From Pseudomonas sp. JQ170C (lineage in GTDB: Bacteria; Pseudomonadota; Gammaproteobacteria; Pseudomonadales; Pseudomonadaceae), in contig NZ_CP141608.1 in the NCBI RefSeq assembly GCF_035581345.1, positions 2,448,501 to 2,512,500 of the forward strand: DNA of 64,000 bases, in the 5' to 3' direction. Below, piece after piece: positions 1 to 64,000 of this stretch. The notes below the pieces were generated by a model. The model was not told where the DNA came from, ran no database searches, and saw only the letters and a list, made by a program, of their open reading frames with translations. Made by a program: the position numbers and the translations under genes. Each line of letters starts with the position of its first letter. Within the stretch, counting starts at the first letter, position 1.

Positions 1-269
1 AGGTGGAGGTTGTCGTAGGCCGTTTCGGTGACGGTCACGCGCGATTTCTTGCTGGCGGGGCCGCTGGACAGCGTCTGCTTGAAGAAATCCGTGATACCGG
101 ACGGAATGTCGTTGTTGAGAAGGCCGGTCAGGTAGTGCGTTGAGTTGGCCTGAGGGTCGAGATCGACCAGCAGAGTTCTGTAGCCTTCGGCGGCGCTGAC
201 CGCGGCGAGGTTACACGCAATACTGGATTTGCCCACTCCACCTTTCTGATTGAATACAACTCGACGCAT
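1..269 (-). CDS. ParA/MinD-type ATPase, N-terminal part (cut by window edge)
   Basis: The 89 visible residues form the N-terminal half of a ParA-family ATPase. A deviant Walker A motif KGGVGKSS lies at residues 9-16 and a Walker A' segment [11 protein letters not shown] at about 33-43, both diagnostic. ParA proteins bind DNA non-specifically when ATP-bound and position plasmids, chromosomes or protein clusters. The start at 269 places the Walker motif right at the N-terminus, as is normal. The C-terminal part lies outside the window, so a ParB partner cannot be checked. The next gene rightwards is divergent and unrelated. Whether this is the chromosomal ParA, an orphan, or a partition gene of an integrated element is not visible. 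Confidence 0.9.
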
Positions 270-483
270 GAGGCGCTTGATCCTTGAGTAGGTCTACGAC
301 GGAATAAAATCAGCAGCAGCGCTTAATTTATTACCAAGATGTTTCAGAAATAAGTCACGGCGGGCCACGTGTCGGTTTTCAGGCACCCCCAGGCAACCCC
401 CCAACGTGGGTAGCCGCAGAAACCCAGGCGTTTCAGTAGTTTATTGCTGAGCGTGAAACACCGGTTTCTGCAAGGGAGTGGCA

Positions 484-1800
484 ATGAAAAACAACCAAGA
501 TCCAGAGGCGCCCCCCGGGTTGCAGGCCATTGGCATGCCTCGCGTGTTGCGCGCCTTTCAGCCCGACCGAGAGGCACGGGCCTTTCTGCGCCTGGTGAAC
601 CTCTCCACCCGCCTGCGGCCCGCCGAAAACTACTCGCTGCCGCGCTTACGCCAGGGCTGGCGCTTGACGGCGCTGGCGCTGGGGGTCAATCCGCCCGTGG
701 CCTCGGTCAGCGAGCAACTGATCGATGGGCCCGACGGCGAAATTGCCTTGCGCATCTTCAAGCCCGCCAATGCCCAGGCCTTGCAGCCGGCGTTCCTGTG
801 GTTTTTCGGCGGCGGCTTCATCATTGGCGACCTGGACACGGCCGACGGCATCTGCCGCAGCATTGCCCTGGCCGCTGATTGCATGGTGATCGCGGTGCGT
901 TATCGCCTGGCCCCGGAGCACGATCTGTCGGCAGGCCGTGCCGATGCCCTGGCGGCGTTGGAGTGGGTGGCCAGGCACGGCGCGCAGTTGGGCGTCGATA
1001 CCACGCGCCTGGCCATTGGCGGCGATTCGGCGGGCGGCAACCTCAGTGCTGCCGTCGCCCAGGAAAGCCTGCGCCGTGGGGGGCCGGCGCTGAGCCTGCA
1101 AGTGCTGGTCTACCCGGCCACCGAGCTGGTGGAGAAATTCCCGTCCTATGCGCAGAACGCCTTCGGCCAACACCTGCTGACCGACCATGCGGTGAAATGG
1201 ATCGAACAGACCCTGGCCCCGTCACTCGCCACCCTCGACCTGCTCGATCCGTGGTATTCGCCACGGCGCAGCCCTGACATGCACGGCCTGGCGCCGGCCG
1301 TGATCGTCAGTGCCGGCTTTGACCCGATCCGCGATGACGGGCTGGACTATGCCGCCCGCCTGCGTGCTGCCGAGGTGCCGGTGGAGTTGTTGCACTACCG
1401 GGGCCAGTTCCATGGCTTTCTCAATTTCGACTCGGTCAACGGCGCCAGCCGCGATGCCTTGCTGCGGATCGGCGAGGCACTGCGCAGGGCGTTCAACCGC
1501 CAGCCGGCTGCCGACAGGACTATCGAGATCGCTGATCGCCTGCCACGCAAGCAATCGCGCCTGCGCGCCAGCGCCGACGAACTGGCGACCTCGACCTTGA
1601 CCACCTGGGTGCTCACCGAGCGCTGGGGTATCGCCTTGCTGCGTTTGCTCGCGCCCAGGACCGCCAGCGCCTGCCGCTTGCTGATCAGGCCCTGGCTGTT
1701 GCCCACGGTAATGCTGCGACGCAAGGCCATTTCCGGCCTTGACCGGTTGGCCGCACGGCAAACCTGGCCCGCAGAGAAACGCCGCACTGTAAAACCCTGA
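484..1800 (+). CDS. Alpha/beta hydrolase, hormone-sensitive-lipase (HSL) type esterase
   Basis: A 438-residue esterase/lipase. The nucleophile elbow GDSAGG has its Ser near residue 182; the likely acid is Asp280 (GFDPIRDDG) and the base His310 (FHGF). The family's oxyanion motif HGGG(F/W) reads FFGGGF at 107-112, so the usual His is Phe. About 100 extra C-terminal residues follow the hydrolase core and match nothing I know. The start at 484 is preferred over the in-frame GTG at 478 because AAGGGAG sits about 7 nt upstream of the ATG. The gene lies 14 bp before a PhaE-like gene, so it is probably the first gene of an operon with the PhaC-like synthase. A role in polyester or acyl-ester turnover is inferred from context only. 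Confidence 0.85.
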   Translation: MKNNQDPEAPPGLQAIGMPRVLRAFQPDREARAFLRLVNLSTRLRPAENYSLPRLRQGWRLTALALGVNPPVASVSEQLIDGPDGEIALRIFKPANAQALQPAFLWFFGGGFIIGDLDTADGICRSIALAADCMVIAVRYRLAPEHDLSAGRADALAALEWVARHGAQLGVDTTRLAIGGDSAGGNLSAAVAQESLRRGGPALSLQVLVYPATELVEKFPSYAQNAFGQHLLTDHAVKWIEQTLAPSLATLDLLDPWYSPRRSPDMHGLAPAVIVSAGFDPIRDDGLDYAARLRAAEVPVELLHYRGQFHGFLNFDSVNGASRDALLRIGEALRRAFNRQPAADRTIEIADRLPRKQSRLRASADELATSTLTTWVLTERWGIALLRLLAPRTASACRLLIRPWLLPTVMLRRKAISGLDRLAARQTWPAEKRRTVKP

Positions 1801-1814
1801 TCGAGGAAAACGTC

Positions 1815-2219
1815 ATGGCATTACCTGATCCGTTGAAACTGTATCGCGAGACCATTACCCGGTTTGAAAACGGCATCAATACCCTGGCCGCCCGTCACCT
1901 CGACTCCAAAGAAGTGGGCCTGGTGATCGACCAGTACGCCAGGGTCTCACACGGCTTGCAGCACCTGTCGCAGACGTCGCTCGATCGTCTGTACAAGCGC
2001 ATGGACCTGCCCAGCCGTGCCGAAGTCGACGCCCTGGCCAGGGCCTTGCGGCGGGTCGAAGACAAGCTCGATCAATTGCTGCCGGCCGTTCACAGCGGGG
2101 CGCTTGCACCGCGCCCGCCGCGCACGCGGCGCCCCGTGGTGGAAGCGCCCCCGGTGCCGGTCAAACCGGCAGCCAAACGTAAACGCAAGGCAGGAAGTGA
2201 CGATGACTCGGCCACATGA
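1815..2219 (+). CDS. PhaE/PhaR-like partner subunit of a class III-type PHA synthase
   Basis: A 134-residue soluble, mostly helical protein. Residues about 65-95 hold the stretch MDLPSRAEVDALARALRRVE, a Leu-Pro-Ser/Thr-Arg element followed by a heptad helix, resembling the C-terminal part of PhaE/PhaR subunits of PHA synthases. A basic, Pro-rich tail follows (PPRTRRP, AAKRKRKAG), similar to phasin tails. It is much shorter than typical PhaE (about 350 residues). GAGGAAA lies 6 nt before the start. Its 3' end overlaps the PhaC-like gene by 17 bp, which argues for translational coupling and a subunit relationship. Function is inferred from the motif plus adjacency; a generic granule-associated protein is the alternative. 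Confidence 0.6.
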   Translation: MALPDPLKLYRETITRFENGINTLAARHLDSKEVGLVIDQYARVSHGLQHLSQTSLDRLYKRMDLPSRAEVDALARALRRVEDKLDQLLPAVHSGALAPRPPRTRRPVVEAPPVPVKPAAKRKRKAGSDDDSAT

Positions 2220-3279
2220 CACCAAGGTCGTCGACGCTTCGTTGACGGGCCGACTGCGCTCGGAGCTCGGCATGATGGTCCAGCGCGGCATCAAGGGCCT
2301 TGAATACCTCAGCACGCCACCGCCCGCCGTTGGCATGACCCCCAGGACGCTGGTGCACCGCCGCGGCACCTTGTGCCTGTACCACTACCACGCGACGGCG
2401 GACGAGATTTATCGCGTGCCGTTGTTGTTGGTCATGGCGACGACCAGCAAGGCGGCGATCTTCGACCTGGCCAAGGGCCAGAGCCTGATCGAGTACCTGC
2501 TGGCGCGGGGGTATGACGTCTACGTGATGGACTGGCATGCGCCAAGCCCGGAAGAGGCGCACTTGAAGCTTGAGCACTATGTGCTCGACTTCATTCCCGA
2601 CTGCATTGGCCGGGTTCAACAGGCTACCGGCGTGGACGATGTCACGCTGATTGGCTACTGCATGGGCGGTGTCCTGGCAACGCTGTACGCCGCCTTGCAT
2701 CCCGGCGGCCCGCTGAAGAACCTGGTGTGTTTCACCACGCCCGTGGACTGGACGAAGATGCCCCTGGCCAAGCAACGTCACCTCAATCCCGAGCGCTTGA
2801 TCGGTGCGACGGGGCTGGTGTCGCCGCAGACCATTATCAGGGCGATTGATCTGCACCGTCCCGCCGGTCGCATTGCCGGCAAGGCGCGGCTCTGGGACAA
2901 CTTGTGGAATGACGACTACGTCCGGGGTTTTCGCATGATGGCGCGTTTCAGTGACGAGACCCTGCCGCTACCCGGCGAGTACATGCGACAGCTCCACCGG
3001 GAGCTGGGGCAGAACAACTCGCTGTGCGAAGGTGGCCTGCGCATGGGTGGCAAAGAGGTCGATCTGAAGAATATCGAAGTGTCGCTGCTGCACATCATTG
3101 CCCAGTACGACTCCCTGGTACCGCCGGACTGCGCGCAACCGCTGGTGGCGCGTGTGGGTTCGCGGGACAAGGAAGAGCTGTTGCTGCCGGGAGGGCATGT
3201 GAGCCTTGTGGCGGGACCGGCTGCGGTCAAGCGGATGTGGCCCAGGCTTGACCGGTGGTTGGGCGAACGGTCGGTTTGA
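2203..3279 (+). CDS. Class III-type poly(3-hydroxyalkanoate) synthase, PhaC-like
   Basis: A 358-residue alpha/beta fold protein of class III PhaC length. The synthase lipase box GYCMGG has Cys153; Asp303 (QYDSLVPP) and His332 (GGHVSL) complete the triad. Spacing closely matches the Cys149/Asp302/His331 known for the Allochromatium class III enzyme. PhaC polymerises 3-hydroxyacyl-CoA to polyester and frees CoA. The ATG at 2203, with GGAAGTGAC just upstream, is chosen over the long upstream extension, which only runs through the overlapping gene. Pseudomonads normally make medium-chain PHA with class II phaC1/phaC2, so a class III-like enzyme beside an esterase and a short PhaE-like protein is notable. 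Membership of the PhaC fold is firm; polymerase activity is inferred. Confidence 0.8.
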   Translation: MTRPHDTKVVDASLTGRLRSELGMMVQRGIKGLEYLSTPPPAVGMTPRTLVHRRGTLCLYHYHATADEIYRVPLLLVMATTSKAAIFDLAKGQSLIEYLLARGYDVYVMDWHAPSPEEAHLKLEHYVLDFIPDCIGRVQQATGVDDVTLIGYCMGGVLATLYAALHPGGPLKNLVCFTTPVDWTKMPLAKQRHLNPERLIGATGLVSPQTIIRAIDLHRPAGRIAGKARLWDNLWNDDYVRGFRMMARFSDETLPLPGEYMRQLHRELGQNNSLCEGGLRMGGKEVDLKNIEVSLLHIIAQYDSLVPPDCAQPLVARVGSRDKEELLLPGGHVSLVAGPAAVKRMWPRLDRWLGERSV

Positions 3280-3401
3280 AGGCCTGCCTGGGGCCAAGGA
3301 AGGCGAGCGGCTACCAAACCTCGTAGCCGCTGGCGCCAGCCTGCGCTCGACCGCGTAGCGGTCGTGGCGTGGCGGTTTGCACGGCAATGTACAAGGCAAG
3401 G

Positions 3402-4196
3402 TCAAGCCAGTGTATCCACCACCCCGCCATCCACACGCAAGGCTGCACCGGTCGTGGCCGACGCCTGCCTGGACGCCACATAGACCACCAGGTTGGCCAC
3501 TTCCTCGACCGTCGCCGCCCGTTGAATGATGGAGCTTGGGCGGTGCTCCATGACGAACGCGGCGGCGCATTCCTCCAGGGACTTTCCGCTTTCGGCCACC
3601 TCATCCTTGAGCATTTCAGCCACGCCCTCGGACAACGTCGGCCCGGGCAGCACCGCGTTGACCGTGACCCCGGTGCCGCCCAGACGCTTGGCCAGCCCGC
3701 GGGACACCGAGAGGTTGGACGTCTTGGTGAAGCCGTAATGAATCATGTCGGCCGGGATGTTCAATCCCGATTCCGAGGAAATGAACACGATGCGACCCCA
3801 CTGACGCTCGACCATGCCCTGGGCATAGGCTCGGGACATTCGCACCCCGGACATCACGTTCACCTCGAAAAAGCGCTGCCAGACCTCGTCCGGAGTGTCG
3901 AAAAAGTCTTGCGGGCCATAGATACCGACGTTGTTGATCAGGATATCCACCTGCGGCACCTGGGCGACCAGCTGCGCGCAGCCGTCGGCATTGCCGAGAT
4001 CGGCGGTCACGCCGGTTACCGTTGCCGCCGCAAAGGCTTGCTTGATGGCCGCCACCGCAGCATCCACCGCTTGCCGATTGCGGCCGTTGACGATGACCGC
4101 GGCGCCTGCCTCGGCCAGGCCCCTGGCGATGGCGAAGCCGATACCCACGGTGGAGCCGGTCACCAGTGCAGTCTTGCCGCTCAGATCAATGTTCAT
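3402..4196 (-). CDS. Short-chain dehydrogenase/reductase (SDR)
   Basis: A classical SDR of 264 residues. It shows the dinucleotide motif TGSTVGIG at residues 13-20, the NNVG structural motif, and an active site of Ser (FISSES) with YGFTK supplying Tyr and Lys. SDRs of this type oxidise or reduce alcohol/ketone pairs with NAD(P). The substrate cannot be read from the sequence. The start MNIDLSGK is the usual family start; an upstream in-frame Met at 4205 is also possible and neither has a strong ribosome site. The gene converges on the PhaC-like gene and lies downstream of nothing obviously related. It could be a ketoacyl reductase supplying hydroxyacyl units, but only neighbourhood suggests that. 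Confidence 0.85.
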   Translation of the reverse strand: MNIDLSGKTALVTGSTVGIGFAIARGLAEAGAAVIVNGRNRQAVDAAVAAIKQAFAAATVTGVTADLGNADGCAQLVAQVPQVDILINNVGIYGPQDFFDTPDEVWQRFFEVNVMSGVRMSRAYAQGMVERQWGRIVFISSESGLNIPADMIHYGFTKTSNLSVSRGLAKRLGGTGVTVNAVLPGPTLSEGVAEMLKDEVAESGKSLEECAAAFVMEHRPSSIIQRAATVEEVANLVVYVASRQASATTGAALRVDGGVVDTLA

Positions 4197-4268
4197 GGCT
4201 GACATCTCGTAGAGAGGGTGTGGGTGAAATCTAGCAGCAATGCACTGCGACACCTGCTCGCTGCGCAC

Positions 4269-5978
4269 TTACAGGAAGGGCAGCGCTTGTGGCAGGTCCA
4301 GTTCGAGCAGCCAGCGATCATGCTGGTTATCGACCTGCGCCTTGGCCTGCAAGCGCAGCAGCAGTCGCTGGATGGCGGTATGGGCCAGCACGGCGGGGGT
4401 GTCCTGGGGCTTGGGTTCGGGCCACGGCGTCAGCGTCAGGCTCAGGCGCAGCAGGCCGCGGGGCTGGAGGCTGGTGGCCAGGTGCAGGTCGATCCGCTCA
4501 GGCAGGGCGCTCAGTTGCAGGTAGCTGAGCAGGCTGTCGAGCAGTTGGCGGTAGTGGCGGGCATCGATCCAGGCGCTTTGCAGGGCGCGCAGGCCCGGGC
4601 CCAGGTCCAGCGCGCACCCCTGGGCCGCGAGCCGCGGGTACCAGGGCGCGAGTATTTCTTCGGTCAGGTCGCCCAGGTGGTGAGCCTCGGTCTGTGACTC
4701 CTTTTCGTGGGCATCCAGCGCCATGACTTCATCGACCCTAACCAGGGTCTGGCGCATGTCTTCGATTTGCCGGGACAGCGCGTTGAGCCTGGGTTGCGGG
4801 TCGTCGGCACCGGGTAACAACACCTGGTCGAGGTTCTGCTGCATGCCCGCCAGCAGCGCTTGCAGTTCGTGGCTGACGGCCACCAGCGTGGTGCTCTTGA
4901 GGTGGCTGGCAAAGCGCGCCTCGGCGCCTTCCTGGCGCAGGGTGGAGAGCATTTTGTCGCGCTCGGTCAGGTCGCGCATGCCACCGAGCATGGCGACCAG
5001 CGTGCCACTCTCGTCGCGAAAGGGTGTGCACCAGTAGTGCATGGCGGTGGGCACCCCCGCGAGGTCGACCACCGCTTCGGCCATGAAGGGCTCTTCGCGG
5101 ATCACCGCCTCGCGAAAGCGCTGGCATGAACGCTCGCGCATCAGCGTCGGTAGCCACAGGGCCTGGTCCAGGGTGGTGCCGCGGATCATCTCGAAACTCT
5201 CGCCGGTGTAGGTCAGGTAGCGGCGGTTGCACATCAGCAGGTGGCTTTCGAGGTCACGCACGAACATGGGGTAGGGCGCCGAATCGAGCAACGCCCGCAA
5301 CAGCCCGTACTCGCGCAGTAATTGCGGGTCCAGGGGCGTGCCCTGTACCCGGGCGGTGTCGTCACCGGCCACCAGGCCATGGCTGCGCGCCACTTCCAGC
5401 AACTGGAAATCACTGTCGACCTTGAGCTTCTGGTGCAGGCGCGCCTTGTAGGTGCTGACGGTCTTGTAGCTCAGGCTCAGTTGCCCGGCGATGTCCTTGT
5501 TGTTCAGGCCCTGGCTGAGCATCTGCAGCACCGTCAGCTCGCGGCCGGAAAGTTGCTCCAGCTCGCTTTCGGACTCGTTGGCGTCCTGGCGGGTCGCCTC
5601 GCGGGGAAAGTAGCTGCGCCCGTGGCTGACGGCCTGCAGGGCATGTTCCAGCTCTATCAGCGCCTCGGTCTTGCTCACGTAGGCATCGGCCCCGGCCTGC
5701 AGCGAGCGGGCGGCGTACAGGCTGGCCTCCTGGACGCTGTACACCAGCAGCTTGATGCCTTCGTGGCTGGCGCGCAGGCGGCGCAGCAGGTCCAGCCCGC
5801 CCAGGCGCGGCACCAGCAGTTCGAGGATCACCAGCTCCGGGCGCAGCTGGCGGCATTTGTCCAGCGCATCCTGGCCGTTGTCGACCTCGGCCAGCACCTG
5901 GTGGCCGGTGCGTGCAAGCAAGGCCCGCAGCCCGTCGCGGACGATGGGCAGGTGGTCCACGAGCAGGACGGTGCTCAT
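4269..5978 (-). CDS. Response regulator (REC-LuxR HTH) fused to PAS and degenerate kinase-like domain
   Basis: A 569-residue fusion. Residues 1-120 are a NarL/BvgA-type receiver, 140-205 a LuxR-type helix-turn-helix (SGRELTVLQMLSQGLNNKDIA), about 225-345 a PAS domain, and 360-569 a histidine-kinase-like region with an H-box-like SHELQ. The receiver keeps Asp8, a Ser switch residue and the conserved Lys (YVSKTE). At the phosphoacceptor position, however, it reads VILELLVP, with Glu53 instead of Asp. The kinase C-terminus lacks recognisable N and G1 boxes. A regulator whose DNA-binding domain is followed by sensor modules is unusual. It is divergent from the autotransporter gene, 151 bp away, and may control it. 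A constitutively active-like or phosphorylation-independent regulator is the inference. Confidence 0.85.
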   Translation of the reverse strand: MSTVLLVDHLPIVRDGLRALLARTGHQVLAEVDNGQDALDKCRQLRPELVILELLVPRLGGLDLLRRLRASHEGIKLLVYSVQEASLYAARSLQAGADAYVSKTEALIELEHALQAVSHGRSYFPREATRQDANESESELEQLSGRELTVLQMLSQGLNNKDIAGQLSLSYKTVSTYKARLHQKLKVDSDFQLLEVARSHGLVAGDDTARVQGTPLDPQLLREYGLLRALLDSAPYPMFVRDLESHLLMCNRRYLTYTGESFEMIRGTTLDQALWLPTLMRERSCQRFREAVIREEPFMAEAVVDLAGVPTAMHYWCTPFRDESGTLVAMLGGMRDLTERDKMLSTLRQEGAEARFASHLKSTTLVAVSHELQALLAGMQQNLDQVLLPGADDPQPRLNALSRQIEDMRQTLVRVDEVMALDAHEKESQTEAHHLGDLTEEILAPWYPRLAAQGCALDLGPGLRALQSAWIDARHYRQLLDSLLSYLQLSALPERIDLHLATSLQPRGLLRLSLTLTPWPEPKPQDTPAVLAHTAIQRLLLRLQAKAQVDNQHDRWLLELDLPQALPFL

Positions 5979-6129
5979 GTGCAGTTACCTCCATGGCGGT
6001 CTGCGCCCAAGCATAGTCCAGCCCGGTCGAGAGTCACTCCTACAAGGGCATTGACCTTGCTCCGACATAAGCACCGCGGCCATCCGCGCAGACTTCAGGC
6101 ATCCCATTACCCAAGCCTGCGAGGCTGCC

Positions 6130-9100
6130 ATGAAAACCTTCACCCGCCATCCAGCACGCCATCCCAAGTTCCAGCGCACCTGCCTGGGCCAGGCCATCGG
6201 CCTGGTACTGGCGGGACTGTTCAGCCTCAACGTGATTGAAGCCGAAGCCGAAGACAACGCCGTCGAGCCACCTGCCCAGGACGTCGACCCACCCTCGGCC
6301 GCCGGCGTCATGGCCAGCCCGTCCTACCTTGCGATCGCCCTGCAGGCCAGCGAAGACGCCCCACGGGTGTTTGCCGCACGCCTGCTTGGCGCACCCGCAC
6401 CGATCAACGTGATCGTGCCGGACAACATCGGCATTGCCACCGCCGGCGCCCATGACGACACCGTCGTCAACCTGGCTGCCGCCCGTACCATCGGTGTGCT
6501 GGCCCAGGGCGCAAGCAGCGTCGGTTTCAACGGCGGCACCGTCAACAACAGCGCACAGAGCGCCGCCAACGCCGCCGGCCAGACTGGCCTGCAGGCCAGC
6601 AACGGCGGCCAGCTCAGTGGCAACGGGGTAACCGTCAACCTGGTGCCCAAGACCGCCAGCAGCGCGCTTATCACCGCCAGCAACATGACCGGGGTCAGTG
6701 CCAAGAGCGGTGGCCAGGTGTCCCTGCGCGACAGCAGTGTCACCCTGGGCGGCAACGTCGGCGGCCTGAACAACCAGGGCCTGGTGGCCAGCGGCAGCGG
6801 CAGCCACATCGACTTTGTCGGTGGCAGCGTCAGCACCCTGTCCAAGGGTTCGGTGGGTGTGCTGGCGCAGGACGGCGGTACCATCAGCCTGAGCCAGGGC
6901 AGTGTGATCAGCACCACCGGTGCGACCAACGGCGTCAACGCCAGCCACGGCCTGAAGGCCACCGGCGCAGGCAGCCGGATCGAGGCGAGCGAGGTGGCGG
7001 TCAACCTGGGCGCCGTGGCGGCCAGTGCTGCCCGTGCTGAAGACGGCGGCCACATCCAGCTCGAGAGCAGCGTCCTGGCCAGTACCGCCGCAGCCACCAG
7101 CACCACCACGACCGCCATGCTGCATGCCCTCGGGGGTGCCACCATCGAAGCGGATAAAACCAGCGTCAGTGCCATCGGCAACTACATCGGCGGCGCCCGC
7201 GCCGACGGCGCCGGCAGCCAGGTCACCGTCAAAGACAGCACCCTGGCCGTCAAGGGCGCCGGCAGCGCCACGGACTTCACTTCCGGCGCCCGCGCCATGA
7301 ACGGCGGCGCCGTAGCCCTGCAAGGCAGCCTGGTGTCGGCCCAAGGCACCTTCAGCCACGGTGTCTCGGTCGAAGGCAGCGGCTCCCGGGCGGATGTCTC
7401 GGACAGCCGCATTGATGTCATCGGTGCCCGCTCCCATGGCGTCTACGTCAAGGATGGCGCCAGTGCCGAGGTGAACAGCAGCAAGATCAGCCTCGACGCA
7501 GCCCCCGGCGCTGTCGGCCCCTGGGGCCTGGGCGCGCTGGTCGAAGGCAGCGGCTCGTCGCTGATCCTCAACGACACCGAGGTGAGCACCACCCAGAAAA
7601 CCAGCTTTGGCGTACGCGCCCTGGCCGGCAGCGACCTGCTGATCAACAACGGCAAGATCGACACCCTGGGCAACTACTCCACCGGCCTGAGCGCCGGTAG
7701 CTCGACCGTGGTGGCCCGTAACCTCAGCATCACCACCGCCGGTGACGACAACGCCATGGGCGTGGTCGCCGACACCAACGCCACCGTCACCCTGTACGGC
7801 GGCTCGGTGACCACCACCGGCAACGGCTCGCCGATCTCATCCAACCTGACCTTTCCCCATGCCCTGGCCTCCCGCAACCCCGGCGCCCAGCTCAACGTCC
7901 ATGGCACCAGCGTGCTCACCACGGGCACCCAGGCCTATGCCGCTGCGGTGGACGATGGCGGCAGCATGCTGCTCGATGGCGTCTCGCTGCAGACCCAAGG
8001 CCAGTATTCCGTGGGCCTGTACGCCGGTATCGGCAGGGTCAAACCTGCGCCGGTGAGCCTGATTGCCCACAACGTCAGCGTCGAAACCCACGGCGACCAG
8101 GCCCCTGGCGCACTGGTCAGCCGCCAGTACCAGGCCGATGAAGCCAAGCTGGAGCTGTTCGATTCGACTGTCAGTACCCACGGCGTGCGCTCCCACGGCT
8201 TGCAGGCGGAGTCGGGTGCACAGCTCGACGCCAGCAACACCTCGGTCACCACCAGCGGGGTAAACGCCCTGGGTGCCCTGGCCAACAACACCGCTCGCGT
8301 CGACCTCGACCAGGTCGGGGTGAACACCAGCGGCGACCTGGCCCACGGCGCGGTGGCCAAGAACGGCGGCGTGCTCAGCGCCAGCACCAGCGTGATCAGT
8401 GCCAGCGGCGAACAGGCCGCCGCGCTCTTCGCCCAGGGCACCGACGCCCTCAAGGGCCAGGCAAACGTCAATAACAGCGTGCTGCACAACCGTGACGGCG
8501 CCACCGTCGGCGTGGCCGGTGTGGCCGATATCAGCCTGATCGACACCATCGTCGGCGGCAGCGGCCAGTGGCTGAATGTCGACAGCGCGGTGGCCAGCGA
8601 CGGCACCAGCATGCCCGACATGGGCACCGGCCAGTGGCAGGGCGTCGGCAGTACCCTGGCCAGCGCCGGTAATGCCCGCATCGATGTCTCGGGTTCGGTG
8701 CTCAATGGTTCGGCACGCACTGCGGCCGGCAGCGACTCCAGTGTCAGCCTGCGCGATACCAGCATCTGGAACCTCAGCGGTGAGTCGAACCTGGGCAACC
8801 TGCACAACGAGGCCAGCCTGATCGACTTCAGCGCCCCGGTGGGTGGCAGCTTCAAGAACCTGACCGTCAACAACTACCACGGCGCCAACGGCACCATCGC
8901 CCTGAACACCTACCTCTACAAGGATGACTCGCCTTCGGACAAGCTGGTGGTGGATGGCGGCAAGGCCGACGGCAGCAGCAACCTGATGATCAAGAATGCC
9001 GGCGGCCCCGGCGCCCTGACCCAGGGCAACGGCATCATGGTGGTCGACGCGGTCAACGGCGCCACCACCGACACCGAGGCTTTCCGCCTGCTCAACCGGG

Positions 9101-10332
9101 TCAAGGCCGGCCCTTACGAGTACACCCTGCACCGTGCCAGCCAGGACGGCAGCAACGGTGAAGCCTGGTACCTGCGTTCGACCAAGGATGCAGACCCTGT
9201 GGTTCCTGTAGACCCCGTGGTACCGGTTACCCCGGTAAATCCTGTGACCCCAGTGACGCCTGTGACCCCAGCGGCCCCGGCAGATCCTGCCGCCCCGGTG
9301 TTCAACCCGGTTGCAGACATTCCGGCACGTCCACAGGTGCCCAACTACCGCCCTGAAACCTCGTTGTACCGGGCACTGCCTTCGATGCTGCTGCACTACA
9401 GCCACGCCATGGTCGACACCCTGCACGAGCGTGTCGGTGAAGAGCGTCGCCTGGCCACCGACCCGCTGCCGGGTGAGGCCGTCGATACCTACGGCCCGAG
9501 CCTGGGCTGGGGTCGCCTGATCTACCGCAAGGGCGAACAGGACCTGGGCGAGGGCGCCAGTGCCGACTACCGCATCCATGCCTTCCAGGTGGGTGCCGAC
9601 CTGTACCGTAACGACGACGTCGACGGCAGCACCGACCAGGCCGGCCTGTCGCTGAGCATTGGCCGCATCGCCGGCAGCGTCGAGCACAACGATGGTGTCA
9701 ATGCCGGTGATGACCTGCTGCGCGCCTACGGTGTGGGCGGCTACTGGACTCACTTCGGGCCGGAAGGCTGGTACCTCGATGGGGTGCTGCAGTTCAACCA
9801 GTTCGACATCAAGACCAGCCCCAACGACCTGGACGGCCTCAAGACTCGTGGTCGTGGCGTCACGGCCTCGCTGGAAGGCGGCTACCCCTTCCATGCCGAG
9901 AAAGACAAAAACCTCCACGTAGAACCGCAAGCCCAGGTGATTGTCAGCCGGATCAAGGTCGACGACAGCCATGACGATGCCTCGGATGTGCGCTTCGACG
10001 ACGTCGACTCGCTGACTGGCCGCATTGGTGTACGCATCGACAAGGACTGGTTCCGCGAAGACGACAAAGGCAAGATCCACCGCACCAACGCCTGGGTTCG
10101 CCCAAGTGTCTGGCACGAGTTCAAAGGCAAAGCCAAGACAGAGTTCTCCTCGGCCGATGGCTACATCCCCTTTGGCACGGACATGAGCGGCACGTGGGGC
10201 GAGATGAACATGGGGGTTGATTACCAAGTCAACGAACGCACGACGGTGACAGGTTCGCTGGGCTACCAGAAGGCGTTTGGCGAGGACAGCAGAAGCTACG
10301 AGGGCATGATCGGCATCAAGGTCAAGTTTTGA
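6130..10332 (+). CDS. Autotransporter (type Va), pertactin-like passenger with C-terminal beta-barrel
   Basis: A 1400-residue surface protein. An extended signal region (about residues 1-41, basic start then [19 protein letters not shown]) precedes a Gly/Ser/Thr/Asn-rich passenger of short repeats typical of a right-handed beta-helix, to about residue 1010. A Pro-Val/Thr repeat linker follows at about 1020-1055 ([19 protein letters not shown]). The C-terminal ~280 residues form the outer-membrane barrel and end in GIKVKF, with the terminal Phe expected for BAM recognition. No protease triad is seen, so an adhesin role is likelier than a SPATE-like protease. GAGG lies just before the start. 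Its likely regulator is the divergent response-regulator fusion. Substrate or ligand is unknown. Confidence 0.92.
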
Positions 10333-10342
10333 TTCTGAGCGG

Positions 10343-10392
10343 CATCGCGGGGCAAGCCCGCTCCTACGGTAGGAGCCGACTTGCCCCGCGAT
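10343..10392. repeat. REP pair (inverted) at 10.35 kb
   Basis: Two Pseudomonas REP units in opposite orientation (ATCGCGGGGCAAGCCCGCTC then GTAGGAGCCGACTTGCCCCG) lie between the ends of the convergent autotransporter and Fsr-like genes. They probably act as a bidirectional stop and mRNA 3'-end stabiliser. Confidence 0.9.
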
Positions 10393-10396
10393 CAGC

Positions 10397-11614
10397 TCAC
10401 ACCCCTTTGGTCGAAGGCAGCAGAATCGTCAACACCCCCAACAACGGCAGGTAAGCGCACAACCGGTACACCGCCTCGATTCCCTGGCTGTCCGCCAAGT
10501 GCCCCAGCAGCGCCGCACCAATCCCGCCAAAGCCGAACATCAGGCCGAAAAACACCCCCGCAATCATGCCGACGTTCCCCGGCACCAACTCCTGGGCAAA
10601 CACCACAATGGCCGAGAATGCCGAGGCCAGGATGAAGCCGATGATCATGCTCAGCACGCCGGTCCAGAACAGGTCCACGTAAGGCAACGCCAGGGTGAAA
10701 GGCGCAGCCCCCAGGATCGAGAACCAGATCACCGCCTTGCGCCCGATCCTGTCGCCAATCGGCCCGCCAAAGAAGGTGCCCGCCGCCACCGCCCCCAGGA
10801 ACAGGAACAGGTACAGCTGCGAGTTGGCAATCGATACGTCGAACTTCTCGATCAGGTAGAAGGTGAAATAACTGGTCAGGCTGGTCATGTAGAAGTACTT
10901 GGAGAACACCAGCAACGCCAGTACCACCAGGGCAAAGGTCACTCGGCCCTTGGACAGCCCGTGGGTCGCCTGGCTGCCCTGCTTGAGCTTGAACAGGTCC
11001 AGGTGGTGGCGGTACCAGCGGCTCAGGCCGTACAGCACGGCAATGGCGAACACGGCGAACAGGCCGAACCAGGCGACATGGCCCTGGCCATAGGGAATGA
11101 CGATGGCTGCCGCCAGCAACGGCCCGAAGGCGCTGCCGGCGTTACCGCCCACCTGGAAGGTCGACTGCGCCAGCCCGTAGCGGCCGCCGGAGGCCAGGCG
11201 TGCCACCCGCGACGCCTCCGGGTGAAAGGTCGAGGAGCCGATGCCCACCAGCGCCGAAGCCAGCAGGATCGCCGAAAAGCTGCCGACGAAGGCCAGCATC
11301 AGGATGCCGACCAAGGTGCACAGCATGCCGGTGGGGAGCAGCCAGGGCTTGGGATGGCGGTCGGTGTGATAGCCCACCCAGGGCTGTAGCAACGAGGCGG
11401 TGAGCTGGAAGGTCAGGGTGATCAGGCCGATCTGGGTGAAGCTCAGGCCATAGTTGGCCTTGAGGATGGGGTAGATCGACGGCAGCACCGCCTGGATCAA
11501 GTCATTGATCAGGTGGGCGAGGGCACAGGCACCGATGACCCGCATCACCAAGGGGCTGGCTTGGCGGGCAACCGAGGCGCTGGCCACGGCTGGGTTGAGG
11601 CTGGTGGAGGACAT
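10397..11614 (-). CDS. MFS transporter, fosmidomycin-resistance (Fsr) type
   Basis: A 405-residue inner-membrane protein with about 12 hydrophobic segments. The N-terminus carries the Fsr-family pattern AHLINDLIQAVLPSIYPILK, and the loop between helices 2 and 3 reads GYHTDRHPKP, an MFS motif A variant. Fsr proteins export fosmidomycin and other small compounds using the proton gradient; the natural substrate here is unknown. The gene is divergent from an AraC-type regulator 110 bp away, a common pairing that suggests the regulator controls it. The start at 11614 is preceded on the minus strand by ordinary spacing, and the hydrophilic N-terminus of about 20 residues is normal for the family. 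Confidence 0.88.
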   Translation of the reverse strand: MSSTSLNPAVASASVARQASPLVMRVIGACALAHLINDLIQAVLPSIYPILKANYGLSFTQIGLITLTFQLTASLLQPWVGYHTDRHPKPWLLPTGMLCTLVGILMLAFVGSFSAILLASALVGIGSSTFHPEASRVARLASGGRYGLAQSTFQVGGNAGSAFGPLLAAAIVIPYGQGHVAWFGLFAVFAIAVLYGLSRWYRHHLDLFKLKQGSQATHGLSKGRVTFALVVLALLVFSKYFYMTSLTSYFTFYLIEKFDVSIANSQLYLFLFLGAVAAGTFFGGPIGDRIGRKAVIWFSILGAAPFTLALPYVDLFWTGVLSMIIGFILASAFSAIVVFAQELVPGNVGMIAGVFFGLMFGFGGIGAALLGHLADSQGIEAVYRLCAYLPLLGVLTILLPSTKGV

Positions 11615-11724
11615 GCTGGGGCTTCCGCAGGCAAGGGATTCAAGGTTGCAGCGTTATCCTAGGGGCGGCAGAATTGCCTGTCTCACGCTATTAGGGCAAC
11701 TACCCTCGCAAAAAGGGCATGACG

Positions 11725-12495
11725 ATGAAGCCGCTGGCTGTATTCCTGCAAGAAATCGACGACGGCCCCTGGGCGGTGCGCAGCAGTGCCACCGACTACC
11801 CGGAAAACCGCTTCATCGCGCCCCACTCCCACCAGAAGCATCAGCTCATCTATGCCATTGAAGGCGTGATGGTGGTGCATTCGGCCCTGCATCAGTGGAC
11901 GGTGCCCCCCAGCCGCGGCCTCTGGATGCCCAGGGGGCACGTGCACTGGATCCGCTGCATTGGCGAGGTGAAAATGCGCAGTGTGTTCGTGCAGCCTGAC
12001 GAACGGCTCGACCTGCCCGGCGAAACCCGCACGGTGAGCATTTCACCGCTGCTCAGCGAGCTGATCAAAGCCTCGGTCGACATCGCCCAGCCTTGTGCGG
12101 CCGACTCGCGCGAGGCCCGGGTGCTGCGCCTGATCCTCGATGAACTGCAGGTGCTGCCGACCTTGCCCCTGCACCTGCCCCAGCCGACCGACCCGCGCCT
12201 GGAGCGCATCTGTTCTACCCTGCAACATGATCCGGGCGACGGATCGACCTTGTCGGACTGGAGCATCCGCTTGAACCTGGATGAAAAAACCATCCAGCGG
12301 CTGTTTCGCAAGGAGACCGGCATGACCTTCGGCCAGTGGCGCCAGCAAGCGCGTCTGCTACTGGCACTTGAGCGGATTGCGGTGGGCGGGAAGATCATCG
12401 ATGTGGCCACCGAGCTTGGCTACGACAGCCCCAGCGCGTTCACCACCATGTTCAAGAAGCAGTTCGGCACGACCCCCAGCCATTTCTTCAAATAA
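11725..12495 (+). CDS. AraC-family transcriptional regulator with cupin sensor domain
   Basis: About 256 residues. The N-terminal half is a cupin-like ligand domain (HSHQKHQLIYAIEGVMVVHS, then WMPRGHVHWI), and the C-terminal ~100 residues hold two AraC helix-turn-helix motifs (DEKTIQRLFRKETGMTFGQW; DVATELGYDSPSAFTTMFKK). The ATG at 11725 is preferred over 11719 because AAAAGGG sits 7 nt upstream of the former and almost touches the latter. Its position divergent from the Fsr-like exporter and directly before a VOC-fold gene suggests it regulates one or both. The ligand is unknown. Confidence 0.88.
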   Translation: MKPLAVFLQEIDDGPWAVRSSATDYPENRFIAPHSHQKHQLIYAIEGVMVVHSALHQWTVPPSRGLWMPRGHVHWIRCIGEVKMRSVFVQPDERLDLPGETRTVSISPLLSELIKASVDIAQPCAADSREARVLRLILDELQVLPTLPLHLPQPTDPRLERICSTLQHDPGDGSTLSDWSIRLNLDEKTIQRLFRKETGMTFGQWRQQARLLLALERIAVGGKIIDVATELGYDSPSAFTTMFKKQFGTTPSHFFK

Positions 12496-12511
12496 AGAAT
12501 GGAGCACCAGG

Positions 12512-12991
12512 ATGACCAGCAAAAACACCATTTGCCTCTGGTACGAAGGCGATGCACTCGAGGCTGCAACGTTCTACGCCAAGACCTTCCCCGACAGCGC
12601 CGTCGGCGCCGTCCACCTGGCCCCGGGGGACTACCCGGCCGGCAAGCAAGGTGATGTGTTGACGGTCGAGTTCACGGTGATGGGCATTGCGTGCCTGGGC
12701 CTCAACGGCGGGCCGATGTTCAAGCACAGCGAGGCGTTCTCGTTTCAGGTGGCCACTGACGATCAGGCCGAGACCGACCGGCTGTGGCATGCGATCGTCG
12801 ACAACGGCGGCGAGGAGAGCGCCTGTGGCTGGTGTCGGGACAAGTGGGGGCTGTCGTGGCAGATCACTCCGCGGGTGTTGACGGCGGCCTATACCCATTC
12901 CGATCGTGCTGCGGCCAAGCGGGCGTTCGAGGCGATGATGACCATGACCAAGATTGACATTGCCACTATCGAGACTGCGCTCAAGGGGTGA
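12512..12991 (+). CDS. VOC-superfamily (PhnB/3-demethylubiquinone methyltransferase-like) protein
   Basis: A 159-residue protein of the PhnB-like group of the vicinal-oxygen-chelate fold. Typical strings are CLWYEGDALEAATFYAKTFP, the GLNGGP turn and the WGLSWQITP end. Despite frequent annotation as 3-demethylubiquinone methyltransferase, these proteins have no SAM site; the biochemical role is mostly unknown. The start at 12512, 16 bp after the AraC stop with GGAG upstream, suggests co-transcription with the regulator. The last residues run into a repeat-rich intergenic stretch. Confidence 0.82.
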   Translation: MTSKNTICLWYEGDALEAATFYAKTFPDSAVGAVHLAPGDYPAGKQGDVLTVEFTVMGIACLGLNGGPMFKHSEAFSFQVATDDQAETDRLWHAIVDNGGEESACGWCRDKWGLSWQITPRVLTAAYTHSDRAAAKRAFEAMMTMTKIDIATIETALKG

Positions 12992-13055
12992 GTGGTTTGC
13001 CCCGGGGATTGTGATGTTTGTGGTGGGGGCTGTGGTGGTGTTGCTGCTGTGGTGT

Positions 13056-13580
13056 GGGTTTATCCATTTCATGCGGCGAGGCTGCCGGCCCCTTCCGCCT
13101 TTACGGCGGCCTACTTTTTTCCTGGAAAAAGTAGGCAAAACCGCCTGCCCCACCAGGGGCCCTACGCTGCGCTTCGGGTCCCCTCACTGCGGTGTCGCTA
13201 CGGGGCATTGCGAGCTACGCGTTGCAAGCAACGCTACGCTTCGCAACTTCGGCATTCGCCGAAGGCGCTACGCGCTAGCCCCTCCACGACACCTCCGTTC
13301 GGCCCTTCTGGTTAACGGGGCAGAAGATCAAAAGCAAGATCAAGAGCACAATTCGCTGCGCTCTTGCTGACCTGCGCTGGCTGTAGGAGCGGGCTTGCCC
13401 CGCGATAGGCCCCAGCGTCATGTACATCCAGGCGCAACGCTGAATTGGGATCAGCAGCAGGCATGGATTTATTGGCAGGATTCTAGAGCCATCGCGGGGC
13501 AAGCCCGCTCCCACAGCCAGCATTCGGTGGGAGCGGGCTTGTCCCGCGATGAGGCCGGCTGGCCTATCCAGTTTTCAGGG
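13056..13580 (+). repeat. Dispersed hairpin repeat, copy A (hairpin block plus three REPs)
   Basis: The gene-free stretch 12992-13691 is filled mainly by this ~525 bp unit, which recurs almost unchanged at 24079-24609. The first ~325 bp is a string of stem-loops, for example CTACTTTTT...GGAAAAAGTAG, GCGTTGCAAGCAACGC and CTTCGGC...GCCGAAG, ending with CAAGAGC...GCTCTTG. Three REP units follow at about 13383, 13491 and 13527. Short ORFs run through it, but the same sequence is read in several frames and none has a convincing ribosome site. I treat it as non-coding repeat. Further copies of the hairpin block lie at 30.7 and 31.1 kb. Confidence 0.85.
13383..13550. repeat. Three REP units within repeat copy A
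   Basis: REP units at about 13383-13406 (+), 13491-13515 (-) and 13527-13550 (+), each with the GCGGGCTTG(C/T)CCCGC core. The same trio with the same spacing occurs after repeat copy B at 24.4-24.6 kb. Confidence 0.85.
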
Positions 13581-13651
13581 CAGGGCGGAAGGGGAAAGTA
13601 GCGGCGCGGCATGGAGCGGATTATCTTGCAGCCTCGAAAATCCGATCGTCG

Positions 13652-13685
13652 AAAAAGGCCCCGCCTCCGATGAAGGAGGCGGGGC
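13652..13685 (-). terminator. Rho-independent terminator of the secreted-protein operon
   Basis: On the minus strand an 11-bp stem (GCCCCGCCTCC with its complement) is followed by CTTTTT, placed directly downstream of the gene ending at 13692. It marks the 3' end of the two-gene operon. Confidence 0.88.
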
Positions 13686-13691
13686 GATTGG

Positions 13692-15992
13692 CTATTGGAC
13701 CACCAACGGTGCCGTGCGTACGGTGCCGAGCGATGATCGGATGGTGACCGTTGGGTTGGCGCTTGGCACAACGGTCGTGGTGGTTGCCGACAGCCGCCAG
13801 CGGCCGGTGATCGGGACGGTAGCGGTGCCCACCGTGGCCAGGCCGCTAGCGGTGGAGACCTGAACGGTGATGGTGTTGCCGACCACCGCCGAGGTGGTGC
13901 CGGAGAGGTCCCAGGTCAATCGGTTATTGGCGCGCGCTCGTACCTCGGCGGTGGTGACCACCAGGTTTTCCTGCGTGACCAACGGTGTGACTTGCACGGT
14001 GACGGTGGCGGGTGCCGAGAGCGCTCCAAGCGAATCGCGCACCTGGTAGGTGAAGGTGGTGGTAAAGGCACTGCTGATGTTCTGCGGTGCGGTGTAGGTC
14101 ACTACTGTACCGTTGGTGCTGACACTGCCCTGGCCCGTCGCTGGCTGGCTCAGGAGGATCACGCTCAAAGGCGTGTTGCCTTCAGGGTCGGAGTCGTTGA
14201 GCAAGACGTTAAGCGTCAGCGTTCCTCCTTGGGTGCTTGCAGTGTCGTTGTTGGCGACAGGGACCTGGTTCGGGCTCACGTTGACCGTGACTGTTGCCGG
14301 CTCTGATGCCAGGCCTTTGCTGTCCCTGGCGATGTAGCTGAAGGTCGCCTGCAGCGGGACATTGGTCGCCGGTGGTGTGTAGATCAGGCTGGTGGTGCCA
14401 TTGAGCGCTACCGTACCCTGGCCTGCCGCCGGCGGTACGAAGCTGTCGATGGCCAGCGGCGTGTCTTCGTCGGGATCGCTGTCATTGGCCAGTACGTTGA
14501 TGGTGACGGGGACGCCCGAGCTGGTGCTCACGGTATCCGCTACGGCCAGAGGTTTCCGGTTTTCGGAAGGGCCTTCGACGATGCCGGTAACGGTCACCGG
14601 TTCGCTGTCCGCACCGCCGGCTGCCGATTTGACCGTAACGCTTTCCGGTGGCTGGGTCAGGTCATTGACCACCAGCGTTCCGTCGCTTGGCAGAGGACCG
14701 TATCCCTGGGCGACGAGGCCAGGTTTAAGGACCTTGTCGCTGGAGGTCGCCTTGATGGTCAGGCGGTGATGCTCCGGGTCGTATTGCGCCGAAGTGACTT
14801 TCACCACATCGACGGGCGTGCGCGATACCGAGGTGGGTTTGCTTGCGCCACCCAATTCGCTGGCGGTCACCACCACCACGGATGGCGGGGCGGTTGTCGT
14901 CGCGAAGCTGGTGTAGAAGTAGCCGTTGTTGTCCGTCAACAGGTTCGCGCTCGGCAGGCACGGTCCCGGTGGCGTTCCGGTGAGGGTGAGGGTGGTGCGG
15001 TAGCAGATCGTCGATGCAGCCGGCGTCACGGCGTGGGTACTGCTGTTGGTACGGTGCGAGTCGGCAAATATCTCAACCCGCGAGCCGTTGCTGTCACGCT
15101 GGTAGGTGACGCGCTCCACCTCCACCGGCGTCTGGGTGCGGTCGTCGTAGATCTTGCCTGAGACCGTGAACAGATTGGTGCGCAGAGTGCCCGCGGGACC
15201 TGAGATCTCCAGATAGTTTTGCGGGTTGCCGTGATCATCGAGAACCGGGCTGCCGCGCACTTGCTCAGCGAGGTTCGGGTCGCCGACGAATTTCTCCTGC
15301 AGGGCGGTTTCCGGGTTGGTCTCGGTGTAGTAGCGGGCGACTTCCGTGCCGGCTTCGTTGGTCAGGCTATTGGGGGCAGACACGCTGTACAGGAACGGCC
15401 CGAGGGCTCCCTGCAAGGCGCCCGAGTAGTTGAGCGTGGCGATACCGATGTCACTGGTGTCGTTGATCGCCCGCCGCCCGGTGGTGGAAACGACGTACAC
15501 CTTGGTACCGTAAGGATGGCGCACGGTGTACATACCCGCGGTGGGGACTGCGGCGCGGATACGGATGCGGGCAAAGTTGTGCTGTTCCCCATCGACGATC
15601 TCGCCTTCGCCGGCCACCGCTTCCAGTGCTGCAACGTACTGCTCGATGCCGTAGGTTCTGTCACCGACGGTGCCGTCAGCGATGAACCAGAAGCTTTCGC
15701 CTGGCCAGTTGTTGGGGAAGATGATGGGCTCGGCGGGGTTGAATCCGCCTTCTGCGGGAATGGTGCACATGTAGCCGGGGGCGGCTGCGGTGCCCGGCGC
15801 GCGGGTGCTGACGGCCTTGGACAGGCAGAGCTCCAGCTTCACATTGTTGAAGTCCTGATACCACATGGGGAACCGGCCGGTGGCCAGGGTGTAGGGCCCC
15901 GGGTCGAAACTCTGCAGGGCTGCGTGGGCACCGCCTGCCATCGCGATGGACAGGCTCAGTGTGTTGAATATGAAACGTGGCCACTTGTTCAT
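13692..15992 (-). CDS. Secreted protein with Ig/cadherin-like tandem domains, linked to the multicopper oxidase
   Basis: A 766-residue exported protein with a signal peptide of about 24 residues ending AGGAHA. The N-terminal ~330 residues are paralogous to the next upstream gene: both have WYQD, LxLCLSKAVS, GxYMC, an FPxNxP(G/D)E(S/T)FWF segment, FARIRIR, YTVxHPYG and RAIN. From about residue 450 there are two Ig-like Big_9/cadherin-like units (NRKPLAVADTVSTSSGVPV; NVLANDSDPDEDTPL; then NQVPVANNDTASTQGG). The tail is a beta-rich region ending TAPLVVQ. Cys pairs suggest disulfides. It lies 34 bp after its paralogue and is probably transcribed from the sigma-54 promoter at 17.5 kb. No known enzyme motif is seen; a cell-surface or matrix role near the Mn-oxidase-like protein is inferred. 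Confidence 0.8.
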   Translation of the reverse strand: MNKWPRFIFNTLSLSIAMAGGAHAALQSFDPGPYTLATGRFPMWYQDFNNVKLELCLSKAVSTRAPGTAAAPGYMCTIPAEGGFNPAEPIIFPNNWPGESFWFIADGTVGDRTYGIEQYVAALEAVAGEGEIVDGEQHNFARIRIRAAVPTAGMYTVRHPYGTKVYVVSTTGRRAINDTSDIGIATLNYSGALQGALGPFLYSVSAPNSLTNEAGTEVARYYTETNPETALQEKFVGDPNLAEQVRGSPVLDDHGNPQNYLEISGPAGTLRTNLFTVSGKIYDDRTQTPVEVERVTYQRDSNGSRVEIFADSHRTNSSTHAVTPAASTICYRTTLTLTGTPPGPCLPSANLLTDNNGYFYTSFATTTAPPSVVVVTASELGGASKPTSVSRTPVDVVKVTSAQYDPEHHRLTIKATSSDKVLKPGLVAQGYGPLPSDGTLVVNDLTQPPESVTVKSAAGGADSEPVTVTGIVEGPSENRKPLAVADTVSTSSGVPVTINVLANDSDPDEDTPLAIDSFVPPAAGQGTVALNGTTSLIYTPPATNVPLQATFSYIARDSKGLASEPATVTVNVSPNQVPVANNDTASTQGGTLTLNVLLNDSDPEGNTPLSVILLSQPATGQGSVSTNGTVVTYTAPQNISSAFTTTFTYQVRDSLGALSAPATVTVQVTPLVTQENLVVTTAEVRARANNRLTWDLSGTTSAVVGNTITVQVSTASGLATVGTATVPITGRWRLSATTTTVVPSANPTVTIRSSLGTVRTAPLVVQ

Positions 15993-16026
15993 GTTACCTC
16001 CTGGCTCTTGATCCGAATTCGCTGGG

Positions 16027-17418
16027 TCACTGGACGATGACCACTTCTTCTGTATCGCTGCCGCCGTTCGCCGAGGTCACCCGAATGGTCGCCGGAGGGA
16101 CTGTGCCGGCGGTAGGCGACAGGGACTTGTCGGCGCCGCCGGAAAGCTCACCGATCAGCGCACCACTCCTCCCGGCGTAAGCGGTCAGGTTTGGAGGCAT
16201 GGTGCGGTCGCTGGTCGAGGCCTCGATGGTCAGTCGACCGGTGCCGCGGCTGTATTCGGCCTTGTTGATGGTGACCAGATCGGTCAGTGGTACGGGCACG
16301 GTGGTGGGCACATGGAGGGTAGGGATCGCCACATGGTTGTCGACCGTCACTTGCAGGAGCGCCGGGATGGTCGGGTTGACGGTCGACTGGCCATACCAGC
16401 TTCCGGTCGAATTGGCTTCCGTCATGGTCACGGCAGTGCCCGCGCTGTCCAGGAAGTTGGCCGTGCCGGGTGGCGGAGGGGCCATGGTGAAGACATCCTG
16501 GTACGCGACCACACCCTCGGGCGTGTTTCCCCGCGAGTAGGTGGCACGCTGGACCAGTGCAGGGGCTGGCAGGTCCACGGCGCTGAGCTTGCCGGACACG
16601 GAGAAGGTGTCGCTGCGCGTATCGATGCCGTTGGGGCCCTGGATACGCAGGTAGTTGGTATTGAAGGGGCTGCCCGTCACTTGCTCCTCTATGTTCGGGT
16701 CGCCGATGTATTTCTCCTGCTGGCCGGTTTCCGGGTTGTTCTCGGCATAAGGGCCATTGACGCTGCGCAGGAACGGTCCGATGTCTCCCCTGAGCGCGCC
16801 GGTGTAGTCGCCGGCTGGGCCGATGCCGATATCGCGGGTCATGTTGATTGCCCGGGTGCCGCCGGTGTCGGCGAACTCTTCCGGCGTGACGTTGAACACG
16901 TCGACGCCATAGGGGTGGGTGACCGTGTAGACGCCAGGTGCGGGCACATCGACGCGAATGCGGATACGGGCGAAGCTCAGTTGGTGGCCGTCAGCGACCT
17001 CGCCGTTGAACGCGGCTTCGATGGCCGCGCCAAAGTCCAGGTCGATGCCGCTGGCGGCGTCGGTAATGGCGCCGTCCGCGGCGAACCAGAACGTTTCATC
17101 GGGATAGTTGGTCGGGAAGACGATCGGCTGGGTGTCATCGAACTCCCCAGGTGCCGGGTTGAGGATGCACATGTATGCCGGCGCCCCGGGGGTGGGTGCT
17201 GCGCGCGAGCTGACCGCCTTGCTCAGGCACAGGTCCAGGGTACGGCCGTGGGTGTCCTGATACCAGGCGGCGTAACCGGTCTTGTTTCCGCTGTCGAGGG
17301 GGTAGGGGCGTTCTCCAGGGACACCTGGATCTACGGCGTAGAGTGCTGCCTGCGCCGTCCCGCCACTTATTGATGCAAGCAGAATTGAACTTGCCAGTAG
17401 GGACAATCTGTTGTGCAT
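16027..17418 (-). CDS. Secreted protein, paralogue of the neighbouring 766-residue protein
   Basis: A 463-residue exported protein; the signal peptide of about 24 residues ends GGTAQA. It shares with its downstream paralogue the order WYQD, LDLCLSKAVSSRA, AYMCIL, FPTNYPDETFWFAADG, LSFARIRIRVDV, YTVTHPYGVDV and GDPN(I/L)(E/A)EQV, then a beta-rich C-terminus. It lacks the two Ig-like units. I do not recognise the domain. It is the first gene of the minus operon, with a -24/-12 promoter about 70 bp upstream, and is divergent from the giant multicopper oxidase. Shared promoter type and shared flanking repeats suggest it works with that oxidase, for instance as a secreted accessory or scaffold; this is inference. 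Confidence 0.78.
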   Translation of the reverse strand: MHNRLSLLASSILLASISGGTAQAALYAVDPGVPGERPYPLDSGNKTGYAAWYQDTHGRTLDLCLSKAVSSRAAPTPGAPAYMCILNPAPGEFDDTQPIVFPTNYPDETFWFAADGAITDAASGIDLDFGAAIEAAFNGEVADGHQLSFARIRIRVDVPAPGVYTVTHPYGVDVFNVTPEEFADTGGTRAINMTRDIGIGPAGDYTGALRGDIGPFLRSVNGPYAENNPETGQQEKYIGDPNIEEQVTGSPFNTNYLRIQGPNGIDTRSDTFSVSGKLSAVDLPAPALVQRATYSRGNTPEGVVAYQDVFTMAPPPPGTANFLDSAGTAVTMTEANSTGSWYGQSTVNPTIPALLQVTVDNHVAIPTLHVPTTVPVPLTDLVTINKAEYSRGTGRLTIEASTSDRTMPPNLTAYAGRSGALIGELSGGADKSLSPTAGTVPPATIRVTSANGGSDTEEVVIVQ

Positions 17419-17487
17419 GATTCAGTCCTCTCAAAAAGACACAGGCTGGGTGGTACAGCTCGGTCAAAAAGGTTCTGAATCGGTATC

Positions 17488-17503
17488 AGCAATGATCGTG
17501 CCG
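17488..17503 (-). promoter_or_regulatory. Sigma-54 (-24/-12) promoter for the secreted-protein operon
   Basis: Reading the minus strand, CGGCACGATCATTGCT fits the sigma-54 consensus TGGCAC-N5-TTGCW with exact GG/GC spacing. Transcription would start near 17476, giving a leader of about 58 nt before the ATG at 17418. Confidence 0.75.
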
Positions 17504-18008
17504 ATTTAAGCCGAAAGTTGTATGAGCGATGTCGTCAGCAAAAGGATTGATGTCTTGTTCGGTAATGAATACTGCCGTGTCAAAGCCGCGCACGTTGTTC
17601 AAGGCGTCATGAAGACTGCCTGTATTTCATGCTGCAACTGTGTACCTCGTCCCTGGGCTTTTATCGAGCCAAAGCGGGTTCGCCAGGGTGTCGAGGGACG
17701 CTCATGCTTGTCGAAACGGGTACGGGTGGGGCATTACACCCACTGGCGGGGGAACTTTGCGCCGAACTGCAAGTGCTGCCTTTACAGCGTGCGGGCTGTT
17801 CAGCGGGGATGCGACAGGCAAGAGAAGTATGACTCTGGTTGTCGAGGCCTTGCCCGTGACAACCATCTTCGCGTGCGCGCGCGATATATATTAGTTCTCT
17901 ATACACAATTTGAAACAAGTGCGGGGAAGTTCGGGATATAAGTGGGGGAAGTATCCCCCGGTTATGGGCGTTAACTTCTCAACTGCTTGAATTCAAACAT
18001 CATTTTTT

Positions 18009-18025
18009 TTGGCGCGATATTTGCG
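18009..18025 (+). promoter_or_regulatory. Sigma-54 (-24/-12) promoter for the multicopper oxidase gene
   Basis: TTGGCGCGATATTTGCG fits TTGGCAC-N5-TTGCA with the invariant GG and GC at correct spacing. The expected start is near 18037, about 37 nt before the chosen ATG. In P. putida GB-1, Mn oxidation needs the NtrC-type sigma-54 activator MnxR, which makes this promoter meaningful. Confidence 0.78.
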
Positions 18026-18073
18026 GGCTCGAACTCCACCTAAGTGTGTGTGCTGACTTGGAGGCCTGTCCAA

Positions 18074-21000
18074 ATGATCCGCGCCCAACTGCACTCTCAA
18101 ATAGACGTTGATGGCATGCGTCGCTGGTTGAGGAAGCCGCAAGGATTGGCCTTGCTCGCAGGCGTATGGCTCGCCGGTGGCGAGCTGGCCGAGGCGGCGG
18201 TGCAGTGCCAGCGCACCCTGGTGGCCAATGTCGTGGCCATGGACCAGCCGTTGATGTTCAACCGGCTCGGTGCGCATAACCCCAACGGCATGATGTTCGC
18301 CCTGCGTGCGGATGTGGTGGACACCCAGGGGGTGTTGATCACCCAGGGCGGTAGCGCCACGCCAGGTCAAGTCACCTTGCGCCCGGACAAGCGGCCGCGC
18401 CCATTGGTATTGCGGGTCGCTGCCGGAGAGTGCCTGACGGTCAATCTGCAAAACCTGCTGGCGTTCCAGGCCAACCCCAATGGCCAGGGCAACGACCACG
18501 AGAACGCCGCCAACGGCGAGTTGCACGTCGACGCTCAAGTCGCCGACCGCCATGTCGGTTTCCAGGTCAACGGCCTACAGGCCTTTGGCTCGATCAACGA
18601 TATTTCCGCCAACAGCGGACGCAACGACAACACCTTGCTGGCACCGGGGCAAAGTCGCACCTATACCCTCTACGCCGAACGCGAAGGCACGTTCGTAGCG
18701 ACCAGCTACGGCGCCACCTTCGGCAGCGAGGGCTCTTCCGGCAACGTCGGCAACGGCCTGTTCGGCCAGGTTGTGGTGCTGCCCAAAGGTGGGCAGGCCT
18801 ATCACAACACGGTCACCGAAGAAGACTTGCGCCTGGCTACGCGCGGGCGGACACCGGCCGGCCAGCCGATCATCGACTACCAGGCTCGCTACCCGGTGCT
18901 GGAACCCTGGATCGCGGAAGGCAAGGCAGGCAAACCGATCCTGAGCATGGTCGACGGCAATGAAATCATTGCCAGCAATGCCGACGCGGTGGTCATGGGG
19001 CCGAATGACGATGGCAGTTTCCCACCCGCCACCTATCCCCTTGAAAGCCAGGGTAAGCGTAACCCCAGCCTGCCCAATCGCCTGGAGCCGTTCCGCGATT
19101 TTGCTGCGGTGTTCCACGATCAGTCCGCTGTCGTCCAGGCGTTTCCAGGGTTCTGGGGCGACCTGGCGTTCGGCCAGATGCTCGATCCGACGCGCGACGC
19201 CTTTATGGTCAACTACGGCTCCGGTGGCATGGGCGCCGAGGTCATCGCCAACCGTGTGGGTGTGGGCCCCATGCATGATTGCTTGTCCTGCGCCTATGAA
19301 GAATTCTTCCTCAGCGCACACACCACCGGTGATATCGCGATGCAGGTGGACGTGCCGGCCAACATCGGTCTCGAGCAACTGGCACCCGGCCAGGTTCCGC
19401 CGGCCGACAGTGTCGGTATCAAGGCCAGCATGGCGCTGTATCCGGCCGAACCTTCCAACGTCGCTCACAGCTACCTGGGCGACGCGGTGAAGTTTCGCAA
19501 TATCAGCGTGGGTTACGAGCAACACGTTTTCCATCTTCACGGTCACCAGTGGTTGTTCAACCCCAACGATGACAACTCCGACTACATGGATGCCCAGGGC
19601 GTCGGCCCCGGCTCGGGTTACACCTACGAGATCGCCAATGGTGGCTCCGGCAACCGCAATCGGGTGGTCGGCGATGCGATCTATCACTGCCATTTCTACC
19701 CGCATTTCGCCCAAGGCATGTGGGCCATGTGGCGCATCCATGATGTGTTCGAGGAGGGCACGCGCCTGGCGGTGAGCCAGGAGGGCGACAACGACTTCCA
19801 TGCGCAGCCGTTTGCGCTGCGCAGTGGCTTGCCGGCCTCGGGCGCCCGGGCCTTGCCTGATGGTGAAATCGTCGCCGGCACCCCCATTCCGGCGGTCGTG
19901 CCCTTGCCGGGCAAAGCCTTGCCGCCGATGCCGGGCAAAGTCGTGGTGGTGCCGAAAATGAGTGGTGAAACGCAGACCGCAGACGCTGAAGCGGGTGACG
20001 ACAGCGACACGCCGAGTGCGCAGAAAGTCGTCGGTTCGCTGGCGCTGGTCGATCGCAGTGAAGCCAACCGCAATGCCGATGGCAGCCTGAAAAATCCTGG
20101 TTATCCATTCTGGATCGGCGGCGTCGAAAGCACCGTCGGCCAACGGCCGCCGACGCCGCCTCTGGACATGCTCGATGCGCAAACGGCCACGGCCTTGAAG
20201 GGCAGCGGCAATGCATTGTGGGCGGCGCTGGATCCGGCTCAGGCCGGTGGCTGGGATGGCGGCCTGCCACGTCATGGCCTGGATGGCTGGTCGGCTGGCG
20301 GTGAAGCGCAGGTGACCACCTCTTTGCTGGACATGACCAAGTCCCTGGAGCGCGCCAAACCGGTGTACCTCCCCGAGGAGGGTACCGATGTCGAACAGTC
20401 GGCCATGGCCTTCCACGCCAAGCCCTCACATGCCAGCTTCGCCGTGCTGCCCAATGGCCAACTGCTGCCGCGCGACTTTCTCACCAACGGGGCCCCTCCG
20501 GTCGCGGGCGCGCCGTTTTTCGAGCCCTGCATGGACGACCGGCAAAAACGCCTGACCCGCAGCGCCGGAGCCGGCTATTTCAACAGCGGTGAGCGTCTTG
20601 ACGCGCAGACCTTCAGTGGCACCTCGATGTTCAGTGCCGATCACCCGCGGGTTTACAAAGGCGCCAATATCCAGTTTGACGCCGTGTTCAACAAGATCGG
20701 CTATCACTTCCCGCAAACCCGAATCCTGACCCTGTGGGAGGATGCGTGGCCGGTGATCAACAAGCAGCGCCCACCTGAACCGTTGGTGATGCGCATGAAC
20801 ACCTTCGACTGCACCATGTATCACCACACCAATCTGGTGCCGTCAGCCTACGAACTCGACGATTACCAGGTGCGTACGCCTACCGACGTCATCGGCCAGC
20901 ACATTCACTTGCCCAAGTGGGACCTGACTGCCGCCGACGGCTCGGCCAACGGCTGGAACTACGAGGATGGCGTGCTCTCACCGTCCACCGTGGTCGAGCG

Positions 21001-23902
21001 CATCCACGCCATTCGCCGGTTCAACGATTGTCAGAACGGCGACCCCCGCGAAGGCACCGGGGATTGCCCGGTGGCCAAACAGCACCCGTACTTCGGGCGG
21101 TTCAATCGCGCTGACTGGCTGGGCGCGCGCACCACGCTGCAACGCTGGTTCGCCGACCCTGTGCTGAACGTGCACAACATCGACCGCGGCCTGGGCAATA
21201 TCTTTACCCACGACCACCTTGGCCCTTCGACCCACCAGCAAGTCGGCATGTACGCCACGGTGCTGGCCGAGCCTGCCGGTTCCAAGTGGTACCACGCCGA
21301 AACCGGCGAGCCCCTTTACAACGGTAGCGGGCGTGAGGACGGCGGCCCGACGTCGTGGCAAGCGGTGATCGAGACCGGTGATCTCAACGGCGACAACAAG
21401 AACGACAGTTTCCGCGAGTTCTTCCTCGAGTTCAGCGACTTCCAGCACGCCTATGAAGCCGGTGTCTACGTCGGCGCGGGCCCCGATGGGGTTCCCGATG
21501 CGCAGGCCTACCCGGCCACAGCGGACAGCTTCCGCTACGCCATCAATCCGCCGGGACGCAAAACGGCCGCCAACTTGCTGGAGTCGGTCGTGGAAGCTGC
21601 CAGTGGCGAACTGCTGACGTGTCCGTCGCGGCCGTGCCCGCAAGCGATTTCGGCTTCGGACCCCGGCATCTTCGTCGTCAACTACCGCCATGAGCCCCTG
21701 GGCCTGCGCATCTACGACCCGAACAAGGTGGCGCCGGACGGCAAGCGGGGCATGCAGGCCGACGGCCTGGCCGGTGACCTGGCCCATGCCCTGCAAAACC
21801 GGACCGACCGCATGATCCCCGCACTCAACCTGGCCCCCAGCGCTATCACCTCGGCGACCGGCCCCACCGGCGGGGTCACGCTTTTGCCCAAACACATCAA
21901 CCGGGGGGACTTGCCGGGCGATCCGTTCACGCCGACGTTGCGCACCTATACCGGCGACAACGTGCGCCTGCGGGTCAATGCCGGCGGCCACGAAGAGGAG
22001 CACAACGTTACGGTGCACGGGGTGAAGTGGCTGCATTCGGGCAGCGGCTTCGGCAATAGCTCCAACACCGGCTGGAAGGCGTCGCAAATGGTGGCGATTT
22101 CCGAGCAGTTCGGCTTCATGGCGCCTGTAGCGATGATGTCCAGTGCGGCCAGCGATACCGGCGATTACCTGTATGCCATGGATGCTTCCCTGGAGGGCTA
22201 CTGGAGTGGCCTGTGGGGCATCATGCGCAACTATTCGCAGAGCCGCAGTGACCTGTTCCCGCTGCCCAACAACCCCAGGCCGGTGGCCGCGCGCAACACG
22301 GTGAATTTCAATGGCGTGTGCCCGCGCTTCAGCCCCAATCCCAATGGCATCGGCACCCGGGCGACGGTGCAGCGCAACTACGAGGTGGTGGCGGCGCTGG
22401 CCAACGATATCCTCGCCAACCCCTTGGGCCTGACCCTCGGCGACCCGGCAGGTGCCGGCCAGCATGTCGGCGGCCCGCTCAACCCGAACGGCGGCACCCT
22501 GGTCTACAACCCAAGGCCGGTGACGGTGCCGCAGGTAACGATCTTCGACCCTGAAGATGGCGAGACTTTTACCATTGGCGGACAGTCCGGCCCGTTGCAC
22601 GACCCGACGGCCATTCTTTATGTGCGCAAGGCCGACCTGGACCCGGTCAGTGGCAAGCTCAAGCCCGGGGTGCCCGTCGAGCCGCTGGTGCTACGTGCCG
22701 CCGCCGGCGATTGCATCAACATCACCCTGGAGAACCGCCTGCCGTTGATGATGCCGGATCTGCCGAACTACGCAGTGATGCAAGGCACGGTCAAACGTGA
22801 CCGTTCCGGTGCGCAAGGCTCGACCACCTTCAACAACAACCTGATGCGGCCCTCCAGTCACGTTGGTCTGCACGCCCAGTTGCTGACCTACGACGTCAGC
22901 AAGTCCGATGGCTTCAACGTCGGCAGCAACCCGGTGCAGACGGTGGCGCCACGGGCAGGCAATACCGGTGCATGGCCAAGCCGCTCCTATCAGTACTATG
23001 CCGGGCACCTGGAGCGTGCCGGTCAGCCGGTGGCGTCTCAAGGGGGACGCAACGTCGACACGATCGAGGCGACCCCCATCGAGTTCGGTGGCCTTAACCT
23101 GATGCCGGCCGACCCCATCAAGCAACCACAGAAGGGCCTGGTGGCGGCCATGTCGGTGACGCCGGCGGGTTCCACCTGGCAGGAGGATGCCGCTTCCCGA
23201 GCGTCGGCCACGGTGCAGGCACCCGGCGCCAGCAGTTATCGCGACTTCATGATGGTTTGGCAGAAGTCCCTGAACATGCGCTGGGCCAACGGCTTGCCCG
23301 TGGAGAACATGTCGTCCGAAGGGCCGGGCATTCCCAACGACCCGAAAGACAACTCGGACATGGCGATCAACTACAAGAGCGAGCCCCTGTGGTACCGCTT
23401 CGCCCGTGCGCCGAACGCACCGTTCGGACAGGCGGGTGGCAATGGTTTGGGCGCAGTGCCCAATGCCCACATGGCCTACAGCAATGCCCTGGTCGGCGGC
23501 GATCCGGTCACGCCGATACTGCGGGTCAAGCCCGGGCAGCCGTTCCGCACCCATGTGCTGATGCCTTCGGGCGGCAGCCGGGGCGCGACCTTCCAGCTCG
23601 ACGGTCATGTCTGGGCGTTCAATCCGTTCCAGGCCGAAAGGGTCGATCTCTGGGGTTACCCCATGAAAGACGCGGGGATCGGTTCGGTGCGCTTTGGCTA
23701 CAACCCCATGGCCATGTACATCGGCGCGCAGGAAAGCGTGCTCCCGGCAGCGCATTTCAGTTTCATGTTCCCCAGCGCTGGTGGTGCCAATGCGGTACCT
23801 GGTGACTATCTGTATCGGGACTATGCGGCGTTCGGCAATCTGGGCGGGATCTGGGGGCTGCTGCGGGTCAGCGATGAGCCTGCGCCGACTACTGCGCAGT
23901 AA
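18074..23902 (+). CDS. Giant multicopper oxidase, MnxG/McoA/MofA (Mn(II)-oxidase) type
   Basis: A 1942-residue exported multicopper oxidase. The signal sequence lies around residues 15-42 (RRWLRKP then a hydrophobic run ending GELAEAA). Copper-ligand strings are HLHGHQW near 487-492, YHCHFYPHFAQGMWAMWRIH near 537-556 (type 1/type 3 His-Cys-His), QHIHLPKW near 950, FTHDHLGPSTHQQVGMY near 1045-1060 and HNVTVHGVKW near 1310; cupredoxin-like repeats continue to the C-terminus. The size and the spread of sites match the Mn-oxidising MnxG/McoA/MofA group, not 500-residue laccases. The start 18074 has GGAGG 10 nt upstream; Met at 18116 is an alternative. The sigma-54 promoter fits known Mn-oxidation control. 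Mn(II) as substrate is inferred. Confidence 0.85.
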   Translation: MIRAQLHSQIDVDGMRRWLRKPQGLALLAGVWLAGGELAEAAVQCQRTLVANVVAMDQPLMFNRLGAHNPNGMMFALRADVVDTQGVLITQGGSATPGQVTLRPDKRPRPLVLRVAAGECLTVNLQNLLAFQANPNGQGNDHENAANGELHVDAQVADRHVGFQVNGLQAFGSINDISANSGRNDNTLLAPGQSRTYTLYAEREGTFVATSYGATFGSEGSSGNVGNGLFGQVVVLPKGGQAYHNTVTEEDLRLATRGRTPAGQPIIDYQARYPVLEPWIAEGKAGKPILSMVDGNEIIASNADAVVMGPNDDGSFPPATYPLESQGKRNPSLPNRLEPFRDFAAVFHDQSAVVQAFPGFWGDLAFGQMLDPTRDAFMVNYGSGGMGAEVIANRVGVGPMHDCLSCAYEEFFLSAHTTGDIAMQVDVPANIGLEQLAPGQVPPADSVGIKASMALYPAEPSNVAHSYLGDAVKFRNISVGYEQHVFHLHGHQWLFNPNDDNSDYMDAQGVGPGSGYTYEIANGGSGNRNRVVGDAIYHCHFYPHFAQGMWAMWRIHDVFEEGTRLAVSQEGDNDFHAQPFALRSGLPASGARALPDGEIVAGTPIPAVVPLPGKALPPMPGKVVVVPKMSGETQTADAEAGDDSDTPSAQKVVGSLALVDRSEANRNADGSLKNPGYPFWIGGVESTVGQRPPTPPLDMLDAQTATALKGSGNALWAALDPAQAGGWDGGLPRHGLDGWSAGGEAQVTTSLLDMTKSLERAKPVYLPEEGTDVEQSAMAFHAKPSHASFAVLPNGQLLPRDFLTNGAPPVAGAPFFEPCMDDRQKRLTRSAGAGYFNSGERLDAQTFSGTSMFSADHPRVYKGANIQFDAVFNKIGYHFPQTRILTLWEDAWPVINKQRPPEPLVMRMNTFDCTMYHHTNLVPSAYELDDYQVRTPTDVIGQHIHLPKWDLTAADGSANGWNYEDGVLSPSTVVERIHAIRRFNDCQNGDPREGTGDCPVAKQHPYFGRFNRADWLGARTTLQRWFADPVLNVHNIDRGLGNIFTHDHLGPSTHQQVGMYATVLAEPAGSKWYHAETGEPLYNGSGREDGGPTSWQAVIETGDLNGDNKNDSFREFFLEFSDFQHAYEAGVYVGAGPDGVPDAQAYPATADSFRYAINPPGRKTAANLLESVVEAASGELLTCPSRPCPQAISASDPGIFVVNYRHEPLGLRIYDPNKVAPDGKRGMQADGLAGDLAHALQNRTDRMIPALNLAPSAITSATGPTGGVTLLPKHINRGDLPGDPFTPTLRTYTGDNVRLRVNAGGHEEEHNVTVHGVKWLHSGSGFGNSSNTGWKASQMVAISEQFGFMAPVAMMSSAASDTGDYLYAMDASLEGYWSGLWGIMRNYSQSRSDLFPLPNNPRPVAARNTVNFNGVCPRFSPNPNGIGTRATVQRNYEVVAALANDILANPLGLTLGDPAGAGQHVGGPLNPNGGTLVYNPRPVTVPQVTIFDPEDGETFTIGGQSGPLHDPTAILYVRKADLDPVSGKLKPGVPVEPLVLRAAAGDCINITLENRLPLMMPDLPNYAVMQGTVKRDRSGAQGSTTFNNNLMRPSSHVGLHAQLLTYDVSKSDGFNVGSNPVQTVAPRAGNTGAWPSRSYQYYAGHLERAGQPVASQGGRNVDTIEATPIEFGGLNLMPADPIKQPQKGLVAAMSVTPAGSTWQEDAASRASATVQAPGASSYRDFMMVWQKSLNMRWANGLPVENMSSEGPGIPNDPKDNSDMAINYKSEPLWYRFARAPNAPFGQAGGNGLGAVPNAHMAYSNALVGGDPVTPILRVKPGQPFRTHVLMPSGGSRGATFQLDGHVWAFNPFQAERVDLWGYPMKDAGIGSVRFGYNPMAMYIGAQESVLPAAHFSFMFPSAGGANAVPGDYLYRDYAAFGNLGGIWGLLRVSDEPAPTTAQ

Positions 23903-23934
23903 CGGGGTAGGCTGGCAAGGAGGGGGAAGGGGGG

Positions 23935-24010
23935 TGTTGCTGCTGTGGGCTAATCCATTTCGTGTGGTGACGCTGGCGGCCCCTTTTGCCTCTACAGTGG
24001 GGGGCCTTTT
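23935..24010 (+). repeat. Truncated fragment of the dispersed repeat's 5' end
   Basis: The sequence from GTTGCTGCTGTGGG through GGCGGCCCCTTTTGCCTCTAC is a diverged copy of the first ~75 bp of the hairpin repeat, including the few bases preceding copy A. It lies just upstream of the full copy B. It looks like the remnant of an older or aborted insertion. Confidence 0.55.
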
Positions 24011-24078
24011 GTCTGGTGTATAGACCAGAGAGCGGGGACATGGTGGACACGTTATGGTTTCTGGGGTGTTGCGGCTGC

Positions 24079-24609
24079 GGGTTTATCCATTTCTTGCGGT
24101 GAGGCTGGCGGCCCCTTCCGCCTTTACGGCGGCCTACTTTTTTCTTGGAAAAAGTAGGCAAAACCGCCTGCCCCACCAGGGGCCCTACGCTGCGCTTCGG
24201 GTCCCCTCACTGCGGTGTCGCTACGGGGCATTGCGAGCTACGCGTTGCAAGCAACGCTACGCTTCGCATCTTCGGCCTTCGCCGAAGGCGCTGCGCGCTA
24301 GCCCCTCCACGACACCTCCGTTCGGCCCTTCTGGTTAACGGGGCAGAAGATCAAGATCAAAAGCACAATTCGCTGCGCTCTTGCTGGCCTGTGGCGTTCT
24401 TTCGGGCTGTTGTAGGAGCGGGCTTGCCCCGCGATAGGCCCCTGAGTCGTGCACATCCAGGTGCAACGCTGAAGCGGGATTACCGGCAGGCATGGATTTG
24501 TTGGCAAGATTCACGATCCATCGCGGGGCAAGCCCGCTCCTACAGCAGGTATTCGGTAGGAGCGGGCTTGCCCCGCGATGCGGCCGGCTGGCCTATCCAG
24601 TATTCAGGG
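24079..24609 (+). repeat. Dispersed hairpin repeat, copy B (direct duplicate of copy A)
   Basis: Within the gene-free stretch 23903-24687, this ~531 bp unit matches copy A at 13056-13580 from GGGTTTATCCATTTC through GGCCGGCTGGCCTATCCAG. It has the same hairpin block followed by the same three REPs. The two copies are in direct orientation and bracket the secreted-protein/multicopper-oxidase locus. Differences are scattered substitutions and small indels, many in loops. Confidence 0.85.
24412..24579. repeat. Three REP units within repeat copy B
   Basis: REP units at about 24412-24435 (+), 24520-24544 (-) and 24556-24579 (+), spaced as in copy A. Confidence 0.85.
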
Positions 24610-24653
24610 TGATGCCGATTCACCGTGCCTCCGGGATGCGGTGAATAACCCCC

Positions 24654-24680
24654 AAAAAAAAGCCCCCTGTCGGAGGGGGC
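24654..24680 (-). terminator. Rho-independent terminator after the CxxC-rich membrane protein gene
   Basis: On the minus strand AGCCCCCTCCGACAGGGGGCT forms a 7-bp GC stem followed by nine U residues, immediately downstream of the stop at 24688. Confidence 0.9.
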
Positions 24681-24687
24681 TGTTGGA

Positions 24688-26487
24688 TCAGAAGTTCATC
24701 TTGAGGCGATGCTTGTGTACCCAAAGCTTGCTGGCCAGTTTGTACCGCACCAGCGCCACGCAGAGCGAGGTGATGAACATTGCCGGCATCATCGAGAAGG
24801 TGCCGCTGATGGCCTGGCTGATCCGTGCCCCCGTCGGCATCCAGCCTGGCGGAAAGAAGTAGAACGTGGTGGTAGGCGCCAGTGCCAGCAATACCGCCAG
24901 TGTCGCCGACCCGGTCACCAGCAGTACGGGCGCCCGCAACCACAGGCTATCGGGCCAGTGGTCGATCTTCGGCCATACCCTGGGTACGATCCTCGACCCG
25001 GCAAATAGGCTCGCCAGTATAAATGTCCAGAGGGTCCAGCCACCGTATTCAAGCGCGATGCGATACGGCAGCAGCAGTTTGTCGAACACCTCGGCAGGAA
25101 ACCGGAGCAGGGCAATGACCCCTTGGGTGGCCCCTGGCTGAACTTTGCCGAGCAGGTTGACGCCCAGGTAGAACAGGGTCAGCCAGACGAAGATCGACCA
25201 CGACAAGCGCAGTACCGCGCGCAACTTGAAGGTGTTCCAGCTCTGGAAAAGGTGGTTTCTGGCCTGCTTGCGAAGCTCAAGGAACTGCTCGGCCTGCTCC
25301 AGGGTAATGACCCCCGATTTCACCGGCGTCGATGCCTTCACCTCGGCGCTGTCCTGCTCGACTTCCTTGATCAGCGCCGACGCGATGGTGTGGGAGGAGG
25401 CCTTGTGAACGGCGCGGAGCTTCTTGGGGTTTGCCAGCTGTTGCAGCACATGGACGAAGTTGCCCGACAGCACACCGCCAAGATTGACGGGTACTGCCGT
25501 TTCGCCCAGGAACTGGCACGCGGCGCTGCGTCCCTTGTAGGTGACGGTGGCTGTGGCACCGTTGACGTAGCCTTTACCCGTCAGCCGGAAGGCATCTTCA
25601 TCCCCGGTAAAAAGCGAACTGACCTGGAACACCGACGGGTAGTTGGCCTCGTCGTTGACTGCCGCCTTCAGGTGTTCGGACATCCACGGCTGGGCACCGG
25701 GCCAGTGATAGGTGATCTCCGTTTGCGCATAAATGTCGTAATGCCATTCATAGGTCAGGTTGCAGGCGCCATCGCAGGTATCGCAGGTGATCCAGCCACG
25801 GTTGCATTTGCTGCATTGTTCCGTGGTGGTACCTCGGCAGCGCGAGCAGGCAACCTTGCCGCTGGCGGCACAGCTTGGGCATTGGTGGCCACTGCCACCG
25901 CGGCCTGCGCAGCCGTTGCAGCGCTGACCCGCGTGCACCCCTGATCCACCGCAATAGACACAGTAGCGTGGGCCTCCGACCCAGCCCGAGGCATTGCATT
26001 GCCAGCACTGCTCCTGGCCGGAGCCATAACAGCCGCCGCAACTCACGGCGCCGCGGCCGTGGCAGCTATGGCAATGAATGGTGCCGTCGCCGGCGCAGCC
26101 GTGGCAGGCCTGCCAGCTGTAGTAGAAGTGATCGTCGCTGGCGATCTTGAATTTTGCCGGTTTCCTGATGCGCAGCGGATTGGCCTTGAGGTGGTCGATG
26201 ACCAACTGGCGAAACGCCTGGCCCGGGTTCGACATCAAGGCGGATTGCCGGGCCTGGAGTGCGGCGCGGGCGCCTTCCAGGGAAAGCGGTGTAGTGTTTA
26301 CGCGCACGGGGCGCGAGATGACCTCCAGGCTGTAGCTTGTGCGAATCGCGTAGTCGACGTCGGCGGTGTGATGTTCAACGTTCGCAACGGCTACCGCATT
26401 TTTCGCGCTTTTACCAAAGGCGCGTTCGGCACGTTGATTGACCGCGTCGGAAATGACCCTGGCGCTGATGCTGCTTCCCGGTTGCAT
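24688..26487 (-). CDS. Membrane protein with DnaJ-type zinc-finger array (ten CxxC), no J domain
   Basis: 599 residues in three parts. Residues 1-125 are soluble and hydrophilic. Residues 128-238 contain ten CxxC motifs (starting C128, C139, C150, C161, C176, C190, C203, C214, C225, C235), many as CxxCxGxG, like the DnaJ zinc-finger region but more than twice as long. There is no HPD/J domain. After a mixed region the C-terminal ~170 residues carry about four transmembrane helices (for instance SIFVWLTLFYLGVNLLG and APVLLVTGSATLAVLLAL). It probably sits in the inner membrane with a cytosolic zinc-binding head for unfolded clients or redox. It is monocistronic with its own terminator. Function unknown. 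Confidence 0.75.
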   Translation of the reverse strand: MQPGSSISARVISDAVNQRAERAFGKSAKNAVAVANVEHHTADVDYAIRTSYSLEVISRPVRVNTTPLSLEGARAALQARQSALMSNPGQAFRQLVIDHLKANPLRIRKPAKFKIASDDHFYYSWQACHGCAGDGTIHCHSCHGRGAVSCGGCYGSGQEQCWQCNASGWVGGPRYCVYCGGSGVHAGQRCNGCAGRGGSGHQCPSCAASGKVACSRCRGTTTEQCSKCNRGWITCDTCDGACNLTYEWHYDIYAQTEITYHWPGAQPWMSEHLKAAVNDEANYPSVFQVSSLFTGDEDAFRLTGKGYVNGATATVTYKGRSAACQFLGETAVPVNLGGVLSGNFVHVLQQLANPKKLRAVHKASSHTIASALIKEVEQDSAEVKASTPVKSGVITLEQAEQFLELRKQARNHLFQSWNTFKLRAVLRLSWSIFVWLTLFYLGVNLLGKVQPGATQGVIALLRFPAEVFDKLLLPYRIALEYGGWTLWTFILASLFAGSRIVPRVWPKIDHWPDSLWLRAPVLLVTGSATLAVLLALAPTTTFYFFPPGWMPTGARISQAISGTFSMMPAMFITSLCVALVRYKLASKLWVHKHRLKMNF

Positions 26488-26614
26488 GCTGATCTCGCAA
26501 GTCTCTGCAGCCGTTCAGGCTGCATGGTTGTTGGCTTGGGGCAGCTTTATACAGCGACTGGGCTATTGTTTCACGTCAAAAGATGGCTATTTGATGTCAT
26601 TGTTGTGATCGGCC

Positions 26615-27769
26615 TCACAGCGTGGTCCGGTCAACCACGCGGATGCTGTTGCGCCCGCTGCGCTTGGAGGCGTACAGCGCCGTGTCGCTTTGCTCGATCA
26701 AGCCCTCGAGGCTGGCCGGCGGTTGGTCGAACAGGCTGGCGCCGATACTGAGCGTCACGGGCAGGGGCGTGGTGAAGGTCTGTGAGGTGGTGGCGAGGAA
26801 CGGCTCGCGCAGTTGGCGGCCAAGCTGTTCGATTCGCGCGCTGGAGGCGTCCTTGAACACGATGATGAACTCGTCGCCACCGAGCCGGGCGGCGAGGGCG
26901 TCCTCGGGCAGCACCGCCCGAATCAGTTCGCTCAACGTCACCAGCAAACGGTCGCCTGCGGTATGGCCGTAGAGGTCGTTGACCAGCTTGAAATTGTCGA
27001 TATCAATCAGCAAGACGGCGCCGGGGCGGGCGCTGCAGACGCCCTTGAGCAGACGCGGTGCCCGTACCTCCAGGGCCCGGCGGTTGAACAGGGCGGTCAA
27101 TGGATCATGGGCGGCCAGCTGTTCGATTTGCTGTTCACGGCGGTGGCGCTCGGTGCCGGTCATCGACAGCGCGATCAGCATGATCGCCATGGCGCCTTCG
27201 ACCAGCGAGACCTGGATGATTTCGCCCCGGAACGCGGCGAGGTCGATCAGCGTGCCGGGGATGATGGCCGTCAGGGATTTGATCAGGTAGAACACCCCAT
27301 GGGCCAGCAGTACATAGCGCAACTGCACGGCGCCCACGCTCAAGGATTTACCGTGGGGGCGCAGCAAGAAACTGGCCCTGAGGGCGAGCACCGCGACCAG
27401 CAACGAATTGACCAGCAGCGTGACCTTCGACCACGGTTGCTCGCCTGGCAACAGCAGCAACGCCAGCCAGGCGACGAAGATCAGGTACCAGGCAGGCGAG
27501 AGCCGCGTCTGGGTGAAGCGTGCAACGCCGAGCAAGAACAGCCAGTGGGCCGTGACCAGCAAGCCGTTGGCGAACCAGATGCCGATGAACAGCAGGCCAC
27601 TGCCGCGCAGCAGTGCCAGTGTCGAGCCCACGGCAATGGTGGCAAAGCCCGCACTCCAGAACAGCAGCGAAGGCTCGCGAATACTCCGCCATTCGATCGC
27701 CAGGTACAGGGCCGCGGCCGCTGCCAGGGCGACGGAGAGCGTCAACAGGGTCGAGGGATCGAGCGTCAT
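26615..27769 (-). CDS. Membrane-anchored diguanylate cyclase (GGDEF)
   Basis: 384 residues. The first ~200 contain about six or seven hydrophobic segments forming a membrane sensor; residues about 215-384 are a GGDEF domain with an intact catalytic GGDEF near 297-301 and the upstream signature LLIDIDNFKLVND, DLYGHTAGDRLL. The inhibitory RxxD site normally five residues before GGDEF is absent (LPEDALAARL there), so product feedback may be missing. It makes cyclic-di-GMP, which promotes attachment and matrix production. The sensed signal is unknown. The gene lies alone between two unrelated minus- and plus-strand genes. Confidence 0.9.
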   Translation of the reverse strand: MTLDPSTLLTLSVALAAAAALYLAIEWRSIREPSLLFWSAGFATIAVGSTLALLRGSGLLFIGIWFANGLLVTAHWLFLLGVARFTQTRLSPAWYLIFVAWLALLLLPGEQPWSKVTLLVNSLLVAVLALRASFLLRPHGKSLSVGAVQLRYVLLAHGVFYLIKSLTAIIPGTLIDLAAFRGEIIQVSLVEGAMAIMLIALSMTGTERHRREQQIEQLAAHDPLTALFNRRALEVRAPRLLKGVCSARPGAVLLIDIDNFKLVNDLYGHTAGDRLLVTLSELIRAVLPEDALAARLGGDEFIIVFKDASSARIEQLGRQLREPFLATTSQTFTTPLPVTLSIGASLFDQPPASLEGLIEQSDTALYASKRSGRNSIRVVDRTTL

Positions 27770-28030
27770 AGCCTCACGAGACAGTCAAGTGGGTGGGAGA
27801 GGCGGCTGATTGTAAGCGTTTGAAGTGATTTTTCGCAGATATGGATTGCACGGCCAGGCAGGTCCGCCATAAGCGCGCTCCGGGAGCATAGCGGCCACTC
27901 CTCACTCGTTCTATGCCTGCACACTCGACTACCCGCAAAGACCTACTATTTTTACCCTGCTGGTCGCCTGTGGGCTGGCCAGGGCTTGAGTTGATATTCC
28001 TCGTTTGCCCATCGTCACAGAGGACGTGCC

Positions 28031-29317
28031 ATGCCTCGCGTTTATCGACCGTACGCTACCCTGCTGGCCCTGAGCCTGGGCCTGGCTTCAGGCAATACCT
28101 GGGCTGGCGGCATCCTGATCTATGAAACCGGGCAAGAGAGCAATGGCCTGGCCAATGCCGGCGCCGCGGCGCTGGCCACCGACCCCAGTGTGCTGATGAG
28201 CAACCCGGCCGGTATTGCCCGGTTGCAGGGCACCCAGATCAGCGCCAACGCACAAGTGATTCTTGGCGACCTGCGCTTTTCCCGTGACAGCAACAATCAG
28301 TTCTCCGGCAACGAAGGCGGCAACGCCCTTGAGTACCTGCCCGGTTCCAGCCTGTTCGTCAGCCACCAGCTCGACGAGCGCTCGGCCATCGGCTTCGGCA
28401 TGTACGGCAACTTCGGCCTGGCGCTGGACTACGATGACGACTGGGCGGGGCGCTATTTCAACCAGGAGGCGGCGATCATCGGCGTGTCGTTCCAGCCAAC
28501 CCTGGCGTACACCTTCACCGATGACCTGAGCGTGGGCATCGGCCCGCGCATCGTCTATGCCTATTACCGCAACGAACTGGCCATCAACAACAACCTGCTC
28601 GGGCTGCTCGACCGCCCTGACGGGCAACTCGAATACAAGGACAGCGACGTTGGCGTCGGGGTCAACCTCGGCCTGATGTACCGCCTGAGCGAGCGCACGC
28701 AAATCGGCCTTGCCTATACCAGCAAGGTCGACCTGGAATTCGAGGACCGCCCCAGCGTTCACAAGGTCGACAACCTGATCATCAATGCCGCGCTCCGGCG
28801 CCTGGACGTCGACAGCCTGGAACTGGACATGTCGATACCGCAGACGGTGCTGTTCAGCGTTGCCCACGACCTCGATGCGCAGTGGAAGCTGCTGGGTAGC
28901 CTGGGTTGGCAGGACTGGAGTGAATTCGGCGACATTGGCGTGGAGGTCGACGCCGATGTACTGGGTGTCAGCCGCACCGTAGACCGCAAGTACAAGGACA
29001 CCTGGCATGCCTCGCTCGGCGCCCAGTACCAGGCCACCCCGCGGCTGCGCTGGAGCATGGGCCTGGGTTACGACAGCTCGGCGGTGGACGACAAGGACCG
29101 TACCGTCGACAACCCCATGGGCGAGGCCTGGCGTCTGGCCGCCGGGGTGAACTACCAGCTCGACGAAGGCCTGGACCTGCACCTGGCCTACACCCTGGTG
29201 TGGCTGGGAGACATGGACGTCGAGCAGACCAAGGCGCGCTCGGGCGACACGCTGTCGGGTACGTATGACAATGCGGCCCTGCACATCATCGGCGGCGGGG
29301 CCACCTGGCGCTTCTGA
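28031..29317 (+). CDS. FadL/OmpP1-family outer-membrane transporter
   Basis: 428 residues with a signal peptide ending NTWA, followed by the family's mature start GGILIYETGQESNGLANAGAAALATDPSVLMSNPAGIARL. The N-terminal plug and the many alternating beta strands of a 14-strand barrel are evident, and the chain ends in an aromatic (TWRF). FadL proteins move hydrophobic compounds such as long-chain fatty acids across the outer membrane. AGAGGA precedes the start by about 7 nt. Neighbours give no clue to the exact substrate. Confidence 0.9.
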   Translation: MPRVYRPYATLLALSLGLASGNTWAGGILIYETGQESNGLANAGAAALATDPSVLMSNPAGIARLQGTQISANAQVILGDLRFSRDSNNQFSGNEGGNALEYLPGSSLFVSHQLDERSAIGFGMYGNFGLALDYDDDWAGRYFNQEAAIIGVSFQPTLAYTFTDDLSVGIGPRIVYAYYRNELAINNNLLGLLDRPDGQLEYKDSDVGVGVNLGLMYRLSERTQIGLAYTSKVDLEFEDRPSVHKVDNLIINAALRRLDVDSLELDMSIPQTVLFSVAHDLDAQWKLLGSLGWQDWSEFGDIGVEVDADVLGVSRTVDRKYKDTWHASLGAQYQATPRLRWSMGLGYDSSAVDDKDRTVDNPMGEAWRLAAGVNYQLDEGLDLHLAYTLVWLGDMDVEQTKARSGDTLSGTYDNAALHIIGGGATWRF

Positions 29318-29345
29318 TCACGGCAAATGCCGGTATCCCCAACGG

Positions 29346-30014
29346 CTACCGGCGCTCGGCAACCACCAGCAATGACTGCGGCACGGGGCTTTGCGGGTGT
29401 TGCGGCTCTTGCAGGGTGGCCAGGGTGAAGCCGGCCATGTCCAGTGCGTTGATCCAGCTGGACAAGGTGCGCATGTACCACGGCATGGGTTGCCACTGCC
29501 CCGGGAACCCGGCAAAGGTCTCTTCGCGCCAGCCATCCTGGTAATCGCCCGCTGCCACCGCCCAGGGATGCAATGTCTGGATCACCAGCGTGCCTGCGGG
29601 TGCGAGCAGGGCGTGCATGGCGCTCAGCAGCGGGATGATGTCCTGGTGCAGCAGGGCGAAGTTGGCGCAGACCAGGTCGTAGTCGTGGCCGATGTCCACG
29701 CTTGCTGCGGCCAGCGCGTCATAGCTGGCCACCTGCACATGCCTGGAACCTGCTGCTTGCGCCGCCTTGACCAGGGTGGCGTCGCCATCCACACCAACCG
29801 CTTCGATGCCGCGATCCGCCAGCGCCCGCAACAGCCAGCCCTCGCCGCAGCCCAGGTCCAGCACGCGCCCAGGCTGGCGGCCCAGCACCGCCAGCAGGAT
29901 GGCCTGGTCCGTGACCTGGCGGCGGCTTTCGATGGCGCCGCTGCGCACGGCGTCGATCCAGGGCTGGGCGTTGTGGTGCCAGCTTTGCAGGAGGGTGGCT
30001 TCGGGGCTGGGCAT
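29346..30014 (-). CDS. Class I SAM-dependent methyltransferase
   Basis: 222 residues with SAM-binding motif I VLDLGCGEG at 51-59, an acidic motif (VGVDGD) about 20 residues later, and NFALLHQDI as motif IV. The family (Methyltransf_11/25-like, UbiE-related) methylates small molecules; the substrate cannot be told. It ends 28 bp from the FadL gene end (convergent) and is divergent from the GFA gene. Confidence 0.88.
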   Translation of the reverse strand: MPSPEATLLQSWHHNAQPWIDAVRSGAIESRRQVTDQAILLAVLGRQPGRVLDLGCGEGWLLRALADRGIEAVGVDGDATLVKAAQAAGSRHVQVASYDALAAASVDIGHDYDLVCANFALLHQDIIPLLSAMHALLAPAGTLVIQTLHPWAVAAGDYQDGWREETFAGFPGQWQPMPWYMRTLSSWINALDMAGFTLATLQEPQHPQSPVPQSLLVVAERR

Positions 30015-30098
30015 GTCGGTGTCCGGGGCAGGTGGGTGGGTTCAAGCATAGGCTGCTATTTTTACAAGCTCCGCTCTACACCCGTTTGTGAGGTCAGC

Positions 30099-30485
30099 AT
30101 GGACCGATTCACTGGTGGTTGCCTGTGCGCCAATGTGCGCTTCGTGGCGTCCGGTCAGCCCTATCGGGTGGGCATCTGCCATTGCCTGGATTGCCGCAAG
30201 CATCATGGTGCGTTGTTTCATGCCAGCGCGATTTTCCCCAAGGCGGCGGTAACGGTCGAGGGCGAGACACGCGCGTACGCCGGGCGTTATTTCTGCCCAC
30301 GGTGCGGGTCGTCCGTGTATGCCCGCACCGCCGATGAGATCGAAGTGAACCTGGGGTCGCTGGATGCGCCTGATCAGTTGATGCCGACCTACGAGAGCTG
30401 GACTGTCCGACGCGAGTCCTGGTTGCCGCCGTTTCCGCTTGCTCGGCGATACGCACGTGATCGTGAGGAGAAAGGGCGGTCTTAG
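30099..30485 (+). CDS. GFA-family zinc protein (glutathione-dependent formaldehyde-activating-like)
   Basis: 128 residues with the full set of GFA zinc ligands: GGCLCANVRF (Cys8, Cys10), GICHCLDCRKHHG (CHC..C), and YFCPRCGSSVYAR near 80. The founding member Gfa was proposed to condense formaldehyde with glutathione, but most family members have no proven reaction. The start at 30099 has GTGAGG upstream. The longer upstream reading frame overlaps the divergent methyltransferase and is not used. Confidence 0.87.
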   Translation: MDRFTGGCLCANVRFVASGQPYRVGICHCLDCRKHHGALFHASAIFPKAAVTVEGETRAYAGRYFCPRCGSSVYARTADEIEVNLGSLDAPDQLMPTYESWTVRRESWLPPFPLARRYARDREEKGRS

Positions 30486-30631
30486 GCGCTTCACCTCAAA
30501 ATAAATGCACTCAGCCTTCACTTTTTTGAATTACCGCTACTCGGCCCATCCCCGGCAAAATCCCTGCCACGTTAGACCCGTTCAAAATTCCATCTCCACG
30601 GACGGAGCCCATTAGGTATTGCCCTCGCGAT

Positions 30632-30665
30632 ACTCAGCCCAGCCGCCTTGGCCGGGCTTTTTTTA
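30632..30665 (+). terminator. Rho-independent terminator, possibly of a small RNA
   Basis: GCCCAGCCGCCTTGGCCGGGC forms a GC-rich stem followed by seven T residues, about 145 bp after the GFA stop. The preceding bases also pair locally (CCACGG...). It could end the GFA transcript or an unrecognised sRNA starting near 30.55 kb. Confidence 0.65.
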
Positions 30666-30716
30666 GGTTCTTCGTGGATTGTCGGGAAGGTTTGGATTGG
30701 ATTGGATGGTGATGGT

Positions 30717-31025
30717 GGGCTTATCCGTTTTGGAGGGTGACGCCACTGGCCCCTTCCGCCCTTACGGCGGGTTCCTTTGGCAAACGCCCCAAAGGAACAC
30801 AAAGGTCTCGCCCCACCAGGGGCCCTACGCTTCGCTTCGGGTCCCCTCACTCCGGCGTCGCTACGGGGTATCGCGGCCTACGAGTTGCAAGCAACTCTAC
30901 GTCTCGCGACTTCGGCTATCGCCGAAGGTGCTTCGCACTCACCCCTTCACGACACCTCCGTTCGGCCCTTCTGGTTAACGGGGCCGGTGGATCAAGATCA
31001 AGAGCACAATTCGCTGCGCTCTTGC
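30717..31025 (+). repeat. Dispersed hairpin repeat, copy C
   Basis: The gene-free stretch 30486-31528 contains this copy, an inverted copy D, and simple repeats. Copy C keeps the hairpin order of copies A and B but with altered stems: GTTCCTTTGG...CCAAAGGAAC replaces CTACTTTTT..., and GAGTTGCAAGCAACTC replaces GCGTTGCAAGCAACGC. It ends with CAAGAGC...GCTCTTG. No REPs follow it. Confidence 0.8.
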
Positions 31026-31055
31026 TTTTGGACCAAGGTGAGTCAGTAGGCACCG

Positions 31056-31111
31056 CTCTTTTGCTTTTGCTTTTGCTTTTGCTTTTGCTCTTTTGCTTTT
31101 GATCTTGCTTT
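31056..31111 (+). repeat. GCTTTT-type simple repeat at the end of copy D
   Basis: A run of GCTTTT hexamers with minor interruptions (GCTCTTTT, GATCTTGCTTTT). It extends the GATCAAAAGCAAGATCAAGAGC tail found at the same end of the other repeat copies. Confidence 0.85.
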
Positions 31112-31394
31112 TGATCTACCTGCCCCGTTAACCAGAAGGGCCGAGTGGAGGTGTCGTGTAGGGGCTAGCGCGAAGCGCCTTCGGCCGTGGCCGAAGTTGC
31201 GAAGCGTAGACTTGGCGAAGCAAGTCGTAGCTCGCAATGCCCCGTAGCGACACCGTAGCGAGGGGACCCGAAGCGAAGCGTAGGGCCCCTGGTGGGGCGA
31301 GAATTTTTTGCTTACTTTTTTTTTCGACTGAAAAAAAGTAAGGCGCCGTAAGGGCGCAAAGGTGACTCGGCGCCGCCTTGGCCAATGGATAAGC
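31058..31394 (-). repeat. Dispersed hairpin repeat, copy D (inverted relative to C)
   Basis: Read on the minus strand it has the same order of elements as A-C: CTTACTTTTTTT...AAAAAAAGTAAG, CGCCCCACCAGGGGCCC, GACTTGCTTCGCCAAGTC, CTTCGGCCACGGCCGAAG, CCCTTCTGGTTAACGGGG. With copy C it makes a tail-to-tail inverted pair only ~30 bp apart. Confidence 0.8.
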
Positions 31395-31401
31395 TCACAA
31401 A

Positions 31402-31465
31402 AGCCACAAGCCACAAGCCACAAGCCACAAGCCACAAGCCACAAGCCACAAGCCACAAAGCCACA
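31402..31465 (+). repeat. Tandem 7-bp repeat (AGCCACA)
   Basis: Eight perfect AGCCACA units, then one with an extra A, directly beside repeat copy D and about 60 bp before the HPP-CBS gene. Such a tract is prone to slippage. Confidence 0.95.
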
Positions 31466-31528
31466 AACAACATCAAACCCGTAAAACCGTGAAGAACCTT
31501 TTTTTACTGCCAGGTACCCGATTTCCCC

Positions 31529-32680
31529 ATGTCTACCCGCGGTCTGTTCCACCGGCTGCTGCCGGCCCCACTGAACATCCCCTTTAAAGAATGTGTACGC
31601 GCAAGCATCGGTGCACTGCTCGGCCTGTTGCTCGCAGGCCTTGCCTGCAGCCAGGCGTTCGGTGCCACCGTGGCGCTGCACTTGCTCGGCCCCCTGGCGG
31701 CTTCGGCTGTGCTGTTGTTTGCCGTGCATTCCGGCGCGCTGGCACAGCCTTGGCCGTTCGTGGGCAGCTATGCCTGCGCCACCGTGGTCGGGCTGGCGTT
31801 GCACCACTGGTTCGGCTCGGCGCTGTGGGTGGCGGCCCTGGCGTTGGGGCTGGCGATTGTAGTGATGTGCCTGCTGCGCTGCCTGCATCCGCCCGGGGGC
31901 GGAGTGGCGGTGAGTGTGGTGCTGGCGGATTCCTCCCTGGCCTCCATGGGCAACCAGGTGTTCGAGCCGATCATGCTCAACGCCCTGGTGCTGGTGGCGG
32001 TAGCGGTGATCTATAACCGCCTGACGGGGGTGCGTTACCCGAAAACGGCGGCGCCGCGCAAAGACCTGCACCACACCGCCGATACCGTGCCCGCCGAGCG
32101 GGTCGGGGTCAGCGGGGCGGACCTGGACCATGCCCTGGAGGAGCTGGGTGAGTTTGTCGATGTGACCCGCGATGAACTTGAGCGGATCATTCTGGCCACC
32201 GAGCAGCATGCCTTGCAGCGCAGCCTTGGCGGGATCACCGCGGCGTCGGTGATGTCCCGCGATGTGCAGCAGGCCACGCCGAAAACCACGTTGCAGGAGG
32301 CCTGGCAGCAGCTGTCGAGCCACCACTTGAAGACCCTGCCGGTGCTGGATGAAACCCGTCGGTTGGTGGGCATTGTCAGCTTGAGTGACCTGGTCGGCCC
32401 GGCGATGGCCCAGTCACGCTTCAGCTGGCGCGGGCTGTTCGGGCGTCAGCCGAAGGTGGTGCTTGAGCAGATCATGAGCCGGCCGGTGGTCACCGTCCGC
32501 CGGGATGAACCCGCCGTGGCGTTGATTCCGCTGCTCAGTGAGCAGGGGCTGCATTGCCTGCCGGTGATGGACGGCGAACAGCTGGTCGGGGTGATTACCC
32601 AGACCGACCTGATCGCCGGGCTCAAGCGCCACGTGCTCAGCACCCCGGCGCGTTCAGATGACCGGGTCCCAGCGCTGTGA
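31529..32680 (+). CDS. HPP-family membrane protein with two C-terminal CBS domains
   Basis: 383 residues. Residues about 22-165 are an HPP integral-membrane domain with four or five helices and the signature LHPPGGGVA at 119-127. Two CBS domains follow, at about 240-290 and 315-372 (VMSRDVQQATPKTTLQEAW; IMSRPVVTVRRDEPAVALI), which bind adenosyl nucleotides and usually regulate an attached domain. HPP proteins have been linked to nitrite transport in plants and cyanobacteria; the bacterial CBS-fused form is uncharacterised. The only ribosome-site candidate before the start is weak, and a slippage-prone repeat lies just upstream. Confidence 0.85.
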   Translation: MSTRGLFHRLLPAPLNIPFKECVRASIGALLGLLLAGLACSQAFGATVALHLLGPLAASAVLLFAVHSGALAQPWPFVGSYACATVVGLALHHWFGSALWVAALALGLAIVVMCLLRCLHPPGGGVAVSVVLADSSLASMGNQVFEPIMLNALVLVAVAVIYNRLTGVRYPKTAAPRKDLHHTADTVPAERVGVSGADLDHALEELGEFVDVTRDELERIILATEQHALQRSLGGITAASVMSRDVQQATPKTTLQEAWQQLSSHHLKTLPVLDETRRLVGIVSLSDLVGPAMAQSRFSWRGLFGRQPKVVLEQIMSRPVVTVRRDEPAVALIPLLSEQGLHCLPVMDGEQLVGVITQTDLIAGLKRHVLSTPARSDDRVPAL

Positions 32681-33517
32681 CCAATCGCTCTCACTGGCGA
32701 CCACCTGCTGCAGCACGCTGATGGCTTGCTGCAGCGCCTGGCTATCGCGCTCGCGGGCGTAGACCAGGTAGGTGGGGTAGGTGAATTCCGGGGCTTGCGG
32801 CACCCGCTCGAACACGCCGCTGTCCAGGTAGGCCTGGACCACCCGGGTACGGAAGTAGCCACTGCCGCCGTGTTCGAGGATGTACTGCAGCGCCAGCGGG
32901 CCGAGGTTGAAACTCAGGGCCGGGCGCGCGCACTCGGGCAGGGCCGCGTCGTGCTGGCGGCGAAAGGCCTGGCCCCAGTCGATGTAGATGTAGGGTTCGG
33001 GGTTGTCCCTGCGGCGCACGCGTATCAGCTTTTCTTCCATGAGCTGCTCCACTTGCAGGCCTGGGCCATAGGTGGGCTGATAGACCAGCACGGCGTCGAG
33101 CACACCCATTTCCACCTTGCGCAGCAATGATTCGCCGTCGCTGACCTCGCTGCGAATGGCATGGCTGGGCATTGCCCGGTGCAGGGCGCTGACCCAGCCA
33201 AGCACCATGGGATTGCCCAGGCTCACTTCGCCCCCGATGTGCAGCACCTGGTGACAACCCTGGGGTAGTGGCAGGTCGCGGCGGGCTGCTTCCCAGGTTT
33301 GCACCAACTGATTGGCATAGACCACGAAGGCTTCACCATCGGCCGTGAGGCTGGCACCGCTGCGGCTGCGGATGAACAGCTGGCAGGCCAATTGTTGTTC
33401 GAGTTTTTGCACCCGGGCGGTGATGGCGGTCTGGGTGACATGCAAGCGTTCGGCGGCGGAGACCAGGCTGCCGCTGCGGACGATTTCTAGAAAAGTGCGG
33501 GCCAGCTCGATATCCAT
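32654..33517 (-). CDS. LysR-family transcriptional regulator
   Basis: 287 residues from the family-typical start MDIELARTFLEIVRSGSLV. The winged-helix lies in residues 1-60 (SAAERLHVTQTAITARVQKLEQQL), followed by a periplasmic-binding-like effector domain. An in-frame Met at 33547 with AAAGG upstream is a possible alternative start adding ten residues. The gene's 3' end overlaps that of the HPP-CBS gene by 27 bp (convergent). The target is unknown because no divergent partner gene is adjacent; REPs fill the upstream gap. Confidence 0.88.
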   Translation of the reverse strand: MDIELARTFLEIVRSGSLVSAAERLHVTQTAITARVQKLEQQLACQLFIRSRSGASLTADGEAFVVYANQLVQTWEAARRDLPLPQGCHQVLHIGGEVSLGNPMVLGWVSALHRAMPSHAIRSEVSDGESLLRKVEMGVLDAVLVYQPTYGPGLQVEQLMEEKLIRVRRRDNPEPYIYIDWGQAFRRQHDAALPECARPALSFNLGPLALQYILEHGGSGYFRTRVVQAYLDSGVFERVPQAPEFTYPTYLVYARERDSQALQQAISVLQQVVASESDWSQRWDPVI

Positions 33518-33582
33518 GGAGGTTGCCGGGTGGGAAAGGTTGCCCATTCTAGTGCCTTTGCACCGAAATAGGGCTGCCGAAC

Positions 33583-33656
33583 CGTAGGAGCGGGCTTGCC
33601 TCGCGATAGCGGTGTGTCAGACAGATTGCTATCGCGGGGCAAGCCCGCTCCTACAG
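33583..33656. repeat. Inverted REP pair (BIME) with conserved spacer
   Basis: Two REPs face each other around the spacer GGTGTGTCAGACAGATTGCT. Nearly the same spacer recurs at 33.75 and 40.3 kb. The stretch 33548-33798 otherwise contains nothing coding. Confidence 0.9.
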
Positions 33657-33732
33657 CGCAGTGGATGGTGTACGGGTCAAAGGCGGGCGGGTGATGCTGC
33701 AGGGGCTGGACATGCGCAGCCGGGATCTCCGG

Positions 33733-33803
33733 CAGGAGCGGGCTTGCCCCGCGATAGCGGTGCGTCAGACAGATTGCTGTCGCGGGGCAAGCCCGCTCCT
33801 ACA
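33733..33803. repeat. Inverted REP pair overlapping the HAD gene stop codon
   Basis: Same layout and spacer as the pair at 33.58 kb. The TAG stop of the HAD phosphatase (33799-33801, minus strand) is supplied by the REP foot GTAG. Confidence 0.9.
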
Positions 33804-34449
33804 AGGCCTGAATCAGTTTCCACAGCCGGGCATCCTCGAAATCCGCCACCACCAGCTGCGCCCCGGCGGCCTGCAAGGCTTCGGCGGTCTGGCTGGTCGA
33901 CACCCCCACCGTGAAGATACCCGCCGCGCTGGCAGCGGTCACCCCCGGCACCGAGTCCTCGAACGCCAGGGCATGGGCCGCCCGCGCGCCAAGCCGCTCA
34001 AGGCCGGTGAGGTACGGCAGCGGATCAGGCTTGGCCCGCGCCAGTTCTTCAGCCACCAGCACATGGGCGAAACGCCCACCCAGCGCCATGGCGCCGAGCA
34101 TGTGCTCGGCATTGGCGCGCGGCGCATTGGTGACCACGGCCATGCCGATGCCGTGCTGTTCGGCATGTGCAAGCAGGCGCAGCAGGCCAGCGGTGGGCTG
34201 CAGGGTCGGCGACAGGGCACGAAAGCGCGCCTCCTTGAGGTCGGCGAAGGCCTGGTGCTCGGTGAGTGGCCGGTCGGGAAACAGGTAGCGGCACAGGTCG
34301 GCGTTGGCCCGACCGCTGACGTGGGCGTCGAATTCGGCTTCGGTCAATGTCCGGCCCTGTTCGCGCAACAGCTGTTGCAGGGCCAGCAGATGGAATCTGT
34401 CGGTATCGGTCAGGGTACCGTCGAGGTCGAACAACAGGGCTTCAAGCAT
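33799..34449 (-). CDS. HAD-superfamily phosphatase (phosphoglycolate phosphatase/beta-phosphoglucomutase type)
   Basis: 216 residues with all HAD motifs: motif I LLFDLDGTLTDTD (Asp8 nucleophile, Asp10), motif II VVTN, motif III Lys in ARAKPDPLPYL and motif IV AFEDSVPGV. The helical cap between motifs I and II marks subfamily IA. It hydrolyses a small phosphate ester; the substrate is not determined. The start at 34449 is set by the canonical MLEALLFDLDGT; longer upstream frames are unsupported. Divergent from lexA2 by about 75 bp. Its stop codon lies inside a REP. Confidence 0.88.
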   Translation of the reverse strand: MLEALLFDLDGTLTDTDRFHLLALQQLLREQGRTLTEAEFDAHVSGRANADLCRYLFPDRPLTEHQAFADLKEARFRALSPTLQPTAGLLRLLAHAEQHGIGMAVVTNAPRANAEHMLGAMALGGRFAHVLVAEELARAKPDPLPYLTGLERLGARAAHALAFEDSVPGVTAASAAGIFTVGVSTSQTAEALQAAGAQLVVADFEDARLWKLIQAL

Positions 34450-34517
34450 GTCGGGGTCCGCTGCAAGGGCCGCCCAGCATAACCCGATCAAGGGGGCTGG
34501 TCAGCGGGATACGAAAA

Positions 34518-34533
34518 GAGTACAAATGTACTC
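34518..34533. promoter_or_regulatory. LexA2-type SOS operator
   Basis: GAGTACAAATGTACTC is a perfect 6-bp inverted repeat around AAAT (GTAC-N4-GTAC core). It resembles the LexA2 box described for P. putida (GTAC-N4-GTGC type) and not the LexA1 box CTGT-N8-ACAG. It overlaps the first possible start codon of lexA2, consistent with autoregulation of the cassette. Confidence 0.85.
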
Positions 34534-35146
34534 CATGAATACTTTATCGCCCAAACGCAGCGCCATCCTCACGTTCATCCGCGATCGCATCGCCGACCAC
34601 GGCCAGCCGCCGAGCCTGGCCGATATCGCCACGGCCTTCGGTTTTGCCTCGCGCAGCGTGGCGCGCAAGCACATCCAGGCCTTGAGCGAGGCCGGGTTCA
34701 TCGAGGTCACGCCCAACCAGGCCCGGGGCATTCGCCTGGCCGGTGCCTTGCGCCGCCCCGAGGTGCTGGAGATCCCGGTATTGGGCCAGGTGGCGGCGGG
34801 GCGGCCGATCGGCCCCGATGTCGACATCCACGAACAACTCATGCTCGATGCCCACCTGTTCAGCCGCTCGCCCGACTACCTGCTCAAGGTGCGCGGCGAC
34901 TCGATGCTCGGCGACGGCATCCTCGACGGCGACCTGGTCGGCATCAAGCAGCAGGCCGAGGCCCGCGACGGGCAGATCATCGTCGCCCGCCTGGAGGGTG
35001 AAGTGACCATCAAGCGCTTCGAGAAGGTCAGCGCCCAGCATTACCGCCTGCTGCCACGCAACCCGGCCTATGCGCCGATCGACATTGGCCCGGGCCAGGA
35101 CTTCGTCATCGAAGGCGTGTTCTGCGGCCTGGTGAGGCGCGGCTGA
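34526..35146 (+). CDS. lexA2: LexA2, SOS repressor of the mutagenesis cassette
   Basis: 206 residues. The N-terminal winged helix spans about 8-70 (SPKRSAILTFIRDRIADHGQ; SRSVARKHIQALSEAGFIEV) and the C-terminal S24 self-cleavage domain 80-206. The cleavage bond is probably Ala91-Gly92 (QVAAGRP), with Ser126 (RGDSMLGDGI) and Lys163 (EVTIKRF) as the catalytic pair. It represses its own operon until RecA filaments trigger cleavage. ATG 34526 has a weak AAAAGAG upstream; ATG 34535, just after the operator, is an alternative. Its stop overlaps the imuA start (TGATG), so the cassette is translationally coupled. Confidence 0.92.
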   Translation: MYSMNTLSPKRSAILTFIRDRIADHGQPPSLADIATAFGFASRSVARKHIQALSEAGFIEVTPNQARGIRLAGALRRPEVLEIPVLGQVAAGRPIGPDVDIHEQLMLDAHLFSRSPDYLLKVRGDSMLGDGILDGDLVGIKQQAEARDGQIIVARLEGEVTIKRFEKVSAQHYRLLPRNPAYAPIDIGPGQDFVIEGVFCGLVRRG

Positions 35147-35763
35147 TGGGCGCGGTGGTCAGCCTCGACGGGCTGCTCGACCAGCAACGGGTCTGGAAGG
35201 GCCGCCCCCAGGCGCAGCCCCAGGGCCTGCAGCCTACCGGCCATGCGCTGCTGGATGCGGCGCTGCCGAGTGGCGGCTGGCCAGCGGCTGCGCTCACCGA
35301 GGTGCTGCTGGCCGCCGAGGGCTGTGGCGAGCTGCACTTGCTCTGGCCGAGCCTGGCGCGCCTGACCGCCGCTGGCGAACGGGTGGTGCTGGTCGCACCG
35401 CCCTTTGTGCCCTACGCACCTGCCTGGCAGGCCGCCGGGGTCGACTTGCAGCACATTGCCCTGATCCAGGCGCAACCTGGCGAGGTGCTCTGGGCCGCTG
35501 AGCAGTGCCTGCGCTCGGGCAGTTGTGGCGCGGTGCTGTGCTGGCCGCACAAGGCCGACGACCGCGCCTTGCGCCGTTTGCAGGTAGCCGCCGAAAGCGG
35601 CCAGACCCTGGCCTTTGCCTTGCGCCCGCTGCAGGCGGCGCTCAATCCGTCGCCGGCGGCGTTGCGCATTGCCGTCGATGCCCGCCCGGCCCAGTGGCGG
35701 GTGCTCAAGTGCCGGGGCGGGCTGGCCCCGGCCACGCCCATTGCCTGCCCCGGGCGAGGCTGA
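35146..35763 (+). CDS. imuA: ImuA (SulA/RecA-like) subunit of the SOS mutasome
   Basis: 205 residues related to the RecA-fold ImuA proteins; recognisable segments are TGHALLDAALPSGGWPAAALTEVL near 29-52 and the central LLLAPPFVPYAPAW-like region. It has no clear Walker A lysine motif, so ATP use is doubtful. ImuA works with ImuB and DnaE2 in damage-induced mutagenesis. The start overlaps lexA2 by 1 bp, and the stop is 6 bp before the imuB start. Identification rests largely on position in the lexA2-imuA-imuB-dnaE2 order. Confidence 0.88.
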   Translation: MGAVVSLDGLLDQQRVWKGRPQAQPQGLQPTGHALLDAALPSGGWPAAALTEVLLAAEGCGELHLLWPSLARLTAAGERVVLVAPPFVPYAPAWQAAGVDLQHIALIQAQPGEVLWAAEQCLRSGSCGAVLCWPHKADDRALRRLQVAAESGQTLAFALRPLQAALNPSPAALRIAVDARPAQWRVLKCRGGLAPATPIACPGRG

Positions 35764-35769
35764 TGGATC

Positions 35770-37182
35770 ATGCTCTGGGCCTGTATCCTGCTGCCGCAGC
35801 TGGCACTCGACGCTGTGCTGCGCGGGCGCGACGACCTCGACACGCCGCTGGTGCTGCTCAGCGGGCCGCCCCAGCGCCGGGTGCTGCAGGCGGTCAATCC
35901 GGCCGCCAGCGCCCTGGGCCTGCGTGCCGGCCAGCCGTTGACCACCGCCCAGGCGCTGGCGGGGCATTTCACCTGTGTGGACCACGACCCGGCCGCCATC
36001 GAGCCGCTCCAGCAACTGCTTGCCGCCTGGGCCTACCGCTTCAGTTCCCAGGTCAGCGTGCACTACCCGCGGGTGCTGCTGCTTGAGGTCGAATCCAGTC
36101 TGGGGCTGTTCGGGCCGTGGCCTGCGTTCGAGGCGCGGCTGCGGGCCGAATTGAGTGCCCTGGGGTTTCGCCACCGTATCGTGCTGGCCAGCAACCCGGT
36201 GGCCGCGCGCATGCTTGCTAACTGTCACGATGGCCTGGCGCTGACCTGCGCCGAGCAAACCCGCGCCGCCCTTGAGCAACTGCCCATCGAACGGGTCGGC
36301 TTGCCAGCGGAGGCGGCCAGCGCGTTTGCGCGCATGGGCCTGCACCGGCTCGGCCAGGTCATGGCGTTGCCGCGCCAGGCCCTGGCCCGGCGTTTCGCCG
36401 CCCCGGTGCAACTGCACCTGGACCGCCTGCTGGGGCTGCGGCCCATGGCCTTGGCGTTCTACCTGCCGCCGGATCGCTTCGATGCCCGGCTTGAACTGAA
36501 TTTCGATGTGGAGTCGCACCAGGCCTTGCTCTTTCCGATGCGCCGCCTGATCAACGACCTGGCCGCGTTCCTGGCCGGGCGCGACAGTGGCGTACAGCGC
36601 TTCTGCCTGCACCTGGAACACGCCGAGGGCCCCGACACCTGCGTAAACGTCGGTCTGCTGGCTACCGAGCGCGATCCGCAGATGCTCTTCGAGCTGGCCC
36701 GCGGGCGCCTGGAGCAACTGCAACTGGGCGCGCCGGTGCGCAACCTGCGCCTGCTGGCCGAAGACCTCCCGGCCTTTGTGCCGCAACACCGTGAGCTGTT
36801 CGACCCGCGTGCGCAGCAGAACCAGCCCTGGGAGCAGTTGCGCGAACGCCTGCGCGCACGCCTGGGCGATAGCGCGGTGCGCAACCTCGCGGCCCAGGAC
36901 GATCATCGCCCCGAGTGCGCCTGGCGCCTGGACAGCGCCGCCACGTTGCCACCGGCACCCACGGCGCCGCGTCCGGGCTGGCTGCTGGCTGAGCCCCAGG
37001 CCTTGCCGGGGGCCGGCGTGCAGCTGCTGACGGGCGCCGAGCGGATCGAGTCCGGCTGGTGGGATGGCGGTGATATACGCCGCGACTACTACCGGGTGCA
37101 GACCCCGACCGGGCTGTATGCCTGGGCCTACCGCAACCTGGGTGAGGACGGTCCGTTGTGGCTGCAGGGCTGGTTTGCATGA
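35770..37182 (+). CDS. imuB: ImuB, catalytically inactive Y-family polymerase-like protein
   Basis: 470 residues starting [20 protein letters not shown], the family's usual N-terminus. It has the Y-family fold (fingers/palm, then little finger with [23 protein letters not shown]), but the catalytic acidic triad of real Y-family polymerases is not present. ImuB is an adaptor that brings DnaE2 and ImuA to the beta clamp at lesions. Its stop overlaps the dnaE2 start in ATGA. The C-terminal ~120 residues are the ImuB-specific tail ending in [10 protein letters not shown]. Confidence 0.92.
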
Positions 37183-40100
37183 GCACGCCACAGGCTTACG
37201 CCGAACTGCACTGCCTGTCTAATTTCAGCTTCCAGCGCGGTGCCTCCAGTGCCCGTGAGTTGTTCGAGCGTGCCCGCCAGCACGGCTACCAGGCCCTGGC
37301 CATTACCGACGAATGCACCCTGGCGGGTATCGTGCGGGCCTGGCAGGCGGCCAAGGCCGCTGGCCTGGCCCTGATCATCGGCAGCGAAGTGCGCCTGCAC
37401 CAAGGGCCCAAGCTGGTGTTGCTGGCCGAAAACCTGACCGGCTACCAGCACCTGTGCCGGCTGATCACCCTCGGCCGGCGGCGGGCGAAAAAGGGCGAGT
37501 ACCAGCTGCTGCGCGAGGATTTCGACAGGCCGCTGGAGGGCCTGCTGGCCCTGTGGGTGCCTGATGGCCACGCGGATGACCTGGCCACCGGGTACTGGTT
37601 GCGCGAGCGTTTCGCCGAGCGCCTGTGGCTGGCGGTGGAGCTGCACCGTGGCGCCGACGACGGGCTGCGCCTGCAGCAGTTGCAGGCCCTGGCCGAGGCG
37701 TTGCAGGTCCGCGCCGTAGCGGCGGGCGATGTGCACATGCACGCCCGGGGGCGACGCGCCCTGCAGGACAGCATGACGGCCATCCGTCACCACTGCACCG
37801 TGGCCGAGGCCGGGCAGCGACTGTTCGCCAACGGGGAGCGCCACCTGCGCCCGCTGGCGCAACTGGCCGAGCTCTACCCACAGGCCTTGCTCGATGAAAC
37901 CCTGCGCATCGCCGAGCGCTGCCGTTTCGACCTGAGCCAGTTGCGCTACCAGTACCCCCGCGAGCTGGTCCCGGCCGGCCAGACGGCCAGCAGCTGGTTG
38001 CAACACCTGTGTGAACAGGGGCAGCGCTGGCGCTGGCCCGGGGGCATCGAAGCGAAGGCGCGCCAGGCGCTGGAGCATGAGCTCGAACTGATCGCCGAGC
38101 TGAACTACGAAAGCTATTTCCTGACGGTGCATGACATCGTCCAGTTTGCCCGTGGCCAGGGCATCCTCTGCCAGGGGCGGGGCTCGGCGGCCAACTCGGT
38201 GGTGTGTTACGTGCTGGGCATCACCGAGCTGGACCCGATGCGCAGCCATCTGTTGTTCGAGCGTTTTCTGTCGCGCGAGCGGGATGAGCCACCCGACATC
38301 GATGTCGATTTCGAGCACGAGCGCCGGGAAGAAGTGCTGCAGTACGTCTTCAACCGCTACGGCCGCCATCGCGCGGCCCTGACGGCCGTGGCCAGCACCT
38401 ACCATGCCGCCGGTGCGGTACGCGATATCGCCCGGGTGCTGGGCTTGCCGGTGGCGCAGATCAATGCCCTGGCCGACTGCTGCGGACGCTGGAGCGATCG
38501 CCTGCCGCCGCCCGAGCAACTGCGCGAAGCCGGTTTCGACCCCGACAGCCTGTTGCTGCGCCGGGTGCTGGCGCTGACCGGCGAACTGATCGGCTTCCCC
38601 CGGCACCTGTCCCAGCACCCGGGCGGTTTTGTGATTTCCGAGCAGCCGCTGGACAGCCTGGTACCGGTGGAGAACGCGGCGATGGACGCAAGGACCGTGA
38701 TCCAGTGGGACAAGGACGACCTCGACCTGGTCGGCCTGCTCAAGGTCGACATTCTCGCCCTGGGCATGCTCACGGCCTTGCGCCGTTGTTTCGACCTGCT
38801 GTATCGCCACCGTGGCCGTGAACTGACCCTGGCGACCATCCCCGCGGACTGCGCCGCGACCTATGAAATGATTGGTCGCGCCGACACCGTCGGGGTGTTC
38901 CAGATCGAGTCACGGGCGCAGATGGCCATGTTGCCGCGGCTCAAGCCCAAGGACTTCTACGACCTGGTGATCGAGGTGGCTATCGTGCGCCCGGGGCCGA
39001 TCCAGGGCGACATGGTCCACCCGTATTTGCGCCGGCGCCAGGGCCTGGAGCCGGTGAACTATCCGTCACCGGCACTGCAGCAGGTGTTCGAGCGTACCCT
39101 GGGTGTGCCGTTGTTCCAGGAACAGGTCATGGAGCTGGCGATGGTCGCCGGTGGCTACTCGGCGGGCGAGGCCGACCAGCTGCGCCGGGCCATGGCCGCC
39201 TGGAAGCGCCACGGCGGCCTTGAGCCGCACCGCGAGCGGCTGATCAGCGGCATGCGTGGCAATGGCTACAGCAGCGAGTTCGCCGAGCGCATCTTCGAGC
39301 AGATCAAGGGCTTTGGCAGTTATGGTTTTCCCGAGTCCCATGCCGCGAGCTTCGCCTTGCTGACCTATGCCAGTTGCTGGCTCAAGTGCCATGAGCCGGC
39401 GATTTTTGCCTGTGCGCTGATCAACAGCTGGCCGATGGGCTTCTACAGCCCTGACCAGATTCTCCAGGACGCCCGTCGCCACCACATCGAGATCCGTCCG
39501 GTGGATGTCTGCCACAGCGACTGGGATTGCAGCCTGGAGCCGGGGGCAGGGCAGGCCCTGGCCCTGCGCCTGGGGTTGCGACAGGTGCGCGGCTTTCGTG
39601 AGGCCGATGCCCGGCGCATCGAACAGGCCCGCACCGCGCAGGGTTGGCGGGATGTCGGCGACCTGTGCCTGCGGGCGCAGCTCGATGCCCGGGCCCGAGC
39701 GCTGCTGGCCGACGCCGGTGCCTTGCGCGCCCTGGCCAGCGACCGCTACCAGGCCCGCTGGCAGGTGGCGGCGGTGCAGGCGCAGCTGCCGCTGTTCGCG
39801 GCGCTGGAACCTGTCGAGGAGCTGGCGGTGGACTTGCCGCAGCCCTCGATCAGCGAAGACATGTTCGCTGACTACGCCAGCGTCGGGACCACCCTGGGGC
39901 CGCATCCCCTGACCTTGCTGCGCCGTCGCCTGAATGCGTTGGGCTGTCGCAGTTCAAAGGCGCTGGAGGCCGCCGGGCATGGCGACAAGGTCAGCGTGGC
40001 GGGATTGGTCACCGGGCGCCAGCGACCGGGGACCGCCAGCGGCGTGACCTTCGTGACCCTGGAAGATGAGTTTGGCAACGTCAACGTAGTGGTCTGGCGC

Positions 40101-40265
40101 GACCTGGCCGAGCGCCAGCGGCGGGCCCTGGTGGGGTCGCAGCTGTTGCGGGTGAGCGGAAAGCTCGAGAGTGAAAGCGGGGTACGGCACTTGATCGCAC
40201 AGCGGCTGGAAGACCTGAGCCCGCTGTTGCAGGGGCTGGACGTACGCAGCCGGGATTTCCGGTAG
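37179..40265 (+). CDS. dnaE2: DnaE2 (ImuC), error-prone C-family DNA polymerase
   Basis: 1028 residues. An N-terminal PHP domain ([25 protein letters not shown]) is followed by the polymerase core with catalytic aspartates in PDIDVDF at 372-378, then fingers and the tandem helix-hairpin-helix, and an OB fold near the end ([36 protein letters not shown]). A beta-clamp-type pentapeptide QLPLF occurs near residue 870. It performs translesion synthesis during SOS. The ATG at 37179 overlaps the imuB stop by 4 bp; the longer upstream frame is rejected. Its TAG stop is the first triplet of a REP element. Confidence 0.95.
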
Positions 40266-40333
40266 GCGCGGGCTTGGCCCGCGATAGTGGTGCGTCAGAC
40301 AGATTGCTATCGCGGGGCAAGCCCGCTCCTACC
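40262..40333. repeat. Inverted REP pair at the dnaE2 stop codon
   Basis: GTAGGCGCGGGCTTGGCCCGCGAT and its inverted partner flank the spacer GGTGCGTCAGACAGATTGCT. The dnaE2 stop TAG (40263-40265) is part of the REP foot. Confidence 0.9.
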
Positions 40334-40340
40334 GGAGGAC

Positions 40341-41168
40341 TCAAACCATTGCCAGGTGCTGCTTGCGCGTTGGCGGCGGGAAGGCGCGGTCGATGGCGCG
40401 CAGGTCTTCGCTGCTCAGTACCAGGTGGGCAGCTGCTGCATTCAGGCGTACATGTTCAGGGTCCACCGCTTTGGGAATGGCGATCACGCCGTCCTCGCGG
40501 GTCACCCAGGCCAGGCTCACCTGGGCAGGCGTCGCGCCATGGCGCTCGGCAATCTCGGTCAAGGTCGGGTGGTTGAGCAAACGCCCGGCCTGGGCCAGCG
40601 GGCAGTAGGCCATGGTTGGCAACTGGCGCTTGTGGCTCCAGGGCAGCAGGTCGAATTCGATGCCGCGCTGGGCCGGGTTGTACAGCACCTGGTTGGCGGC
40701 GCAGTGGCTGCTGTGTTCATGCAGTTCGCGCAGGTCGTCGACATCGAAATTCGACACGCCCCAACGGCCGATCTTGCCGGCCTCACGCAGGCGCTCGAAC
40801 GCCTCGACGGTTTCGTCCAGCGGGTACTGGCCGCGCCAATGCAGCAGGTAAAGGTCGATGTAGTCGGTGCCCAGGCGTTTGAGGCTGCGTTCGCAGGCCG
40901 CCGGCACGCCGGTGCGGCTGGCGTTGTGCGGGTAAACCTTGCTGACCAGGAAGACCTGGTCGCGGCGCCCGGCGATGGCGTGTCCTACCACCTGCTCGGC
41001 GCCGCCTTCGGCATACATTTCGGCCGTGTCGATCAGCGTCAGGCCCAGCTCGATCCCCTGTTGCAACGCAGTCACTTCGCGGCTGCGCTGGCCCGGGTCT
41101 TCGCCCATGTACCAAGTGCCCTGGCCAATGGCAGGCACGTGTTGGTCGGCAAGCTTTACTGTACGCAT
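40341..41168 (-). CDS. Aldo/keto reductase
   Basis: 275 residues, a TIM-barrel NAD(P)H reductase. The catalytic tetrad is visible: Asp and Tyr in DTAEMY, Lys in LVSKVYP, His in LLHW. The motif GVSNFDVDDL and the C-terminal IPKAVDPEHVRLNAAA for NADPH binding are also present. The start at 41168 has AGGAGGTGAC just upstream on the minus strand and overlaps the 3' end of the LysR gene by 13 bp, so the two are co-transcribed. Substrate unknown. Confidence 0.9.
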   Translation of the reverse strand: MRTVKLADQHVPAIGQGTWYMGEDPGQRSREVTALQQGIELGLTLIDTAEMYAEGGAEQVVGHAIAGRRDQVFLVSKVYPHNASRTGVPAACERSLKRLGTDYIDLYLLHWRGQYPLDETVEAFERLREAGKIGRWGVSNFDVDDLRELHEHSSHCAANQVLYNPAQRGIEFDLLPWSHKRQLPTMAYCPLAQAGRLLNHPTLTEIAERHGATPAQVSLAWVTREDGVIAIPKAVDPEHVRLNAAAAHLVLSSEDLRAIDRAFPPPTRKQHLAMV

Positions 41169-42061
41169 GTCACCTCCTGGAGTCGGGAATGTTGCTGCAG
41201 CACTTCAAGCAGCGCCTGGGCCGCTGCCGAGAGTTTATGGTCAGCCAGCAGGCTGACGCCAATACGGCGTTCGATACTCGGCTCGACCAGCGTAACGCAG
41301 CGCGCGCCAAGTTCTTCCATCTGGCCGATGCACAGGGCCGGCACCGCGCTGACGCCCAGGCCATTGGCAACCATGCGGCCGATGGTCGACAGCTGGTGGC
41401 TCTCGAAGGCCACCGCCAGCTTGCCGTGTTCGGCGGCCAGGTGCTGCTCCAGCAGCAGGCGCACCGCCGAAGGGCGTTGCAGGGCGATGAAGTCTTCGGC
41501 GAGCAATTCGCGCCAGGTCACCTGTTGTTGCCGGGCCAGGGGCGAGTCGGCCGGCACCACGGCGACGAAGCGGTCCAGGTACAGCGGCTTGAATACCAGC
41601 GGCTCGCTGGCCTCCGGTTCAAAACCGATGCCCAGCTCGACGCGCCGGTGGCGGACCAGCTCCAGTACCTGTTCGTTGATCACGTCGTGCACGGTGACGT
41701 TGACCCGCGGGTAACGTTGGCGAAACACCTTCAGCGCCGCCGGCAGCAGGTTGCCGGCATAGGCGGGCATGGCGGCAATGGCCACCCGCCCCAGTTGCAG
41801 GGTAAAGCGCTGGCGCAGCAGTTCTTCGGTGTTGTCCCAGTCGGCCAGCAGCTGTCGGGCCAGGGGCAGCAGCACTTCGCCCTCGGGGGTCAGGCTGACG
41901 CTGCGGGTGGTGCGGCTGAGCAGGGCGCCGCCCAGGTTGTCTTCCAGGGCCTTTATGGTCAGGCTCAGGGCCGGCTGCGACAGGTGCAGGTGCTCACCGG
42001 CCTGGGCAAAGCTCTGGTACTTGGCAACGGTGACGAAGGCGCGCAGCTGTTTGACGTTCAT
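41156..42061 (-). CDS. LysR-family regulator, divergent from the CoA-transferase operon
   Basis: 301 residues with N-terminal helix-turn-helix (MNVKQLRAFVTVAKYQSFAQAGEHLHLSQPALSLTIKALE) and effector-binding domain. It is divergent from scoA with a 137-bp AT-rich gap holding several T-N11-A type sites, the classic layout for a LysR protein controlling the neighbouring catabolic operon. It also overlaps and probably drives the aldo/keto reductase behind it. The ligand may be a ketone body or a related acid; that is inference. Confidence 0.88.
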   Translation of the reverse strand: MNVKQLRAFVTVAKYQSFAQAGEHLHLSQPALSLTIKALEDNLGGALLSRTTRSVSLTPEGEVLLPLARQLLADWDNTEELLRQRFTLQLGRVAIAAMPAYAGNLLPAALKVFRQRYPRVNVTVHDVINEQVLELVRHRRVELGIGFEPEASEPLVFKPLYLDRFVAVVPADSPLARQQQVTWRELLAEDFIALQRPSAVRLLLEQHLAAEHGKLAVAFESHQLSTIGRMVANGLGVSAVPALCIGQMEELGARCVTLVEPSIERRIGVSLLADHKLSAAAQALLEVLQQHSRLQEVTCVQ

Positions 42062-42198
42062 GGGAGTGGTCTATTCTTTTAAAAAATTTATCAAACGATC
42101 ATAAAAACAAAATTAACAAATAAGTCTATTGGGGTGAAGATGCGTCAAACGCTTACCGACACCCCTGTCGGTTCAACAACTACAAAAGGCGGATCACC

Positions 42199-42897
42199 AT
42201 GGCCGGACTGGACAAGCGCGTAGCAACCTATGAACAGGCCCTTGAAGGCCTGACCGACGACATGACGGTACTGGCCGGTGGTTTTGGCCTGTGCGGCATC
42301 CCGGAAAACCTCATCAACGAGATCAAGCGCCGTGGCGTCAAGGGCCTGACCGTGGTCTCCAACAACTGCGGCGTCGACGGCTTTGGCCTGGGCGTGCTGC
42401 TCGAAGATCACCAGATCCGCAAGATGGTCGCCTCCTATGTGGGCGAGAACGCCGAGTTCGAGCGCCAGTTGCTCAGTGGCGAGCTGGAAGTCGAGCTGAC
42501 CCCCCAAGGCACCCTGGCCGAGAAAATGCGCGCCGGCGGCGCCGGTATCCCGGCCTTCTTCACCGCCACCGGCTACGGCACCCCGGTTGCCGACGGCAAG
42601 GAAGTGCGCGAATTCAATGGCCGCAAGTACATCCTTGAAGAAGCCATCACCGGTGACTTCGCCATCGTCAAGGGCTGGAAGGCCGACCACTACGGCAACG
42701 TGGTGTACCGCAACACCGCGCAGAACTTCAACCCGCTGGCCGCCACCGCCGGCAAGATCACCGTGGTCGAGGTCGAAGAGATCGTCGAGCCGGGTGTCCT
42801 GCTGCCCACCGAGATCCACACCCCGGGTATCTACGTCGACCGGGTGATTGTCGGCACCTTCGAGAAGCGTATTGAAAAACGCACCCTCAAAGCCTGA
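42199..42897 (+). CDS. scoA: 3-oxoacid CoA-transferase subunit A
   Basis: 232 residues, alpha subunit of a succinyl-CoA:3-ketoacid (acetoacetate) CoA-transferase. The family signature [13 protein letters not shown] lies near residues 26-38, then [13 protein letters not shown] and [10 protein letters not shown]. With the beta subunit it activates acetoacetate to acetoacetyl-CoA. AAAAGG precedes the start. The gene is 36 bp ahead of scoB, and atoE follows, so this is a ketone-body or short-chain fatty-acid use operon. atoD/atoA-type naming is an alternative. Confidence 0.9.
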
Positions 42898-42933
42898 CCC
42901 ATCCCCGAACAGAACAACAAAGAGATCCTGACC

Positions 42934-43590
42934 ATGGCACTTACCCGCGAACAAATGGCCCAGCGCGTCGCCCGCGAACTCAAGGACGGCTACTACGTCA
43001 ACCTCGGTATCGGTATCCCCACGCTGGTGGCCAACTACGTCCCGGCCGATATGGATGTGATGCTGCAATCGGAAAACGGCCTGCTGGGCATGGGTGAATT
43101 CCCCACCGAAGCACAGCTGGACGCCGACATGATCAACGCCGGCAAGCAAACCGTGACCGCCCGCCGTGGCGCGTCGATCTTCAGCTCGGCCGAATCCTTC
43201 GCGATGATCCGTGGCGGTCATGTCGACCTCACCGTGCTCGGCGCCTTTGAGGTGGACGTGGAAGGCAACATCGCCTCCTGGATGATCCCGGGCAAGCTGG
43301 TCAAGGGCATGGGCGGGGCGATGGACCTGGTGGCCGGTGCCGACAACATCATCGTGACCATGACCCACGCGTCCAAGGATGGCGAGTCCAAGCTGCTGCC
43401 ACGCTGCAGCCTGCCGCTGACCGGTGCCGGTTGCATCCGCAAGGTGCTGACCGACCTGGCTTACCTTGAGATCGAAGACGGCGCCTTCATCCTGCGCGAA
43501 ACCGCGCCAGGCGTGACGGTTGAAGAGATCATCGAGAAGACCGCCGGCAAGCTGATCGTGCCGGATGATGTGAAAGAAATGACGTTTTAA
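42934..43590 (+). CDS. scoB: 3-oxoacid CoA-transferase subunit B
   Basis: 218 residues, beta subunit. The catalytic glutamate lies in LQSENGLLGMG near 46-56, which forms the CoA thioester, and the glycine-rich GIGIPTLV and GGAMDLVAGA segments are in place. It pairs with the adjacent scoA product. It is followed by a REP pair and then the broken atoE gene, so the operon's transporter has been lost while the enzyme remains intact. Confidence 0.92.
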   Translation: MALTREQMAQRVARELKDGYYVNLGIGIPTLVANYVPADMDVMLQSENGLLGMGEFPTEAQLDADMINAGKQTVTARRGASIFSSAESFAMIRGGHVDLTVLGAFEVDVEGNIASWMIPGKLVKGMGGAMDLVAGADNIIVTMTHASKDGESKLLPRCSLPLTGAGCIRKVLTDLAYLEIEDGAFILRETAPGVTVEEIIEKTAGKLIVPDDVKEMTF

Positions 43591-43608
43591 GACGTTTACA
43601 AGGGCCCC

Positions 43609-43661
43609 ATCGCGGGGCGAGCCCGCTCCTACGGTAGGAGCGGGCTTGCCCCGCGATGGGG
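43609..43661. repeat. REP pair between scoB and atoE
   Basis: Two head-to-head REPs (ATCGCGGGGCGAGCCCGCTC, then GTAGGAGCGGGCTTGCCCCG) separated by only a few bases. Confidence 0.9.
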
Positions 43662-43700
43662 CTTTGCTGTTCCAGATAAAACCAATAAAAGGAAAACCCC

Positions 43701-43913
43701 GTGGCCGCTGATATCCAAGACAGCCGCTCCGCCCGCTTTGCCCTGCGTTGCTCCAACTGGGCCGAACGCTGGTTCCCCGACTCCTGGGTGTTCGCCGCCC
43801 TGGCCGTGGTGCTGGTTTCGGTCGCTGCCCTTGCCATGGGCGCCAAGCCCACCGACACCGCCAAGGCCTTCGGCGACGGTTTCTGGAGCCTGATTCCCTT
43901 CACCATGCTGTAG
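43701..43913 (+). pseudogene. atoE: atoE 5' fragment (short-chain fatty acid transporter), interrupted by integrated element
   Basis: GTG start with AAAGGAAAA upstream. Codons 1-69 encode the AtoE N-terminus (SARFALRCSNWAERWFPDSWVFAALAVVLV...FWSLIPFTM) and then run into element sequence, reading Leu-stop. The rest resumes in the same frame at 56257 (MQMAFVVIGGYVVASSPP). The rejoined protein would be about 476 residues, the family's size. AtoE imports acetoacetate and short-chain fatty acids; here it cannot be made as one chain. Confidence 0.92.
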
Positions 43914-43924
43914 GCTGCAATACC
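43890..43924 (+). other. attL of the integrated element
   Basis: Host half CCCTTCACC, shared core ATGC (43905-43908), then the element arm TGTAGGCTGCAATACC. The element arm GCTGCAA is the inverted partner of TTGCAGC at attR. Confidence 0.88.
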
Positions 43925-43973
43925 GTAATAAGGCTGATAGGCTATTCCCACTAGCCTTGTATCGGTCACGCAT

Positions 43974-45515
43974 ATGAAACGCCACGCCATCAGTTACATA
44001 CGCTTCTCCAGTGCACCACAGGCCAAAGGTTCCAGCCGGTACAGGCAGACAGCTATGGTGCAAACGTGGCTCGACAAGCACCCCAACTATGTTCTAGCAG
44101 ACCTGAGCTTTGAAGACTTGGGCAAGTCTGGCTGGAAAGGACATCACATCGAGGGGGGCATGGGGGAGCTACTAGCTGCTGTTGAAGCAGGGTTCATCCG
44201 ATCCGGTGATTGCGTTCTTGTCGAAGCCCTCGACCGTGCGGGACGGCTTGAAACAATGGAAATGCTATCCAAGGTGATAAGCCCTATCCTGCAGGCCGGG
44301 GTCACGCTGGTGACGCTGGACGATGGCACGGAGTATACGAAAGCCAGCCTCAATGGTGGGCACATCTTCCTGTTGGTTGCGAAAATTCAAGCGGCAAACC
44401 AGTTCTCCGAAAACCTGAGCCGACGTGTGAGAGCTTCGTACGAAAAGCGTGAACAGGAAGCCAAGGCCGGGAAAGTCCCAAAGCGCCGTACACCTTTGTG
44501 GCTCAACTCCGAGGGGCAGCTTGTTGAACACATCGCCCCGCATATCATGACTGCATTCGAGCTGTACGCTGATGGATTTGGCGAACGCACGATACTGCGA
44601 AAGCTCCAGGCTACCGGCGTCGAAGAATTCAAAGACCTTTACGGCTCCACGCTCAAGCGTTGGCTGATAAATCCAATTGCAATAGGCAAGTGGAAAGACA
44701 TTCCCAAGGTGTATCCCGCTGTGGTGAGTGATGAACTGTTTTATAGGGTTCAGCAGAAGATCAGCTCCAATCGCACCACACGACCATCCAGCCCAACCAA
44801 GCATCACCTTACCGGCATTGTGAAATGTGCTCATTGCGGGCGAAATTTCAACTATCACGTATTCAAGGATCAACCCACTGTGCTCCAGTGCTCCAATCGC
44901 TTCATGAGCACGGCGGACAAGTGCGAGAACTCCAAAAGCATCCCGCTGGGAGTGCTCAATAGAATTGTCTTGATCACGAGCGTGGGTGCAGATATGGAGA
45001 TTGCTCAGGCCAAAAAGCTGTCAGTGAATCAGAAGCGAATCATCGTGATTGATGGTGAATTGGAAACCCTGGCTGTAAGGCTTGCAGGTCTTGCACAGGC
45101 CATTTCTCAAGTAGGGCCGATGACCGAACTGCTGGAGCAGATAACGGCGTTGAAAACGGAGCAGGAGAAGTTACAAGCGGAACATGCCCTGCTAACGGCA
45201 GGCGAAATACCGTTGACCTATCCTGACTTCATTGAGCACGTAAAACGGGAAGACCCTGACAAGATGCTCTGGAACAAAGACCTCCAGCTTATTGGCTACA
45301 CCATCACCTGCGACAAGAGCGGGAAGCTCGTAACCTCGCACGGCAATGACAGGGTATTCCAATACACTGGGTACATCAGGAAGACTAAAAATTATTCATT
45401 CACAATCGAAGGGAAAGAGAAGGTGTACATGATTCCTGTCCAGCAGCCAACCATCACCATCCCGAAGAAGATTGTGATTCCGAAGGCAGTGATGGAAGGG
45501 ATGAAGAGGCGATGA
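43974..45515 (+). CDS. Large serine recombinase (integrase) of the element
   Basis: 513 residues. The resolvase-type catalytic domain is at 1-150 (AISYIRFSS with Ser12 as likely nucleophile; ALDRAGRLETME), followed by the recombinase domain at about 170-270 and a zinc ribbon near 285-320 (CAHCGRNF...C...C). A coiled-coil motif lies around 350-410 and a C-terminal tail follows. Large serine integrases recombine short attP and attB sites without host factors; this one starts 65 bp inside attL, the typical place. It is the enzyme most likely to have put the element into atoE. Excision would need a directionality factor; none is obvious, though any of the small genes could serve. Confidence 0.93.
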   Translation: MKRHAISYIRFSSAPQAKGSSRYRQTAMVQTWLDKHPNYVLADLSFEDLGKSGWKGHHIEGGMGELLAAVEAGFIRSGDCVLVEALDRAGRLETMEMLSKVISPILQAGVTLVTLDDGTEYTKASLNGGHIFLLVAKIQAANQFSENLSRRVRASYEKREQEAKAGKVPKRRTPLWLNSEGQLVEHIAPHIMTAFELYADGFGERTILRKLQATGVEEFKDLYGSTLKRWLINPIAIGKWKDIPKVYPAVVSDELFYRVQQKISSNRTTRPSSPTKHHLTGIVKCAHCGRNFNYHVFKDQPTVLQCSNRFMSTADKCENSKSIPLGVLNRIVLITSVGADMEIAQAKKLSVNQKRIIVIDGELETLAVRLAGLAQAISQVGPMTELLEQITALKTEQEKLQAEHALLTAGEIPLTYPDFIEHVKREDPDKMLWNKDLQLIGYTITCDKSGKLVTSHGNDRVFQYTGYIRKTKNYSFTIEGKEKVYMIPVQQPTITIPKKIVIPKAVMEGMKRR

Positions 45516-45794
45516 GCTGTACACACCGATGCTATGCACAGAAAAGCAAAAGCTATAATTCATGTTGATGTTATTTGTTATGGGCGTCCGACTGGAGAAA
45601 TCAGGGATGCTGCTGACGCAGTAAAGCATTATATGGTTCACCGGAATCTTGTCAAGAGAAACTCTTGCTTTTTCCGAAAAAAGAGTATAGGTGCCTTAAA
45701 TTTCGCACACCGAAAACCACAGCAACGCCCAAGTAACACAAGGCTCCCAGCCTGTTCTGTCCGTGTAACTACCTAGCGTCAGCGCCACTAAAAA

Positions 45795-46409
45795 TCATCT
45801 ACCCACAACCCTATGTTCTATATAGTAGGCCCGTCCCTGAGGCGTGAGTTCATACACAGGCCCACTATCCGTGCCGTATACCTGAATCATCTTCCTATCT
45901 TTCAGGATGTCGATAGCCGCGTGGGCCTCAACCCAGCCGACACCGAGTGAGGTCCCGACATGCATTAGCAGAGGGTTGATACCACTGTCTATTAGCAATG
46001 CAATGGAGTTGAGGGCATTGAAGGCTGAAATCGGAAGCGGCTCTTCAAGCGCTTTCCGTGGATTGGAAAGATCCTCAATTTGCTGCTCTAGCTCTTTACA
46101 GCGGAACTGAGACTTTTCGAGACTGAGTTTCAAACGGTCGCTGTAGTCATACATCTTGGCCAGTTCCCGGCTCTGGAGCCACGTGAGCAGATACGCCAAG
46201 GAGCCTAGGACCACTACGGGCAGCAGAATGATCCAGGCGCTGAGTGACACCGATGTAGCTAGAAACTCCGAAGTGAACGAAAAGGCACGGGATAGCCATG
46301 CAGGGAACTCACCATGCTCTACAGCATAAACAATCAAAGCTGTGGCGGCAGCACCTAGGGCTAGCTTCGGCCAACTGAAAACCTGTTTCCATGTGAGCTT
46401 CACGTACAT
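45795..46409 (-). CDS. Membrane protein with C-terminal winged-helix domain (element left side)
   Basis: 204 residues, unrecognised family. Two hydrophobic segments (about 15-30 and 50-78: LALGAAATALIVYAV; SAWIILLPVVVLGSLAYLLTWL), a coiled coil at about 85-115, then a ~75-residue winged-helix-like end (WVEAHAAIDILKDRKMIQVY...YELTPQGRAYYIEH). The layout mirrors the protein at 55546-56241 at the other end of the element, although sequences differ. A membrane-tethered DNA-binding or protein-interaction module is plausible. The 280 bp to the integrase stop contains no credible gene. Confidence 0.7.
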   Translation of the reverse strand: MYVKLTWKQVFSWPKLALGAAATALIVYAVEHGEFPAWLSRAFSFTSEFLATSVSLSAWIILLPVVVLGSLAYLLTWLQSRELAKMYDYSDRLKLSLEKSQFRCKELEQQIEDLSNPRKALEEPLPISAFNALNSIALLIDSGINPLLMHVGTSLGVGWVEAHAAIDILKDRKMIQVYGTDSGPVYELTPQGRAYYIEHRVVGR

Positions 46410-46533
46410 AGAGTCCCTGGTCCAAAGCCATAGCGTACCAGAGCTAGGCGGAGGATTGACGGAGCCCTGTCACGTTCGCACGCAGGGTGGTAGCGATGCT
46501 ATATTGCCGCCACGCTCAAAGGACTGTTGTGCC

Positions 46534-46917
46534 ATGAAAAGACGAATTTTAGCTGTAGCCCTCTCCGCATTCTCCGTCGCAGCAATTGCAGAACCCGGCA
46601 GAGTGACAAATGGACAAGACCTGCTAACCGCCTGCAAGGACTTCATAGACAATCCATCAGGCCCGCTCGCTGAGCAATTCAATATGGGGTACTGTGCGGG
46701 CATGATCCCTGCCGTAGGCAATTCATTCATACTCTACAAAGCGATCAACCCAGAAAAGCCGGTGGTCTGCATACCTGAACAGCAGTTCACGCAAGGGCAG
46801 GCTATCAGGGTTGTGATCAAGTATCTTGAAGATCATCCCGAGTCTTTGCACAAGAGTCCGATGGAGCTCACAAGCCTTGCCTACCTACAAGCCTATCCCT
46901 GTAAAGGTAGCTCCTAG
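46534..46917 (+). CDS. Rap1a/Tai-family immunity-like periplasmic protein
   Basis: 127 residues with a signal peptide of 18 (MKRRILAVALSAFSVAAIA). The mature part follows the Rap1a/Tai pattern: G..LL.AC, CAGMIPAVGN, VCIPEQQFTQGQAIRVVIKYLEDHPESLHKSPMEL, ending YPC. Family members neutralise type VI secretion peptidoglycan amidases in the periplasm. No effector gene is adjacent, so it would be an orphan shield against competitors. The start at 46534 is chosen because it opens the signal peptide. The gap 46918-47212 holds nothing I can identify. Confidence 0.78.
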   Translation: MKRRILAVALSAFSVAAIAEPGRVTNGQDLLTACKDFIDNPSGPLAEQFNMGYCAGMIPAVGNSFILYKAINPEKPVVCIPEQQFTQGQAIRVVIKYLEDHPESLHKSPMELTSLAYLQAYPCKGSS

Positions 46918-47212
46918 AGCGGGACACTTATAGACGATTTTCCAGTCACCGAAATTTTTCAGGATGCACTTCGAGAGTGGATTGGAATTCCAGTTGAAAA
47001 AATAATATAGCGACTTGCCCGTGCTTCTTAGCAGGGCGTGAGAGGGGAAAATAGAAACCGTTTATTCCTCGAAATAACCTGTGGTGCTCAGGCATCGTAG
47101 CCACCAACGAAAACGCCTCACCACAGCCCCAGAAAGAGCCATAGCAAGGCGATTGATTACTTTGTATGAGTGGGTATTGGTTGCTAGATGGCGCCCCCAA
47201 TCGAAGGTCTGG

Positions 47213-47785
47213 TCACGCTGCTTTGTTCCAATGGCGCTTGGTGGTGGCCAAGCTGATACCAAGCTTCTCAGCAGTTTGGCTCTGGCTCAAACCATCCGCC
47301 TTACACTCCTGCACATCCTTGGTAGTCCCTACCGCCTCGGGGCGCCCTAGCTTCTTGCCTTCGGATTTTGCACGGTTGATGCCTGCATGGGTGCGTTCGA
47401 TCAACAGGTCACGCTCAAACTCAGCTACGGCACTCAGCACTTGCATGGTCATCTTGCCTGCTGCACTCGTGAGGTCTACGCCCCCCAGGGCGAGGCAGTG
47501 AACACGGATACCAGCGTTAGACAGAGATTCGACAGTGGTGCGGACATCCATTGCATTCCGTCCAAGGCGGTCAAGCTTGGTGACAATCAACACATCACTC
47601 TTCTCCATCCGCTCTAGCAGCTTCTGAAAGCCGGGGCGCTCGCTAGCCTGTGTGCTGCCACTGATTGTCTCAGCAATCACCCGATGATCCTGCACATCGA
47701 ATCCAGCCGACCGGATTTCAAGCAACTGGTTGTCAGTGGTTTGGTCACTGGTGGAAACACGGGCGTAAACGAAGGTGCGAGACAT
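47213..47785 (-). CDS. Small serine recombinase (resolvase/invertase)
   Basis: 190 residues, complete Tn3-resolvase/Hin-type protein. The catalytic start TFVYARVSTSDQ contains Ser11; DVLIVTKLDRLGRNAMD, GGVDLTSAAGKM and the E-helix VAEFERDLLIERTHAG follow; a helix-turn-helix lies at the C-terminus (LSQSQTAEKLGISLATTKRHWN). It probably resolves multimers or inverts a segment. A cluster of GGTGTCA half-sites directly upstream of its start (47816-47867) is the likely recombination site and operator. Confidence 0.93.
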   Translation of the reverse strand: MSRTFVYARVSTSDQTTDNQLLEIRSAGFDVQDHRVIAETISGSTQASERPGFQKLLERMEKSDVLIVTKLDRLGRNAMDVRTTVESLSNAGIRVHCLALGGVDLTSAAGKMTMQVLSAVAEFERDLLIERTHAGINRAKSEGKKLGRPEAVGTTKDVQECKADGLSQSQTAEKLGISLATTKRHWNKAA

Positions 47786-47815
47786 GGTTGGCTTCCTGCT
47801 GTGCTCATCAAGTGT

Positions 47816-47867
47816 GGTGTCATTTTATCAGCGGTGTCACCAAATAGAAAGCACATTTTATGACACC
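47816..47867. promoter_or_regulatory. Res-like site/operator of the small recombinase
   Basis: Two direct GGTGTCA half-sites (47816, 47833) and one inverted TGACACC (47861-47867) with matching ATTTTAT flanks lie 30-80 bp before the recombinase start. Resolvases usually have their res site in this place and repress themselves from it. The rest of the gap 47868-48271 has no gene I can support. Confidence 0.65.
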
Positions 47868-48271
47868 AATTTTAGGCAGTTTCTGCTGGTATCGTCTAAC
47901 GGACGATTGTTGGCACCAAGCCAAGTGCACCAATGACTTGAATGCGGAACTCAAACCGTTCCGATGAGATAAGTGGAGAAACCATTGACAACCCCCTCTA
48001 TTGGTGAGTTTGAAATGGATTTCTCACCGTTTTCTTTCAGAAACTGAAAATTGGCTATGGAGAACCGCCTTTGCTACACAACCGAGTGAGTGAAGCCACG
48101 TAGAATCAGGGCTGTAGAGGTGCTGCAAGGTTTCCCATTTGAAAGATGACCCGGAAACCTGACGTTTTCAGCAGGTTGTTCGAGAGTTTCTGAGGGTTTC
48201 ACAGGCGCTTTCTTTAAAAGACTTCGCGTCGCAAAATGGCCTATCTAAAATCGCAAGGAAAAGGCAAAGGG

Positions 48272-48643
48272 ATGAACGGGTGGCAAAGGCTTTGGGTGGT
48301 GATCTGCCTAGTTATGGCAATTCTCATCGGTTGGTACGCACAGGTGGTCATGCCCACCGAGGAAAGAACCACGTATTACCATCAGACAACAATGGATCAG
48401 TTGACCCGCTATCTAAAGGAAGCTACGGAATCGTCGTATTCAAATGACTACATCACTGGCTTGAAAAAAGACATTCAAAAAGAAAACGAGGATTATGCAA
48501 AAGCACTGGCGGCGCTCCCTAGCGAACGAACGGAGACTATGACTACAGCGCTGGGTATTTGGCTTGGACTGAGCGTAGGGCTCTACATTGCTGGCTGGTT
48601 GATCGGCTGGATTTACCGGGGCTTTCGCCCCAGGCAGCAATGA
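48272..48643 (+). CDS. Small two-helix membrane protein of unknown function
   Basis: 123 residues from ATG 48272, which has AAGG 7 nt upstream. One hydrophobic helix near the N-terminus (LWVVICLVMAILIGWYAQVV), a hydrophilic helical middle (about 30-85, charged, probably periplasmic or cytoplasmic coiled coil) and a second helix near the end (ALGIWLGLSVGLYIAGWLIGWIY). A basic tail follows. No family recognised. It sits convergent to the HNH-like gene, which ends 87 bp further on. Confidence 0.65.
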   Translation: MNGWQRLWVVICLVMAILIGWYAQVVMPTEERTTYYHQTTMDQLTRYLKEATESSYSNDYITGLKKDIQKENEDYAKALAALPSERTETMTTALGIWLGLSVGLYIAGWLIGWIYRGFRPRQQ

Positions 48644-48730
48644 TTGAGTGCTTTGCACGCACACTGAAACACCCCTCTAGCCCTTGTAATACGTGGCTTG
48701 CAGGCTGATTCCACCGTGTGGATCACATCC

Positions 48731-49963
48731 CTACCTGCACGAGCGAACTATGAACTGTGGTTCCTCAACTGGCCCTGATGGGGCAGCAAGGAGAGCAGCA
48801 GGAGCAACGTGCTCCATCAAGCTATCCAGTTCTTCAAGGAAGGACAGAGTGATGCTTGTGTGCGATGCGACCTTGTGAGCTGCTGGACCCTGCCCGGCTG
48901 GAGCGGCTCGCAGGAGGGCTTCGGTTGGCTGGTACATCACGGGCGATGCAAGCGCTTCGGCATACATGGCGTCAATCGTGGAGTCCACTGTGTAGGCTGG
49001 CCTGCCGTGGAGCATGTCGAAAACCAACTGTTTGTCGATTGCATCAAACTGCAAGCGGAAACGATGGCTGGTGTTGGTATCGAGGAATTTCAGGCGCTCA
49101 AGGGCGGGCAAGATTTCAGGGCGATGCGCTTTCCCTATGCGTTCCCACTCGGCTAGCAGAACGCTGGTGTCATCGTCGAACCACTGGAATACTCGAAAGT
49201 CAGTCGCTTTTTCCTTTCCTTGCACTTCTTGTTTTATCCCCGCAAGTACCCGAGCTGTCGCCGTTTCAATCGTTGTCAGGTGCTTGGCATGATACGGGTT
49301 TGCTGGATCGAGGTTATCGACTAGCCACGAGTACAGGGCCTGTCGCTTGGATGGTTGAATTTTCTTCGACTTTACCACGGCCATAACAACCTTCTCACCA
49401 ATGAGCTTGATGATACGTTGAATCACCTCAGCGTGATTTGCCTCTTTCTCCAGGGCGAAGCGTGGAGATAGATCAGCCGTGGGGATTGATGCACCACCAG
49501 CAAAATGCTTGTTGCTGTGAGCACGATTCAACGCCATTGGAGCAATCACTAGATTATCAGCACGGAATAGACCGACAGAGCTTTTACCTCGCACCGGGGC
49601 AATGTGGCTGATTTCAAACTGAGCTTCACCGTATTCTTTACGTAGGCCATAACCATTCATTTTCTGGCAGGCGGCGTACACCTCATAAAGTGCTTCAAGT
49701 TGTTCCTGCGAGAAATCCTTGTAGATCAGAAGCGTTCTCGCACGGATAGCCTGACGGGCCAGCTCTTGGAAGAATGGGGAGTTTGTAGCATTGAATAGAT
49801 ACTTTACGCGGCGTGTTTCATTGTTGCCATTGGTGCGGCAGACTGTCGAACAAAATTTTGCTGTCTTGCTAGCTGTACGAAAACGCTTCTTGCACTGTGG
49901 GCAGGTCGGTTGACGCTTAGTGGCGGGTTTGGCTGTTGCTGATTTCATGTGTATTTGCTCCAT
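48731..49963 (-). CDS. HNH-endonuclease-like protein with N-terminal zinc finger, last gene of the tape-measure operon
   Basis: 410 residues. A CPQC...FCSTVC zinc finger is at about 21-43. A likely HNH/beta-beta-alpha-Me segment, FEISHIAPVRG...DNLVIAPMALNRAHSNKHF, lies at about 120-155, with His, Asn and His in the expected places. The remaining ~250 residues are helical and unassigned. It overlaps the preceding 60-residue gene and closes the nine-gene minus-strand operon. A phage-packaging or homing type nuclease, or a DNA-targeting effector of a defence system, are both possible. Cleavage activity is inferred from the motif only. Confidence 0.6.
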   Translation of the reverse strand: MEQIHMKSATAKPATKRQPTCPQCKKRFRTASKTAKFCSTVCRTNGNNETRRVKYLFNATNSPFFQELARQAIRARTLLIYKDFSQEQLEALYEVYAACQKMNGYGLRKEYGEAQFEISHIAPVRGKSSVGLFRADNLVIAPMALNRAHSNKHFAGGASIPTADLSPRFALEKEANHAEVIQRIIKLIGEKVVMAVVKSKKIQPSKRQALYSWLVDNLDPANPYHAKHLTTIETATARVLAGIKQEVQGKEKATDFRVFQWFDDDTSVLLAEWERIGKAHRPEILPALERLKFLDTNTSHRFRLQFDAIDKQLVFDMLHGRPAYTVDSTIDAMYAEALASPVMYQPTEALLRAAPAGQGPAAHKVASHTSITLSFLEELDSLMEHVAPAALLAAPSGPVEEPQFIVRSCR

Positions 49964-50099
49964 TATGGGTGGCGTGGATTGGGTTTTGAGCTTTTGGATT
50001 CATTGGATCGGAGTGGAAGCAGAATGCGTTGCAGTAGTGTCGACGTTTGGGTGCCGAAAACACATGACCGCAATAATTACAGGTACAAGTTTTATTCAT
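49917..50099 (-). CDS. Small C4 zinc-finger protein in the tape-measure operon
   Basis: 60 residues with CNYCG...HYCNAFC, the same CxxC-x(n)-CxxxC finger type found at the N-terminus of the HNH-like protein and in the operon's first gene. It overlaps the upstream gene by 4 bp and the downstream one by 47 bp. Function unknown; the overlaps argue that it is real. Confidence 0.55.
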   Translation of the reverse strand: MNKTCTCNYCGHVFSAPKRRHYCNAFCFHSDPMNPKAQNPIHATHNGANTHEISNSQTRH

Positions 50100-50365
50100 G
50101 GATTTTTCTCCCAGTGACTTTGGTTGTCGAATTTGTTAGGGGTTGCTCGCATAATTTCTACGGAAACGATTTTTCGCGCTTGCTCTTCGTTGAGCGCCCT
50201 ATCTTGCGAACGTTCTATCTGGAGTCTGTTATATGTTTGCCGGTTCAGCTCTATCGACTGTTGCCGGATAGATTCAATTTCAGAAGCTTGATTGAAGTGC
50301 GATAGTGCAAAAAGCATCCAGGTCAAACAAAGGACGAGCGCTGTCTTACCGATGTACATTGGCAT
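50096..50365 (-). CDS. Small signal-anchored helical protein behind the tape-measure gene
   Basis: 89 residues: one N-terminal membrane helix or signal (TALVLCLTWMLFALSHF) followed by a charged helix rich in Gln/Glu/Arg. It lies 40 bp after the tape-measure stop and overlaps the next gene by 4 bp. The size and layout resemble an i-spanin or a small membrane anchor, but no match is certain. Confidence 0.6.
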   Translation of the reverse strand: MPMYIGKTALVLCLTWMLFALSHFNQASEIESIRQQSIELNRQTYNRLQIERSQDRALNEEQARKIVSVEIMRATPNKFDNQSHWEKNP

Positions 50366-50405
50366 GGGTTCTGTGAGTTTTAGGGGATGGCCCGAAGGCC
50401 ATCTG

Positions 50406-52661
50406 TTATTTGAGTTCTTTCAAGCCTGAAGAGGCACGGGCGATTTGGTCTTCAAACGACCTGCGTGCAATTTCTGAGATTTCACCAGCAGCACGTTGGA
50501 TAATTTCAGATTCCTGAGTGACACCATGGAAGTTCAGCTCAAGCTTGACTTCAGTTGGTGCCTGAACACCAAGGTTGGTTTTGCCAGAACTGATGGTCGC
50601 AGCTAGTTTCTCATAGTCAAAATCAGCGTATGAATGCGTTTTGCCTTTGTGCACTGGAGGAGCTTTGTAATAGTCTGGAATATCCATCGCAGGTATGTTC
50701 ATAGCTGAAATCCGCCGCTGCAAACTATCGGCTGAATTTTGCACTTCTACAGGGTTGAGACTGGCCCCACCCAATGGCTTTGGAGTATCCCATTCATGGC
50801 CCGGCTCTGGCGTCTTCGTCATATACTGATTGCCAGTTTCGGGCGCTGTTGTTTCGGCCTTCGCTTCAGCAATTTTCTTTTGCTCCGCATCTGGCTTGAG
50901 TATCCCCGCCGCAATCAATACAGCTCGAATTTTCTCAATGGCAGAATCGATAACACCAAATGTTTCACTGGCTAGGTTGAGAACGTCAGCGATACGGTTC
51001 AAAAGGAAGGACATGACATCCCGGGAACCATCATCCCCGAAGATACTTTGCCAAAGCTTCTTCAACGTGTCGAAATGATTGGTCATTGAATCGCCAAAGG
51101 CATTCCAGGCTTGTTTGAACTTCTCAATCGAATCTGGACTAAAGTATCGCTCCATTGCTTTCGGGTCAGGACTATTGAGGGTATCAATCACCTCTTTGGC
51201 TAGTTTCAGAATTCTAGTCAAATTATCCAGTGTGTCAGCAGAGAAGCTAGCAAACTGATCGAACTGAGGCCCTAGTGACTTCAACAGCTCTTGCTTTGCT
51301 GAGGTGTACTCGCCAATCGAGGTTTTCAGCTTTCCATTGTTTGACTCGTAGGCTTGTACCATTTGATTGTCTAGCTGATTGTTAAAACGATTGGTACGGG
51401 ATTCCTGCGTACTACGAGCAACATCGAGGGCGCCGCCATCGTTCGCATGCTGCTCCATGATTGACCCGAGGTGCTCAAAGAACTTCGTAACGACCTCGCT
51501 ACCCTTGATCAATTTCTTTTCACGGGCATCGGAGAACGCCTTCTCGGCAGCATCACCTTGAAGTTTGCCCCCGACAGTACGTTGCCAAGCTTCAGCACCA
51601 AATTGGTTAGCGTTTGCCCCCATGTGCTCTGAAATCTGACCTGTCCATTCCTCGCTGTAGAGCTGGTTCTTACCGAGCGCTTGAATGATGCCGCGGTTCA
51701 TGTTGGACAAGTCGTCTTGAGACATGCCTTGTGACTTACCAAATGCCATGATTCCGCGTGTTGTCTCTTCGGCCTTCTGGACACCCATACGTTTTGCAAA
51801 GGCACCAGTCACTTTGGCGTAGTCTCTGCCACCTTCTTTCGCATTCAACCCAAGGAAATCAGCAAGCGTCTGATAGCTCTTTTCCATTCTGATTCCGCCT
51901 TCTCTACTGCCTGCGGCGGCGGTGAAGGAAGCCAATCGCGTATCTCGGGCGTTAGCCGTCCTTTCTGCACTTGAAGCGAATGCGAGAGTTGCAGCAACAG
52001 CGGCGGCAGCCATTGCACCAATTGCGACAGCAGCACCAGCGGCAGCGCCTCCCAAGCCGACCATTGGCCCCATCGAAGGCACCATAGACATTCGCCCGGC
52101 CATTCCGCCAAGACCATGGCCACCACGGTGAACACTACCGCTTGAACGTTGATAGGACGCCCGTTGTGCTTGTCGTTCAAGGGCCTTCTGGCGCTTCTCC
52201 TGCTGCTGTTGAACGAATGCCTCAGCTCGCCCCAGGGCTGTGCGGGAACGTGCCTCAGCGGCTGAGGTATTGGCTCTCTCACGTTGCATACGCTGGGCGT
52301 GTACTTCAGCCCTCATGTTGTGCTGTTGGGCGGCTTTGGCCACCTGAGATTGCTTCAGGGCTTGCTTTGTCTGTTCTATCGAAAGGGCAGTTTGAGCTTT
52401 CGCATTTGCAAGGGTGAATTTGCTTGCTTGCAACTGAGCCGTGAACTGTTCTTTCGATAGAGCAGCATTTTGTTTCAGTTGCTTATGTAGATTCCCTGCA
52501 TCGGCACACACCTGTAGTTTCAGTTTCTTGTTAGCCGCCTTACCAAACTCTTGAAGTCGACGCTGTAGAGCTGCAAGCTTTTTCTCAAAGGCAATCATCT
52601 GTCGCATATCGACATCAAGTGACAGCTTGCCAGTGAGTCTAACGATTTCCTGGCTCATCAT
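50406..52661 (-). CDS. Phage tail tape-measure-like protein
   Basis: 751 residues. Residues 1-180 are Ala/Gln/Lys-rich coiled coil. Residues 199-232 are a Gly/Ala-rich hydrophobic segment, and 235-480 match the tape-measure N-terminal domain (SFTAAAGSREGGIRMEKSYQ; GIIQALGKNQLYSEEWTGQISEHMG; AFSDAREKKLIKGSEV). Residues 480-600 are helical and the C-terminus mixed. Such proteins set siphophage or myophage tail length and help DNA injection. GGGGGA precedes the start, which overlaps the previous stop. No tail tube, chaperone, baseplate or capsid gene is recognisable nearby, so its use here may be other than tail building. Confidence 0.8.
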   Translation of the reverse strand: MMSQEIVRLTGKLSLDVDMRQMIAFEKKLAALQRRLQEFGKAANKKLKLQVCADAGNLHKQLKQNAALSKEQFTAQLQASKFTLANAKAQTALSIEQTKQALKQSQVAKAAQQHNMRAEVHAQRMQRERANTSAAEARSRTALGRAEAFVQQQQEKRQKALERQAQRASYQRSSGSVHRGGHGLGGMAGRMSMVPSMGPMVGLGGAAAGAAVAIGAMAAAAVAATLAFASSAERTANARDTRLASFTAAAGSREGGIRMEKSYQTLADFLGLNAKEGGRDYAKVTGAFAKRMGVQKAEETTRGIMAFGKSQGMSQDDLSNMNRGIIQALGKNQLYSEEWTGQISEHMGANANQFGAEAWQRTVGGKLQGDAAEKAFSDAREKKLIKGSEVVTKFFEHLGSIMEQHANDGGALDVARSTQESRTNRFNNQLDNQMVQAYESNNGKLKTSIGEYTSAKQELLKSLGPQFDQFASFSADTLDNLTRILKLAKEVIDTLNSPDPKAMERYFSPDSIEKFKQAWNAFGDSMTNHFDTLKKLWQSIFGDDGSRDVMSFLLNRIADVLNLASETFGVIDSAIEKIRAVLIAAGILKPDAEQKKIAEAKAETTAPETGNQYMTKTPEPGHEWDTPKPLGGASLNPVEVQNSADSLQRRISAMNIPAMDIPDYYKAPPVHKGKTHSYADFDYEKLAATISSGKTNLGVQAPTEVKLELNFHGVTQESEIIQRAAGEISEIARRSFEDQIARASSGLKELK

Positions 52662-53053
52662 GCTGATTCCCCCTTGGGCAGTACAGAACCGCCATAGGAG
52701 CGCTGGCCGGGCAAACTGATATAAACCTTTCGGAATGTATTCAAGACTCTCAGGAGCGCTTTTGAACCATTGCCTTTGTATTGACGCTCCGACTCGCCAT
52801 AGGTTGGCTGAGGTGTAGTGAAGAATTCATCAAGTGCTTCGACTGATTTCCTGTCACCAGCTACTGCTACGACTAGCCCAACCTCAGTGGCGAACCAGAA
52901 ATATCGATATTGATATGTACATCCAGCGTGGTGATTTACATAACCCCGCATCGCACTCGGTAGCCGTTTGATGTTGATACGGCCTGCGAGGCAGTGCACT
53001 GAGAAGGCAGGCCCGCCTTCACTCATGGCTTGAATATATTCAGGTAGCTTCAT
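52658..53053 (-). CDS. Unknown protein upstream of the tape-measure gene
   Basis: 131 residues, mixed alpha/beta, with aromatic-rich centre (YQYRYFWFATEVGLVVAV). No family recognised. It overlaps the previous gene by 14 bp and the tape-measure gene by 4 bp, so it is part of the coupled operon. In phages this place is often held by tail-assembly chaperones or minor tail proteins, but I see no signature for either. Confidence 0.6.
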   Translation of the reverse strand: MKLPEYIQAMSEGGPAFSVHCLAGRINIKRLPSAMRGYVNHHAGCTYQYRYFWFATEVGLVVAVAGDRKSVEALDEFFTTPQPTYGESERQYKGNGSKALLRVLNTFRKVYISLPGQRSYGGSVLPKGESA

Positions 53054-53327
53054 CTGTTCTCCTAGTGACTTCTGTTAGCGTCTGCGTAATGGCAGACATC
53101 ACGGCTTGATATTCCTCGCTCCGCAAGAAGCGATCAACTCGCTTCAATGCGGGAAAATCCACGTGCTGCAACAATGATGTGCCGTACTCGCTCACCAGAG
53201 GTGTGAGGTCAGTGCTAGTCAAGAATTCGTCAATTTCATCTGGTGACTTCACTCCCTCCATCGTGGATCGAAGTGCATCCTCTACAAATTTGGTGAAAAA
53301 TTTCTGTTGTGCTTTTGTGAGTTTCAT
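53040..53327 (-). CDS. Unknown small helical protein in the tape-measure operon
   Basis: 95 residues, acidic, predicted all-helical (QQKFFTKFVEDALRSTMEGV; YQAVMSAITQTLTEVTRR). Overlaps both neighbours (4 and 14 bp). A tail-assembly-chaperone-like role is conceivable from size and position only. Confidence 0.6.
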   Translation of the reverse strand: MKLTKAQQKFFTKFVEDALRSTMEGVKSPDEIDEFLTSTDLTPLVSEYGTSLLQHVDFPALKRVDRFLRSEEYQAVMSAITQTLTEVTRRTDEAT

Positions 53328-53551
53328 TGAACATCCCCTAGGGAAATTTCAGTGATGCCCTCAAGTACAGAGGTAGAGGCTTCCAACAAATCAATAGCTT
53401 CGTTGTACTGTCGTACCATCAATTCAAGGGCAATGGTCATGCCATCCAGCTTCGATTGCAGTTCGTCTTTTTGTGCCAGCAAAGCCATCAGTTCGCTCTG
53501 AGTTGGAGGGATGTAACGTAGATCGGTGAATACGCTATTAGGGTCTATCAT
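53324..53551 (-). CDS. Unknown small coiled-coil protein in the tape-measure operon
   Basis: 75 residues; a heptad pattern runs from about 18 to 62 (SELMALLAQKDELQSKLDGM). Overlaps both neighbours by 4 bp (ATGA). No family recognised. Confidence 0.6.
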   Translation of the reverse strand: MIDPNSVFTDLRYIPPTQSELMALLAQKDELQSKLDGMTIALELMVRQYNEAIDLLEASTSVLEGITEISLGDVQ

Positions 53552-54021
53552 TTCGATAGCTCTGCACGAATACGCTGCTCAATTGCAGCACGCTGGGCTA
53601 GGCGCTCTGCTGCAAGCTCTTTTTCTACCTGACGATCAATTGCCGCTTGTTCGAGTTCGACTTGTCGAGCAATGGTGTCGTTATTCTCTCGCTCGATTGC
53701 CGCTCGATAATCAGCTTCGACTTGTGCGTGGATTGCTCTCAGATCGGCTTTTTGCTCAGCTTGTGGCTTCTTCATGTAGAAGGTGAAATGTGAACCAAGC
53801 TGTTGTGGATCAATGTCGCTGTGTGCGTATCCATCAGCTAGAAGCTCATCACGCTTCTTGAAAGCCGCGTTGAGGCTCGACACAATAAAAGAAACCTGAC
53901 TCACGGTGGCCCGTGTGGTTGGGATAGCAAGCGCGTCGCAAAATCCGCCCTCATAGAATCGCGTGGCGTTTTCTTTTAGCGATTGAAAAACTGACTTATC
54001 AAAAGATTTTAGGATAGACAT
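53548..54021 (-). CDS. Unknown protein with C-terminal coiled coil in the tape-measure operon
   Basis: 157 residues. The N-terminal half is a compact domain (FYEGGFCDALAIPTTRATVSQVSFIV). The C-terminal half, 90-157, is a long charged helix rich in Ala/Glu/Arg/Gln. Overlaps the first gene of the operon by 13 bp and the next by 4 bp. No family recognised. Confidence 0.6.
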   Translation of the reverse strand: MSILKSFDKSVFQSLKENATRFYEGGFCDALAIPTTRATVSQVSFIVSSLNAAFKKRDELLADGYAHSDIDPQQLGSHFTFYMKKPQAEQKADLRAIHAQVEADYRAAIERENNDTIARQVELEQAAIDRQVEKELAAERLAQRAAIEQRIRAELSK

Positions 54022-54314
54022 TCGTTGATTTCCTTACGGTTGGATTTTTGCAGTAGTAGGTTGAGGTATTGCTGAACGATGGCCTTGCTTTCTTCAAATA
54101 CTTCGATTGGCGACTGATCAGACTGATCGTCAAAACCGGCTTGTTCATTTGGTGTCATTGGTTCTGCCTGTTGGATAGGGGTATCGGTAGACTGCTTGGG
54201 TTTCGCTCGATAGCGCTGCATGTAGCAACGATGCGAGCATGTTTGTTTTGTTGGACGTTGCGTTTTCATGGGGACTCCGCAGACCACGCAGGGGCGTTCG
54301 AGGATCAAAGCCAT
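54009..54314 (-). CDS. Zinc-finger protein, first gene of the tape-measure operon
   Basis: 101 residues. An N-terminal CVVCG...TCSHRCYMQRYR finger (about 9-34) resembles those of the 60-residue and HNH-like proteins of the same operon. The rest is acidic and helical. Being first in the operon and carrying a finger next to a basic patch, it could be a regulator. Function unknown. Confidence 0.6.
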   Translation of the reverse strand: MALILERPCVVCGVPMKTQRPTKQTCSHRCYMQRYRAKPKQSTDTPIQQAEPMTPNEQAGFDDQSDQSPIEVFEESKAIVQQYLNLLLQKSNRKEINECLS

Positions 54315-54696
54315 TTGGCCTCCTATAAATTTAGTTGTGAGAATAGTGGGTGGCAGATGCGAAAAAGGGCCGCAAGGCCCTTATCTAGATCACTGCTAAA
54401 ATTGTTACTGTTTCCACCCCCGACAGTAAGCGAGTCTATTGAACAAATGGTGATGAACCATTTATTCTGGTGTACCAGTTTTGCCAACGCTACTGGATAG
54501 AACGAGAGGAAGCGGGGAAACAGTCCGCTTTGGCGTCTCAAGTATTCTTTGAAGAGTTTTTGAGGGATAAGGATCAGCTACGTAGAGCGTAGCTCGCTCA
54601 CCATCACAGAAGGATTCTAACATTGATGGTGAGAAGGGGAAGATGGTGCGCAAGGAAAGCTGAGCCAGAAAAAGAACATTCTCTTGCTACAGGAAA
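54315..54696 (-). other. Leader region of the tape-measure operon
   Basis: About 375 bp between the promoter and the first gene. It contains hairpins (AAGGGCC-GCAA-GGCCCTT near 54365-54382; CTACGTAGAGCGTAG near 54579-54593). Short ORFs in it lack good starts. The long structured leader may allow post-transcriptional control. Confidence 0.5.
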
Positions 54697-54724
54697 ATTA
54701 TACCACGACTTGCTATATTGTCAA
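54697..54724 (-). promoter_or_regulatory. Consensus sigma-70 promoter of the tape-measure operon
   Basis: On the minus strand TTGACA (54719-54724), a 16-bp spacer and TATAAT (54697-54702). Both hexamers are exact consensus, so expression is probably strong and constitutive unless a repressor binds. Confidence 0.85.
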
Positions 54725-54814
54725 CTAAAACTTGCAAAGTTATTTGAAATAGTTTAATGGAATTAGTGCGATAGCCCCGTATCACGGGGCCGTCTTGTAC
54801 CAATGAAGTGACAA

Positions 54815-55531
54815 CTATTCCAACAGCTTCGGACCAGCATCCTGACCAATCAAAGGGTTCTCAGCATCGGTTTGCAGTTGCTCTGCTCGGGCTTGCGACT
54901 TCCAAGCAATCCCGGCCAGCTCTTTGATTGCTTCAACAATCGGTTTCGCGCCTTCGCCAAGCTTGCCAAGGGCTACACCAGCATCCCCCATCAACTCATA
55001 GAATTTGCTGATATCCGACATTTTCTTATGAAGCTCTGACTGCATTTTCTCCAGTCGTTTGAGCATGCGTTGCTTGTGCCCAGCATCCAGCTCTGTATTT
55101 GCGGCTACCAACTCACGAAGCTGGTTTATCAATTGCTGAATACGCTTCAAATCCCCGTCAGTGAATTCGTAACCAAAGCCACTGGACACCGAGATAGCGA
55201 ATCGCTTTTTGAGGCTATCGAGCTTGCTTGCCGAAGTCTGCCCTACCAATTCTTCCTGTGCATCCTGTAGAAATCTCCGCAACTCGTTGCAAACGACCCC
55301 CATGCTCCCGTCTACATCGGGATGACGTACCCTATGCGAAATCAGTTGGTCTTCCTCAAGCTGCAAAAGTAGTGCAGCTCCCTCAAGCAATAAAGCGTGT
55401 TCATCTTCTGACCAGTTGCCTGATGAGCCAGTCATCATCTCGATTCGCGTCAGAACAAAACGACACGCCGTCAATGCACCATCAATAGGATTGTCGCGTA
55501 CTTTCTGAAGGACATCATTTGGGATCGCCAT
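54815..55531 (-). CDS. Coiled-coil protein of unknown function (element right side)
   Basis: 238 residues, acidic, almost fully helical, no membrane segment or signal peptide. The centre (about 120-190) has heptads (LINQLRELVAANTELDAGHK; MLKRLEKMQSELHKKMSDI), and the end carries GKLGEGAKPIVEAIKELAGIAWK. No known family. It is divergent from the membrane winged-helix gene with only 14 bp between starts, so the two probably share a control region. Confidence 0.7.
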   Translation of the reverse strand: MAIPNDVLQKVRDNPIDGALTACRFVLTRIEMMTGSSGNWSEDEHALLLEGAALLLQLEEDQLISHRVRHPDVDGSMGVVCNELRRFLQDAQEELVGQTSASKLDSLKKRFAISVSSGFGYEFTDGDLKRIQQLINQLRELVAANTELDAGHKQRMLKRLEKMQSELHKKMSDISKFYELMGDAGVALGKLGEGAKPIVEAIKELAGIAWKSQARAEQLQTDAENPLIGQDAGPKLLE

Positions 55532-55545
55532 AGCTCATCCATCAT

Positions 55546-56241
55546 GTGAGTGAATGGCTATCACTTTGCCACACGGCTCAGGATGGGTGGAAGCTGCTCA
55601 TGAACGAAGCGCAGGAGCACATCGGCAATACTGGCCTGTGCCCGCTCGCGGCCTGCCATCACCCGTTAGCCTCTGATAGCATCTGGCTTTCATCAGGTTA
55701 TTGGGCGAATGCGGTGAAGAAAGTATTCGGGTGGGTGCTTGGTACTGTGCTGGCGGTGCCTATAACAAAATGGGTTGAGGGTGAGCTGAATCTGTCGTTT
55801 TTCAGTCCCGCAATTTCGGGGCTTTGGGGCTGGCTCAAGGGTATTGCCAACTGGTTTGCGAGAGACGTTTCTCTCCCGTTCTGGCTGCTGATGCTCATGA
55901 TCGTACTCATGGTGGCCTTGGCCGTACCTGTTGGGCTGCTGATTTACGCCCGGTATGAAAAGGGAGAGGCTCCGGCTGGTGCGCCCCTGACAGACGACCA
56001 AAACCTCGCATTCGTTATCATCGGGAAAGCGATTCAAGAAGGGTATGAGCCTGGGTTTGACGATGTGCTCAGGCACTCGCGGCTGTCCAGAATTGCAACG
56101 CAGAACGCTCTAGAGCACCTTACAGCCGTGGGACTCATCCGTCCTGTAAGTGCTCCTTTTGGGCGGCGATATGCGGAACTGACCGCACTTGGCCGTAAGC
56201 ACTTCCTTGAGCTGGAAGCTTCGAGCAAATCAGACTACTAA
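55546..56241 (+). CDS. Membrane protein with C-terminal winged-helix domain (element right end)
   Basis: 231 residues from GTG 55546; the first ~55 residues look poorly conserved, and a later start near 55600 or 55713 is possible. Two hydrophobic segments (about 57-72 VFGWVLGTVLAVPITKW; 107-133 LLMLMIVLMVALAVPVGLLIY), then a winged helix (IATQNALEHLTAVGLIRPV...YAELTALGRKHFLE). It matches in architecture the protein at 45795-46409. Its stop lies 15 bp before the attR core. Confidence 0.68.
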   Translation: MSEWLSLCHTAQDGWKLLMNEAQEHIGNTGLCPLAACHHPLASDSIWLSSGYWANAVKKVFGWVLGTVLAVPITKWVEGELNLSFFSPAISGLWGWLKGIANWFARDVSLPFWLLMLMIVLMVALAVPVGLLIYARYEKGEAPAGAPLTDDQNLAFVIIGKAIQEGYEPGFDDVLRHSRLSRIATQNALEHLTAVGLIRPVSAPFGRRYAELTALGRKHFLELEASSKSDY

Positions 56242-56275
56242 ATTGCAGCTTTTTATATGCAGATGGCCTTCGTGG
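56241..56275 (+). other. attR of the integrated element
   Basis: Element arm AATTGCAGCTTTTTAT, shared ATGC (56257-56260), then the host half AGATGGCCTTC. The uninterrupted attB would read CACCATGCAGATGGCC in atoE codons 68-72. Confidence 0.88.
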
Positions 56276-57483
56276 TCATCGGCGGTTATGTGGTGGCCAG
56301 TTCGCCCCCTGCGGTCAAGCTGATCGACCGCCTGGCGCGCATCCCCAAGAACGGCCGTTCGGCGGTGTGCTGGGTGGCGTTGATCTCGATGGTGGCCTCG
56401 TTGCTCAACTGGGGCCTGTCGCTGGTGTTCGGCGGCCTGCTGGTGCGCGCCCTGGCGCGGCGCACCGACCTGCACATGGACTACCGCGCAGCCGGCGCTG
56501 CCGCCTACCTGGGCCTGGGTGCGGTGTGGGCCCTGGGCCTGTCGTCCTCGGCGGCGCAGTTGCAGGCCAACCCGGCCAGCCTGCCGCCTTCGATCCTGGC
56601 GATCACCGGGGTGATCCCGTTCACCGAGACCATCTTCCTCTGGCAATCCGGCGTGCTGCTGGCCGCATTGGTGGTGGTGTCGCTGGTAGTGGCCTATGCC
56701 ACTGCACCGGGGCCAACCAGTGCCCGTAGCGCCGAGGCCTGCGGTGTGGACCCGAGCTTTTCGGCCCCGCCACCGCCCAAGCGCACCCGCCCGGGCGAAT
56801 GGCTGGAATACAGCCCGATCCTGACCCTGCTGCTGGTAGCCCTGGCCGCCGGCTGGCTGTACAACGAATTCGCCACCAAGCCTGCAATCACGGCGATTTC
56901 CGGGCTCAACACCTATAACCTGCTGTTCATCATGCTCGGTGCCTTGCTGCACTGGCGCCCGCGCAGTTTCCTCGATGCGGTGGCCCGCGCAGTACCGACC
57001 ACCACCGGCGTGCTGATCCAGTTCCCGCTGTACGGCTCGATCGCCGCGATCCTTACCCAGGTCAAGGGCGTGGATGCCGAAACCCTGGCCCACCATATCT
57101 CGACCTTCTTCGTGCAGATCGCCTCCCACGACACCTACGCGCTGCTGATGGGCATCTATTCGGCGGTGCTGGGCTTCTTCATCCCCTCCGGTGGCGGCAA
57201 GTGGATCATCGAGGCGCCGTACGTGATGCTGGTGGCCAATGACCTGCAGTACCACCTGGGCTGGGCGGTGCAGATCTACAACGCCGCCGAGGCGCTGCCG
57301 AACCTGATCAACCCGTTCTACATGCTGCCGCTGCTGGGTGTACTGGGCCTGAAGGCGCGGGACCTGATCGGTTTCTCCTTCGTGCAGTTGCTGGTGCACA
57401 TTCCGCTGGTGCTGTTCCTGTTGTGGTTGCTGGGCACCACCTTGCAGTACACGCCGCCGGTAATGCCGACACCGGCTGGCTGA
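56257..57483 (+). pseudogene. atoE: atoE 3' fragment (short-chain fatty acid transporter)
   Basis: The remaining ~407 codons of AtoE after the element, in the frame of the 5' fragment. Multiple membrane helices and the family segments NWGLSLVFGGLLVRALARR and GFFIPSGGGKWIIEAPY are intact, with no further stops, which suggests recent insertion. A Met at the junction opens the frame, but no ribosome site precedes it (AGCTTTTTAT), so translation is doubtful. Confidence 0.92.
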
Positions 57484-57500
57484 TTGCATTGCCGCAAACG

Positions 57501-57528
57501 AAAACGCCCTGCAGTGCAGGGCGTTTTT
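57501..57528. terminator. Bidirectional rho-independent terminator after atoE
   Basis: AAAACGCCCTGCAGTGCAGG followed by GCGTTTTT: a 10-bp palindromic stem with A and T tracts on either side, serving atoE and the convergent CMD gene. Confidence 0.92.
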
Positions 57529-57543
57529 CATGGGGCGTGGGAC

Positions 57544-57981
57544 TCAGCTCGGGATCATCGCAAAGCCGACGCCGAAACGGTTCCAGGCGTTGATGGTGGC
57601 AACGGCCAGGGTCAGGTTGGCCACTTCGGCCTCGCTGAAGTGCTCCAGCAGCTCACGGTACTGATGCTCTGGCGCGCGCAGGTCGGGCAGGCGGGTCAGG
57701 CTTTCGGTCCAGGCCAGGGCGGCGCGCTCGCGGGGGCTGAAATAGGCGGTTTCTTCCCAGACGCTCAGGGTCTGCAGGCGGGCCTCGGTTTCGCCGGCCT
57801 TGCGGGCATCGTTGGCGTGCATGTTGACGCAGTAGGCGCAGCCGTTGATTTGCGAGGCACGCAGGCGGATCAGCTCCAGCAGCGAGTTTTCCAGCCCCGA
57901 CTTGCCCAGGGCCATTTCCAGGCCGACCATGGCTTTATAGGCCTCGGGTGCGTGTTTGGCCCATTCGATTCGGTTGCTCAT
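57544..57981 (-). CDS. Carboxymuconolactone decarboxylase/AhpD-family protein
   Basis: 145 residues with the AhpD-like active site GCAYCVNMH (Cys48, Cys51, His55) preceded by ELIRLRASQ. Proteins of this group reduce peroxides through the CxxC pair. The start MSNRIEW is the family's usual one. It lies on the same strand as the MocR regulator with about 90 bp between, so the regulator may control it. Confidence 0.88.
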   Translation of the reverse strand: MSNRIEWAKHAPEAYKAMVGLEMALGKSGLENSLLELIRLRASQINGCAYCVNMHANDARKAGETEARLQTLSVWEETAYFSPRERAALAWTESLTRLPDLRAPEHQYRELLEHFSEAEVANLTLAVATINAWNRFGVGFAMIPS

Positions 57982-58072
57982 CTTGCTTGCTCCAGTCAGG
58001 TCCGCGTCAGGCGGCGATGGCACTACCTTAGCGCTGTGCAGGCCATGCCCGAATAGCCAATTGCGGCGAATG

Positions 58073-59515
58073 TCAGGAGGCCAATCCGTCGAGGCGTTGC
58101 AGGGTATCGCGCAACCGGTCCAGGGCCGGGTCGATGTCCAGCAGTTCGATGGCGCCAAAGCCGATCAACAGCCCCGAACGCGGCGGTGCTCCGGCATAGA
58201 AAGGCGCCAGCGCATACAGCCCGACTTCGACCTTGCGCGCCATGTCGATGACGAACTGCACGTCCAAGTCGCCCTTGGCCAGGGCACTGAGGTGGTAGCC
58301 GGCGGTGGCTGGAATCACCTCGAACCAGGGTGCCAGGTCGCCTTGCAGGCGCTGGACGATCCGCGCGCGCCGTGCGGCGTACACCTCATGCACACGGCGG
58401 ATGTGCTTGAGCAGCGAACCCTCGCTGATGAACCGGGCCAGGGCCCACTGGTTCAGGGTCGGGGTGTGCCAGTCGGTCAGTTGCTTGGCGATGCACAACG
58501 CCTCGCGCAGCGCCGGCGGTGCAATGGTGTAGCCCAGGCGCAGCTCCGGCAGCAAGGTCTTGGAGAAGGTCCCGACATAGGCCACCAGGCCGTGACGGTC
58601 CATGCTCTGCAACGAGTCGGTAGGCCGGCCTTCGTAGCGGAACTCGCTGTCGTAGTCGTCTTCGATGATGATCGCGCCCAAGGCCGCCGCGCGTGCGAGC
58701 AAGGCCTCGCGACGCGCCTGGCTCATGGGCATGCCCAGCGGGAACTGATGCGAAGGGGTCACGTAGATCAACCGGGTTCCGTCGCGGATCTGGTCGACGC
58801 ACAGGCCCTCGCTGTCGACCGGCACATATTGAAGCGCGGCGCCCTGGGCCAGGAACAACTGGCGCACCGGGGTGTAGCCGGGGTCTTCCATGGCCACCTG
58901 GCAGCCGGGCTCGATCAGCACCCGGGCGATCAGGTCAAGCGCCTGCTGGGCGCCGTTGCACACCAGCACATCGGCACTGCTGCAGCGTACGCCCCGGGCG
59001 AAGGCGATGTGCCGGGCGATGGCTTCGCGCAGCTCCGGCAGGCCCTGGTGGGCGGCGTAGCGGGCACTGCTGGTGCGGATCTGGCGCAGGGCGTACTGGT
59101 TGCAGCGGCGCCAGTCGTCGAAAGGGAATTGTCCTTTGCTCGATGCGCCGCCGATGAAGTCGTAACGCAGGGTGGCCGAGCGCATGTCGGCCAGCGGATT
59201 GGCCCGGGCCAGCCATTTTTCCAGGGCCTGGGTGCTGGCCAGGGCAATGGACGAGGCAGGTGCCGGTGCGTGGGTGAGGGCGGGGGTGATGAAGGTGCCT
59301 TTGCCCACCTTGCCGCTGAGCAGGTTGTCGTAGGTCAGGCGTGAATAGGCCTCGGCCACGGTCTTGCGTGATACCCCCAGTTGCTCGGCCAGCAGCCGTG
59401 TGGGGGGCAACTGGGTGCCGGCCGCCAGGCGGCCGCTGTCGATACCTTCGCGCAGTTGTCGGTAGAGCTGCTCGGCCAGGCCTTTGCTGCCGTGCAGGCT
59501 GATATGAAGTTCCAT
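58073..59515 (-). CDS. MocR-type regulator (GntR winged helix fused to aminotransferase-like domain)
   Basis: 480 residues. GntR winged helix at about 1-75 (LYRQLREGIDSGRLAAGTQLPPTRLLAEQLGVSRKTV); a linker; then a fold-type I PLP domain (GAQQALDLI; EDPGYTPVRQL; EDDYDSEFRY; YVGTFSKTLLPELRLGY with the PLP lysine). MocR proteins sense PLP-linked ligands, PdxR being the best known. The start at MELHIS is chosen; the longer frame crosses the divergent promoter. It is divergent from the DUF2790 gene. Confidence 0.9.
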   Translation of the reverse strand: MELHISLHGSKGLAEQLYRQLREGIDSGRLAAGTQLPPTRLLAEQLGVSRKTVAEAYSRLTYDNLLSGKVGKGTFITPALTHAPAPASSIALASTQALEKWLARANPLADMRSATLRYDFIGGASSKGQFPFDDWRRCNQYALRQIRTSSARYAAHQGLPELREAIARHIAFARGVRCSSADVLVCNGAQQALDLIARVLIEPGCQVAMEDPGYTPVRQLFLAQGAALQYVPVDSEGLCVDQIRDGTRLIYVTPSHQFPLGMPMSQARREALLARAAALGAIIIEDDYDSEFRYEGRPTDSLQSMDRHGLVAYVGTFSKTLLPELRLGYTIAPPALREALCIAKQLTDWHTPTLNQWALARFISEGSLLKHIRRVHEVYAARRARIVQRLQGDLAPWFEVIPATAGYHLSALAKGDLDVQFVIDMARKVEVGLYALAPFYAGAPPRSGLLIGFGAIELLDIDPALDRLRDTLQRLDGLAS

Positions 59516-59682
59516 GCTGGGGTGAATCCACGCGCCATTGACTGACGCCGAGAGTAACCGATTTGCCCCGGCACTGCCGTTGATCCCCTCGGCCGACGCC
59601 AGGCCAATCGCACGCCACACTTTAAGGGTCGGGGTTCTCCGGCACGCCGGTGAACCTCTTGCACTCAAACAGGAGCGTCGCC

Positions 59683-59937
59683 ATGTACCTGCGAACTCTG
59701 TCGGGCCTGGGCTTGAGCCTTGGCCTGTTGCTGACCGCCAGTGCCCAAGCCGATTCACCTACCGCGGTGTACCACTACGGCATGCCGCTGGACATCGCCC
59801 ACGTGCTGGACATGAGCGAGCCTGCCACTGAACTCTGCGACGTGGTGCAGGCGCGCATGGTCTATGTCGACTCGGCAGGCCAGCAACACACGCTGCAGTA
59901 CCTGAAGTTGGCGCAGGTCTGCAGCGACCACGATTAG
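59683..59937 (+). CDS. DUF2790 small secreted protein
   Basis: 84 residues: signal peptide of about 23 (ending SAQA), then a 60-residue DUF2790-like domain ([38 protein letters not shown]) with two Cys that may form a disulfide. Common in Pseudomonas, function unknown. CAGGAGCG precedes the start. The stop overlaps the 3' end of the DkgB-like gene by 4 bp (convergent). Confidence 0.85.
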
Positions 59938-60737
59938 TCCCAGGCGGGTGCCAGGCTTTCGGGATTGGTCAGGCGCAAGCCGCTGTCCAGCGTCGCGATG
60001 CGAGCCATGTCCTCGTCGTTCAGTGTCAGTTCGCGGGCCTTGAGGTTGCCGGCCAGGTTTTCGCGACGGGTCGAGGACGGGATCACCGCATAGCCCAACT
60101 GCATGGCCCAGGCCAGGGTCACCTGCGCCGGGGTGGCGTTGTGCAGCCTGGCGATCTGCTGGATCACCGGGTCCTGCAGGACTTTGCCGTAGCCCAGGGT
60201 CATGTACGAGGTCACGGCGATGCCCTGGCTGTGCATGAACTCGACCAGGGTGCGGTTCTGCAAGTAGGGGTGCAGTTCGATCTGGTTGGTGGCGATCGCC
60301 TCCTTGCCGACCACCGCGATGGCCTGGCGCAGCAGGTCGATGGTGAAATTGGACACGCCGATCTGGCGGGTCAGGCCCTGGGCACGGGCTTCTGCCAGGG
60401 CCCCCATGAACTCACTGACCGGCACCGCCCCCTTGGGCGACGGCCAATGGATCAGGGTCAGGTCCAGGTAGTCGGTGCGCAGCTTGCTCAGGCTGTCCTT
60501 GAGGCTTGGGATCAGTGCGTCGGCGCCGAGGTTCTCAGTCCAGATTTTGCTGGTCAGGAACAACTGCTCGCGGGGGATGCCGCTGGCGGCCACCGCCTGG
60601 CCGACCTCGGCTTCGTTGCCGTAGATCTGGGCGGTGTCGACGGCACGGTAGCCCAGCGCCAGGGCCTGGCTGACCGAGTCGATGACGACCTGGTCCTTGA
60701 GGCGGAAAGTGCCGAGGCCCAGTAGGGGAATGGACAT
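59934..60737 (-). CDS. dkgB: Aldo/keto reductase, DkgB (2,5-diketo-D-gluconate reductase) type
   Basis: 267 residues with tetrad residues in DTAQIYGNE (Asp, Tyr), LTSKIW (Lys) and LIHWPSP (His), and the C-terminal cofactor segment [14 protein letters not shown]. DkgB reduces 2,5-diketogluconate and methylglyoxal-like carbonyls with NADPH. AAGGAG lies 8 nt before the start at 60737. It is divergent from a TetR regulator 137 bp away, which probably controls it. Confidence 0.88.
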
Positions 60738-60874
60738 GGGAAGGCTCCTTGGGAAGTGAGGCGTGCAGTATTGCGACTGTTCGACGTGGGAAAAATCCCC
60801 GTTACAACACAACTTTTTTGCCTGCGCCGCACGAATCCGCCAAGCCTGGTGGTAGCCTTGCAGGGTCTGTCGCA

Positions 60875-61507
60875 ATGGATTTGGTCATGACCCGGCACAA
60901 GCTCAGCATTCGTCAACGCAATGTTGACAACATCCTCCTGGCGGCCGAACAGGTCTTCGCCGAAAAAGGCTTCGCCGGCACGGCCATGGCCGACATTGCC
61001 GAGGCGGCGCAATTGCCGCGCAGCAATGTGCATTACTACTTCAGCACCAAGGCCGAGCTGTACCAGGCGGTGCTGTTTGGCCTGCTTGATGTGTGGAAGC
61101 AGGATGCCTTGTGCTTCGAGCTCTACGATGATCCGCGCATCGTGCTGTCGAGCTATATCCGCGCCAAGATGATTCATTCGCGGACCCGGCCGTATGGCTC
61201 CAAGGTGTGGGCCAACGAGATCATCCATGGTGCGCCGAATCTTGGCGCGGCGCTGGATGATCCGCTGTATGGCTGGGCGAAGATGAAAGAGGCCAAGATC
61301 CGCCAGTGGATCGAGGATGGCCGGATCCTGGCGGTGGAGCCGTCGGGGTTGTTGTACATGATCTGGGCGTCGACCCAGCACTATGCGGATTTCAGCCACC
61401 AGGTGGGGTTGCTCAACGATCACCAGCCGCTGACCGACCTGCAATTCGAGCGGGCGGTGCAGACAGTCACCAGCGTGATTCTGCGCGGAATCGGGCTTGA
61501 ACCGTAG
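60875..61507 (+). CDS. TetR-family regulator (RutR-like C-terminus)
   Basis: 210 residues. The TetR helix-turn-helix is at about 15-60 ([44 protein letters not shown]); the C-terminal domain has the TetR_C_6 features ([32 protein letters not shown]) seen in RutR. ATG 60887 is an alternative start. Divergent from dkgB. Its stop TAG (61505-61507) is part of a REP. Confidence 0.88.
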
Positions 61508-61575
61508 GAGCGGGCTTGCCCCGCGATAGCGGTGTATCAGTCACATCGCATCGCGGGGCAAGCCCGCTCCTACCA
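61503..61575. repeat. Inverted REP pair at the TetR stop codon
   Basis: GTAGGAGCGGGCTTGCCCCG and its inverted partner, spacer GGTGTATCAGTCACATCGC. The GTAG foot supplies the stop codon of the TetR gene. Confidence 0.9.
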
Positions 61576-61578
61576 GGG

Positions 61579-62058
61579 TTATCGGCCGGCGAATGCTTTC
61601 AGGCCTTCGCCTTCCAGGCGGTAGCGCACCCATTCATCCTGGGGCTGGGCACCCAGTGAACGGTAGAACTGGATCGCCGGTTCGTTCCAGTCCAGTACGC
61701 TCCATTCCAGGCGCCCGCAGTGGTTGTCGCAGGCTTCCTGGGCGATGTGGCGCAGCAAGGTCTTGCCCGCGCCACCGCCACGCTGCTGCGGGGTGATGTA
61801 CAGGTCTTCGAGGTAGATGCCGTTGCGCCCCAGCCAGGTCGAGTAACTGTAGAAGTACACCGCGTAGCCAATGGCCTGGCCGTCGCGCTCGCAGATCAGG
61901 CTCTTGGCCTTGGCGCCATCGTCGAACAGGGTGCGCTCGACATCTTCTACCGAGGCGACCACTTCATGGCGGGCACGTTCGTAGTCGGCCAGTTCAGTGA
62001 TGAAGGCAAGGATGCGAGCAGCGTCTTCGCGCCGGGCAGGGCGGATGTGCAGGGTCAT
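61579..62058 (-). CDS. GNAT-family N-acetyltransferase
   Basis: 159 residues with the acetyl-CoA-binding motif A LEDLYITPQQRGGGAGKTLLRHIA at about 87-110 and the N-terminal HIRPARREDAARILAFITELADYE. It resembles diamine/spermidine-type acetyltransferases, but the substrate is not certain. Convergent with the TetR gene across a REP pair; divergent from the Tam-like gene. Confidence 0.87.
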   Translation of the reverse strand: MTLHIRPARREDAARILAFITELADYERARHEVVASVEDVERTLFDDGAKAKSLICERDGQAIGYAVYFYSYSTWLGRNGIYLEDLYITPQQRGGGAGKTLLRHIAQEACDNHCGRLEWSVLDWNEPAIQFYRSLGAQPQDEWVRYRLEGEGLKAFAGR

Positions 62059-62151
62059 GGCGGGCGTCCGTGTGGGGCTGGAAAGGCGTTTATCCTACAA
62101 GGTAGGCGCGGGCTACAATCGCATTTCACACCGATTACCAAGGACCCTGCA

Positions 62152-62916
62152 ATGACCTGGTCAGCCGAGCAATACAGCACCTTCGAGAACGAACGCACCC
62201 GGCCGGTGCGCGACCTGGTGGCAGCACTGCCGAAACGGGCCGTTCGCACCGCCATCGACCTTGGCTGTGGCCCGGGCAATTCGACCCAGGTGCTGGCCGA
62301 GCGGTATCCCGAGGCGGCCGTCACGGGGCTGGACAGTTCCCGGGACATGCTCGCCGCCGCCCGCCAGCGCTTGCAGGGCATTGAGTTCGAGCTGGGCGAT
62401 ATCGGCACCTGGACAGCCCCTCAGGGCATGGACGTGATCCTGGCCAACGCCTCGTTGCAGTGGCTGCCCGATCACGCGCTGCTGTATCCGCATCTGGCCA
62501 GGCAACTGTGCCAAGGGGGCAGCCTGGCCATCCAGACCCCGGACAACCTCGACGAGCCGGCCCACCGCCAGGCCCGGGAGATTGCCAGCCGTGGCCCCTG
62601 GGCCGACAAGATCGGCGCGATCAAGCACCCGCCACGCCATAGCGCCGCCTTTTACTACGATGTGCTCAGCCCGCACTGTCGCCAGGTCGATGTCTGGCGC
62701 ACCACCTATTACCACCCCCTGATGGGCGGTGCCCAGGCGGTGGTGGAGTGGTTCAAGGGGTCGGCGCTGCGGCCTTACCTGGCGGCACTGGACGAGCAGG
62801 AGCAGGCGGATTTCCTCCAGCTTTATCTGCAGGCCATGGAGCACGACTACCCGGCGGCGGCCGACGGCAAGGTGCTGCTGCCGTTCCCACGCCTGTTCAT
62901 CGTCGCCACGCGCTGA
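62152..62916 (+). CDS. tam: Trans-aconitate 2-methyltransferase-like protein
   Basis: 254 residues. Starts MTWSAEQYSTFENERTRPVRDL, the Tam family N-terminus; SAM motif I IDLGCGPGNST lies at about 39-49, then LDSSRDML and ANASLQWLPDH. Tam methylates trans-aconitate formed spontaneously from cis-aconitate, avoiding aconitase inhibition. AAGGA is about 8 nt before the start. The 3' end overlaps the convergent DUF2784 gene by 20 bp. Confidence 0.88.
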   Translation: MTWSAEQYSTFENERTRPVRDLVAALPKRAVRTAIDLGCGPGNSTQVLAERYPEAAVTGLDSSRDMLAAARQRLQGIEFELGDIGTWTAPQGMDVILANASLQWLPDHALLYPHLARQLCQGGSLAIQTPDNLDEPAHRQAREIASRGPWADKIGAIKHPPRHSAAFYYDVLSPHCRQVDVWRTTYYHPLMGGAQAVVEWFKGSALRPYLAALDEQEQADFLQLYLQAMEHDYPAAADGKVLLPFPRLFIVATR

Positions 62917-63262
62917 AGCACAGCCACAGGTAGATCACCGCATTGACCAGCACCACCACGCCCCCGAGCAGCCACTGGATGCCCGGGGTCAGGCCGGCAG
63001 GGTAGATGATCGGCCAGATGTAGTGCTCGACAAAGCCGCCCGCATAACCTGCCAGGCCGGCGGCCTCGCGCAGGCTGTTTTCCCAGTCGGTCAGCGGGCA
63101 GGGCAGGTGCAGGAACTCCACGGCGATGCCCCAGCACATCGCCGGCAGGTGCCACCACACGGCGCCGCGCCACTTGAGTGCCAACAGGCCACCCAGCAGC
63201 ACGAACACAATGAACAGCAGATGAAACAGCACCAGACCATCGGCGCCCAGGCGGTAGAGCAT
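62897..63262 (-). CDS. DUF2784 membrane protein
   Basis: 121 residues with three or four membrane helices (LVLFHLLFIVFVLLGGLLAL; VVWWHLPAMCWGIAVEF-like; IQWLLGGVVVLVNAVIYLWLCF) and the DUF2784 strings CPLTDWENSLREAAG and GFVEHYIWPIIYP. Function unknown. The start MLYRLGADG is the family's normal one; a longer frame upstream lacks support. Confidence 0.85.
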   Translation of the reverse strand: MLYRLGADGLVLFHLLFIVFVLLGGLLALKWRGAVWWHLPAMCWGIAVEFLHLPCPLTDWENSLREAAGLAGYAGGFVEHYIWPIIYPAGLTPGIQWLLGGVVVLVNAVIYLWLCFSAWRR

Positions 63263-63351
63263 GGCAATGGGTTCCACGCGTCTTGGGTGTGTACGCACCA
63301 TCATAGAAGCATTCACCCACGGCACGCTGTGTTCCGGTCACAGGCAAAACG

Positions 63352-63386
63352 ACGAGGGAGGATCAATGATCCTCCCTCGTTTTTTA
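63352..63386. terminator. Terminator between preA and the DUF2784 gene
   Basis: GACGAGGGAGGATCAATGAT with CCTCCCTCG forms a strong stem; T6 follows on the plus strand and the minus strand has CGTTTTG after it. Sited just after the preA stop. Confidence 0.8.
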
Positions 63387-63396
63387 CACCCGCGGG

Positions 63397-64000
63397 TCAG
63401 GAGGCTTCGCGGTAGGGGTTTCGCGGATCATGCTGCCAGTCAAGGAACGGCTTGCCGGTGTCCTGGGGCACCATCTCGATGCAGTCCTCTACCGGGCAGG
63501 TGATCTGGCACAGGTTGCAGCCCACGCACTCGGCGTCGATCACCTCGTAGCGGTGGCTGCCGTCGGCCTGCTTGAGGTTGGCGATGGCCTGGTGCGAGGT
63601 GTCTTCGCAGGCGATGTGGCAACGGCCGCAGCCGATGCACGCCTGTTGGTCGATCTTGGCGATGACCTGGTAGTTGATGTCCAGGTACTTCCAGTCAGTG
63701 GTATGGCCCACGGCGCGGCCGCTGAAGTCTTGAAGGCTGCGGTAGCCCTGGCTGTCCATCCAGCGCGAGAGACCGTCCTTCATGTCCTCGACAATGCGAA
63801 AGCCGTGGAGCATGGCCGCCGTGCACACCTGCACGGCGCCGCAGCCCAGGGCAATGAACTCGGCCGCGTCACGCCAGCTGCCGATACCGCCGATGCCGCT
63901 GATGGGCAGGCCGCGGGTGGCCGGGTCGCGGGCGATTTCGGCCACCATGTTCAGGGCAATGGGTTTGACCGCCGAGCCGCAGTAGCCGCCATGGGTGCTC
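63397..64000 (-). CDS. preA: NAD-dependent dihydropyrimidine dehydrogenase subunit PreA, C-terminal part (cut by window edge)
   Basis: 201 C-terminal residues. The flavin-domain end (STHGGYCGSAVKPIALNMV; GIGGIGSWRDAAEFIALGCGAVQVCTA) is followed by two 4Fe-4S motifs, CIGCGRCHIAC and CVGCNLCQITC, with a further Cys after each cluster. PreA with PreT reduces uracil and thymine with NADH, the first step of reductive pyrimidine breakdown. The start lies beyond the window. The gene ends at a terminator. Confidence 0.93.
   Translation of the reverse strand, partial: STHGGYCGSAVKPIALNMVAEIARDPATRGLPISGIGGIGSWRDAAEFIALGCGAVQVCTAAMLHGFRIVEDMKDGLSRWMDSQGYRSLQDFSGRAVGHTTDWKYLDINYQVIAKIDQQACIGCGRCHIACEDTSHQAIANLKQADGSHRYEVIDAECVGCNLCQITCPVEDCIEMVPQDTGKPFLDWQHDPRNPYREAS

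Follow-up and report, generated by a model that had tools for sequence, protein, structure and literature searches.

A Pseudomonas element with a tape measure operon, probably a satellite of Vandenendeviridae phages

The phage-inducible island-like elements (PLEs) of Vibrio cholerae are satellites of the virulent myovirus ICP1 that make chimeric tails with a tape measure protein (TMP) of their own, and in 2026 they were described as the first such satellite family; other Vibrio elements and cf-PICIs were noted to have putative tmp genes (PMC12987554). Other described systems share single traits with the locus studied here. The CpmB protein of SaPI1, a PICI, shares the C-terminal capsid-binding motif of the 80alpha scaffold (PMC5644958). 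The PICMI are minimalist satellites of virulent Vibrio phages, characterized in their description as encoding no capsid remodelling genes (PMC10803314). I55 is a genomic island of Pseudomonas fluorescens SBW25 that a jumbo phage moves in a satellite-like manner (PMC12595487).

The window analyzed here is a stretch of 64,000 nucleotides from Pseudomonas sp. JQ170C, and all coordinates refer to it. Its integrated element resembles the PLEs in having its own TMP gene beside small tail genes without the remaining tail and capsid genes, and in the virulent myovirus that it would parasitize, the helper here being inferred; the spike/baseplate gene of larger Pseudomonas relatives (L007-L009; L numbers denote compared loci) can be compared with the hub gene of the PLE11 baseplate, and the conserved regulatory RNA of PLEs, SviR, may be set beside a recurrent leader-hairpin plan in the Pseudomonas elements (PMC12987554). 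In contrast, the host and helper are different, and no tail assembly chaperone (TAC) was identified. In the one search bearing on sequence kinship, a tblastn of the TMP against 50,697 phage records (E 1e-5), a collection unchecked for ICP1, no Vibrio phage matched. Like the PICMI, the element is small, with few genes and a putative virulent helper, and some TMP-less Pseudomonas elements are similarly small (PMC10803314), but the window's element has helper-like structural genes and the hosts differ. With I55 it shares the plan of a Pseudomonas island that a phage would carry, while I55 is larger and its class has tyrosine recombinases at tmRNA/tRNA genes; the main text of the I55 paper does not contain the term "tape measure" (PMC12595487).

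Integration site, gene content and leader

The element lies within a short-chain fatty-acid transporter gene, bounded by two ATGC copies (43905-43908 and 56257-56260); the right part of this gene was assigned to SCFA_trans (Pfam, E 2e-71). The 80-mer of the joined flanks was found at full length, as an empty site, in 11 of 28 other genomes, and in the own genome as two halves overlapping by 4 bases. The GC content is 0.503 in the element versus 0.65 in the flanks. This anatomy and the empty sites show that the element was put into the transporter gene by a large serine recombinase. The following features were identified:

43905..56256, no strand: the element as a whole, 12,352 bp, delimited by the ATGC copies
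43974..45515, plus strand: large serine recombinase (integrase), 513 aa; Pfam Resolvase, Recombinase and Zn_ribbon_recom, PHROG integrase 4e-50
45795..46409, minus strand: 204-aa protein that on inspection alone shows a hydrophobic N-terminal part and a winged-helix-like C-terminus; L007 has a homologue (2e-21), no family in Pfam or PHROG
46342..46917, plus strand: ORF with a C-terminal Rap1a immunity-protein domain (Pfam PF18602, 1e-15), true start probably at 46537; homologues in L009
47213..47785, minus strand: small resolvase/invertase, 190 aa; Pfam Resolvase 9e-38, PHROG DNA invertase 4e-60
48236..48643, plus strand: putative membrane protein, 135 aa; homologues in L051, L052, L066 and L068
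48731..49963, minus strand: HNH-like protein, 410 aa, N-terminal zinc finger; PHROG HNH endonuclease 7e-5, alignment
49917..50099, minus strand: zinc-finger-like protein, 60 aa; PHROG of unknown function, 1e-3
50096..50365, minus strand: 89-aa protein, N-terminal hydrophobic helix by inspection
50406..52661, minus strand: TMP, 751 aa; PHROG, tblastn, phmmer, tree
52658..53053, minus strand: 131-aa protein; homologues in L007 (6e-11) and, weakly, L015, L053 and L057
53040..53327, minus strand: DUF7375 protein, 95 aa, five helices (AF2 pLDDT 90.8); Pfam PF24090 6e-17, homologue of a Vandenendeviridae protein
53324..53551, minus strand: 75-aa protein; weak PHROG match, 6e-3
53548..54021, minus strand: 157-aa chassis protein, modeled as a small alpha/beta head with a 70-residue helix (AF2 pLDDT 96); alignment
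54009..54314, minus strand: treble-clef zinc-finger protein, 101 aa, first operon gene; PHROG 6e-5, Pfam DUF2116 1e-3 (below cut-off), homologues in compared loci
54361..54689, minus strand: 329-nt non-coding leader, its start being an assumption based on the promoter
54365..54382, minus strand: terminator-like hairpin AAGGGCC-TTGC-GGCCCTT with T's behind it, located after the promoter and before the operon
54697..54724, minus strand: consensus sigma-70 promoter, 12/12 match
54815..55531, minus strand: helical protein of 238 aa, encoded upstream of the leader; best Pfam/PHROG matches at chance level, including tape-measure profiles at 0.03 and 0.05
55546..56241, plus strand: 231-aa protein that on inspection shows hydrophobic segments and a winged-helix-like end; L009 has a homologue (2.5e-39)

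The operon encodes, in order, proteins of 101, 157, 75, 95 (DUF7375), 131 and 751 aa (TMP) and, after a 40-bp gap, of 89, 60 and 410 aa (HNH-like), with overlaps of 13, 4, 4, 14 and 4 bp before the gap and of 4 and 47 bp after it. The tightly overlapping operon of small genes around the TMP gene that an earlier note had described was thus recovered, with intact and mostly overlapping frames. Its HNH-like protein was also recovered by the PHROG match, but at 48731-49963, outside the range 50096..54724 in which the note had placed it; the 101-aa protein inside that range is a zinc finger. A small protein resembling the 89-aa one, judged by position and inspection, also comes after the TMP gene in other elements.

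Among the 16 ORFs of the element, Pfam and PHROGs identified no capsid, portal, terminase, tube, sheath, lysis, or replication family, and the note's statement to this effect for all but the sheath was borne out. The absence of its own capsid, portal, and terminase families sets aside a capsid-forming PICI. P4-like satellites carry a P4-type primase-helicase and P2-directed capsid/transcription genes, and neither a primase-helicase nor a P2-directed gene was matched among these ORFs (Pfam, PHROG). Phage satellites are recognized by an integrase and helper-related assembly genes without a full virion set, and the predicted genes of the element present this combination.

When the 1000 bases preceding the operon were shuffled 60 times by dinucleotides, no shuffle equaled the promoter (TTGACA-16-TATAAT, with a TG in front of the -10, 54724..54697), so the exact consensus reported earlier is real. 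In the same test on 20 elements, eight had no equal shuffle and 12 had at most five among 60, while the promoters of L050, L051, L052, L053, L057, L060, L062, and L070 did not stand out. The leader has a minimum free energy of -98.3, compared with a mean of -77.3 (sd 5.6) for 30 mononucleotide shuffles. A hairpin between promoter and operon was found in 13 of 19 elements (the own and 12 of 18 others) against 0.42 expected, a count that excludes L050, which was included in the promoter test, and for which the first-gene starts of L007 and L009 had been moved to inner ATGs since that test and the start of L011 was a few bases off. The hairpin of the window's element (54382-54365), which the earlier note did not mention, was missing from the output of a stricter scan. 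Because the leader and this terminator-like hairpin separate the promoter from the operon, the constitutive expression that had been proposed on the strength of the promoter is doubtful.

Phage relatives of the tape measure protein and related elements

As a single sequence, the TMP matched PHROG tape-measure profiles weakly (2e-4 and 1.5e-3). Its earlier assignment was confirmed by tblastn, with matches in 31 phage records (30 Pseudomonas, one Pectobacterium; same collection and threshold as above), and by phmmer against the TMPs of two phages (8e-25 and 5e-18). Among the 20 tblastn matches listed, 13 were annotated as tape measure, five as hypothetical and one as a kinase, and one had no annotation. 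In the TMP tree, from which P0001, P0012, P0022, and the split TMP of L057 were omitted, one branch at 100/100 separated seven phage TMPs from 33 non-phage TMPs (14 from inspected loci, 19 database proteins without inspected surroundings), all of the latter keeping to 725-790 aa. A dN/dS of 0.14 was obtained for a single close pair of element TMPs. The homology searches and the tree distinguish the element's TMP from that of the helper, whose identity is itself inferred.

The DUF7375 protein matched 183 phage records (182 Pseudomonas, one Pectobacterium), and the same two phage proteomes at 1e-12 and 7e-9. The phage records listed for the two proteins are about 89-102 kb in size, and the two that were looked up belong to the Vandenendeviridae; by these matches, both proteins appear related to the same kind of phage, large virulent-type Pseudomonas myoviruses. 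Members of this family are studied for phage therapy, and the sequenced member Adele is described as being without integrase and repressor genes (PMC12846349). Phage NoPa is recorded with the laboratory strain Pseudomonas putida KT2440 as its host. In two phages the TMP and DUF7375 genes lie apart, at 11-14 kb versus about 87-90 kb; in the element they belong to one operon with a single gene between them, and the DUF7375 protein is a candidate partner of the TMP. A Vandenendeviridae prophage or remnant was rejected, as a contiguous block of virion genes is absent and only these two of 15 window proteins compared match two phage proteomes. The loci compared with two phages of this family gave no match to a Vandenendeviridae gene for head, sheath, tube, or terminase, and a search of the own genome, run without a positive control, found no major capsid protein of this family. 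As judged by genes of this one family, the homologues in these loci are not confined to complete prophages, which the earlier note had named as an outcome that would speak against its idea.

The HNH protein, used as a marker of the chassis, was found in at least 30 of 398 genomes, the own included, such counts being lower bounds because few candidates per genome were scored; 23 of the 30 were examined, with genes of fetched loci called as greedy longest ORFs. The TMP cassette was absent from 12 of 25 chassis loci, and divergent TMPs missed by the single-TMP search were found later through the HNH route. By these gene contents, the TMP genes resemble a cassette carried by a chassis that is more widespread in Pseudomonas. 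Elements with a TMP were found with serine and with tyrosine integrases. L007 and L009 encode five kinds of Vandenendeviridae genes (tail completion, TMP, the gene after TMP, spike, and DUF7375), and L008 encodes four of these and another phage protein, with E-values down to 1e-71. Two small proteins of L009 end in the end peptide of the phage scaffold. By a score devised only after this likeness had been spotted, C-terminal scaffold peptides are shared by L009, L055, L062, and L065, and N-terminal versions by L010 and L070, which recalls CpmB of SaPI1 (PMC5644958); the helper is of another kind, however, and no scaffold-like peptide is present in the window's element.

A satellite of virulent phages and the competing explanations

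We consider it likely that the element parasitizes virulent Vandenendeviridae of Pseudomonas as a phage satellite and builds chimeric tails. Support for the earlier suggestion of a satellite with a tape measure of its own comes from the homology to one helper family, from relatives that have additional helper tail genes and scaffold-like peptides, and from the PLE precedent (PMC12987554). The element resides in the chromosome, where its own serine recombinase placed it, and in uninfected cells the strong promoter would yield a terminated leader RNA. Upon helper infection the operon behind the hairpin would be read, and the satellite TMP, aided by the DUF7375 protein, would replace that of the helper. 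Homology and the PLE precedent suggest that the tube, sheath, and baseplate of the helper would assemble around the satellite ruler; the chimeric tail would be joined to a head that the helper made and that holds the satellite, which would cost the helper particles. With 20-36 fewer residues in the satellite ruler, at 1.5 Angstrom per residue, such tails are predicted to be about 3-5 nm shorter. Induction, packaging, and transfer are thus predicted steps.

The main rival is an anti-phage decoy, in which the TMP and DUF7375 proteins would poison Vandenendeviridae tail assembly or injection and protect the population, and the element would not be carried in particles. Being of full length and similar to that of the helper, the TMP could make dead tails, the own element is without a scaffold-like peptide and other helper genes, and tail assembly is a known target of defence (PMC11364771; PMC12987554). 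However, three related elements add spike and further tail genes and others add scaffold-like peptides, which build rather than poison; the integrase, resolvase, and sporadic spread suit a mobile parasite, and no known defence family was found in nine element proteins scanned. We regard the decoy as unlikely, although the two readings are not exclusive, because a satellite would harm its helper too. Still less probable is a genomic island moved by other means such as transformation or generalized transduction, in which the TMP operon would be cargo serving some unrelated purpose: chassis-marker loci without a TMP do exist, and MT836130, a contig labelled as phage, is an integrated copy with chromosomal flanks, but the TMP, DUF7375, spike, tail-completion, and scaffold-like sequences of these elements match one phage family. 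A decayed prophage that kept its tape measure by chance would account for the integrase and the phage-like genes, yet it is very improbable given the intact frames, the 725-790 aa of the non-phage TMPs and their place on one side of the tree, the dN/dS of the one pair, the occurrence of TMPs with both integrase types, and the gene content described for Adele (PMC12846349). The intact frames had already been raised against decay in the earlier note, and that argument stands, while the overlaps cited with them are not all 4 bp.

Beyond the satellite reading of this element, we tentatively propose, with less than even confidence, that Pseudomonas harbors an entire satellite family, equipped with a modular kit and preying on virulent Vandenendeviridae. 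Its chassis would comprise the integrase, the zinc finger, the 157-aa helical protein, the HNH protein, and the resolvase; its swappable tail cassette would be either the TMP with small partners or the TMP with spike, tail-completion, and a further tail gene. Small scaffold mimics would redirect the head, and the strong promoter with its terminated leader would act as an infection sensor, the operon being opened by helper-induced read-through.

The element apparently represents a separate lineage of tape-measure satellites, in another genus and with another virulent helper family. The operon also ties DUF7375, a phage protein of unknown function, to the TMP. If the satellite reading is true, the question of why satellites bring their own tape measure would become testable in an easily handled laboratory host, through natural elements with and without the cassette.

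The tape measure operon and its element

The orphan operon of a tape measure protein (TMP) described in the earlier note was found to be real. It comprises nine genes on the - strand from 54314, with overlaps of 13, 4, 4, 14, and 4 bp up to the TMP gene and, after a gap, of 4 and 47 bp.

Genes of the operon in order (- strand, from 54314)
101 aa, treble-clef zinc finger protein
157 aa
75 aa
95 aa, DUF7375
131 aa
751 aa, TMP, followed by a 40-bp gap
89 aa
60 aa
410 aa, HNH-like protein

The reported lack of capsid, tube, terminase, and similar genes was borne out by Pfam and PHROG scans of the element's 16 ORFs: capsid, portal, and terminase families were not found, nor were any for tube, sheath, lysis, or replication. 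A short-chain fatty-acid transporter gene is in two pieces: its beginning stops at 43908, and its right part (SCFA_trans, 2e-71, aligned from profile position 62) starts at 56257. An 80-base sequence joining the two flanks matched over its full length, as an empty site, in 11 of the 28 other genomes searched, and matched the genome of Pseudomonas sp. JQ170C as two halves with a 4-base overlap, ATGC. The joined-flank matches and the two halves of the transporter gene therefore place the element at 43905-56256 (12,352 bp). With an integrase and empty sites, it is an integrated element; a 513-aa large serine recombinase lies at its left end. The element has a GC content of 0.503; that of the flanks is 0.65, and two candidate helper phages have 0.47-0.48.

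Phage relatives of the TMP and DUF7375 proteins

Both the TMP and DUF7375 genes are intact and helper-related. When 5.8 billion proteins were searched with the TMP, 22 of the 7,994 scored candidates were retained; their organism-labelled sources were Pseudomonas except for one compost-metagenome entry. Among 50,697 phage records, 31 matched (30 Pseudomonas and one Pectobacterium), all below 60% identity, and the 20 listed were 89-102 kb long. The phage NoPa and Otagovirus, the genus of the phage PPSC2, belong to the subfamily Gorskivirinae of Vandenendeviridae, and the TMPs of the two phages matched that of the window at 8e-25 and 5e-18 (phmmer). In blastp comparisons, the window TMP shared 37-47% identity with four phage TMPs over its first 73-97 residues and 22-28% with three over its middle (about 245-496).

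In a TMP tree, whose long branches drew a program warning, one branch (100/100) split seven phage TMPs from 33 non-phage TMPs, the latter comprising 14 from inspected loci and 19 database proteins known by sequence alone. The non-phage TMPs are nearly constant in length, at 725-790 aa (mean 759); the phage proteins have 771-787 aa. Purifying selection was observed in one pair of loci, L064 and L065, with TMPs 94.7% identical and dN/dS of 0.14 (TMP) and 0.17 (HNH); the two nevertheless have different serine recombinases.

The 95-aa protein, whose gene lies two places before that of the TMP in the operon, belongs to DUF7375 (PF24090, 6e-17). Its homologues occurred in 183 phage records, 182 of them Pseudomonas, and the 20 listed were 94-102 kb long. 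The phage gene lies outside the tail block, at 86.6 kb in NoPa and 90.2 kb in PPSC2; in three related elements (L007, L008, and L009) it directly precedes the TMP gene. DUF7375 is inferred to be a candidate TMP partner or chaperone. Its structure model is confident (pLDDT 90.8) and has five helices, and fold searches with this model or the 157-aa protein gave no match. In PPSC2 (NC_073678.1), the product at 90154-90516 is labelled PhoH-like, yet its sequence matches DUF7375, and product names near this gene may be shifted by one gene.

Related elements and scaffold-like peptides

Close TMPs were rare, found in 3 of 398 genus genomes with a single-protein query and 4 of 392 with an alignment query (own genome included in each), and these counts are lower bounds because more divergent TMPs were later turned up through the HNH protein, itself present in 30 of 398 genomes with the own genome counted. 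Twenty-five loci were compared: 20 from 19 HNH genomes, the window, L007, L010, L011, and L015. They carry varying sets of integrase, zinc finger, 157-aa protein, HNH protein, and resolvase (the chassis). Among the scanned loci, the integrase of L010, L015, and L054 is of the tyrosine type, and five besides the window (L011, L053, L063, L064, and L065) have a serine recombinase. The search for the operon elsewhere, proposed in the earlier note, found elements in other genomes; the TMP was found in 13 of the 25 HNH-marked loci, which include the window, and not in 12. One of the 13, L057, has its TMP gene broken into two frames (L057:6267-8789, 385 + 360 aa). L051 and L052, which are TMP-less, have only 187 bp between the 157-aa gene and the HNH gene that follows it; sitting between these two genes in the window, the 75-aa to 60-aa genes look like a cassette.

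The elements of Pseudomonas sp. W4I3 (L007) and two IMG/VR contigs (L008 and L009) are richer in helper-like genes. Each has the TMP, DUF7375, a post-TMP gene (phrog_817), and a spike/baseplate gene, with tail completion/Neck1 (phrog_222) in L007 and L009 and a further phage homologue (phrog_3360) in L008; matches to PPSC2 or NoPa reached E-values down to 1e-71.

Several other proteins were observed in these loci. The 275-aa protein L008:13089-13916 matches phrog_3360 (NoPa 70745-71242) at its front and, weakly, terminase small subunit profiles (1e-3) at its end, and is a possible packaging redirector. A 235-aa protein, L015:7378-8085, matches both the zinc-finger and 157-aa chassis proteins and is matched by the 239-aa L058:5445-6164, hinting that the two chassis proteins may act together. 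Homologous proteins lie in or beside elements at L009:12998-13933, L007:13458-14447, and L059:5402-6391, the first matching the PADLOC candidate defence family PDC-S15 (8e-31). Rap1a-type immunity proteins recur (window 46537-46917, L009:16711-17094, and L009:17324-17698). The window proteins at 45795-46409 and 55546-56241, with homologues in L007 and L009, each combine, by inspection, a hydrophobic part with an end resembling a winged helix, and are possible membrane-bound regulators. Additionally, the record of L070 (MT836130.1, 1-12681), which comes from human faeces in Mexico and bears the label Bacteriophage sp., proved to be an integrated copy of a TMP-bearing element with chromosomal DNA at both ends.

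In the phages, the phrog_4103 gene precedes the head decoration and major head genes and has a weak head-scaffold match (0.01); by this position and its helical, charged tail, its product was taken as the scaffold. In NoPa and PPSC2 its end reads DRTT-x-(I/L)LKAKY and in a further phage, phiK7A1, DTTFEILKAKY, each time followed by a few more residues. Two small L009 proteins terminate in TTSILKAKYGL and TTDILKAKYGNK. The three phage ends were compared with 828 ORFs of the loci, using a score devised after the likeness had been noticed. Eight ORFs scored at least 26.7, all within elements, 75-110 aa long, and with the match near one end; 2 of 2,484 shuffled ORFs did so (28.3 and 27.7), or 0.7 expected per 828.

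Proteins with scaffold-like peptides
L009:7497-7829, C-terminal
L009:7868-8155, C-terminal
L055:8435-8734, C-terminal
L065:7313-7540, C-terminal
L062:12133-12381, C-terminal
L010:12493-13064, N-terminal (two ORFs)
L070:1615-1932, N-terminal
L060:7743-7979, next at 21.3, within the background of unrelated ORFs scoring 21-24

These small proteins are candidate capsid-redirecting proteins. Those bearing the scaffold-end peptide, found outside the window element, resemble SaPI1 CpmB, a competitor of the 80alpha scaffold that has a C-terminal motif in common with it (PMC5644958).

Promoter, leader, and the satellite reading

The consensus promoter of the earlier note, TTGACA-16-TATAAT, is present at 54724..54697 on the - strand. 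The idea of a constitutive promoter on late genes held for the promoter and became doubtful for expression of the operon from it, as a leader and a terminator-like hairpin intervene; judged from this arrangement, the promoter most likely yields a short RNA and the operon would depend on read-through. A first comparison covered seven TMP elements (window, L007-L011, and L015); each has a promoter of 10-12 of 12, followed by about 250-690 nt and a terminator-like hairpin near the first gene, that of L008 coming from separate upstream scans. In 13 of 19 elements including the window, some mutually related, the 130 bases preceding the first gene contain such a hairpin, where 0.42 were expected from shuffles; the window hairpin was not among the results of a stricter terminator scan. 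For 8 of 20 elements none of 60 shuffles equalled the promoter, and for another 8 the promoter was unremarkable. Terminated leaders with read-through have analogies in lambda pR' and P4. The PLE RNA SviR, mentioned in PMC12987554, is an analogy for the leader RNA.

Several results count against reading the element as a phage satellite. No scaffold-like peptide (among the scored ORFs), chaperone, or replication gene was found in it, no shared packaging sequence stood out in the comparison, and the TMP is missing from about half of the chassis loci. The lack of fold matches for DUF7375 and the 157-aa protein and a negative leader antisense test were counted likewise. Possibly the element blocks phage, which is compatible with its being a satellite.

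The satellite reading leans on the precedent of PLE, the Vibrio cholerae satellite of the virulent myovirus ICP1. According to PMC12987554, the PLE11 TMP is incorporated into tails and that of ICP1 excluded, a TMP difference of 95 aa goes with tails shorter by 10 nm, and tmp deletion lowers transfer by about 99.9% (PLE11), 96% (PLE1), and 99% (PLE4). The same text describes PLEs as the first satellite family known for chimeric tails and places putative tmp genes also in other Vibrio elements and cf-PICIs. The papers listed by a literature search, largely confined to sources other than subscription papers and preprints, include no report of satellites of Vandenendeviridae. By analogy with PLEs, helper infection would induce the Pseudomonas element, its TMP would be used in helper tails, and the element would be packaged and transferred.
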